Shown here in pieces: positions 1-32,826 of a DNA stretch of 32,826 bases. Position numbers and translations under genes: made by a program. Numbering within the stretch: the stretch's first letter is position 1; each line of letters opens with the position of its first letter. Where the stretch lies: positions 1 through 32,826 of the forward strand of contig NZ_JAANOY010000021.1 of the NCBI RefSeq assembly GCF_011320095.1. Direction: 5' to 3'. The DNA comes from Cognatiluteimonas telluris. GTDB lineage: Bacteria; Pseudomonadota; Gammaproteobacteria; Xanthomonadales; Xanthomonadaceae. The notes under the pieces are model-generated. The model had not been told where the DNA came from and ran no database searches. It worked only from the letters and a program-made list of their open reading frames with translations.

Positions 1-105
1 GCCGCGCCGACCGACACCGTGCCTGCGCCAACGCCAGCGCCGCCGGCCACCGAGCCGGCACCCGCCACGCCGCCGCCGGCCGACGACAGCGGCGGCCACG
101 GCTGA
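1..105 (+). CDS. C-terminal fragment of a small lipoprotein (LptM/YifL-like position)
   Basis: Frame 1 is open from the window edge to a TGA at 103-105 and gives 34 residues rich in Pro, Ala and Thr, ending PADDSGGHG. Only the low-complexity tail is visible, so the family cannot be read from the residues. In many gammaproteobacteria a short outer-membrane lipoprotein (YifL/LptM) lies directly upstream of dapF, and its tail is usually proline-rich, so position and composition fit that assignment. The stop codon lies a few bases before either possible dapF start, consistent with one transcript. Identity is inferred from context only. Confidence 0.55.
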
Positions 106-130
106 GCGAATGCCGCTGCCGCGCACGCCG

Positions 131-955
131 ATGCGCCTGAGCAAGATGCATGGGGCCGGCAACGACTTCGTCGTGCTCGACCTGCGCGACGGACGCGCGC
201 CGCCATCGCCCGCGCTGAGCCGCGCCCTCGCCGATCGCCATACGGGCGTGGGTTGCGACCAGATCCTCACCATCGAAGCCCCACGCAGCGGGCAGGCCGT
301 CGCCAGCTACCGGATCTGGAACAGCGACGGCAGCGCGGCCGCGCAATGCGGCAATGGCGCGCGCTGCATCGCGGCCTGGCTGGTGCGCGAAGGCAGCGCG
401 CGTGGCGAACGCTTCCAGCTCGACAGTCCCACCGGCACCCACGCCGTCGAGCGCGTGGACGACGGCTTGTACCGGATCGCGATGGGCGTGCCGCGGTTCG
501 CGCCGGAGGCGCTGCCGATGCCCGGCTTCGCGCAGGCGCCTGTTTACGCGCTGGAAATCGGCGCGGCCCGGATCGAATTCGGCGCCGTGTCGATGGGCAA
601 TCCGCATGTGCTGATCGAGGTCGACGACATCGACGCCGCGCCGGTGGCGGCGCTGGGCGCGCAATTGCAGGCGCACGCCGCGTTCCCGGATTCGGTGAAT
701 GTGGGCTTCGTGCAGGTGCTTGCGCCCGACCACGTGCGCCTGCGGGTGTACGAGCGCGGCGCCGGCGAAACGCTGGCCTGCGGCAGCGGCGCGTGCGCGG
801 CGGCGGCGATCCTGGTCCAGCGCGGACGCGTGGCGCGCGAGCTCACCGTGTCGCTGCCCGGCGGCGCGTTGCGCATCGGCTGGCAGGGCGATGGCCTGCC
901 GATCACAATGACCGGGCCGGCGACGTTCGTGTTCGACGGCGATTACTGGCCATGA
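131..955 (+). CDS. dapF: Diaminopimelate epimerase
   Basis: Interconverts LL- and meso-diaminopimelate in the lysine and peptidoglycan precursor pathway, in the cytoplasm, using two cysteines as acid and base without a cofactor. Both active-site motifs are present: QCGNGARC, and ACGSGAC near the C-terminus. Counting from the ATG at 131 gives 274 residues with the catalytic cysteines at 73 and 217, the same numbering and length as the well-studied family members, and the protein then begins [17 protein letters not shown] as expected. An in-frame ATG at 110 would add seven residues; neither start has a clear ribosome-binding site. It is the first complete gene of a tight group with DUF484 and xerC, an arrangement also known from enterobacteria and xanthomonads. 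Confidence 0.95.
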
Positions 956-974
956 GCCTGCGAGGGAAGTCCGC

Positions 975-1649
975 ATGAGCGACACCACCGAGAAGCTGGG
1001 CGCGCACGAAGTCGCCGCCTGGTTGCGCCGCCATTCGACCTTCCTGCAGCAGTTCCCGGACCTGGCGCTGAGCCTGGTGGTGCCGCGCGAGGACGGCCCG
1101 GCGGCATCGCTGGCCAGCTACCAGCTCGACGTGCTGCGCGACAAGAACCGCGAACTCACCCGGCGCCTGCACGAACTGTCGGGCAACGCGCAGGACAACG
1201 AGCGCCTGGCGGTGCGCACCCACCAGCTGACGCTGGCGCTGCTGCGCCAGGACGATGCGGCCTCGACCGTGCGCGCGATGGCGGCGTCGCTGGCCGAGGA
1301 TTTCCAAGGCGACCTGGTGCGGGTGGTGCTGTTCGAACCGGTCGCGGGCCTGGACGAAGCCGACTGGCTGCAGGTGATCGCCGCCGACGACGCGCGGCTG
1401 ACGCCGTTCCGCGACGCGCTTGCCGACATCGAGCCGATCTGCGGCCGCCTGCACCCGGACAAGAACGCGCTGCTGTACGGCGCGCGCGTGGCCGAGGTGC
1501 AGTCCAGCGCCTTGCTGCCGCTGCCGGGCATCGGCCTGCTGGCGGTCGGCAGCCATGAACCGAACCGGTTTTTCCCCGGCATGGGCACGCTGTTCCTGCG
1601 GATGATGGCCGAGTCGCTGGCTGGCGCGCTGCAGCGCTTCGACCCGTGA
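975..1649 (+). CDS. DUF484 family protein
   Basis: A 224-residue protein of the DUF484 family, which is routinely found between dapF and xerC in gammaproteobacteria. The N-terminal part (AAWLRRHSTFLQQFPDLAL) is the family hallmark. A charged helical stretch around residues 50-85 probably forms a coiled coil, and the C-terminal half looks GAF-like (ALLPLPGIGLLAVGSHEPNRF). No catalytic motif, signal peptide or membrane segment is visible. The ATG at 975 lies 19 bases after dapF and is preceded by GAGGGAAG at 961-968, a usable ribosome-binding site. The molecular role of the family is not established, so none is assigned. Confidence 0.85.
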   Translation: MSDTTEKLGAHEVAAWLRRHSTFLQQFPDLALSLVVPREDGPAASLASYQLDVLRDKNRELTRRLHELSGNAQDNERLAVRTHQLTLALLRQDDAASTVRAMAASLAEDFQGDLVRVVLFEPVAGLDEADWLQVIAADDARLTPFRDALADIEPICGRLHPDKNALLYGARVAEVQSSALLPLPGIGLLAVGSHEPNRFFPGMGTLFLRMMAESLAGALQRFDP

Positions 1650-1656
1650 GGCGCGC

Positions 1657-2034
1657 ATGCTGACGCGGCTGCTGGTGCTGTGCGCGTTGTCGGCGCTGCG
1701 GATGGCACCGCTGCTTGCGCTGGCCGTGCGTGCGCGGCATGTCCCGGTGTCGCTGACGCAATGGGCCGCGGCCCTGCTCGCCACCGTGGCGCTGCAGGTC
1801 TATTTCGAATTCGTCGTCCGTCGCTGCTCGAGCGACCCGATGCCGCACGGGCGCGGCCTGGTATGGATCGGCGCGGCAATGAGCACCGGCTGGTTGTACA
1901 TCGACGTGCTCTCGGTGCTGCTGGCGGTGACGATCGCGTCGTTGGCTTCCTGCGTGTTCGCACTGCTGCCGCAGGCGCGCACCCGCTACATCGCGATGGT
2001 GCTGTTCTTCGAGCGTCATCGCCTGCGCCGGTAG
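1657..2034 (+). CDS. Unrecognised small membrane protein in the dapF-xerC operon
   Basis: A 125-residue protein with three or four hydrophobic segments: roughly residues 5-25, 35-53, 70-88 and 88-107. It ends in a basic tail (FFERHRLRR). The gene starts seven bases after the DUF484 stop and ends six bases before xerC, so it is almost certainly co-transcribed and translated with them. I recognise no family. No catalytic motif or signal peptidase site is evident. Reality is supported by the tight spacing on both sides, the strong hydrophobic periodicity and the lack of a better frame in the gap. An inner-membrane location is inferred. Confidence 0.7.
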   Translation: MLTRLLVLCALSALRMAPLLALAVRARHVPVSLTQWAAALLATVALQVYFEFVVRRCSSDPMPHGRGLVWIGAAMSTGWLYIDVLSVLLAVTIASLASCVFALLPQARTRYIAMVLFFERHRLRR

Positions 2035-2040
2035 GCGGCC

Positions 2041-2928
2041 ATGGCCGACATCGACGACTTCCTCGCCCACCTTGCGATCGAGCGCCGGACGTCGGCGCAT
2101 ACGCTCGATGCCTATCGCCGTGACCTGGCGGCGCTGTCGGCGTGGGCGGACACGCACGGCATCGCCCTGATCGCACTGCACACCGAGCAGCTGCGCGCCT
2201 TCATCGCCGACGAGCACCGTCGTGGCCTGTCGCCCAAGAGCCTGCAGCGGCGGTTGTCGGCCTGCCGCAGCTTCTACCGCTGGCTGCTGCGGCATGGACG
2301 CATCGCCGCCAGCCCGGCAGCGGCGATCCGCGCGCCGAAGGCGCCGCGCAAATTGCCACAGGTGCTGGACGTGGACGAAGCCGCGCGCCTGGTCGAAGTC
2401 CCCACCGACGTGCCGCTGGGCGTGCGGGACCGCGCGCTGCTCGAGCTGTTCTATTCCTCCGGCCTGCGGCTGTCGGAACTGTGCGCGTTGCGCTGGCATG
2501 ACCTGCAGCTCGACGACGGCCTGGTGACGGTGCTGGGCAAGGGCGGCAAGCAGCGCCGCGTGCCGGTGGGTTCGCATGCGCGCGCCGCATTGGCCGCTTG
2601 GCGCGAAGAGCGGCCCGCCAGCATGGATGCGCCGGTGTTTCCCGGCCGCAACGGCCCCATCACGCCGCGTGCGGTGCAGCTGCGCCTGCGCCAGCTGGCG
2701 CTGCGCCAGGGCCTGTCCAAGCGGGTGCATCCGCACCTGCTCCGGCATTCCTTCGCCAGCCACGTGCTCGAATCCTCCGGCGACCTGCGCGGCGTGCAGG
2801 AGCTGCTCGGCCACGCCGACATCGCCACCACCCAGATCTACACCCACCTGGATTTCCAGCACCTGGCCAAGGTCTACGACGCCGCGCATCCGCGCGCCAG
2901 GCGCAAGCGCGGCGCCGGCGACGCGTAA
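2041..2928 (+). CDS. xerC: Tyrosine recombinase XerC
   Basis: A 295-residue site-specific recombinase that acts with XerD at the chromosomal dif site to resolve chromosome dimers. The N-terminal SAM-like core-binding domain covers about residues 1-90. The catalytic domain has the full tyrosine-recombinase set: Arg143 (SGLRLSEL), Lys167 (LGKGGKQRR), His232 and Arg235 (HPHLLRHSF), His258 (LLGHADI) and the nucleophile Tyr267 (QIYTHL). Length and position downstream of dapF and DUF484 are as expected for the housekeeping enzyme, so it should not be read as the integrase of a mobile element. The ATG at 2041 is six bases after the preceding stop. Confidence 0.95.
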
Positions 2929-2966
2929 TCGGCGACCGGTCACCGGCGACGGGTAAAATCGGGCGC

Positions 2967-3785
2967 ATGAGCGCTTCCCACGACACCGGCGTGCTCGGCC
3001 GCCCGGTCGAGTATCCGAGCCAGTACGACCCCGACCTGCTGTTCGCGATTCCGCGCGCGTCCGGACGCGCGGCGCTGGCGCTCGAGCCGGGCGACGCCTT
3101 GCCCTTCATCGGCGCCGATCGCTGGCATGCCTATGAACTGAGCTGGCTGGATCGGCGCGGCAAGCCGTGCGTGGCGACCGCGCGCTTCGAAGTCGCGGCG
3201 ACCACGCCGCACCTGGTCGAATCCAAGTCGATCAAGCTCTACCTCAACGCGTTCAACGGCACCCGCTTCGACACCGCGGCGGCGGTGCGCGAACGCATCG
3301 CGCGCGACCTGTCGCAGCGCGCCGGTGGCCCGGTGACCGTCGCCTTCGGGTTACCGACGTTCGCCGAACCCGGCGCCACCGACATCGACGGGCTGGACGT
3401 CGCCATCGACGATTACGGTCCGCCCAATGCGCAGCACCTGCATGCCGATGGCAACGATCACGTGGTCGAAGCACTGCAGTCGCAATTGCTCAAGTCCAAC
3501 TGCCCGGTCACCGGCCAGCCCGACTGGGCCAGCGTACGCGTCGACTACCGCGGCCCACGCATCGATCGCGCCGGGCTCCTGCGCTACCTGGTGTCGTTCC
3601 GCGACCACTGCGAATTCCACGAACAGTGCGTCGAGCGCATCTTCGTCGACCTGATGGCGCGCTGCCGGCCGCGGGCGCTGTGCGTGGAGGCACGCTATAC
3701 GCGCCGCGGCGGCCTCGACATCAATCCGTGGCGGGCAACGCCCGGCCAACCGCCGCCGGCATGGCGGCGCGACCTGCGCCAATAG
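2967..3785 (+). CDS. queF: NADPH-dependent 7-cyano-7-deazaguanine reductase
   Basis: Reduces preQ0 to preQ1, a nitrile-to-amine reduction in queuosine tRNA-modification synthesis. The protein is 272 residues, the long bimodular (YqcD/E. coli-type) form. The NADPH-binding QueF motif ESKSIKLY is at residues 85-92. The nucleophilic cysteine is Cys179 in [13 protein letters not shown], with Asp186 following, and the His218-Glu219 pair lies in FHEQCVERI. All match the E. coli enzyme with an offset of eleven. The frame is open far upstream into xerC, but homology starts at the ATG at 2967 ([11 protein letters not shown]). A possible minus-10 box, TAAAAT, is at 2953-2958, so the gene may have its own promoter. 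Confidence 0.95.
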
Positions 3786-3872
3786 GCTCGCGCGGCCGTC
3801 ACGTGGACACGATGCGCGCTTAACAGGCGCGGTGGCAGCGTGGCGTGCGCCAGATCGGCGCAGGAGACACCC

Positions 3873-4253
3873 ATGTCACCCACTACTGCAGATCCTTCCA
3901 AACTGTCGCTCAAGCCCAGCCAGGCCATCGGTGGCGGCCCTGATTTCTCCAACGTGCAAGGCCATGCCGACACCGTCCCGGGTGGCGGTGGCAGCGGCAG
4001 CGCGCGCAGCCCCGAATTCGCCCATGTCCAGGACCACGCCGACAGCGTCCCCGGAGGTGGTGGCGGCGGTGGCGGTGGCGGCGTCCAGACCTACACCGTG
4101 CGCGCCGGCGACACCTTGTCCCACATCGCCCAGCAGCACTACGGCAAGGCCAGCCACTGGCACGCGATCTTCGACGCCAACCGCGACCAGATCGACAACC
4201 CCGACCTGATCCGCCCGGGCCAGGTGCTGAAGTTGCCCGCGCTCGACCACTGA
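3873..4253 (+). CDS. LysM-domain protein with duplicated HAD-VPGG motif
   Basis: A 126-residue protein with one C-terminal LysM domain at about residues 74-122 (YTVRAGDTLSHIAQQHYG to RPGQVLKLP), which normally binds peptidoglycan glycan chains. The domain is close to the one in the potassium-binding protein Kbp/YgaU. The N-terminal half carries two copies of a 15-residue motif, DFSNVQGHADTVPGG (24-38) and EFAHVQDHADSVPGG (48-62), followed by a ten-glycine linker. No signal peptide is visible, so how it would reach the periplasm is unclear and a cytoplasmic Kbp-like role is possible. The ATG at 3873 was chosen because AGGAGA lies at 3862-3867; an in-frame ATG at 3840 lacks such a site. Confidence 0.85.
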   Translation: MSPTTADPSKLSLKPSQAIGGGPDFSNVQGHADTVPGGGGSGSARSPEFAHVQDHADSVPGGGGGGGGGGVQTYTVRAGDTLSHIAQQHYGKASHWHAIFDANRDQIDNPDLIRPGQVLKLPALDH

Positions 4254-4278
4254 TCAACGCCCTCCACGGAGCCACGCC

Positions 4279-4767
4279 ATGAATCGCAATCCCCTGCCTG
4301 CCGTCCTCGCCACGGCGCTGGTCGGCGTCCTCGCCATCGCCGGCTGCAAGAAGCACGACCAGACCACCGCCGGGCCGACGACCGGCGAGCCGGCGGCGAC
4401 CACGCCGGCGCCGCTGCCGGAAACCCCGCCGCCTGCACCGGCACCGGCTACCGCGCTGACGGTGACCACGCTCGACCTGGGCAACGCCATCGGCGCCGAC
4501 AACCACATCGCCATGCCGATGACGAGCTTTGGCACCAAGGACACCATCCACGCCTCGGTCACCACCGATGGGCCGGGCGGCAACCTGAGCGCGAAATGGA
4601 CGATGGGCGACAAGATCGTCGACACCCAGGACAAGGCCGTCGCCGCCGGCCCGCAGGTCACCGAGTTCAGCATCAGCAAGCCCGACGGCTGGCCGACCGG
4701 GCACTACACCCTGCAGGTGTCGGCCAACGGCAGCGTGCTGCAGAGCCGCGAGTTCGACGTGAAGTAA
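4279..4767 (+). CDS. Predicted outer-membrane lipoprotein of unknown function
   Basis: A 162-residue protein with a lipoprotein signal peptide: basic N-terminus, hydrophobic core, and lipobox IAGC with the lipidated cysteine at residue 23. The next residue is lysine, not aspartate, so sorting to the outer membrane is expected. Residues 30-65 are a Pro/Ala/Thr linker. The remainder (about 70-162) looks like a small beta-sandwich, ending GHYTLQVSANGSVLQSREF, reminiscent of Ig-like or DUF-type periplasmic domains, but I do not recognise the family. It lies 25 bases after the LysM gene with GGAG at 4268-4271 upstream, so the two may form a cell-envelope pair. Confidence 0.8.
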   Translation: MNRNPLPAVLATALVGVLAIAGCKKHDQTTAGPTTGEPAATTPAPLPETPPPAPAPATALTVTTLDLGNAIGADNHIAMPMTSFGTKDTIHASVTTDGPGGNLSAKWTMGDKIVDTQDKAVAAGPQVTEFSISKPDGWPTGHYTLQVSANGSVLQSREFDVK

Positions 4768-4779
4768 GCAGCCGGACCC

Positions 4780-4807
4780 GTACCGGCCGCGAGCACGCGG
4801 CCGGTAC
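4780..4807. terminator. Perfect 12-bp hairpin between lipoprotein and YecA-like genes
   Basis: GTACCGGCCGCG (4780-4791), loop AGCA, CGCGGCCGGTAC (4796-4807): a perfect 12-base-pair, GC-rich stem starting 13 bases after the lipoprotein stop. There is no T-tract directly after it; CTTTT follows nine bases later at 4816-4820. It may be a transcription terminator, a 3-prime stabilising hairpin, or a structure in the leader of the next gene, whose ATG is at 4829. Confidence 0.5.
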
Positions 4808-4828
4808 CATGCCCGCTTTTACGCGAGC

Positions 4829-5536
4829 ATGACGATGCCCCGACTTCCCGACGACGCGCAGATCGAACGCCTGGCGCAGCTGCTCGAGCAGCGCGCGGTG
4901 CCGTTCAAGGGCTTCAATCTCGAAGCGCTCGACGGTTATCTGTCGGCCGTGGCGCTCTCGCCCGAGCCGGTGCCGGCCGCGGAATGGCAGCCGCCGATCT
5001 GGGGCACGCCGCCGCGCTGGGACGACGCCGCCGAACGCACGCAGGTGCTGGCGATGCTCGACGACCAGCTGCACCTGGCCACCCAGCGCGCCTGTTTCGA
5101 GGGCGACGACCTGCCCGAACTGCTGGCGCCGCTGCTGTGGCTGCCGGAGGACCCGGATGCCGAGGACGACGATGCGCTCGATGTCGGCCGCGACTGGGCA
5201 TTCGGCTTCTTCCGCGGGGTCGAGCTGCGCGAGGCGGCCTGGGAGCGCTGGCTCGACGATAACGAATGGGTGGACGAAGCCTTCCACCTGCTCGACCAAC
5301 TGGCCAGCGGCGAGCTGCTGCCCGAGGATCCCACCGCGGCGCCGACGCCGGTCGGTTACCGCCAGCGCCTGGACATCATCGCCGCGCTGCCGGGCATGCT
5401 CGCCGACCTGCAGCACCACCGCATCGATGCGCTGACCCCGCGCGAACCGCTGCGGCGGGCCCAGGTGCCGGAGCGCAACGCGCCCTGTCCCTGCGGCAGC
5501 GGACGCAAGTTCAAGAAGTGCTGCGGCGGCGGCTGA
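4829..5536 (+). CDS. YecA/YgfB-family protein with C-terminal SEC-C zinc motif
   Basis: A 235-residue cytoplasmic protein. The first about 190 residues match the UPF0149 (YecA/YgfB) helical fold, including FNLEALDGYLSAVALSPEPV and the acidic stretch LWLPEDPDAEDDDALDVGRDWAFGF region (quoted only in part: DVGRDWAFGF). The tail is a SEC-C motif, CPCGSGRKFKKCC, with Cys220, Cys222, Cys231 and Cys232, as at the C-terminus of SecA, where it binds zinc and contacts SecB or ribosomes. The cellular role of YecA-type proteins is not well defined; a link to ribosome or translocation factors is an inference from the motif. An ATG at 4835 is an alternative start two codons in. Confidence 0.85.
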   Translation: MTMPRLPDDAQIERLAQLLEQRAVPFKGFNLEALDGYLSAVALSPEPVPAAEWQPPIWGTPPRWDDAAERTQVLAMLDDQLHLATQRACFEGDDLPELLAPLLWLPEDPDAEDDDALDVGRDWAFGFFRGVELREAAWERWLDDNEWVDEAFHLLDQLASGELLPEDPTAAPTPVGYRQRLDIIAALPGMLADLQHHRIDALTPREPLRRAQVPERNAPCPCGSGRKFKKCCGGG

Positions 5537-5582
5537 GCGCGATCGAGGCTTGGCGGTGTTGCATGGCGCAGCGCCGTCGTCG

Positions 5583-6218
5583 CTACTGCAAAATCGATGC
5601 GCCATCCATTGCGGCGGCGCGATGCTTCCCGCCACCCGCACCCGGCTCGACGATGTCCACCTTCGAATGCAGCGCGCACACCGCGTCGAGGCCCTCGGTG
5701 AAGTCGCGGGTGGCACCGATGCGCGGATAGGCGCACAACAGCGCCAGCGTTTCGCGGGCGCACAACCGGTTCCACAGCCGCTCCAGCTGCAGCGTCGCCT
5801 CGGTATGGCCCTGTGCCCACAGCAGCGCGACCATCTCGCCGAAGGCGCGCACCCCGCGGCCGTGGGCTCCGGCGAGCCGCACCACCGGCAGGATCGTCTC
5901 GACGAAGCGGCGCTCGTCCGGCCAGCCTTCGACCATGAACGTCGCCAGCGTCGCGGCCGCGTCCAGCGCCACGTAGCGGCCACGTTCGCGCGCGGCTTCG
6001 ACGTCGTGGCCCAACGCGCGCAATCGCGCTTCCAGCCAGGTCAGGTGCGAGGCGGTGGCGATCACGATCGCGCCCTCGCCCGACGCCAGCCCGTCGCCGA
6101 TGAAGCGCTCGAGCGTCTCCATGAAGTGGGTTTCGTCGTCGTAGACCTGGAGGAGATGGTCGCAGGGCGCCAGCTCGCCCCAGAACGCGCAGGGGAGGGA
6201 TTCGGGGGTCGAAGACAT
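5583..6218 (-). CDS. MEDS-domain sensory protein
   Basis: A 211-residue protein that is essentially one MEDS domain, named for methanogen/methylotroph DcmR sensory proteins. The N-terminal pattern H-x4-Y is present as CDHLLQVYDD (His21, Tyr26), followed by a RecA-like alternation of strands and helices (GEGAIVIATASHLTWLEARL). No kinase, HTH or other output domain is attached. In known proteins MEDS domains accompany histidine kinases or anti-sigma regulators, so this is probably a stand-alone ligand or redox sensor; the partner is not identifiable here. The ATG at 6218 gives the usual N-terminus. In-frame starts at 6266 and 6284 would add up to 22 non-conserved residues. It converges on the YecA-like gene and diverges from icd. 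Confidence 0.75.
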   Translation of the reverse strand: MSSTPESLPCAFWGELAPCDHLLQVYDDETHFMETLERFIGDGLASGEGAIVIATASHLTWLEARLRALGHDVEAARERGRYVALDAAATLATFMVEGWPDERRFVETILPVVRLAGAHGRGVRAFGEMVALLWAQGHTEATLQLERLWNRLCARETLALLCAYPRIGATRDFTEGLDAVCALHSKVDIVEPGAGGGKHRAAAMDGASILQ

Positions 6219-6449
6219 CGTTGGAGGTACCGCGCGGTGGAACAGGTGCTCTCTTGGAGGTGGCATGGCGCGATGGCCGTGCAACGGTGAGCGGGGAGGC
6301 TACCACCGGCGTTTTCGGGGCAGGTGCAAGCGGCGTGCAGACGCCTGCATTCAGTTGCGCACGGCCCGGCTTTGCCCGCCGGCGCGCGAACCGCGACAAT
6401 GGCCGACTCGCCCGTGCATCCGCCACGGCGCCTGTCGATGGAGCCCTCG

Positions 6450-7781
<1,332 letters not shown>

Positions 7782-7809
7782 TCGCATCGCGGCGGTCGAC
7801 CACCGACGG

Positions 7810-7836
7810 AAAAGCCCGGCATGGCCGGGCTTTTTT
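7810..7836 (+). terminator. Rho-independent terminator of icd
   Basis: GCCCGGC (7814-7820), loop ATG, GCCGGGC (7824-7830), then six T residues. The upstream AAAA (7810-7813) can extend the stem and makes the element potentially bidirectional. It begins about 30 bases after the icd stop codon. Confidence 0.93.
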
Positions 7837-7895
7837 GTGGTCCGCTACCGGCTGCCGACGCCCGGCTGCAAACTCCGGCCTTGACCCCAGCGCCC

Positions 7896-8429
7896 ATGCT
7901 CATCGCGTTCAACAAGCCCTTTGGCGTCCTGTGCCAGTTCACCGATCGCAGCGCGACGCCGCGACCGACGCTGGCGGGGTTCGGCTTGCCGGCCGGGGTG
8001 TATGCGGCCGGGCGGCTGGATTTCGATTCCGAAGGCCTGCTGCTGCTCACCGACGACGGCGCGCTGGCGCATCGGCTGACCGATCCGGCGCACAAGCAGG
8101 CCAAGCGCTACTGGGTGCAGGTGGAGGGCGAGCCGGACGCGGCGGCAGTGGCGGCCCTGCGCGACGGGGTTACGCTGAACGACGGCCCGACCCGGCCGGC
8201 CGACGTGCGCATCATCGCGCCGCCCGCGCTCTGGCCCCGCGAACCCCCCGTGCGGTTGCGCAAAACCGTCCCGGATGCGTGGCTCGACATCGGCCTGCGC
8301 GAGGGCCGCAACCGCCAGGTGCGAAGGATGACCGCCGCCGTCGGATTGCCGACCCTGCGGCTGGTCAGGGTGGCGATAGGCGCGCATCGGCTCGGTGCCC
8401 TGCGGCCCGGGGAGTGGGAATACCGCTGA
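7896..8429 (+). CDS. rluE: RluE/RsuA-type rRNA pseudouridine synthase
   Basis: Isomerises a uridine to pseudouridine in ribosomal RNA; the RluE subgroup modifies 23S rRNA. The 177-residue protein begins directly with the catalytic fold ([15 protein letters not shown]) and has no N-terminal S4 RNA-binding domain, which separates it from RsuA and RluB. The catalytic aspartate is Asp42 in [18 protein letters not shown]. The conserved C-terminal segment is [22 protein letters not shown]. The open frame extends upstream to an ATG at 7821, but that codon lies in the loop of the icd terminator, so the ATG at 7896 is preferred. RluE rather than another RsuA-family member is assigned by length and lack of S4. 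Confidence 0.88.
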
Positions 8430-8624
8430 AGCCCGGCGTCGGGTCGACTGGCCCGCAGAACCACGCAACGCCACCCGCCCACGGCAGCCAACGTGTGTGC
8501 CGTCACGGCGGCCTTGCTGAACGGTTCACACCGCCCCCCGGGCGGGGCATTCACACTCCGGTGAGTCTGCTAACTTGGCCCGCCGCGCTGCCTTGCAGCG
8601 CATTCGTCGAGACCTGTCCGCTCC

Positions 8625-9740
8625 ATGTCTTCCTCCGGCACCACTTCCGGCCGCATCCTCGTCGTCGACGACCAGCCCGCGAACCTGCGTGCGGTCAGCG
8701 CGCTGCTCACGCGCCAGGGCTACGAAGTGCTGACTGCCGGCCACGGCGAGCAGGCGCTGGAGATCGCCAGCCACCGCGTCCCGGACCTGTTGCTGCTGGA
8801 CATGATGATGCCTGGCATGGACGGCTTCGAACTGCTGGGCAACCTGCGCCAACGCCCCGAATGGCAGCGCCTGCCGGCGATCTTCCTCACCGCCGCGCAG
8901 GATCGCGAGCTGCTGCTGCGCGCCTTCGATGCCGGCGCGGTGGATTACGTCACCAAGCCGTTCATGCCCGAGGAGCTGCTGGCCCGCGTCAACGCGCATA
9001 TCGGCCTGAAGCTCACCCGCGACCGGCTCGAGCGCGTCGCCCACGAGCGCCAGGAGCTGGTCAACCTGGTCGCGCACGACCTGAAGAATCCGTTGAGCAG
9101 CGTGCTGTTCGCCAGCGACGTGCTGCGCAACAATGCCTGCAAGCCCGAACGCGTGCCGCGCTACCTGGAGATGATCCATGAGAGCGCCGGCGATGCGATC
9201 GGCTACATCCGCCGTTACCTGGAGTTGCAGGCCACCCACAACGCCGGCTCCCCGACCGTGGGCTCGGCCTGCCTGCGCGATGTCGTCGGCTGGCTGGTCG
9301 ACCGCTACGAACTGCAGCTGGAAAGCCGCGGCATGCGGGTCCAGGTGTCGGGCCACAACCTCGGTGGCCGTGTCGCGATCGACGAGCGCGTGCTGCGCCA
9401 GGTCGCCGAAAACCTGATCAGCAATGCGATGAAGTACGCGCCCGGCAGCACGATCGAGCTGACGATGCGGATCGGCTCGCCGGGCTACCTGCAGCTGCGG
9501 GTGGAAGACCGCGGCCCCGGCATTTCACCGATGCGCCAGCGTGAGTTGTTCAAGCCGTTCACGCGCCTGGGCGACGGCGAGCCGGACGAGAACTCCAGCG
9601 GCCTGGGCCTGTCGCTCGCGCGGCAGATCGTGACCGGTGTCGGCGGCCAGCTGTGGTACGAGGATCGGGAAGGCGGCGGCGCGCGCTTCGTGCTGGAGCT
9701 TCCGGTCGCGCAGGAAGCAGTCGCCGAGCCGAGCTGCTAG
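8625..9740 (+). CDS. Hybrid response regulator/histidine kinase
   Basis: A 371-residue cytoplasmic two-component protein in the inverted order receiver then kinase. The receiver covers residues 10-125, with acidic pocket Asp15-Asp16, phospho-acceptor Asp59 (LLLLDMMMPGMDG), Thr89 and Lys111. The HisKA dimerisation domain has His151 in LVAHDLKNPLSS. The HATPase_c domain (about 240-365) has the N box (ENLISNAMKYA), G1 (VEDRGPGIS) and G2 (SSGLGLSLARQI). There is no membrane segment or sensor domain, so input probably comes by phosphorylation of the receiver by another kinase. No response-regulator gene is adjacent, and the target is unknown. The upstream 195-base gap shows no obvious promoter. 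Confidence 0.93.
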   Translation: MSSSGTTSGRILVVDDQPANLRAVSALLTRQGYEVLTAGHGEQALEIASHRVPDLLLLDMMMPGMDGFELLGNLRQRPEWQRLPAIFLTAAQDRELLLRAFDAGAVDYVTKPFMPEELLARVNAHIGLKLTRDRLERVAHERQELVNLVAHDLKNPLSSVLFASDVLRNNACKPERVPRYLEMIHESAGDAIGYIRRYLELQATHNAGSPTVGSACLRDVVGWLVDRYELQLESRGMRVQVSGHNLGGRVAIDERVLRQVAENLISNAMKYAPGSTIELTMRIGSPGYLQLRVEDRGPGISPMRQRELFKPFTRLGDGEPDENSSGLGLSLARQIVTGVGGQLWYEDREGGGARFVLELPVAQEAVAEPSC

Positions 9741-9890
9741 GCGCGATTGCGCGGCCCGGGATCGCCTCGTTGCGCTGAAGGGTGCACGCGCCCGGCGTCG
9801 ACCACCAAAGGCGTGTGCATCGCCGCGTTTCGCGTGTCCCACTCGCCGCCACCAGCTTCGTCGTGGCGATGGCGTGCCGCGCACGCAGGC

Positions 9891-10310
9891 CTAGCCGCCC
9901 GACACCGCCGGGGACGCCTGGTTGGCATCGGTGCGCGCAGCGCGCATGCGTTGCGCACTGGACGATCCGGTGCCGTCGGTATGGGAGTCGTCGGCAAGGC
10001 TGTCCATCCGCCGGGCATCGACCTGCTGCGATGAGCCGTTGCGCAGCGCCTTGCCCGCCTGCTGCTTGCCGCGGCGGCGGCGCGCGGCGTACCACAGCAG
10101 GCCGGCGCCGGCGGCGGCCGCGACCAGCAGGGTCGGATTGCGGCGCGCGAACTTCGTCGCCACCCGCGTGCCGCTCTTCACCGCGCCCAACGCGGTGCCG
10201 GTTTCCATCCAGTGCATCGCGCGGTCGGGCACCTTGTCACGCAGGCTGTCGCCGACCTGCAGGGCCAGGGTCTTGGCCCGCTCGGGCAAACGTTCGAATC
10301 GCGTGTTCAT
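9891..10310 (-). CDS. Small single-span membrane protein, unknown function
   Basis: A 139-residue protein starting MNTRFERLPERAKTLALQ. It has an amphipathic N-terminal region, one hydrophobic segment at about residues 61-76 (PTLLVAAAAGAGLLWYAA) followed by a cluster of arginines, and a polar, disordered-looking C-terminal tail rich in Ser, Asp and Gly. The layout resembles DUF883/YqjD-type small membrane proteins that can sit near ribosomes or the envelope, but no family is recognised with confidence. The gene stands alone, downstream of hrpB on the same strand with a 108-base gap. Confidence 0.65.
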   Translation of the reverse strand: MNTRFERLPERAKTLALQVGDSLRDKVPDRAMHWMETGTALGAVKSGTRVATKFARRNPTLLVAAAAGAGLLWYAARRRRGKQQAGKALRNGSSQQVDARRMDSLADDSHTDGTGSSSAQRMRAARTDANQASPAVSGG

Positions 10311-10418
10311 CTCGGCCTCGTCGCGGTGGACTGGCCGGCAGTGTGTGCAGCGCGGCGTTCAAGGCACGTGAGGCGGCGGGCCGCCGGCGCATTCCAGCCG
10401 CGGCGCCACGCGCGGCAT

Positions 10419-12965
10419 TCAGGTTCCGCGCGGCTTGGCGCGATGGGTCGGCGTGGCATTCCACGGATCCTCCGGCCACGGATGGCGCGGGTAACGCCCC
10501 TTCAATTCCCGGCGCACTTCCGGCCACGTGCGCTCCCAGAAACTGCGCAGGTCCTGGGTGACCTGCAACGGGCGGCCTGCCGGTGACAGCAGGTGCAGCG
10601 TCAGCGCGATGCGGCCGTCGGCGATGCGCGGGGTTTCGGCCAGGCCGAACAGTTCCTGCAGCTTGACCGCCAGCACCGGCGGCTGTGGCAGGCCATCGCT
10701 GTCGATGGCATAGCCGATCGCGCGCGCCATGCCCGACGGCACCACGATCTGCCGCGGCGCGAGCGCGTCGATGCGCTGGCGTTGCGACCAGTCCAGGCGC
10801 GACTGCAACGCATTGGCCAGGTCCTCGGCGCCGAGCGCATCCAGCCGCGTCCGGCCGGCGAATGCCGGCAGCAGCCAGGCGTCCAGCGTCGCCAGCAACG
10901 CGGCATCGTCCAGCGCGGGCAGCGCCGCATCGCCATTGGCGCATTCGGGCAGCCAGCAGCGCAGGCACTGCACGCGCGCGCGCCACTGCTCCAGGGCCGG
11001 CGTCCATGGCAGCACCTCGAGTCCCAGTTCGCGCACCGCGTCGGTCAGCGCGCGCGCGGCCTGCGCGGGATCGACCCGCCCGGCCGGACGCGAATCCAGC
11101 ACGATGGCATCGAAGCGCTGCTCGCGCCGCGCAGCCAGCGCGCGCCGTTGCGGATCCCAGCGCACCACGTCCTCGTCGGCGAAGCGTTGCGGGAACGCAC
11201 GACGCACGGCCGCCTCGTCGAGCGGCGCGCCGCGCAGCACCAACGCGTCGCGCGCTTCGTCGCGCAGTTCGGCCACCACGATCCACGGCTGGCCGTACAA
11301 CGCGCTGTCGTCGAACAGGCGCGCGCTGCGGCCATTGGCGAGCTGGTAGCGGCGCGGGTCGACGGGGTGCTGGCGCGCGATGCGGTCGGGGAAGGCATGC
11401 ATGAGCCGCTCGCCCAGCGCGTGCGCACCCGTGTCCGGCGGCGCGGCGGCGTCGCCGTGCAGGCGGCGCCGCCATTGCCGTGCGGCGGCGTCGATCGCGG
11501 CCAGTGCGCCGCGATGCGCATCGCGCGGGACGCAACCGGCACGCAGCGCCGCCAGTGCCTGCCAGCGATGGGCCAGCGCATCGCTGCGCACGCCCGACAG
11601 TGGATCGCGCGCTTCCAGCAACGCCGCCAGGTCGCAGGCGAGCGCGCGCTCGCCCGGCGTGGTCGCCGCGAGCAGCATCGCCGCCAGCCGCGGATGCGTG
11701 CCCAGTTCCAGCATGCGACGCCCGCGCGCCGTGATCGCGTGCTGCGTGTCGAGCGCGCCCAGGCGCTGCAGCAGGTCGCGCGCGGCGGCCAGCGCGCCCG
11801 CCGGCGGCGGATCGACGAAGCGCAGCGCATCGCTGCCCCAGGCGGCGAGCTCCAATGCCAGCGAAGCCAGTTCGACCTGGACGATTTCCGGGCGCCGCTG
11901 CGGCTCCAGGCGCTGCGATTGCGGCCACAGCCGATACGCCCAGCCCGGGGCGACGCGGCCGGCGCGGCCGCTGCGCTGGTCGGCCGAGCTCTGCGCGATC
12001 GCGACCGTCTCCAGGCGCGAGAAGCCGGAGTTGGGATCGTGCCGCGGCTCGCGCGCCAGGCCGGCGTCGACCACCACGCGCACACCGGGCAGGGTGACGC
12101 TGGATTCGGCCACGTTGGTCGCCAGCACCACCCGCCGGCGCCCGGCGGGATCGGGTTGCAGGACGCGCGCCTGCTGCTCGAGCGCAAGTTCGCCGTGCAG
12201 GGCGAGGACATCGATCACACCGCGGGTGGCGACGTCGTCGTCCAGCGCGGCGGCCAGCGCCGTCGCGCTGCGCGCGATCTCGCGCTGCCCGGGCAGGAAC
12301 ACCAGCACGTCGCCGGGGTGCGCGGCGAGGGCGTGCAAGACGCTGCGCCTGACCTGTGCTTCCAGCGACTCGTCGCGCCGCACCGCGACGTGCGCGATCT
12401 CGACCGGGTAGCTGCGCCCGGCGCTCGCCAGTCGCGGCGCATCCAGCCAGTCGGCCAACCGCGCGCCGTCGAGCGTGGCCGACATCAACACGATCCGCAG
12501 GTCCTCGCGCAGCGACGCCTGCACGTCCAGCGCCAGTGCCAGGCCGAGGTCGCCAGGCAGGTGGCGCTCGTGGAATTCATCGAACAGCAGCGCGCCGATG
12601 CCACCCGGGCCGCTGCCACCGAGTTCCGGATCGTCCTGCAGCATGCGGGTGAGGATGCCTTCGGTGACTACTTCGATCCGCGTGCGCGCGGACACCCTGT
12701 TTTCGAAGCGGATGCGGTAGCCGACCGTCGCACCCACGTCTTCGCCCAGCTGGCGCGCCATGAAGCCGGCCGCCGCGCGCGCGGCGACCCGACGCGGCTC
12801 CAGCATCACGATGCGCCGGCCCTGCAGCCAGTCCGCATCCAGCAGCGCCAGCGGCACCTGGGTGGTCTTGCCGGCGCCGGGCGGCGCTTCGAGCACGAGC
12901 CTGGGATGCCGCGCGAGCGACGCGCGCAGCCGCGGCAGCAGTTCGTCGATGGGGAAGTCGGTCAC
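10419..12965 (-). CDS. hrpB: ATP-dependent helicase HrpB
   Basis: An 848-residue DEAH-box helicase of the HrpB type. Motif I is APPGAGKTTQVP with Lys33, motif II is DEFH (LLFDEFHERHL), motif III is MSATLDG, and motif VI lies in QRSGRAGRVAPG. The helicase core is followed by the winged-helix/HA2 region and the C-terminal DUF1605/HrpB domain ending RYPRHPWPEDPWNATPTHR. The biological substrate of HrpB is poorly defined; it is not the mRNA-processing HrpA. The frame is open 124 codons further upstream, but conservation starts at the GTG at 12965 (VTDFPIDELLPRL); the extension runs through a palindromic repeat and into tatD antisense and is not credible. No strong ribosome-binding site precedes the GTG. 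Confidence 0.93.
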   Translation of the reverse strand: MTDFPIDELLPRLRASLARHPRLVLEAPPGAGKTTQVPLALLDADWLQGRRIVMLEPRRVAARAAAGFMARQLGEDVGATVGYRIRFENRVSARTRIEVVTEGILTRMLQDDPELGGSGPGGIGALLFDEFHERHLPGDLGLALALDVQASLREDLRIVLMSATLDGARLADWLDAPRLASAGRSYPVEIAHVAVRRDESLEAQVRRSVLHALAAHPGDVLVFLPGQREIARSATALAAALDDDVATRGVIDVLALHGELALEQQARVLQPDPAGRRRVVLATNVAESSVTLPGVRVVVDAGLAREPRHDPNSGFSRLETVAIAQSSADQRSGRAGRVAPGWAYRLWPQSQRLEPQRRPEIVQVELASLALELAAWGSDALRFVDPPPAGALAAARDLLQRLGALDTQHAITARGRRMLELGTHPRLAAMLLAATTPGERALACDLAALLEARDPLSGVRSDALAHRWQALAALRAGCVPRDAHRGALAAIDAAARQWRRRLHGDAAAPPDTGAHALGERLMHAFPDRIARQHPVDPRRYQLANGRSARLFDDSALYGQPWIVVAELRDEARDALVLRGAPLDEAAVRRAFPQRFADEDVVRWDPQRRALAARREQRFDAIVLDSRPAGRVDPAQAARALTDAVRELGLEVLPWTPALEQWRARVQCLRCWLPECANGDAALPALDDAALLATLDAWLLPAFAGRTRLDALGAEDLANALQSRLDWSQRQRIDALAPRQIVVPSGMARAIGYAIDSDGLPQPPVLAVKLQELFGLAETPRIADGRIALTLHLLSPAGRPLQVTQDLRSFWERTWPEVRRELKGRYPRHPWPEDPWNATPTHRAKPRGT

Positions 12966-12995
12966 GGCACAAGGATAAGCGGCGACCAGCGTTTG

Positions 12996-13084
12996 GTAGG
13001 AGCGGCTTCTCGCAGGGGCGGCTTCAGCTGCGAGCTTTGCGATTGCTCCCCCACAGGAAGGCTCGCGGCTGAAGCCGCTCCTAC
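12996..13084. repeat. GTAG-bounded palindromic repeat between hrpB and tatD
   Basis: An 89-base element with perfect 13-base inverted ends, GTAGGAGCGGCTT at 12996-13008 and AAGCCGCTCCTAC at 13072-13084. Inner arms also pair: GGCTTCAGCTGCGAG against CTCGCGGCTGAAGCC with one mismatch. The element would fold into one long hairpin. It resembles REP/SMAG elements of Stenotrophomonas and relatives, which begin with GTAG and are thought to be spread by REP-associated tyrosine transposases. No such transposase is in the window. It occupies most of the divergent promoter region of hrpB and tatD. Confidence 0.85.
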
Positions 13085-13119
13085 GTGGGGCGCAATGTCG
13101 CGGTTGGTAAACTGCCCGG

Positions 13120-13923
13120 ATGCAACTCATCGACATCGGCGCCAACCTCGGCCACGAAAGCTTCGACCACGACCTGGCGGCGGTGCTGCAACGCGCGCGC
13201 GACGCAGGCGTCGAACAGATGGTGGTCACCGGCGCCTCGCGCGAGGGCTCGGCCAAGGCGCTGCAACTGGCACGGGCGCATCCGGGGCTGCTGTACGCGA
13301 CCGCCGGCGTGCATCCGCACCACGCCGTCGAGTACACCGACGAATGCGAAGCCGAGCTGCGCGCGCTGCTGGTGCAGCCCGAGGTAGTCGCGGCCGGCGA
13401 ATGCGGGCTGGATTACTTCCGCGACTTCTCGCCGCGCCCGGCGCAACGGCGCGCGTTCGAGCGGCAACTGCAACTGGCGGCGGACCTCGCCGTGGACGGG
13501 GTCAGCAAGCCGTTGTTCCTGCACCAGCGCGACGCGCATGCCGACTTCATGGCGGTGCTACGCGCATTCGACGGCCAGATCGGGCCGGTGGTGGTGCATT
13601 GCTTCACCGGCAGCCGCGAGGAACTGTTCGCCTATCTCGACCAGGACTGGCATGTCGGCATCACCGGCTGGCTGTGCGACGAGCGCCGCGGCCAGCACCT
13701 GCGCGAACTGGTCAGGCACATTCCGGCCGACCGGCTGCTGATCGAGACCGACGCGCCCTACCTGCTGCCGCGCACGGTCAAACCCGCGCCCTCGCACCGC
13801 CGCAACGAACCGATGTACCTGGCGCACATCGTCGCCGAGCTCGCGCGCGATCGCGGCGAGGACGTCGCGGTGACGGCGGCGCGGACCACGGCCAATGCAC
13901 GTCTTTTTTTCGGGTTGCGGTAG
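13120..13923 (+). CDS. tatD: TatD-type metal-dependent DNase
   Basis: A 267-residue TIM-barrel metallohydrolase of the TatD family, a 3-prime to 5-prime exonuclease in E. coli linked to oxidative DNA damage. The start MQLIDIGANLGHESF follows the TatD-proper pattern (DIGxNL) and not the DxHxH start of YcfH/YjjV. Metal and active-site motifs are GVHPHH, GECGLDYFRDFS, FLHQRDAH, HCFTG and ETDAPYLLPR, the last followed by the conserved SHRRNEP. It is near the E. coli length of 260. Despite the name it is not required for Tat export and no tatABC genes are nearby. The stop codon TAG overlaps the first bases of the downstream palindromic repeat. Confidence 0.94.
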   Translation: MQLIDIGANLGHESFDHDLAAVLQRARDAGVEQMVVTGASREGSAKALQLARAHPGLLYATAGVHPHHAVEYTDECEAELRALLVQPEVVAAGECGLDYFRDFSPRPAQRRAFERQLQLAADLAVDGVSKPLFLHQRDAHADFMAVLRAFDGQIGPVVVHCFTGSREELFAYLDQDWHVGITGWLCDERRGQHLRELVRHIPADRLLIETDAPYLLPRTVKPAPSHRRNEPMYLAHIVAELARDRGEDVAVTAARTTANARLFFGLR

Positions 13924-14063
13924 GGCGGGTTTCAACCCGCCGCGCCCTCCCGCGGCCGCCCTGGCAGCTTGAAACCCGCGGACGGAATTCTCCGTGCGCG
14001 AATCAGCGTCCAACCCGGCGCGCGCAACGGTCGTTGCGCGATGGCGGGTTGAAACCCGCCTAC
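13920..14063. repeat. Composite multi-hairpin GTAG-type repeat after tatD
   Basis: A 144-base block filling the gap between the convergent tatD and ABC permease genes. Outer units are inverted copies: GTAGGGCGGGTTTCAACCCG at 13920-13939 (continuing CC) and GGCGGGTTGAAACCCGCC with TAC at 14043-14063. Each is itself a hairpin (GGCGGGTT/AACCCGCC with a two-base loop). Between them are a partial copy (TTGAAACCCGCGG, near 13969), the small palindrome ACGGAATTCTCCGT, and a perfect hairpin CGCGCAAC-GGTC-GTTGCGCG at 14021-14040. It may also act as a transcription barrier between the two genes. The family is related in its GTAGG-GCGG end to the element before tatD. Confidence 0.8.
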
Positions 14064-14065
14064 GC

Positions 14066-14866
14066 TCAGCTGCGCAGGCCGACACCGCGCTTGAGCAGCC
14101 ACAACGCCAGCGCGCCGAGCACCGCGGTGAAGGCGGCCATCAACCCGTAGGCGACCCACAGCGGAACGTCGCTGACACCGAGCAGTCCGTAGCGGAAGGC
14201 ATTGACCATGTAGAAGATCGGGTTGGCGTGGGTCATCGCCTGCGCCCAGCCGGGCAGCAGCTTGGCCGAATAGAACACGCCGCCCAGGTACGTCAGTGGC
14301 GTCAGCACGAACGTCGGCACGATCGCGACGTCGTCGAACTTCTTCGCATACACGGCATTGATGAACCCCGCCAGCGAGAAGATCGTGGCGCCCAGCAACA
14401 CCGTGCTCAGCGTGACCAGCGGGTGCGGGATGCGCACGGCGGTGAACAGCATCGCGATCAGCAGCACGATGATCCCGACCAGCAGCCCGCGCAGCACCGC
14501 GCCGGCGACGTAGCCGCCGAGGATCACCCAGTTGGGCATCGGGCTGACCAGCAGTTCCTCGACGTGGCGGCCGAACTTGGCGCCGAAGAAACTCGAGGAG
14601 ATGTTGGCGTAGCTGTTCTGGATCACCGCCATCATCACCAGGCCAGGCACGATGAAATCCATGTAGCCGATGCCATCCATGGTGCCCACGCGCGAGCCGA
14701 TCAGGCCGCCGAAGATCAGGAAGTACAGCGTCATCGTGATCGCCGGGGGCACCAGCGTCTGCGCCCAGATGCGCAGGATGCGCGCGACTTCGCGCCGCGC
14801 GATGGTGCCCAGCGCAACCCAGTTGCGGCGCGTCGTGCTCGAGGTGGCGAAGTCCCGTGCGCTCAT
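14066..14866 (-). CDS. ABC-2 type permease, YadH-like
   Basis: A 266-residue membrane subunit of an ABC-2 exporter, with six predicted spans: about residues 33-55, 72-90, 115-140, 145-170, 180-200 and 230-255. The family motif is in AKFGRHVEELLVSPMPNW, a cytoplasmic loop typical of YadH/NodJ-type permeases. The ATG at 14866 overlaps the ATPase stop by four bases (ATGA), so the two are translationally coupled and form one transporter. The frame is open upstream inside the ATPase gene, but the conserved protein starts MSARDFATS. The substrate is not known. Confidence 0.9.
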   Translation of the reverse strand: MSARDFATSSTTRRNWVALGTIARREVARILRIWAQTLVPPAITMTLYFLIFGGLIGSRVGTMDGIGYMDFIVPGLVMMAVIQNSYANISSSFFGAKFGRHVEELLVSPMPNWVILGGYVAGAVLRGLLVGIIVLLIAMLFTAVRIPHPLVTLSTVLLGATIFSLAGFINAVYAKKFDDVAIVPTFVLTPLTYLGGVFYSAKLLPGWAQAMTHANPIFYMVNAFRYGLLGVSDVPLWVAYGLMAAFTAVLGALALWLLKRGVGLRS

Positions 14867-15900
14867 GCCGCCTGCTCCCGCCTGGCAGCGGCATCGTCGC
14901 CGGTCAGGCGCACGAACAGTTCCTCCAGCCGGTTGGACTTGGTGCGCATCGAACGCACGCGGATTCCGGCGGCATCGAGGGTGGCGAAGACGCGGTTGAG
15001 GTCCATCGCGCGCGGCATTTCCAGGTCCAGGGTGTGGTCGTCCATGGCCACCAGCGCGGTGCCTTCGATCACCGGCAGCGCGGCCGGCAGCGAGCCGTCG
15101 ATGTCGAGCAGGAAGCCTTCGACATCGAGCTTGGCCAGCAGCGCGCGCATCGGGCCCTGCTCGACGATGATCCCGCGGTCGATGATCGCCAGGTGGCGGC
15201 ACAGGTTCTCGGCTTCTTCCAGGTAATGCGTGGTGAGGATGATGGTGGTGCCGCTGGCGTTGATCTCCTTGAGCGTCTTCCACATGCCGCGGCGGATCTC
15301 GATGTCGACGCCGGCGGTGGGCTCGTCCAGGATCAGCAGCCGCGGCCGGGTCATCATCGCGCGGGCGATCATCAGCCGGCGCTTCATGCCGCCGGACAGC
15401 GTGCGCGACATGCTGCGCGCCTTGTCCCACAGCTGCGCGCGCTTGAGCTCCTCTTCCGCGCGCGGCAGGGCCTCGGCGCGCGGCACGCCGTAGAAGCCGG
15501 CGTAGTTGACCAGGATGTCGAGCGGCTGCTCGAACATGTTGAAGTTGATCTCCTGCGGCACCAGCCCGATCAGGCGCATCGCCGCGTCGCGGTCGGCGCC
15601 GATGTCGACGCCGAACACGCGCACGTCGCCGGAGCTCTTGTTGACCAGCGAGCTGACGATGCCGATCAGGGTCGACTTGCCCGCGCCGTTGGGCCCGAGC
15701 AGGGCGAAGAAATCCCCCGGCCGCACGTCCAGCGACACGCCCTTGAGCGCCTGCACGCCGGTGTCGTAGGTCTTGCGCAGGTCATGGATGGACAGTGCCG
15801 GGATCGCGGGCGCTGGAGTCGCAGCCGCTGGGGCCGCGCGCGCCGTCGTTGCACCCGCCGAGGCGTCGGCGCCGCTATCGTTGTCTTGGGTCATATGCAC
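14863..15900 (-). CDS. ABC transporter ATP-binding protein, YadG-like
   Basis: A 345-residue nucleotide-binding subunit. The Walker A motif is GPNGAGKST, the signature LSGGMKRRL, Walker B LLILDEPTAGVD, and the switch histidine is in LTTHYLEEAE. These and the partner permease match the YadG/YadH exporter of E. coli, whose substrate is undetermined. The first about 33 residues are an Ala/Pro/Thr-rich extension not seen in short homologues, and an ATG at 15894 is an alternative start. The C-terminal about 90 residues form the extra regulatory domain common in this subfamily. It diverges from the flavoprotein gene at 15990, so the 89-base gap must hold both promoters. Confidence 0.92.
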   Translation of the reverse strand: MHMTQDNDSGADASAGATTARAAPAAATPAPAIPALSIHDLRKTYDTGVQALKGVSLDVRPGDFFALLGPNGAGKSTLIGIVSSLVNKSSGDVRVFGVDIGADRDAAMRLIGLVPQEINFNMFEQPLDILVNYAGFYGVPRAEALPRAEEELKRAQLWDKARSMSRTLSGGMKRRLMIARAMMTRPRLLILDEPTAGVDIEIRRGMWKTLKEINASGTTIILTTHYLEEAENLCRHLAIIDRGIIVEQGPMRALLAKLDVEGFLLDIDGSLPAALPVIEGTALVAMDDHTLDLEMPRAMDLNRVFATLDAAGIRVRSMRTKSNRLEELFVRLTGDDAAARREQAA

Positions 15901-15989
15901 CTGGGCCGCAGCCGTCGCGGCGATCCCGGTAGTATAGGCGGCCCGCGTCGGCGTCCTGCCGCGCTTGTCACAGGCTCCGCAGACCGCTC

Positions 15990-16772
15990 GTGGCCATCAC
16001 GCAATTCCCGCTCAAGCTGGTCGGCCGCCGGATGCTGGCGCCAAGCGTCGCCCACCTGTCGTTCGTGCGCGCCGATGGCGAGCCGCTGGACTTCATCCCG
16101 GGGCAGTTCCTGCAGGTGCACTTCCAGTACGCGGACGGCACCGCCGCCAAGCGCAGCTATTCGCTGGCGACGATCCACGACCACGCGATGGGCCCGGGCG
16201 ACGCGGTGGAGATCGCGGTGAGCTATGTCGCCGGGGGCGCCGCGACGGCGTTGTTCGAAGGCCTCGAGGAAGGCGGGCTGGTCGATGCCAGCGGCCCCTA
16301 CGGACGCTTCTGCCTGATGCCGACGGATGCCAATCGACGCTACCTGCTGATCGCCACCGGCACCGGCGTCACTCCCTATCGCGCGATGCTGCCGCTGCTG
16401 GAACGGCAGATCGCCGAGCGCGAGCTCAAGGTGGTATTACTGCAGGGTGCGCGCACGCCGGCCGAGCTGCTGTACGGCGACGAATTCCGGGCCTTCGCCG
16501 ACCGCCATCCACAACACTTCCGCTTCATCGCCTGCCTGTCACGCGAGCTGCCGGCCAGTTCGCCGTCCCAGCCATTGCATCCGGACGTACGCCACGGCTA
16601 CGTGCAGCAGTTCCTCGCCGAATTCGCGCCACGGCCCGACGACGACATCGCCTACCTGTGCGGCAATCCGAACATGGTCGACGCCTGCTTCGAGGCACTC
16701 AAGGGCCACGGCCTGGCGGTACCGCAGATCCGGCGCGAGAAGTACGTCAGTTCGGGCGTCGCCAAGCGCTGA
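15990..16772 (+). CDS. Ferredoxin-NADP reductase-like flavoprotein
   Basis: A 260-residue FAD/NADPH oxidoreductase of the FNR superfamily. The N-terminal barrel carries the FAD-binding motif KRSYSLA (RxYS) at residues 51-57. The NADP-binding domain begins LLIATGTGVTPYRAML, and the C-terminal part has the YLCGNPNMVDACFEALK segment typical of bacterial Fpr. The end is REKYVSSG plus a short tail; the classical aromatic C-terminus is absent. There is no iron-sulfur domain, so it likely exchanges electrons with a separate ferredoxin or flavodoxin. The start is a GTG at 15990. A possible minus-10 TATAGG lies upstream near 15935. Confidence 0.85.
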   Translation: MAITQFPLKLVGRRMLAPSVAHLSFVRADGEPLDFIPGQFLQVHFQYADGTAAKRSYSLATIHDHAMGPGDAVEIAVSYVAGGAATALFEGLEEGGLVDASGPYGRFCLMPTDANRRYLLIATGTGVTPYRAMLPLLERQIAERELKVVLLQGARTPAELLYGDEFRAFADRHPQHFRFIACLSRELPASSPSQPLHPDVRHGYVQQFLAEFAPRPDDDIAYLCGNPNMVDACFEALKGHGLAVPQIRREKYVSSGVAKR

Positions 16773-16799
16773 TCCGCCTTCCTCCCCGGCCGCCTGGGG

Positions 16800-17537
16800 C
16801 TAGGCGCTCTCCCTGCGGCACAGCCACAACGCCGACACCAGGTACAGCGTCGCACCCAGGCCCATCGCCAGCAGCAGGGCGTGCTGTTGCAGCTCGGCCA
16901 TGCCGCCCCGCACCGCCATCAGGGTATAGCTCCACGGGTAGAACACCCAGTACTGCGAACTGCCAATCTGCACGATTCCCATGGTTGCGATCATGCCCAT
17001 GGCCAGCGGGGGCACGACGCTGGGGAAGCGCCAGCTGATGGCATGCTGGATAACGAGCACCGGCAGGCATGCGAGCGGGATCTTCAGCATCGCGAAGGCG
17101 GCGCCGCCGGCAAATGCCTCCACCGTGGGGTAGCCGGCAATGCCGAGGATCGCGATCGCGAGGGCGACCAGCGCCGCCAGCAGCAGGCTTGCCGCGCCAA
17201 CCAGCAGCCACGCGGTCAGGAACTTGGCCAGGTACAGCTGCCCGCGCTGGATTGGCAACGTCAACATCAGCCGCCAGGCTTGGTTCCTGTGTTCGGCGCC
17301 GTTGACCAGGCAGGTGATCAGGGCGATGTACAGCGGGAGCATGAAATAACTCCACACTGCGGTGACGGCGCCCCAGAGCATCGTCCACGTCGCAGGCTTG
17401 AACGCCGATGGCCCTGTCTGCTTCAGCGTCACGCCGAACACCAGCAACACGACCATCAACGGACAGGCAAGCGTGACCAGCAATGCCAGCGAGCGGCGCA
17501 ACTTGATCGCTTCCACCCGAAGCAAGGGCAGCATCAT
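16800..17537 (-). CDS. ABC-2 permease of lantibiotic self-immunity type (LanE/LanG-like)
   Basis: A 245-residue membrane protein with about six spans: residues 18-38, 53-75, 98-130, 135-165 and two near the C-terminus. It begins MMLPLLRVEAIKLRRSLALL, the pattern of lantibiotic-immunity and bacitracin-type permeases, where a short amphipathic start contains E-x-x-K-x-R. The segment GAEHRNQAWRLMLTLPIQR corresponds to the conserved loop after the second span. It overlaps the ATPase stop by four bases (ATGA) and is the last gene of the lanthipeptide operon. In Gram-positive producers such pumps remove the antibiotic from the membrane. Only one permease gene is present, so it would work as a homodimer. 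Confidence 0.82.
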   Translation of the reverse strand: MMLPLLRVEAIKLRRSLALLVTLACPLMVVLLVFGVTLKQTGPSAFKPATWTMLWGAVTAVWSYFMLPLYIALITCLVNGAEHRNQAWRLMLTLPIQRGQLYLAKFLTAWLLVGAASLLLAALVALAIAILGIAGYPTVEAFAGGAAFAMLKIPLACLPVLVIQHAISWRFPSVVPPLAMGMIATMGIVQIGSSQYWVFYPWSYTLMAVRGGMAELQQHALLLAMGLGATLYLVSALWLCRRESA

Positions 17538-18454
17538 CGCGCGCTCCTTGCGGTAGCCGCGGTACCCAGGAACCACTGTTCGAGGGATGGCGCGGCGTAG
17601 GCGGATTCGAAGAGGTCCAGTCCGGCCTGGACCAGGCTGGCATTGACCCGGCTGGCCTCGCCACGTGCGATGCCATCGACCAGCATCGTGTTCGGCCCTT
17701 GCCGTTGCACCCGGTAGCCTTGCTGCGCCAGCAGGGCGCTGCCCTTGTCCGCATCGCAGACGGTCAGCGAGAGCGCGCCGGCCAGCGAACGCGTCAGTTC
17801 ATGGATCGAGGTCTGCAATCGCACGCGGCCGTTTTCCAGCAGGGCCAGGTGGGTCGCGGTTTTTTGCACTTCATCCAGCTGATGGCTGGCGAAGAATATG
17901 CTGCAGCCGACCACTTCGGGCAGGCTGGCCAGCAGCCGCCGCACTTCCTGGATGCCTTCCGGATCCAGGCCGTTGGTAGGCTCATCGAGGATGAGCAGTT
18001 GTGGTTGCCCTAGCAGCGCGTGCGCCAGCGCCAAGCGCTGTTTCATCCCAAGAGAATAATGTTCGATGCGCAGCTTCCGCTCCGCGTGGAGGCCGACGAT
18101 CGCCAGCACCCGGTCGATCTGCGACCTGGGCAGGCGCTTGAGCGCGCAGCCGATCGCCAGGAACTCGTTGGCGTTGAGGTTGGGATAGGCGCTGGGTGCA
18201 TCGACGATGCAGCCGACCTGCGCCAGGATGTCCCGGCGCTGGCGACGGATGTCCTTCCCCAGCACGCAGACCCGACCGCGGTCGGCGCCCAGCAGCCCGA
18301 CGATCAGCCGGATGGTGGTGGACTTACCCTGTCCGTTATTGCCGAGGAAGGCGAAAATACTGCGCGCCGGGACCGACAGCCTCAGGTCCTCGAGCACGGG
18401 TCGCTGGCCGAAGGCCTTGTGCACGCCTTCCAGTTCGATGACGGTCTGTGCCAT
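17534..18454 (-). CDS. ABC transporter ATPase, LanF/BcrA-like
   Basis: A 306-residue nucleotide-binding protein. Walker A is GNNGQGKST, the signature is the divergent YSLGMKQRLALA, Walker B is LLILDEPTNGLD and the switch histidine is in FFASHQLDEVQ. The SLGMKQR signature is typical of the bacitracin (BcrA) and lantibiotic-immunity (LanF) group rather than of exporters of unmodified peptides. The C-terminal 90 residues are the usual accessory domain. The ATG at 18454 starts 14 bases after the second exporter gene, and the stop overlaps the permease start. Together with that permease it is the likely self-protection pump for the product of this operon. Confidence 0.87.
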   Translation of the reverse strand: MAQTVIELEGVHKAFGQRPVLEDLRLSVPARSIFAFLGNNGQGKSTTIRLIVGLLGADRGRVCVLGKDIRRQRRDILAQVGCIVDAPSAYPNLNANEFLAIGCALKRLPRSQIDRVLAIVGLHAERKLRIEHYSLGMKQRLALAHALLGQPQLLILDEPTNGLDPEGIQEVRRLLASLPEVVGCSIFFASHQLDEVQKTATHLALLENGRVRLQTSIHELTRSLAGALSLTVCDADKGSALLAQQGYRVQRQGPNTMLVDGIARGEASRVNASLVQAGLDLFESAYAAPSLEQWFLGTAATARSAR

Positions 18455-18468
18455 GGTCTTCCGTGAAG

Positions 18469-20475
18469 TTAGTAGGCGGGCAAGGTCTGGCGCAACGCGT
18501 TGTTCCGCCGTTGCACGGTATGGCTGGCCGAGATGATGGTGCGGTCCTGGCGTTGCAGCAACGTGCTGATGTGATCGGCTCCAACCTCGTCGATGTTCGC
18601 CAACGGCTCGTCCAGCAGCAACAGGTCGCGGTCCGAAGCCAAGGCGGCCGTGAGCGCCAGCAACTGGCGTTGCCCACCCGATAGCGTGGCGCCGCCGTGC
18701 GGCAGCGGGGTGTCGTAGTGCATGGCCAATGCGTCGACCACCACGTCCAGGCCGGTCAGCACCGCCGTTTCCAGCAGGCACTTGCGGGTGGCGCCACCGG
18801 AGAGGATGCGCAGGTTCTCCATGATCGTGCCGGCGAAGATCTGGGTGAACTGCGGCAGGTACAGCAGCCGTTGCCGGGCACGGTCGGGGGCGAGGCCGGC
18901 GATGTCGACGGTGCCGCGCTCCGGAACGTAAAGGCCCGCCAGCAAGCGCAGCACCGTGCTCTTGCCGCAGCCAGAGGGGCCCTGGAGGACCAGCTTGGTG
19001 CCGGCCGCCAGTTCCAGGTGGTAGTCCCGCAGCACGTACCGGCCGTCATTGCCATAACGGAACCAGACGTCAGTGAGGACGATCGGCCGCGACAGCCTTC
19101 GCGCCGGGCCTGGTGCCGCGCGCGGCAAGGGCGGCATTGAAAACAACTCGGCCGTCCGCGCCAACTGCGGCTGGAGCACCAGCAGCGCCAGCCCGGCGTC
19201 CACCATGCCCGACATCGCGCGCAGGAAGGCATCGCCCAGGAGCAGGAAGCCGAACAGCGGCCCCAGTCCGAGCTCGCCATGGAGCACGCTGTATCCCCCC
19301 CAGACAAGCATGGTCACCGAGAAGGCCTGGCGGGTGAAGTCCATCCCCACCTGCGGCAACAAGCCGATGCGCTGGCGGCGCAGGGTGAAATCCAGCTCGC
19401 GGCCAAAATACCGCAACCAGCGGGCGTGGCTGGCCCGCTCCGCCCCCGCCGCCTTGATGGTGCGTACACCGGCGATCAACTCGGTCAGGTAACCGCGCTG
19501 GCGCGCCTGCGCCTTGACCTCTTCGCGTTGCTGGCGCGCCTGCGCACGACCGGCCGCGAATGCCAGCAGTGCCATCAGCAGCGACGCCAGCAGCATCAGG
19601 ACGGTGGGTGCCCAGAGTTTCACTCCCATCGCGATCAGGTAGCCGATGACCAGGGTGCCGTCGACCAGGGTGCCGAGCGCGCGTTCGGCAAACAACGTCC
19701 GGGCAACGGAGATGCCGGAAAATGCCTGCAGGAATTCGCCCGTGGTGAACTGTTGCAGCTGCGCGAACCGCAAGCGCAGCACGTGGTCGAGAAAACCGCG
19801 CTTGACGGTGACCTCCAGCCGGGTCATCGCGAACAACACCACCCGGTCGCGAAACCAGGTGATGGCGCCGGTGAACACGGCGGCCATCACCACGCTTGCC
19901 GCCGCCAGCCGCAACAGCGAGGTCGCCCCATCCGGAAGCGCCCGCCCGAGGACGAGGCCCGACAGCTCCGGACTCACCAAGACGAGCAACTGCAGCGGAA
20001 TGGCGGCCAGCGCCACGCAGGCGAGCGGGCGGCGATGCTGCAGTGCCAGCCGCCAGGCTCGCCCCCACAGGGTGCAGTCGTCGGGCAGCCGCGGCAGCAA
20101 TTCGATCGCCATGCCGGAAAGGGATGCTGCAAGCGCGTCGCTACCGGCCTGCCACACCCCGCCCTGGCCTTCGAGGATGAACTGGCGGCGACCGCTGCGC
20201 GCGCGCAGGACCAGCCAGGCCTCATCGCCCGTCTGTACGAGCGCGGGCACGTCGAGGCTGTGCAGGCGGCCCGGATCGATCCGAACACAATGGGCCGGCA
20301 GGCCGTGGAATTCCAGCAGCGGCAGCATCGCCTCGGCGGCTGTCTCGCCACGCCATTGTTCCTGCAGTTCGACCAGCGACGTTTCCGCCGAGCCGGCGAG
20401 TGTCAGCAGGCGCCATGTCGCGACGTCGGCGGGCAATCCCTGCCATGAGGACCCCGCGTTCCGGGACTCAGGCAT
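18469..20475 (-). CDS. Second ABC exporter with degenerate peptidase-like N-terminus (NHLM-type)
   Basis: A 668-residue ABC half-exporter. Residues 1 to about 135 align in outline with a C39 peptidase-like fold (RLHSLDVPALVQTGDEAWLV to SLSGMAIEL), but no catalytic Cys or His is present. Residues about 150-430 hold six spans. The ATPase domain has Walker A GPSGCGKST, signature LSGGQRQLLALT, Walker B LLLLDEPLANID and switch histidine SASHTV. It overlaps the upstream exporter gene by eight bases. An adjacent pair, one exporter with peptidase and one without, plus an HlyD protein, is the arrangement of nitrile-hydratase-leader-microcin (NHLM) type secretion loci. It may form a heterodimer with its neighbour, which is inference. 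Confidence 0.86.
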   Translation of the reverse strand: MPESRNAGSSWQGLPADVATWRLLTLAGSAETSLVELQEQWRGETAAEAMLPLLEFHGLPAHCVRIDPGRLHSLDVPALVQTGDEAWLVLRARSGRRQFILEGQGGVWQAGSDALAASLSGMAIELLPRLPDDCTLWGRAWRLALQHRRPLACVALAAIPLQLLVLVSPELSGLVLGRALPDGATSLLRLAAASVVMAAVFTGAITWFRDRVVLFAMTRLEVTVKRGFLDHVLRLRFAQLQQFTTGEFLQAFSGISVARTLFAERALGTLVDGTLVIGYLIAMGVKLWAPTVLMLLASLLMALLAFAAGRAQARQQREEVKAQARQRGYLTELIAGVRTIKAAGAERASHARWLRYFGRELDFTLRRQRIGLLPQVGMDFTRQAFSVTMLVWGGYSVLHGELGLGPLFGFLLLGDAFLRAMSGMVDAGLALLVLQPQLARTAELFSMPPLPRAAPGPARRLSRPIVLTDVWFRYGNDGRYVLRDYHLELAAGTKLVLQGPSGCGKSTVLRLLAGLYVPERGTVDIAGLAPDRARQRLLYLPQFTQIFAGTIMENLRILSGGATRKCLLETAVLTGLDVVVDALAMHYDTPLPHGGATLSGGQRQLLALTAALASDRDLLLLDEPLANIDEVGADHISTLLQRQDRTIISASHTVQRRNNALRQTLPAY

Positions 20476-22657
20476 GGGCCGCCTCGTCTTCCAGTCCATG
20501 CACCAGGTCGCGGAACCGTCCTTCCTGGTCCGCGAGCGTGGCATAGGTCCCCTGCTGGACCAGTCGACCGGCGTCCAGGACCAGGATGCGGTCGGCGTCC
20601 TTCACCGTCTGCAATCGGTGGGCGATCACGATCCGGGTGCACCCCAGGCCGGCGAGGTTGGCGTGGATCCGCGCCTCGGTGGGCAGGTCGAGGGCGCTGG
20701 TGGCCTCGTCCAGCAGCAGCAGCGCCGGCTGATGGGCCAGCGCGCGCGCCAGGCTCAGGCGCTGGCGTTGTCCGCCGGACAGCAGGTTGCCATTCTCGCC
20801 GACACGGCTGGCATAACCCGCGGGCATGGCATCGATGACGTCGTCCACGCACGCCAGCCGCGCCGCATGCCGCAGCCGTTCCAGCGGCAGCCCGGGCGCG
20901 TTGAGGGCGAGGTTGGCGCGTACCGTGTCGTCGAACAGGAAGGTGTCCTGCAGTACGACCCCGATCTGGCCGCGCAACGCCGGCAGATGCAGGCGGCGCA
21001 GGTCGCGACCATCGAAACGGACACTCCCGTGGGTGGGCAGGTGCATGCCCAGCAACAGCCGGGCCAGGGTGGACTTCCCGGCGCCGGACCGGCCGACGAT
21101 CGCGATCTTCTCGCCCGGCTGGATCGCCAGCGAAATTCCGTGCAGCACCCACGGCGACTGGGCGTCGTAGCGGAAGCTGACCTCCTCCAGTTCGATCGCG
21201 CCGGCCAGTCGGCCCGGGTCTTCGTCGCCGGATTCCTCCACCGGTGTTTCCAGGACATCGTCCAGGCGCCGCAAGTGCGTGCCCAGCAGCTGCAGGTCCA
21301 TCGCCGCGGCGGTCAGCGATTCCAGCGGAGCCGTGAACAGTCCCTGCAGGGTCATGAAGGCGGCGAACACCCCCAGCGTCATTTCCCGGGCCAGCACCGC
21401 CTGCCCGCCGACCCACAACACCGACGCCATGACGCAGCCGCTGAGCACGCCGGTCAGCTGGGCGGCGTTGACCTCAAGGTAACGACGCTGCACGCGGCGA
21501 TTGGTGGCCTGCACCATCGCGCGATGCCAGCGATCCAGCACGCGGTGTTCGGCGCCCAGCGCCTTGGTGGACTCCAGCCCGCTCAATGCGTTGACCAGGG
21601 CACCTTCCTCATTGCCGCTACTGGCAAGTTCCCCCGCCATCAGGCGCCGACTGCGCTGTCGCAGCGCGAGCAGTTGGCCCACCCGCAACAACCCAAGCCC
21701 GATCACGATCAGGCCCAGCTTCCACTCGAATGCAAGCATCAGCAGCGCGTAGCCGAGCAAGGTCGACAGATCCAGCAGCGCGGAAACGGACTGGCTGCCG
21801 AACAATGCGCGCAGCACGGTATTGGCCTGCACCCGCTGCACCAGGTCGCCAGCTTCGCGTTGCAGGAAGAACCCCAGCGGCAGGTGCAGAAGGTGATCGA
21901 GGAAGCGGCCCATCAGGCTCAGGTCCATCGCGTTCTGCAGACCCTGCAGGACCCAGTTGCGCACCAGGCCGAGCGCGACCCGCGCCAGCACCGCCATTCC
22001 CATTCCGAAAGCGAGGCCCCAGAGCCACTGTTCCTGATGCGGGGCGATCGCGCGGTCGAGCAGGATTTCCACCGCCAAGGGAAACACCAGTCCCAGCAGC
22101 TGCAAGGCCAGTGAAGCCAGCACCAACTGGAGCAGATTGGGGACGTATCGCGACAACAGCGATCGGTAGCGGGCCAGGCTGGGCCGGCTGGCGGCACGCG
22201 GGCGGAATTGGGTCGACCGCTCGAAAGTCAGCGCGACACCGGTGAAGTGGCGGCCGACGTCGTCCAGCCCGATCGTGTGGCGGCCGGACCGGGGATCGAC
22301 GATCACCGCGCTGCGCGCGCCCAGGCGCTCCAGCACCACGAAATGATTGAAATCCCAATGCAGGATCGCCGGCAACGGCAACGTGGCCAGTCCGGCGACG
22401 TCCCGGATCTGGCGTCCTTCGCTGAGCATTCCCAAAGCGCGTGCCGCATGAACCAGGCCCAGCGCATTGGCGCCGTCGCGCGACACGCCGCAGGATCTGC
22501 GCAACTCGGCCAGCGGCACGTGGTGGCCGTGGCAGCCGAGCACCATGGCCAGGCAGGCCGCGCCGCATTCGGCCAGCTCCATCTGCGCGATGAATCCGAC
22601 CTTCCTGCGTGCGGCCCGGCCTGCACGCCGCTCCGCCTGCCTGGTCACCTGAACCAT
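20468..22657 (-). CDS. lanT: Peptidase-containing ABC exporter (LanT-like, C39)
   Basis: A 729-residue bifunctional transporter that would remove the leader after a double glycine and export the modified peptide. The N-terminal C39 peptidase has oxyanion Gln25 and catalytic Cys31 in AQMELAECGAACLAMVLG, His105 in HWDFNHFVVLE and Asp121 in VDPRSG. Six membrane spans lie between about 160 and 440. The ATPase domain has Walker A GRSGAGKST, signature LLSGGQRQRLSLA, Walker B LLLLDEATSALD and His in IVIAHRLQT. The gene overlaps the HlyD stop by 13 bases. Peptidase and ATPase residues are all intact. The matching cleavage site is IQGG in the precursor at the start of the operon. Confidence 0.93.
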   Translation of the reverse strand: MVQVTRQAERRAGRAARRKVGFIAQMELAECGAACLAMVLGCHGHHVPLAELRRSCGVSRDGANALGLVHAARALGMLSEGRQIRDVAGLATLPLPAILHWDFNHFVVLERLGARSAVIVDPRSGRHTIGLDDVGRHFTGVALTFERSTQFRPRAASRPSLARYRSLLSRYVPNLLQLVLASLALQLLGLVFPLAVEILLDRAIAPHQEQWLWGLAFGMGMAVLARVALGLVRNWVLQGLQNAMDLSLMGRFLDHLLHLPLGFFLQREAGDLVQRVQANTVLRALFGSQSVSALLDLSTLLGYALLMLAFEWKLGLIVIGLGLLRVGQLLALRQRSRRLMAGELASSGNEEGALVNALSGLESTKALGAEHRVLDRWHRAMVQATNRRVQRRYLEVNAAQLTGVLSGCVMASVLWVGGQAVLAREMTLGVFAAFMTLQGLFTAPLESLTAAAMDLQLLGTHLRRLDDVLETPVEESGDEDPGRLAGAIELEEVSFRYDAQSPWVLHGISLAIQPGEKIAIVGRSGAGKSTLARLLLGMHLPTHGSVRFDGRDLRRLHLPALRGQIGVVLQDTFLFDDTVRANLALNAPGLPLERLRHAARLACVDDVIDAMPAGYASRVGENGNLLSGGQRQRLSLARALAHQPALLLLDEATSALDLPTEARIHANLAGLGCTRIVIAHRLQTVKDADRILVLDAGRLVQQGTYATLADQEGRFRDLVHGLEDEAAHA

Positions 22658-23871
22658 CGCGCCAAGGGCTTCAACAGCATCGTGATCGGGCGCTGGTGGC
22701 GCAGCATGAAGCGGACCTGCATCAGCATGCCGCTGCGCAGCCGCACGCCAGAGTTGGTGGCGGCCGAAGCGTCGGTGAGTTCCAGTTCGACCCGATAGGC
22801 GGGCTCCCCGAGGCTGCCGTTCTCTCCCAGCGCGTCGCGGACTTCATACGGCGCCGCCAGGTCGTTGCTGATCTTCGCGACGCGTGCCCCGAGTGAACCG
22901 AATTCGCCATAGGGAAGCTGCTGCAGTTCCAGCCGCACCGGATCGCCGACCTTCACGAATGCGCGATCCTTCTCCGGCAGGAATGACACCACGCGCAACG
23001 GCGTGCCCTTGGGAATGAGCTTGCCGAGCACGCTGCCGGCGGCCACCACATCGCCCGGGCGGACCAGCACGGCGTCGACCGTGCCGGCCTCCGGCGCACG
23101 CACGACCGCCTGCCTGAGGTCGAACTCCAAGGCTTGCCGGTTCGACAGCGCGGTCTTGAGCGCCTGCCGTTGCTGCCACAGGTCGGACTCCTGGCGGCTG
23201 TTGACGAGGGCCAGTTCCTGGCGCGCCTGCGCGATCCCCTGCTCGGTGCCGGCCAGTTCGCGCGCGGCTCCGGCATAGGCTTCGCGCGCATCGACAACAT
23301 TGAATTTGCTGACAACGCCGCTGTCGGCCAAGGACTCCAGTGCCCTCCACTTTCTTTCGTAGGCGGCAAGCGACGTGCGCTGGCTGGCGATCTGGCCCTG
23401 CATGCCCTCGATGCGCGCGTTGATGCTGGCGACCTGCTGTTCGTACAGCGCACGCTGGCGGCGCGCGACCTCGCCGAAATCCGATTTCAACAGCGTCACC
23501 TCGCGCTCGGACTGCATCAGTTGGCCGTGGACAGCGGGCATGTCGAGCCGGAGGACGGTGTCGCCGGCGCGCACCTGCCGTCCCGATGGGGCCTGCACCG
23601 ATTGCACCGTGCCAGCCACCTGGCTGACGAGCAGGCGCACGCCGTCGCCAGGACGCAGGATGCCCACGGCGCGCGCGTTGACCTCGACCGAACCGACCAC
23701 CGAGAGGATCAACGCAATGGCCAGCGCGGCAACCACCAGCCACAACAGCCACCAGGTCCATGGCGGGGATACGAGCAGGCGCTCGCGCGCCTCGACCGCG
23801 TCGCGCTGGTGTTGGTCACGCGCCTGCGGACGGAACAGGTCTTCGGGCCGCGGATATTCGGGAATCGTCAT
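22645..23871 (-). CDS. HlyD-type periplasmic adaptor of lanthipeptide exporter
   Basis: A 408-residue membrane-fusion protein. A cytoplasmic N-terminus (MTIPEYPRPEDLFRPQ) leads to one membrane span at about 39-60, a lipoyl half-motif (GTVQSVQAPSGRQVRAGDTV), a long alpha-helical hairpin (about 120-240) with heptad-like Leu/Ala/Gln/Arg pattern, the second lipoyl half (VVRAPEAGTVDAVLVRPGD) and a beta-barrel. It would bridge the ABC exporters to an outer-membrane TolC-like channel, which is not encoded here. An in-frame GTG at 23889 overlaps the lanM stop as GTGA and is an equally plausible coupled start that adds six residues. The presence of HlyD fits a Gram-negative producer. Confidence 0.9.
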   Translation of the reverse strand: MTIPEYPRPEDLFRPQARDQHQRDAVEARERLLVSPPWTWWLLWLVVAALAIALILSVVGSVEVNARAVGILRPGDGVRLLVSQVAGTVQSVQAPSGRQVRAGDTVLRLDMPAVHGQLMQSEREVTLLKSDFGEVARRQRALYEQQVASINARIEGMQGQIASQRTSLAAYERKWRALESLADSGVVSKFNVVDAREAYAGAARELAGTEQGIAQARQELALVNSRQESDLWQQRQALKTALSNRQALEFDLRQAVVRAPEAGTVDAVLVRPGDVVAAGSVLGKLIPKGTPLRVVSFLPEKDRAFVKVGDPVRLELQQLPYGEFGSLGARVAKISNDLAAPYEVRDALGENGSLGEPAYRVELELTDASAATNSGVRLRSGMLMQVRFMLRHQRPITMLLKPLARWFR

Positions 23872-23885
23872 CGGGTCTGGGCTGT

Positions 23886-26738
23886 TCACGCTTGCAGTGC
23901 ATGTCGCCGAAGGCTGTCGACCTTGCCCGACAGCCGGCTGACGCCGCACAGTACCGAGGGAACCTCGCCTGGCCGCGCCATGCGCAAGCACTGGTAAGCG
24001 ATTCCGGTGAGCCCGGGCATCAATCCCATCGGATGGGAAACCACGGCATTGAGCCGCAGGTCGCCCTGCGCGAGGCGCGCGAGGAGGCGCTCCGCGCGGT
24101 CGACGATGACCGGAAGCAGCTGGTCGCCCCCCTCGCATTCGGCGTGGCACAGAAGCAGTTCGAGGCTGCCGAACGCGCCCGACAGCAGCGAGTGGCCACC
24201 ATCCAGGCCATGGGCCACGGTGGTCTGCACGGCGATGTCGAGGTCTTCGCGTATCCGCGCCGTGTCGATGCCCGCGCGCAGCAGGCCCAGCCGCGCCAGT
24301 CCGATGCCAGGTGCGCCGTGGGCCCAGGACACTGCGGCGACCGGTTTGTCCCCGTGCTCGTTGACGACGTATTCGCGGCAGTCGCGCCAGTTGCCGGTTT
24401 CGGGCATGAACAGCGTATGTTCGTATTCCAGCGCGCGCAGGCTTGCCTGGCGATAATGTTCCTCGCCGGTGGCCTCGAACAGGCGCCCGAATGCGAGAGC
24501 GAATCCCGACGCCCCGTGTGCCAGGCCCGAGAGCGGCTGCGAACTGGTGATCCGCCAGCCATAGCCAGGGATGCCTTCGTGCCGGTGTTCCAGCAGGTGC
24601 TCAGCGCTGGCACGCGCCAATGCCAGCGCGCGTGGCGAAGCACCCGCGGCGTGCAGCTCCGTGCATGCAATGATGAAACCCGCGCTGCCGGCGATGACGC
24701 CGTAGTTGCCATCGGCGTGCACCAACTGGTCGAACTGCGGATCCTCTAGCAACGCACGCGCCTGGTGGAGGTAGCCGAATTCACACGCCTGCTGTGCCAG
24801 CCTGGCAAGCATGAAAATGATGCTGCCCCAGCCGGCGTACAGGCCCAGGGAGCGGATTGCCGAGCCGGACTCGCGCAGTCGTCGCATCAGGTAGTGCAGC
24901 GCGCGATTCGACAGGTCGCGGTATTCGATGTTTCCGGTGACGCGTGCCAGCTGCTGGAAGAACAGGATCTCGCCCGGCATGCCGCTGTGCAGGTCGTGGA
25001 AGGCAGGCACCAGTTCGAACGCGCTGTTGTCCAGCGCCTTCGACTTGTGCACCAGCCAACTCGCATTCGCGCCGTCGACATGCATCTGGTCGCGAATCTT
25101 CTCTCCGATCGATGTCGCAACTTCGACCAGGCGTTCGCGAAGGGGCGCCGCCCCGCCCTCGGTGGCAGCGCGAAGGCCGGGTCCGCGCGCCGGTCGTGGG
25201 CGCGGGTCGTGCATGCGGATGGCATTGGCGATCATCCAGCATTGCTGGTTGAGGTCATCGGTGCACAGGCCGTCGATTTTCCTCAGCACCGCCTGCAGGC
25301 CACTTTCCTCGAAGAACCCATGGATGCATCCATCATCGGCGTACCAGAGATCGCGGCTGTCGACGCGCGTGCTGAACTGGGGAACATCGCCGCGCTGGAG
25401 ATCGGCGATCTCAAAATCGACGAAGCGCGCTGCGGTCGGGTAGGTCGCGACGACCGCGCGCAAACGGGCAAAATGGGCCGCACTGGCGTCCGCGCACAGC
25501 ATCAGGCTGGGGTGCCTGGATTCATTTAGCAGGTGCACGTACGTCGCGGTGTGGCGGAAGATCACCCGGATTTCTGCCTGGGCGCAGGCGTTGACCAGTC
25601 CGCGGAATGCGTCGCGTCGCTGCAGGATCGCGCGATACACCAGCGCAAATCCCTCCTGCAGGTTGGCGATGTGGCCTGGACCCACTTGGATCGGCGTGTC
25701 GCCCAGCCGCGGGATGTTTTGTCCCCCCGACAGCGCGAGGCGTTCGCGGGTGAAACCAAGCCCCCCTGAATGGTCCTGGACCAGGAGCATGCGCTCCAGC
25801 CCGGGCTCGCCGGCGGCGTCGACAATGCCGCCGACTTCGGGAAAGCCGTCGCAGCCGGCAAGGAAACGCGTGGGGAGGATGCCGACTTTCAGCACCGATG
25901 CGTCGTAGCGCTCGTTGGCTTCGCCGCCTGCGGTGCGCGTCACCGGGCGGAAGAAGCTCTCCAGATCGACCAGGACCGGCTGCTCCGCGCAGGCGATGAT
26001 GTTCTCGTAGTGGAAGTCGGTGGCCTCAAGGACATACAACAAGGCCATCAGGCCACCCAGGCGCCGGTAATAGCGGCCGCTTGCCGCCTGGCCGGCAAGG
26101 CTGTCATGGCCGATGAACTCGACCCAACCATAGGCTCCGCGATCGATGTGGCGCGCGGAAGTTAATCCAAGGCCGCAGTGCGGATTGAGCCAGTCCAGCA
26201 GGAGCCCGAAATGAGAGTCGATCGCCAGGCTTCTTGGCTTGTAGACCAGGCGACGGCCGTCCGCGAACTCGAGCAACGCCACGCTCCGCCCGCCGCGATG
26301 CGTATCGCCGACGCCAGTGCGAACCCTGGCGACGACCAGTGGAGCGTCTCCCGGAAGCAGCTGCCTGCGAATTTCCGCTTCGTCGCAACGCCAGCGCTCG
26401 GCCAGCAGGGACGATTGCTCGAGCCAGGACGCGCACGCGGCATCCATGGCGCCGCGCAGCACCGGATATCGCCCATGGATGTATTCGCGCACCGCCGCCT
26501 GCTCCAGCAGGGAGCAAAAGGCGTCGAACGAAACGTCCGCTTCCACCAGCTTGTACTGGGTCACCAGCACTCGGTGCGTCAGTTCGAACAAGGTGCCGTA
26601 GAGGTCGCCCACCAGGTCCCTGGCAAAGGCTTCCCGCGTCGGTTGCGCACCGACGCCCGGGCCCAGGCGCCCTTCCAGCGCTTGCCTGCATTCTTCGGCG
26701 CGGTCCCGGAAGAACGCCGAAAGATTCCTTAGATCCAT
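23886..26738 (-). CDS. lanM: Class II lanthipeptide synthetase LanM lacking cyclase zinc ligands
   Basis: A 950-residue bifunctional enzyme that would phosphorylate and dehydrate Ser/Thr in the precursor and then form thioether rings. Dehydratase half (about 60-560): kinase-like Lys167 (LVYKPRSL), Asp241/His243/Asn246 (ATDFHYENI), Asp258 (VLVDLES), activation-loop Lys284 (LKVGILP) and the elimination motif FRHTATY at 394-400; all appear intact. Cyclase half (about 600-930) aligns clearly: GLAHGASG (738-745), WAHGAPGIGLARL (805 on), HSLLSGAFGSLELLL (849 on), GLMPGLTGIAY. The usual zinc ligands are Cys in WCHG and Cys-His in CHG; here they are Ala806, Leu852 and Ser853. A Cys-His pair (864-865) sits 12 residues downstream. 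No strong ribosome-binding site precedes the ATG at 26738. Confidence 0.93.
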   Translation of the reverse strand: MDLRNLSAFFRDRAEECRQALEGRLGPGVGAQPTREAFARDLVGDLYGTLFELTHRVLVTQYKLVEADVSFDAFCSLLEQAAVREYIHGRYPVLRGAMDAACASWLEQSSLLAERWRCDEAEIRRQLLPGDAPLVVARVRTGVGDTHRGGRSVALLEFADGRRLVYKPRSLAIDSHFGLLLDWLNPHCGLGLTSARHIDRGAYGWVEFIGHDSLAGQAASGRYYRRLGGLMALLYVLEATDFHYENIIACAEQPVLVDLESFFRPVTRTAGGEANERYDASVLKVGILPTRFLAGCDGFPEVGGIVDAAGEPGLERMLLVQDHSGGLGFTRERLALSGGQNIPRLGDTPIQVGPGHIANLQEGFALVYRAILQRRDAFRGLVNACAQAEIRVIFRHTATYVHLLNESRHPSLMLCADASAAHFARLRAVVATYPTAARFVDFEIADLQRGDVPQFSTRVDSRDLWYADDGCIHGFFEESGLQAVLRKIDGLCTDDLNQQCWMIANAIRMHDPRPRPARGPGLRAATEGGAAPLRERLVEVATSIGEKIRDQMHVDGANASWLVHKSKALDNSAFELVPAFHDLHSGMPGEILFFQQLARVTGNIEYRDLSNRALHYLMRRLRESGSAIRSLGLYAGWGSIIFMLARLAQQACEFGYLHQARALLEDPQFDQLVHADGNYGVIAGSAGFIIACTELHAAGASPRALALARASAEHLLEHRHEGIPGYGWRITSSQPLSGLAHGASGFALAFGRLFEATGEEHYRQASLRALEYEHTLFMPETGNWRDCREYVVNEHGDKPVAAVSWAHGAPGIGLARLGLLRAGIDTARIREDLDIAVQTTVAHGLDGGHSLLSGAFGSLELLLCHAECEGGDQLLPVIVDRAERLLARLAQGDLRLNAVVSHPMGLMPGLTGIAYQCLRMARPGEVPSVLCGVSRLSGKVDSLRRHALQA

Positions 26739-26954
26739 TGCGATCGCATTTGGGTTGTGGGTGCCAGGGCACGACTGGCCGTCCGCATGCATCGCGGCGT
26801 CGCATGCCAGGTCACCGCTGCATGTTTGATCGCCGTGTCGCGCGTCGTCGGGGAGGATTCAAGCGCTGGTTCGCATCCAGGCCGCGCCCGCTCCAGTGGC
26901 CGTTACGCGTCGGTTCGAGTCGGTGGTCCGGACTCGCCGTCCAACGGTTTTCCG
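26739..26954 (-). other. Leader region between attenuator hairpin and lanM
   Basis: 216 bases with no convincing gene on either strand. Short open frames on the minus strand lack a double-glycine leader and cysteine pattern, so I see no second precursor. No good promoter was recognised. The region probably belongs to the read-through transcript from lanA. Confidence 0.4.
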
Positions 26955-26984
26955 AAAAGGGGAAGAGGTTCTCACCTCTCCCCC
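26955..26984 (-). terminator. Attenuator-like terminator between lanA and lanM
   Basis: On the minus strand GGGGAGAGGT (26984 to 26974 region) pairs with ACCTCTTCCCC, with a short GAGA loop and one bulged base, and is followed by TTTT (26958-26955). It begins nine bases after the lanA stop codon. Position between precursor and synthetase suggests partial termination, giving more precursor than enzyme mRNA, as in many lantibiotic operons. Confidence 0.78.
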
Positions 26985-26992
26985 GATGAGCG

Positions 26993-27211
26993 TCAGGCCG
27001 ATTGCATCTGCGACCACCAGTAGCTCCAGTTGTCGCAACGCGTACCGCCGTTGCACTCGGCGCTGATGGTGGGGAAGTAACCCGAACCGATCCCGCCCTG
27101 GATCTGCTGCAACAGATTCTCGTCGATGGCCGGACCGCCCGCGACACGTTGGACCGCGCCGGCATCCTGCTCGGCATTTCTCCACTTGGTGAGGACTTCC
27201 ATTGCATTCAT
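26993..27211 (-). CDS. lanA: Class II lanthipeptide precursor, lacticin 481/salivaricin A-like core
   Basis: A 72-residue precursor. The leader (1-40) is acidic and helical (MNAMEVLTKWRNAEQDAG) and ends NLLQQIQGG, with Leu34 and Ile37 at positions -7 and -4 before the double glycine, as C39 peptidases require. The predicted 32-residue core begins IGSGYFPTISAECNGGTRC and ends DNWSYWWSQMQSA. It contains Thr48, Ser50, Cys53 and Cys59 (precursor numbering) plus other Ser/Thr. The stretch GSG-x3-T-[IV]-[ST]-x2-C matches GSGVIHTISHEC of lacticin 481 and GSGWIATITDDC of salivaricin A. AAGGAG at 27225-27220, eight bases before the ATG, fixes the start. First gene of the operon; the product is predicted to be an exported thioether peptide. 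Confidence 0.92.
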   Translation of the reverse strand: MNAMEVLTKWRNAEQDAGAVQRVAGGPAIDENLLQQIQGGIGSGYFPTISAECNGGTRCDNWSYWWSQMQSA

Positions 27212-27233
27212 GCGTAGTGCTCCTTATTTCATT

Positions 27234-27271
27234 GGTCCAAACAAAAGTTTGCCCGGACTGTTGGACCGGGC
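27234..27271. promoter_or_regulatory. Nested inverted repeats in the lanA leader
   Basis: GGTCCAA (27234-27240) and TTGGACC (27261-27267) form 7-base inverted arms. Inside is a second perfect hairpin, CAAAC-AAAA-GTTTG (27238-27251). An alternative stem GCCCGG/CCGGGC (27251-27256 with 27266-27271) is mutually exclusive with the outer arms. The block lies just upstream of the lanA ribosome-binding site, so it could be an operator or an mRNA structure controlling translation. Confidence 0.5.
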
Positions 27272-27277
27272 GGCGTG

Positions 27278-27306
27278 AGTAGGAATCAAGCCCGGCGCCC
27301 TGTCAA
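27278..27306 (-). promoter_or_regulatory. Candidate lanA promoter
   Basis: On the minus strand a perfect minus-35 box, TTGACA (27306-27301), is followed after 17 bases by CCTACT (27283-27278), a weak minus-10 match. The predicted start would be about 60 bases before the lanA ATG. The weak minus-10 suggests either dependence on an activator or a wrong call. Confidence 0.4.
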
Positions 27307-27542
27307 TAGAGTTGTGATCACCGGACGGTCGCTGCGCGATGGACCGGCGGCCACCGCGATCGGATGCATTGGATCACCTGCTCTTCGTCAGCGTTGCCAC
27401 GGTTGCGCGCTGGCGCCCGCGGCTTGCGATCGCCGGTTTCGACAAGCCGCTCCGATGATCACCAGTGCATTCGTCAATCCATTCGTGCTCCGCGCTTCGC
27501 GATGGGTGCAGGCGTGCGTGAGCGTGGCGATGTAAAGCAAGC

Positions 27543-27591
27543 TTGACAGACGCTGTCCCGGCCGCTTATCGTGTGTCAAGTTCACTTGACA
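27543..27591 (+). promoter_or_regulatory. Promoter and palindromic operator of the membrane-protein/XRE operon
   Basis: Minus-35 TTGACA at 27543-27548, 18-base spacer, minus-10 TATCGT at 27567-27572. Directly after it lies a perfect palindrome TGTCAAG-TTCA-CTTGACA at 27574-27591, covering the expected transcription start. The ATG of the first gene follows at 27605. The symmetry and placement suggest repression by the small XRE regulator encoded at 28362, i.e. autoregulation; that link is inference. Confidence 0.75.
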
Positions 27592-27604
27592 TCCGAGGCG
27601 GCAG

Positions 27605-27781
27605 ATGGAAGCTCGACCGTTGTGCCACGCGCTGTTTGGCCACGCCCTGTTGTGGGCGGCCGCCATCCTCGCCGCCGCCGTCGTCCGCGCCCCCGTCCTG
27701 CTGACGCTGGTGCTGCTGCCTGGCCTGGCGGCGACGGCGATGCTGGCGCGGTCACCACGCCTCCGGGGCGCGCGCCCGTGA
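27605..27781 (+). CDS. 58-residue two-span membrane protein
   Basis: A short gene easily missed because it encodes only 58 residues: it starts MEARPLCHALFGHALLWAAA and ends SPRLRGARP. Two hydrophobic segments (about 10-27 and 29-47) predict a helical hairpin in the membrane. The ATG at 27605 is preceded by GAGGCGGC at 27595-27602 and stands 14 bases after the operator palindrome. Its stop TGA overlaps the GTG start of the next gene (GTGA, 27778-27781), which supports its reality and translational coupling. The family is not recognised; small hydrophobic proteins often precede membrane protein/XRE pairs of this kind. Confidence 0.75.
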   Translation: MEARPLCHALFGHALLWAAAILAAAVVRAPVLLTLVLLPGLAATAMLARSPRLRGARP

Positions 27782-28359
27782 CCACGGCGCGCTGGCTTCC
27801 CATGGCGCCGCTCGGTGGCGGCCTGCTGTTGCTGGGTGCCGCGGTGGCAAGCGAAGGCCATCGGCAGGTGCCCGGCCTGGCCCGCGGCCTGCTGTACGGC
27901 GTTGCCATCGGCCTGCTGTTGTTCGCGACCCTGCGCGGCTTGCGGGACGGCGCCTGCGATGGCGTCACCCCGACCGCCCGCCGGCGTTACCTGCGCGAAC
28001 TGGTGCCGGCGATGGCCGCCTACGTAATCGCGGTGCTGCTCTCGGTATGGCTGCTCAAGCGCGTGGACGCGCCGCTGCTGCGGGCCCTGGTCGCGTTGCT
28101 GCCGGTGCCGGCGATCGCGCTGGCGATGCGTGCGGTGGTGCGTCGGATCCGGGACTCCGACGAACTGCAGCGCCGCATCGAGCTTGAGGCGGTCAGCGTC
28201 TCGGCGGTCTGCGTGTCGATGGGCTATCTCGCCGCCGGCTTGCTGCAGCGTGCGCGCGTCATCGACATCGACGCGAGCGCGGCGATGATCTGGGTGTTTC
28301 CGTTGCTGGGGCTCGGCATCGGGATCGCCAAGCTGGTGTTGCGCCGGCGTTACGACTGA
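27778..28359 (+). CDS. Multi-span membrane protein in XRE operon
   Basis: A 193-residue integral membrane protein from the GTG at 27778, with five or six hydrophobic segments: about 10-27, 38-58, 77-97, 103-120, 140-157 and 165-185. A cytoplasmic loop, RRIRDSDELQRRIELEAV, precedes the fifth span; this loop is characteristic of DUF2178-like or similar membrane proteins that pair with short XRE regulators. No catalytic residues are seen. The frame is open upstream to 27571, but that part is arginine-rich shadow sequence of the 58-residue gene. The next gene starts two bases after the stop. A role in sensing an envelope signal for the XRE protein is possible but unproven. Confidence 0.82.
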   Translation: MTTARWLPMAPLGGGLLLLGAAVASEGHRQVPGLARGLLYGVAIGLLLFATLRGLRDGACDGVTPTARRRYLRELVPAMAAYVIAVLLSVWLLKRVDAPLLRALVALLPVPAIALAMRAVVRRIRDSDELQRRIELEAVSVSAVCVSMGYLAAGLLQRARVIDIDASAAMIWVFPLLGLGIGIAKLVLRRRYD

Positions 28360-28361
28360 CG

Positions 28362-28559
28362 ATGGACAGTCGCGTGCGCGAACTGCGCGAGGCGCGGGCG
28401 TGGTCGCAGGGCGAACTGGCCGAACGGCTGGCGGTCTCGCGCCAGACCGTCAATGCGATCGAGACCGGCAAGTACGATCCCAGCCTTCCGCTGGCCTTCC
28501 GCATCGCGCGGTTGTTCGGCGCGCCACTGGAAGCGATCTTCAAGCCGGGCCCGGATTGA
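28362..28559 (+). CDS. Small XRE-family transcriptional regulator
   Basis: A 65-residue protein that is only a helix-turn-helix domain: MDSRVRELREARAWSQGELA followed by the recognition helix VSRQTVNAIETGKYDPSLPL. This is the short YozG/Cro-like group, normally encoded beside a membrane protein. It begins two bases after the upstream stop and is the third gene of the operon that starts behind the TGTCAAG/CTTGACA palindrome, its probable binding site. The palindrome half-sites are 11 bases centre to centre, suitable for a dimer. No ligand-binding part is present. Confidence 0.92.
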   Translation: MDSRVRELREARAWSQGELAERLAVSRQTVNAIETGKYDPSLPLAFRIARLFGAPLEAIFKPGPD

Positions 28560-28653
28560 GCGACGACATCGACCCATCACTTCCCGCACCTGCGCGCACG
28601 CGCGCAGACCCCGATCATCGACCCGACCTTGGGCACAGGCACCCGGACAAGAC

Positions 28654-30225
28654 ATGACACCTTCCCGCAAATTCCGTTGGCTGGCGGCGCTGCTGATCAT
28701 CACCGCGGCGCTGGTCTATCGCCACGTGCGCGACCAGCCCCACGTTGCCCACGCCACCGCGACCGCGCACCGGGGCACGGCTGCTCCCGCGCCCCGGCGC
28801 ATGCTCGGCACCCTCGCGTTCACTCCCTGCACGCTGGCGCCGCAGTTCGGGGCAACCAGCGTCGAGGCGCAATGCACCACGTTGCCGGTGCCGGAAAATC
28901 CGGACCAGCCGCAGGGACGCCAGGTGCGCCTGCACATCGCCTGGGTGCCCGCCAGCGAGTCGGGCACGCTGGCACCGGACCCGGTGTTCATGCTCACCGG
29001 CGGACCGGGGCAATCGGCCACCGAAAGCTACCCGCAGGTCGCGCCGGCCTTCCGCGAGGTGCTGAAGAACCGCAACGTCATCCTGGTCGACCAGCGCGGC
29101 ACCGGCCAGTCCAATCCACTGATGTGCGAAGACCCGGATGCGGGCGACGATTCGGCCGACGACGCGGTCGTCCTGGATGACGCCGCCAAGGCCGCGCGGG
29201 CCCAGCGCTTCGCCGTGCGCTGTCGCGATGCGCTGTCGAAGAGGGCCGACCTGCGCTTCTACACCACCACCGATGCGGTCGGCGACCTGGAACGCGTGCG
29301 CAAGGCGATCGGTGCGACCCAGGTCGACCTGGTCGGCATCTCCTACGGCACCCGGGTCGCGCAGCAGTACGCGATGCGCCATCCGACCAGCACGCGCGCG
29401 ATCGTGCTCGACTCGGTGGCGCCGAACAGCCTGATCCTGGGCAACGATTTCGCCCGCAACCTGGAGCAGGCGCTGGACCTGCAGTTCGGCCGCTGCGGCA
29501 AGGTCCCGGCCTGCGCGAAGGCGCTCGGCGATCCGCGCTCGCGGCTGGATGCGCTGATGGCACGCCTGCGCAGCGATCCGCCGCTGGTGCGCTACCGCGA
29601 CGCGGCCACCAACCAGATGCGCGAGGAGCGCCTGCAGCCGGACGACGTGGCGGGCCTGATGCGCATGTACGCCTACGCGCCGCTGGCCTCGTCGCTGCTC
29701 CCGCTGCAGCTCAAGGAAGCGTCCGAGGGCCGTTATGACGGGCTGATGGCGATGTCGAAGATGCTCGGTGGCGCGATGGCCGGGCAGATGATGCTCGGCA
29801 TGCAGCTGTCGGTGATCTGCAGCGAGGACGCGTACGGCCTGAAGGACAATCCGGACGACGCGGGAACCCTGCTCGGCAACCAGTTCGCCGATTACCTCGG
29901 CGCCCAGTGCCAGGTGTGGCCGAAGGGCACGATGCCGGCGGACTTCCATGCCCCGCTGGTGTCGCGCGTGCCGGCGCTGCTGATGAGCGGTGAGTTCGAC
30001 CCGGTCACGCCGCCGCGCTATGGCGCCGAGGTCGCCCGCCACCTGCCCAATGCGCGCCACCTCGTCGTGCGCGGCCAGGGCCACAACGTGATCGGCGTGG
30101 GCTGCATGCCGAAGTTGTTCGGGCAGTTCATCGATACGGCAAACGCCAAATCGCTCGACGCCGCCTGCCTGCAGTCGGTGCCGTACACGCCGCCGTTCAC
30201 GACGTTCAACGGCTGGGAGCCATGA
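28654..30225 (+). CDS. Secreted or membrane-anchored alpha/beta hydrolase (S33 peptidase-like)
   Basis: A 523-residue alpha/beta-hydrolase of the proline-iminopeptidase/tricorn-interacting type. The N-terminus (MTPSRKFRWLAALLIITAAL) is an uncleaved anchor or signal peptide. The oxyanion region is MLTGGPGQSATES, then VDQRGTGQSN. The nucleophile is the Ser in GISYGTRVAQQY, the acid is Asp in GEFDPVTPP and the histidine is in GQGHNVIG. The cap and C-terminal lid cover the middle. Cysteines such as those in FTPCTLA and EAQCTT suggest disulfides, fitting a periplasmic location. It probably cleaves short peptides or esters; the substrate is unknown. The gene lies 94 bases after the XRE gene and may have its own promoter. 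Confidence 0.9.
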   Translation: MTPSRKFRWLAALLIITAALVYRHVRDQPHVAHATATAHRGTAAPAPRRMLGTLAFTPCTLAPQFGATSVEAQCTTLPVPENPDQPQGRQVRLHIAWVPASESGTLAPDPVFMLTGGPGQSATESYPQVAPAFREVLKNRNVILVDQRGTGQSNPLMCEDPDAGDDSADDAVVLDDAAKAARAQRFAVRCRDALSKRADLRFYTTTDAVGDLERVRKAIGATQVDLVGISYGTRVAQQYAMRHPTSTRAIVLDSVAPNSLILGNDFARNLEQALDLQFGRCGKVPACAKALGDPRSRLDALMARLRSDPPLVRYRDAATNQMREERLQPDDVAGLMRMYAYAPLASSLLPLQLKEASEGRYDGLMAMSKMLGGAMAGQMMLGMQLSVICSEDAYGLKDNPDDAGTLLGNQFADYLGAQCQVWPKGTMPADFHAPLVSRVPALLMSGEFDPVTPPRYGAEVARHLPNARHLVVRGQGHNVIGVGCMPKLFGQFIDTANAKSLDAACLQSVPYTPPFTTFNGWEP

Positions 30226-30370
30226 GCGCCCGGACGGGGGCCTGCTCACTCGGGGCCAGGCAGCGGCCACGCGCACCGGTCGACAGCACGGGGCGGCGCC
30301 CTGGTTGCAGGCGACGGCGCATCGCGTGCCCTCCGGGCGACCACCACGAACCACCAATCACGGAACTCCC

Positions 30371-31129
30371 ATGATCACTGCAGAACACCTGCGCAAGACC
30401 TTTCCCGGTACCGGCAGGCGCAAGGCGGCGCCGGTGGTGGCGGTCGACGACGTCGGCTTCCAGGCGCGCGACGGCGAAATCACCGGGTTGCTCGGACCCA
30501 ACGGCGCCGGCAAGACCACTACCCTGCGCATGCTCTATACGTTGATGCAGCCGGAAAGCGGGCGGGTGGTGATCGATGGGTACGACGTCGCCGCCGATCC
30601 GGAATACGCGCGCCGCGCGCTGGGCGTGCTGCCAGACGCGCGCGGCGTGTACAAGCGCCTGACCGCGCGCGAGAACATCCGCTACTTCGGCCAGCTGCAC
30701 GGGATGGCGCCGGAACTGATCGAGGAGCGCACCCGCCAGCTCGCCGTCGCGCTGCAGATGGAGGACTTCCTCGATCGCCAGACCGAGGGCTTCTCGCAGG
30801 GCCAGCGCACCAAGACCGCGATCGCGCGCGCGCTGGTGCACGACCCGAAAAACGTCATCCTCGACGAACCCACCAACGGCCTGGACGTGATGACCACGCG
30901 CGGCCTGCGCGACTTCCTGCGCCGCCTGCGCGGCGAGGGACGCTGCGTCATTTTCTCCAGCCACATCATGCAGGAGGTCGCCGCCCTGTGCGATCGCATC
31001 GTGGTGATCGCGCATGGCCGGGTGGTGGCCGAAGGCTCGGCCGACGAACTGCGCACGCGCACTGGCGAGACCAACCTCGAGGACGCCTTCGTCCAGTTGA
31101 TCGGCTCGGAGGAGGGCCTGCACGCATGA
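30371..31129 (+). CDS. natA: ABC transporter ATP-binding protein, NatA-like
   Basis: A 252-residue nucleotide-binding subunit. Walker A is GPNGAGKTT, the signature is the variant FSQGQRTKTAIA, Walker B is VILDEPTNGLD and the switch histidine is in FSSHIMQEV. FSQG in place of LSGG is seen in NatA-type sodium exporters. The partner NatB-like permease overlaps by four bases (ATGA at 31126). Assignment to sodium efflux follows the naming of the family in Bacillus; the substrate in this organism is not established. The ATG at 30371 begins the conserved MITAEHLRKTFPG; upstream in-frame sequence to 30305 is not conserved. Confidence 0.9.
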   Translation: MITAEHLRKTFPGTGRRKAAPVVAVDDVGFQARDGEITGLLGPNGAGKTTTLRMLYTLMQPESGRVVIDGYDVAADPEYARRALGVLPDARGVYKRLTARENIRYFGQLHGMAPELIEERTRQLAVALQMEDFLDRQTEGFSQGQRTKTAIARALVHDPKNVILDEPTNGLDVMTTRGLRDFLRRLRGEGRCVIFSSHIMQEVAALCDRIVVIAHGRVVAEGSADELRTRTGETNLEDAFVQLIGSEEGLHA

Positions 31130-32307
31130 GCGCCAAGCCGATACCCGCGTTGTGGGTGGTGCTGTTCAAGGAATTGCGCGAACTCTCGCGCGACCGGCGC
31201 ACGCTGATGCTGGCGCTGATGATGCCGCTGCTGTTCCCGGTCATGATCATCGGCATGGCGACCCTGGCCGAGCATCGCGCGAAGGGACAGATCGAGAAGG
31301 AGCTGTCGATCGTGATGGTGGGCGGCGAACACGCACCCAACCTGGTCGCGTGGCTCGCCGGCCAGGGGATCGCGCGCAAGCCGGCGGCGGGCGACCCCGA
31401 CGCGGCGATCCGCGACCAGGACGAGAACGTCTACCTGCGGATCGAGCCGGAGTTCGCCGCGCACTGGCACGACGGCAAGCCGGCGCTGGTCGAGATCGTG
31501 CACGACTCCACGCGCCAGGATGCCAACATCCCGGTCCGGCGGGTCGAGAATGCGCTGGCCAACTACAGCGGCCAGCTGGGGGCGCTGCGCCTGCTCTCGC
31601 GCGGCATCAACCCGGGCATCGCCACGCCGCTGGCGGTGTCGCACAAGGACCTGGCGACGCCCGAGGCGCGCCGCAGCATGGCGTTGGCGATCCTGCCGTA
31701 CCTGCTGCTGCTCAGCGCCTTCCTCGGTGGCGCGCACCTGATCATCGACACCACCGCGGGCGAGCGCGAACGCCAGTCGCTGGAGCCGCTGCTGGCCACG
31801 CCGGCATCGCGCGGCGCCCTGGTCAGCGGCAAGATGGTCGCCGCGGCGCTGCTGAACCTCACGGTGCTGGTGCTGACCCTGGTGGCATTGAAATTCGGCG
31901 CGCAGTTCGCGCCTGGGATCGGCCACATGATGGATATCAGCGTCCCGGCGATCGCGCGGATGATGCTGATCCTGGTGCCGATCGTTTTCATCGGTACGTC
32001 GCTGCTGACCTTCATTTCGGCCGGCGCCAAGACCATGAAGGAAGCCCAGGGCTACATGCCGGTGCTGATGCTGCTGCCGGTCGTACCGACGATGGCACTG
32101 CTGGCCAGCCCGGTGAAAGACCAGCTGTGGATGATGACGGTGCCCTTCCTGGCGCAGAACCAGATGCTGCTCAAGGTGATCCGCAGCGAGGCGATCACGC
32201 CGCTGGAATGGTCGGTGTACATGCTTGCCGGCTTCGGCCTGGCAGCGGTGCTGTGGATCGCAGCAACCCGCCGCTACCACCAGGAGCGACTGGCGATCTC
32301 CGGCTAG
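31126..32307 (+). CDS. natB: ABC-2 permease, NatB-like
   Basis: A 393-residue membrane protein with the layout of NatB: a first span at about 28-48, a large extracytoplasmic domain (about 50-180), then five spans between about 185 and 390. The conserved motif TTAGERERQSLEPLLATPASR is cytoplasmic after the second span and marks the ABC-2/CcmB-like group (quoted here only as TTAGERERQSLEPLLATP). It is translationally coupled to the NatA-like ATPase. The end (ATRRYHQERLAISG) is followed 18 bases later by a terminator. It exports ions or small molecules; sodium is suggested only by family name. Confidence 0.9.
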   Translation: MSAKPIPALWVVLFKELRELSRDRRTLMLALMMPLLFPVMIIGMATLAEHRAKGQIEKELSIVMVGGEHAPNLVAWLAGQGIARKPAAGDPDAAIRDQDENVYLRIEPEFAAHWHDGKPALVEIVHDSTRQDANIPVRRVENALANYSGQLGALRLLSRGINPGIATPLAVSHKDLATPEARRSMALAILPYLLLLSAFLGGAHLIIDTTAGERERQSLEPLLATPASRGALVSGKMVAAALLNLTVLVLTLVALKFGAQFAPGIGHMMDISVPAIARMMLILVPIVFIGTSLLTFISAGAKTMKEAQGYMPVLMLLPVVPTMALLASPVKDQLWMMTVPFLAQNQMLLKVIRSEAITPLEWSVYMLAGFGLAAVLWIAATRRYHQERLAISG

Positions 32308-32326
32308 CGGCTGGCCCGGCACAAAC

Positions 32327-32354
32327 AAAAAGCCCGGCCGATGCCGGGCTTTTT
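32327..32354. terminator. Bidirectional Rho-independent terminator
   Basis: AAAAA, GCCCGGC (32332-32338), loop CGAT, GCCGGGC (32343-32349), TTTTT. It stands between the convergent natB-like and tonB-like genes and has a U-tract in both directions. The stem is identical to that of the icd terminator at 7814-7830. Confidence 0.93.
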
Positions 32355-32388
32355 GTTGTCGTCAGCAAGCGGCGACCAGTACGTGCGA

Positions 32389-32826
32389 TCAACCCCCGGG
32401 GTTGAATCCGATCGTGCGGCGGGTGGTGACCGGTGCGGCGATCGGCTGGAAGCGCCAGCGCTTGACGGCCGACAGCGCTTCGCGGTCGAACACCCGCGGC
32501 GGGCTGGCACGCACCACGCGCGCATTGCTGACCGAGCCATCGGTGCCGACCGTGAACTCGACCTGGACTTCGCCCGAGGTGCCGTTGCGATAGGCCTCCG
32601 GTGGGAAGCGCGGCGCCGGCGTGCTGATCGGCCGCAGTTCGGTCGAAGCCGCGCTCGCCGCAGGCGTGGTGGCGGCTGGCGGCGTGTTCTGCGTCGGCGT
32701 GGTGGCGGCCGGGCGGGCCGCGGCGGCGGCGGCACGCTGGGCGGCCGCACGGTCGGCGGCGGCGCGCTGGGCGGCGGCCTGCTGGTCGGCCGCCTGCTGC
32801 GCGGCCAGTTGCTGGGCCGCCTGCTG
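32389..32826 (-). CDS. C-terminal part of a TonB-like energy transducer
   Basis: Open frame entering from the right edge: 145 residues, start outside the window. The first about 60 residues are Gln/Ala/Arg-rich (QQAAQQLAAQQAADQQAA pattern), probably a coiled coil or periplasm-spanning helix. A Pro/Thr linker follows. Residues about 65-145 are a TonB C-terminal domain with NGTSGEVQVEFTVGTDGSVS, a central VVRASPPRVFDREALSAVKR and WRFQPIAAPVTTR, matching the family pattern G-x-V-x-V-x-F-x-V-x2-D-G-x-V and W-x-F-x-P. TonB transmits proton-motive force to outer-membrane receptors. The anchor and N-terminal domain are not visible, so a TonB-domain protein of other type is possible. Confidence 0.88.
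   Translation of the reverse strand, partial: QQAAQQLAAQQAADQQAAAQRAAADRAAAQRAAAAAARPAATTPTQNTPPAATTPAASAASTELRPISTPAPRFPPEAYRNGTSGEVQVEFTVGTDGSVSNARVVRASPPRVFDREALSAVKRWRFQPIAAPVTTRRTIGFNPGG

Follow-up and report, generated by a model that had tools for sequence, protein, structure and literature searches.

The window, the 32,826-nucleotide stretch of Cognatiluteimonas telluris DNA (contig NZ_JAANOY010000021.1) that was analysed as a whole, carries on its (-) strand a gene for a class II LanM synthetase together with a precursor gene and transporter genes:

26993..27211, (-) strand: lanA, precursor peptide with a GG leader (PF04604)
26996..27091, (-) strand: predicted core after the GG, read from the sequence, IGSGYFPTISAECNGGTRCDNWSYWWSQMQSA
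23886..26738, (-) strand: lanM, DUF4135 dehydratase plus LanC cyclase domain (TIGR03897, PF13575, PF05147)
22645..23871, (-) strand: HlyD-type membrane fusion protein, with its ATG start presumed at MTIPEY (PF13437, scanned as 22645-23886)
20468..22657, (-) strand: ABC transporter with C39 peptidase, predicted to cleave the GG leader and export the product (PF03412, PF00664, PF00005)
18469..20544, (-) strand: second ABC transporter, a probable member of the cluster (PF00664, PF00005)
17534..18454, (-) strand: ABC ATPase resembling lantibiotic-protection subunits, start presumed (TIGR03740, PF00005)
16800..17576, (-) strand: ABC-2 permease, a possible partner of the ABC ATPase (PF12730, 67.9 bits)

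Neighbouring genes were scanned by Pfam in a chosen part of the loci. The ABC ATPase, scanned as a longer frame, scored 208.9 bits against TIGR03740, below the cut-off of 309.75, and an immunity function for it is possible. The lanM open reading frame itself opens at 26792 (23886-26792); translation probably starts at Met19 (26738, MDLRNL), and a homologue from Janthinobacterium (L028) has a Met at the same MDL. The product covers the whole class II model TIGR03897 (model positions 24-932) with 647 bits against a cut-off of 304. Five sites in its cyclase domain matter for what follows:

24699..24701, (-) strand: Gly698, Asp in zinc-type LanMs (residue counts)
24516..24518, (-) strand: His759, aligned with CylM His835 and LanCL1 His219, the enolate acid (profile alignment)
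24321..24323, (-) strand: Ala824, replacing zinc ligand 1 (NisC Cys284; alignments)
24318..24320, (-) strand: His825, aligned with LanCL1 His277 and CylM Lys876, at the enolate oxygen (profile alignment)
24180..24185, (-) strand: Leu870-Ser871, replacing zinc ligands 2 and 3 (NisC Cys330-His331; alignments)

A preliminary description of this DNA had claimed that the cyclase domain lost all three zinc ligands while the dehydratase motifs stayed intact, and both statements were confirmed. Alignment to the solved LicM2 places W-A-H-G onto W-C-H-G and H-S-L-L-S-G onto H-S-L-C-H-G, and the profile alignments agree with this pairing; in place of the zinc-type Cys/Cys/(His or Cys) triad the window LanM has Ala824, Leu870 and Ser871. 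The reading frame, coordinates and residues were as described, except that the earlier count from the Met at 26738 (Ala806, Leu852, Ser853) becomes 824, 870 and 871 when taken from the ORF opening, as here. The codons are GCC (24321-24323), CTG (24183-24185) and TCG (24180-24182), at least two, three and three base changes, respectively, from those for Cys, Cys and His. In the dehydratase domain D163, H165, K185, D259, H261, N264, D276, E278, R409, R413 and T415 are all present, and we take these to be its catalytic residues. The loss of three ligands at once in one protein might be attributed to a decaying gene copy or a sequencing artefact, but the frame is intact, each ligand differs by two to three bases, and a complete gene set adjoins lanM.

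Homologues speak against such an accident as well. The preliminary description had considered that close homologues might all be canonical, pointing to an individual defect; the opposite was found, as the seven best-scoring relatives all lacked an intact triad. In a first alignment of 112 rows, 96 were CCH or CCC, 11 (the window protein included) had no intact triad and 5 were gapped there; a twelfth triad-deficient LanM, L144, was added afterwards. Ten of the 12 have lost all three ligands, the window protein among them, and L032 and L144 keep the Cys at the second position. The members come from two phyla, with triads ALS in the window LanM, AIF in Janthinobacterium, ATF, SSA (twice) and ASF in Flavobacteriia and Kordia, SCF (twice) and ANV in other Bacteroidota (L144 being from the order of L050), and SIF (three times) in Chryseobacterium and Epilithonimonas. 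Position 870 is thus I, S, C, L, T or N across the 12 members, and position 871 is Phe in 8 of 12 and Ser in the window protein. Lys185 of the dehydratase domain is kept in 11 of the 12 and is Ser in L032. For the residue counts out of 12 and 97, 12 ligand-less and 97 zinc-type rows were kept after dropping fragments, triad-gapped rows and duplicate loci.

Within the samples searched, the subfamily is rare. Of 199 genomes close to that of the window, 15 (its own included) have a LanM match, and the other readable triads are CCH or CCC, a partial match (L016) being gapped; none of eight genomes of the same genus has a LanM match. Genomes with a full-length member numbered one among 349 of the Kordia family, three among 296 of the Chryseobacterium family, two among 295 of L050's order, one among 40 of Janthinobacterium, one among 345 of G203's phylum and one among 349 of the phylum to which the window belongs. 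These counts include genomes already known, that of L144 being the sole new one; in most genomes of these family-wide searches scoring was confined to the two top first-look candidates, so that members could be missed. The single relative on viral contigs (L180) has a canonical CCH triad. On plasmids, 33 records matched at E up to 1e-30 and none reached 60% identity. Among the open-access papers that the literature searches listed, we recognised no study treating this triad-deficient LanM subfamily.

Trees disagree on the number of times the triad was lost. In the cyclase-domain tree with the ligand columns removed, the 12 members form one clade (SH-aLRT 98), as they do in the two-domain tree (99). 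In the dehydratase-only tree, nine members form a clade (100/100) and three Weeksellaceae proteins are placed elsewhere; one origin for the 12 was recovered in 0 of 200 bootstrap trees, and a single clade was not rejected on this domain (AU p 0.341). The trees held 101, 74 (bootstrap and AU p 0.341) or 70 rows (the LanMbC test described below) after removal of thinned and long-branch rows. The dehydratase domain alone thus favours two origins, and because of its disagreement with the cyclase and two-domain trees we place the loss of the triad at one or two events. By dN/dS in five ligand-less pairs the cyclase domain is under constraint (0.39 for the window/L028 pair), although cyclase dS exceeds 1 in four of the five pairs, window/L028 included, where the estimate is poor. 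The data support a small, conserved LanM subfamily that shed its zinc site while constraint continued. Triad-deficient relatives and their constraint contradict an individual defect or pseudogene, and with the triad loss common to a subfamily in two phyla, we regard decay or artefact as having a negligible chance of being correct.

Next to the lost ligands, part of the LanC active site is preserved. In LanC chemistry as PMC9934072 presents it, zinc activates the thiol, one His protonates the enolate and a second residue stabilises the enolate oxygen. His759 is found in 12/12 ligand-less and 96/97 zinc-type LanMs, and His825 in 12/12 and 79/97; both were mapped by counting along the profile alignment. 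Position 698, which from residue order and motif is probably that of NisC Asp141, is Asp in 91 of 97 zinc-type LanMs and Gly or Ser in all 12 ligand-less ones. The window cyclase domain is full-length and modelled confidently, a confidence that owes much to the zinc-type sequences making up 39 of the 50 rows used; the full-length LanM model (pLDDT 72) served for fold matching alone.

His759 and His825, along with a conserved Asp600, could conceivably hold a metal, and the domain would then remain metal-dependent through other residues. However, a scan of all cyclase columns found no Cys or His beyond these two His in at least 7 of the 12 members. The preliminary description had offered Cys864-His865 (882-883 here) as substitute ligands, and this pair had to be discarded, being private to the window protein: Cys882 lies in an insertion missing from 11/12 ligand-less and 94/97 zinc-type rows, and position 883 is His in 1/12 ligand-less rows. 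Metal binding through other residues is accordingly improbable in our estimation.

The window lanA matches PF04604 with 23.1 bits (cut-off 21.7) and NF040664 with 17.3, below the cut-off of 46, and shows the lacticin 481-type features of a GG leader and a T-x-S-x-E-C core. At each of the 12 ligand-less loci a short precursor with a GG leader is encoded, in which [T/S]-h-S-[G/A]-[E/D]-C is followed by another Cys 5-7 residues on. The motif [T/S]-h-S-x-[E/D]-C (also written [T/S]-x-S-x-[E/D]-C) was found at 2 of 59 zinc-type loci, some with short flanks; the looser [T/S]-h-[S/T]-x-[E/D]-C was found at 11 of 59, and 3 of 240 shuffled loci matched the motif. The difference between ligand-less and zinc-type loci (Fisher p 7e-12) is overstated, since the loci are related and the 12 are therefore not 12 independent events. 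Each of 16 cores has two Ser/Thr and two Cys at near-fixed spacing, a pattern that fits two rings, and the acidic residue directly before the first Cys is kept in all 16; a further Cys precedes the motif in seven of the 16 precursors, and in one the whole core is repeated. The ligand-less precursors resemble those of lacticin 481 and plantaricin C in the T-x-S-x-E-C-like core after a GG leader (7 of 9 scanned gave weak NF040664 or NF000539 matches, below the cut-offs) and differ in that conservation extends to two Cys and two Ser/Thr only. At the Chitinophaga L040 locus, a canonical CCH LanM stands beside a nearly identical core.

If the LanM does not close rings, another zinc cyclase of the cell might do so. 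Further LANC_like matches were found in 8 of the 11 other subfamily genomes, for instance at L059, whose locus directly adjoins a LanB and a zinc-type LanC; a search with the A1 profile missed this LanC, and its silence was not counted as evidence. In contrast, this LanM is the lone LANC_like match in the window genome (99.95% complete), and the same holds for the LanMs of G203, G204 and G1140. A LanC acting in trans is thus excluded for the window genome at Pfam sensitivity and not for the eight others; we consider ring closure by a separate cyclase very improbable.

The main rival is an enzyme that only dehydrates, its LanC domain serving as a scaffold or for substrate binding, with the Cys residues forming rings spontaneously or remaining free or in a disulfide. 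CcaM (LanMbC), reported in 2023, sets the precedent and corrects the earlier impression that no class II synthetase of this kind had been characterised: PMC10676384 describes a zinc-independent DUF4135-LanC fusion that acts after a YcaO and dehydrates Ser before azoles, giving products (carnazolamide, dehydrazoles) without lanthionine, and reports that dehydration needs the zinc-less cyclase domain even though no rings form. For this reason, constraint on the cyclase domain does not prove cyclisation. Further, a 2007 study of lacticin 481 synthetase reportedly found that zinc-ligand mutants kept dehydration and were impaired in cyclisation. The window LanM shares with CcaM the fusion of a DUF4135 dehydratase to a LanC-fold domain that lacks the zinc ligands. 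A 2024 survey counts 47 predicted peptides nearest a DUF4135 with an undefined triad, 'D-Unk' (PMC11251773).

We set the subfamily against six Chryseobacterium-family proteins of ~1025 aa, probably CcaM relatives by size, taxon and YcaO; as a positive control, a YcaO match lies ~3.6 kb from the LanMbC-type match in 6/6 genomes. Their LanC profile matches reach 54-63 bits and, in the three alignments inspected, extend over only roughly the first 170 of the 404 positions, and the two scanned against TIGR03897 matched to position 708 of 932. After residue 650, neither G-x-x-H-G nor W-x-[H/N/Y]-G was found in any of the six, where two other H-G pairs occur, whereas the cyclisation-specific His759 and His825 are in 12/12 ligand-less LanMs. 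In the dehydratase tree the LanMbC-type proteins and the ligand-less subfamily fall in separate supported clades, although a union with all 12 was not rejected (AU p 0.203). No YcaO was found in the window genome, so Cys is not consumed there by azole formation; nine of the 11 other subfamily genomes also have none and two have one on another contig. Unlike LanMbC-type proteins, the subfamily thus has LanC motifs and lacks YcaO in 10 of 12 genomes, and on its LanC architecture and the missing YcaO we reject LanMbC membership for the window LanM. With two Ser/Thr and two Cys conserved in every core, we judge dehydration without enzymatic ring closure to be rather unlikely.

Compared with other LanC-fold enzymes, the window LanM follows canonical class II LanMs (LicM2 6st5, LctM, HalM2) in domain order, dehydratase residues, LanC fold, GG-leader precursor and C39 transporter, LicM2 being the closest by sequence and fold, and departs from them in the missing Cys/Cys/His triad and the missing Asp at 698. 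Class III ThurKC also has a LanC domain that works without metal (PMC10604976). At the positions of ligand 1 and Asp141 ThurKC has Ser and Ser (PMC10604976), and the subfamily Ala/Ser and Gly/Ser; ThurKC has Phe770-Asp771 at ligands 2-3 and an Asp for His212 (PMC10604976), where the subfamily keeps His. LanKC has kinase and lyase domains, the window LanM a DUF4135; its score against the LanKC model NF038151, with the best stretch in the LanC part, is 63 bits against a cut-off of 575, so it is not class III. By these alignments the subfamily resembles class III in its dropped metal site and differs in the His acid that it keeps. The clostridial CA_C0082-type LanM-like proteins also lack the zinc motif, but at 670-728 aa they are smaller, and they have no dehydratase catalytic residues (PMC10301443).

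Among the three options raised in the preliminary description, metal-free cyclisation is the best supported, on the basis of a pattern, not an assay. We consider it somewhat more probable than an even bet that the subfamily cyclase works without zinc, and that the LanM dehydrates a core resembling lacticin 481, in which it then forms two thioether rings without metal, ring formation being inferred. The intact dehydratase would phosphorylate the core Thr/Ser and eliminate; the cyclase domain would bring the Cys thiol into place so that, unaided by a metal, it adds to the dehydro residue; His825 would bind the oxygen of the enolate, and His759 would deliver the proton to the alpha carbon. The product would be a bicyclic lacticin-481-like peptide linked from the first T/S to Cys1 and from Ser to Cys2, which the adjoining C39 transporter would cut at GG and export. 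Thiol activation by a general base (His825 or a carboxylate such as Asp600) or by simple proximity are guesses, and assistance of deprotonation by the acidic residue before Cys1, from the substrate, is speculation. Metal-free cyclisation has evidence against it too: ThurKC has Asp771 as its base and Phe770 as its orienting residue, neither of which the subfamily has at the equivalent position, and the Asp at 698 is lost in 12/12.

A zinc-independent DUF4135-LanC fusion is already known (CcaM, PMC10676384), and the present subfamily is a variant with LanC H-G motifs and without YcaO in the window genome. In class III ThurKC both halves of the active site are altered. In the subfamily the change seems to lie mainly in the half that activates the thiol. 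The subfamily may represent, with a likelihood that we put a little short of even, a third, independently evolved route to lanthionine: a class II cyclase without the zinc (thiol) half, with the two-His (enolate) half kept, that in two phyla co-evolved with a bicyclic [T/S]xSx[E/D]C...C core. The Chitinophaga L040 zinc-type LanM with its nearly identical core is a natural control, and with the subfamily and this control the role of zinc becomes testable.

Several genes beside ligand-less LanMs (class II synthetases without an intact Cys/Cys/His zinc triad in the cyclase domain) could serve self-protection. Adjoining the cluster in the window, positions 16800-20544 encode a second ABC transporter together with an ATPase that resembles lantibiotic-protection subunits and a permease of the ABC-2 type, for which self-immunity is a possible role. 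At related loci in other genomes, the following membrane proteins were found; the DoxX-like call in the Flavobacteriia/Kordia loci derives from a Pfam scan of L029 and L031.

L029:8710-9330, DoxX-like membrane protein after the ligand-less LanM (weak Pfam match, below cut-off)
L031:8671-9297, DoxX-like membrane protein after the ligand-less LanM (weak Pfam match, below cut-off)
L030 and L062, after 8704, corresponding membrane protein after the ligand-less LanM
L051:10998-11504, DoxX_2-like membrane protein near the ligand-less LanM

These DoxX-like and DoxX_2-like proteins possibly act in immunity.

The L051 precursor (4949-5200) carries a single leader followed by the core twice in tandem. 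In L059 (8800-13251), the genes directly 3' of the ligand-less LanM encode a LanB of class I and a LanC of the zinc type. L083:10080-12551 looks like a graspetide cluster, with four GG-leader peptides that lack Cys, carry repeated SLFSD motifs and adjoin a weak MvdD-like ATP-grasp match.

In the ligand-less member of L032 (5937-8822), the conserved dehydratase Lys185 is replaced by Ser and Arg187 by Met; its dehydratase may be different or impaired. Flavobacteriia genomes also encode DUF4135-like proteins that are ~490-520 aa long and whose reading frame lacks a cyclase part (L110, L111, L120, L130, L131, L133, L135 and L137).

LANC-like proteins of ~640 aa were present in Chryseobacterium-family genomes (L141, L142, L143 and L113). 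Their triad reads Ala/Phe/Ser (W-A-H-G ... L-F-S-G); that of L123 reads Ala/Cys/Ser. The four proteins apparently represent a loss of the zinc ligands that took place separately, outside LanM.
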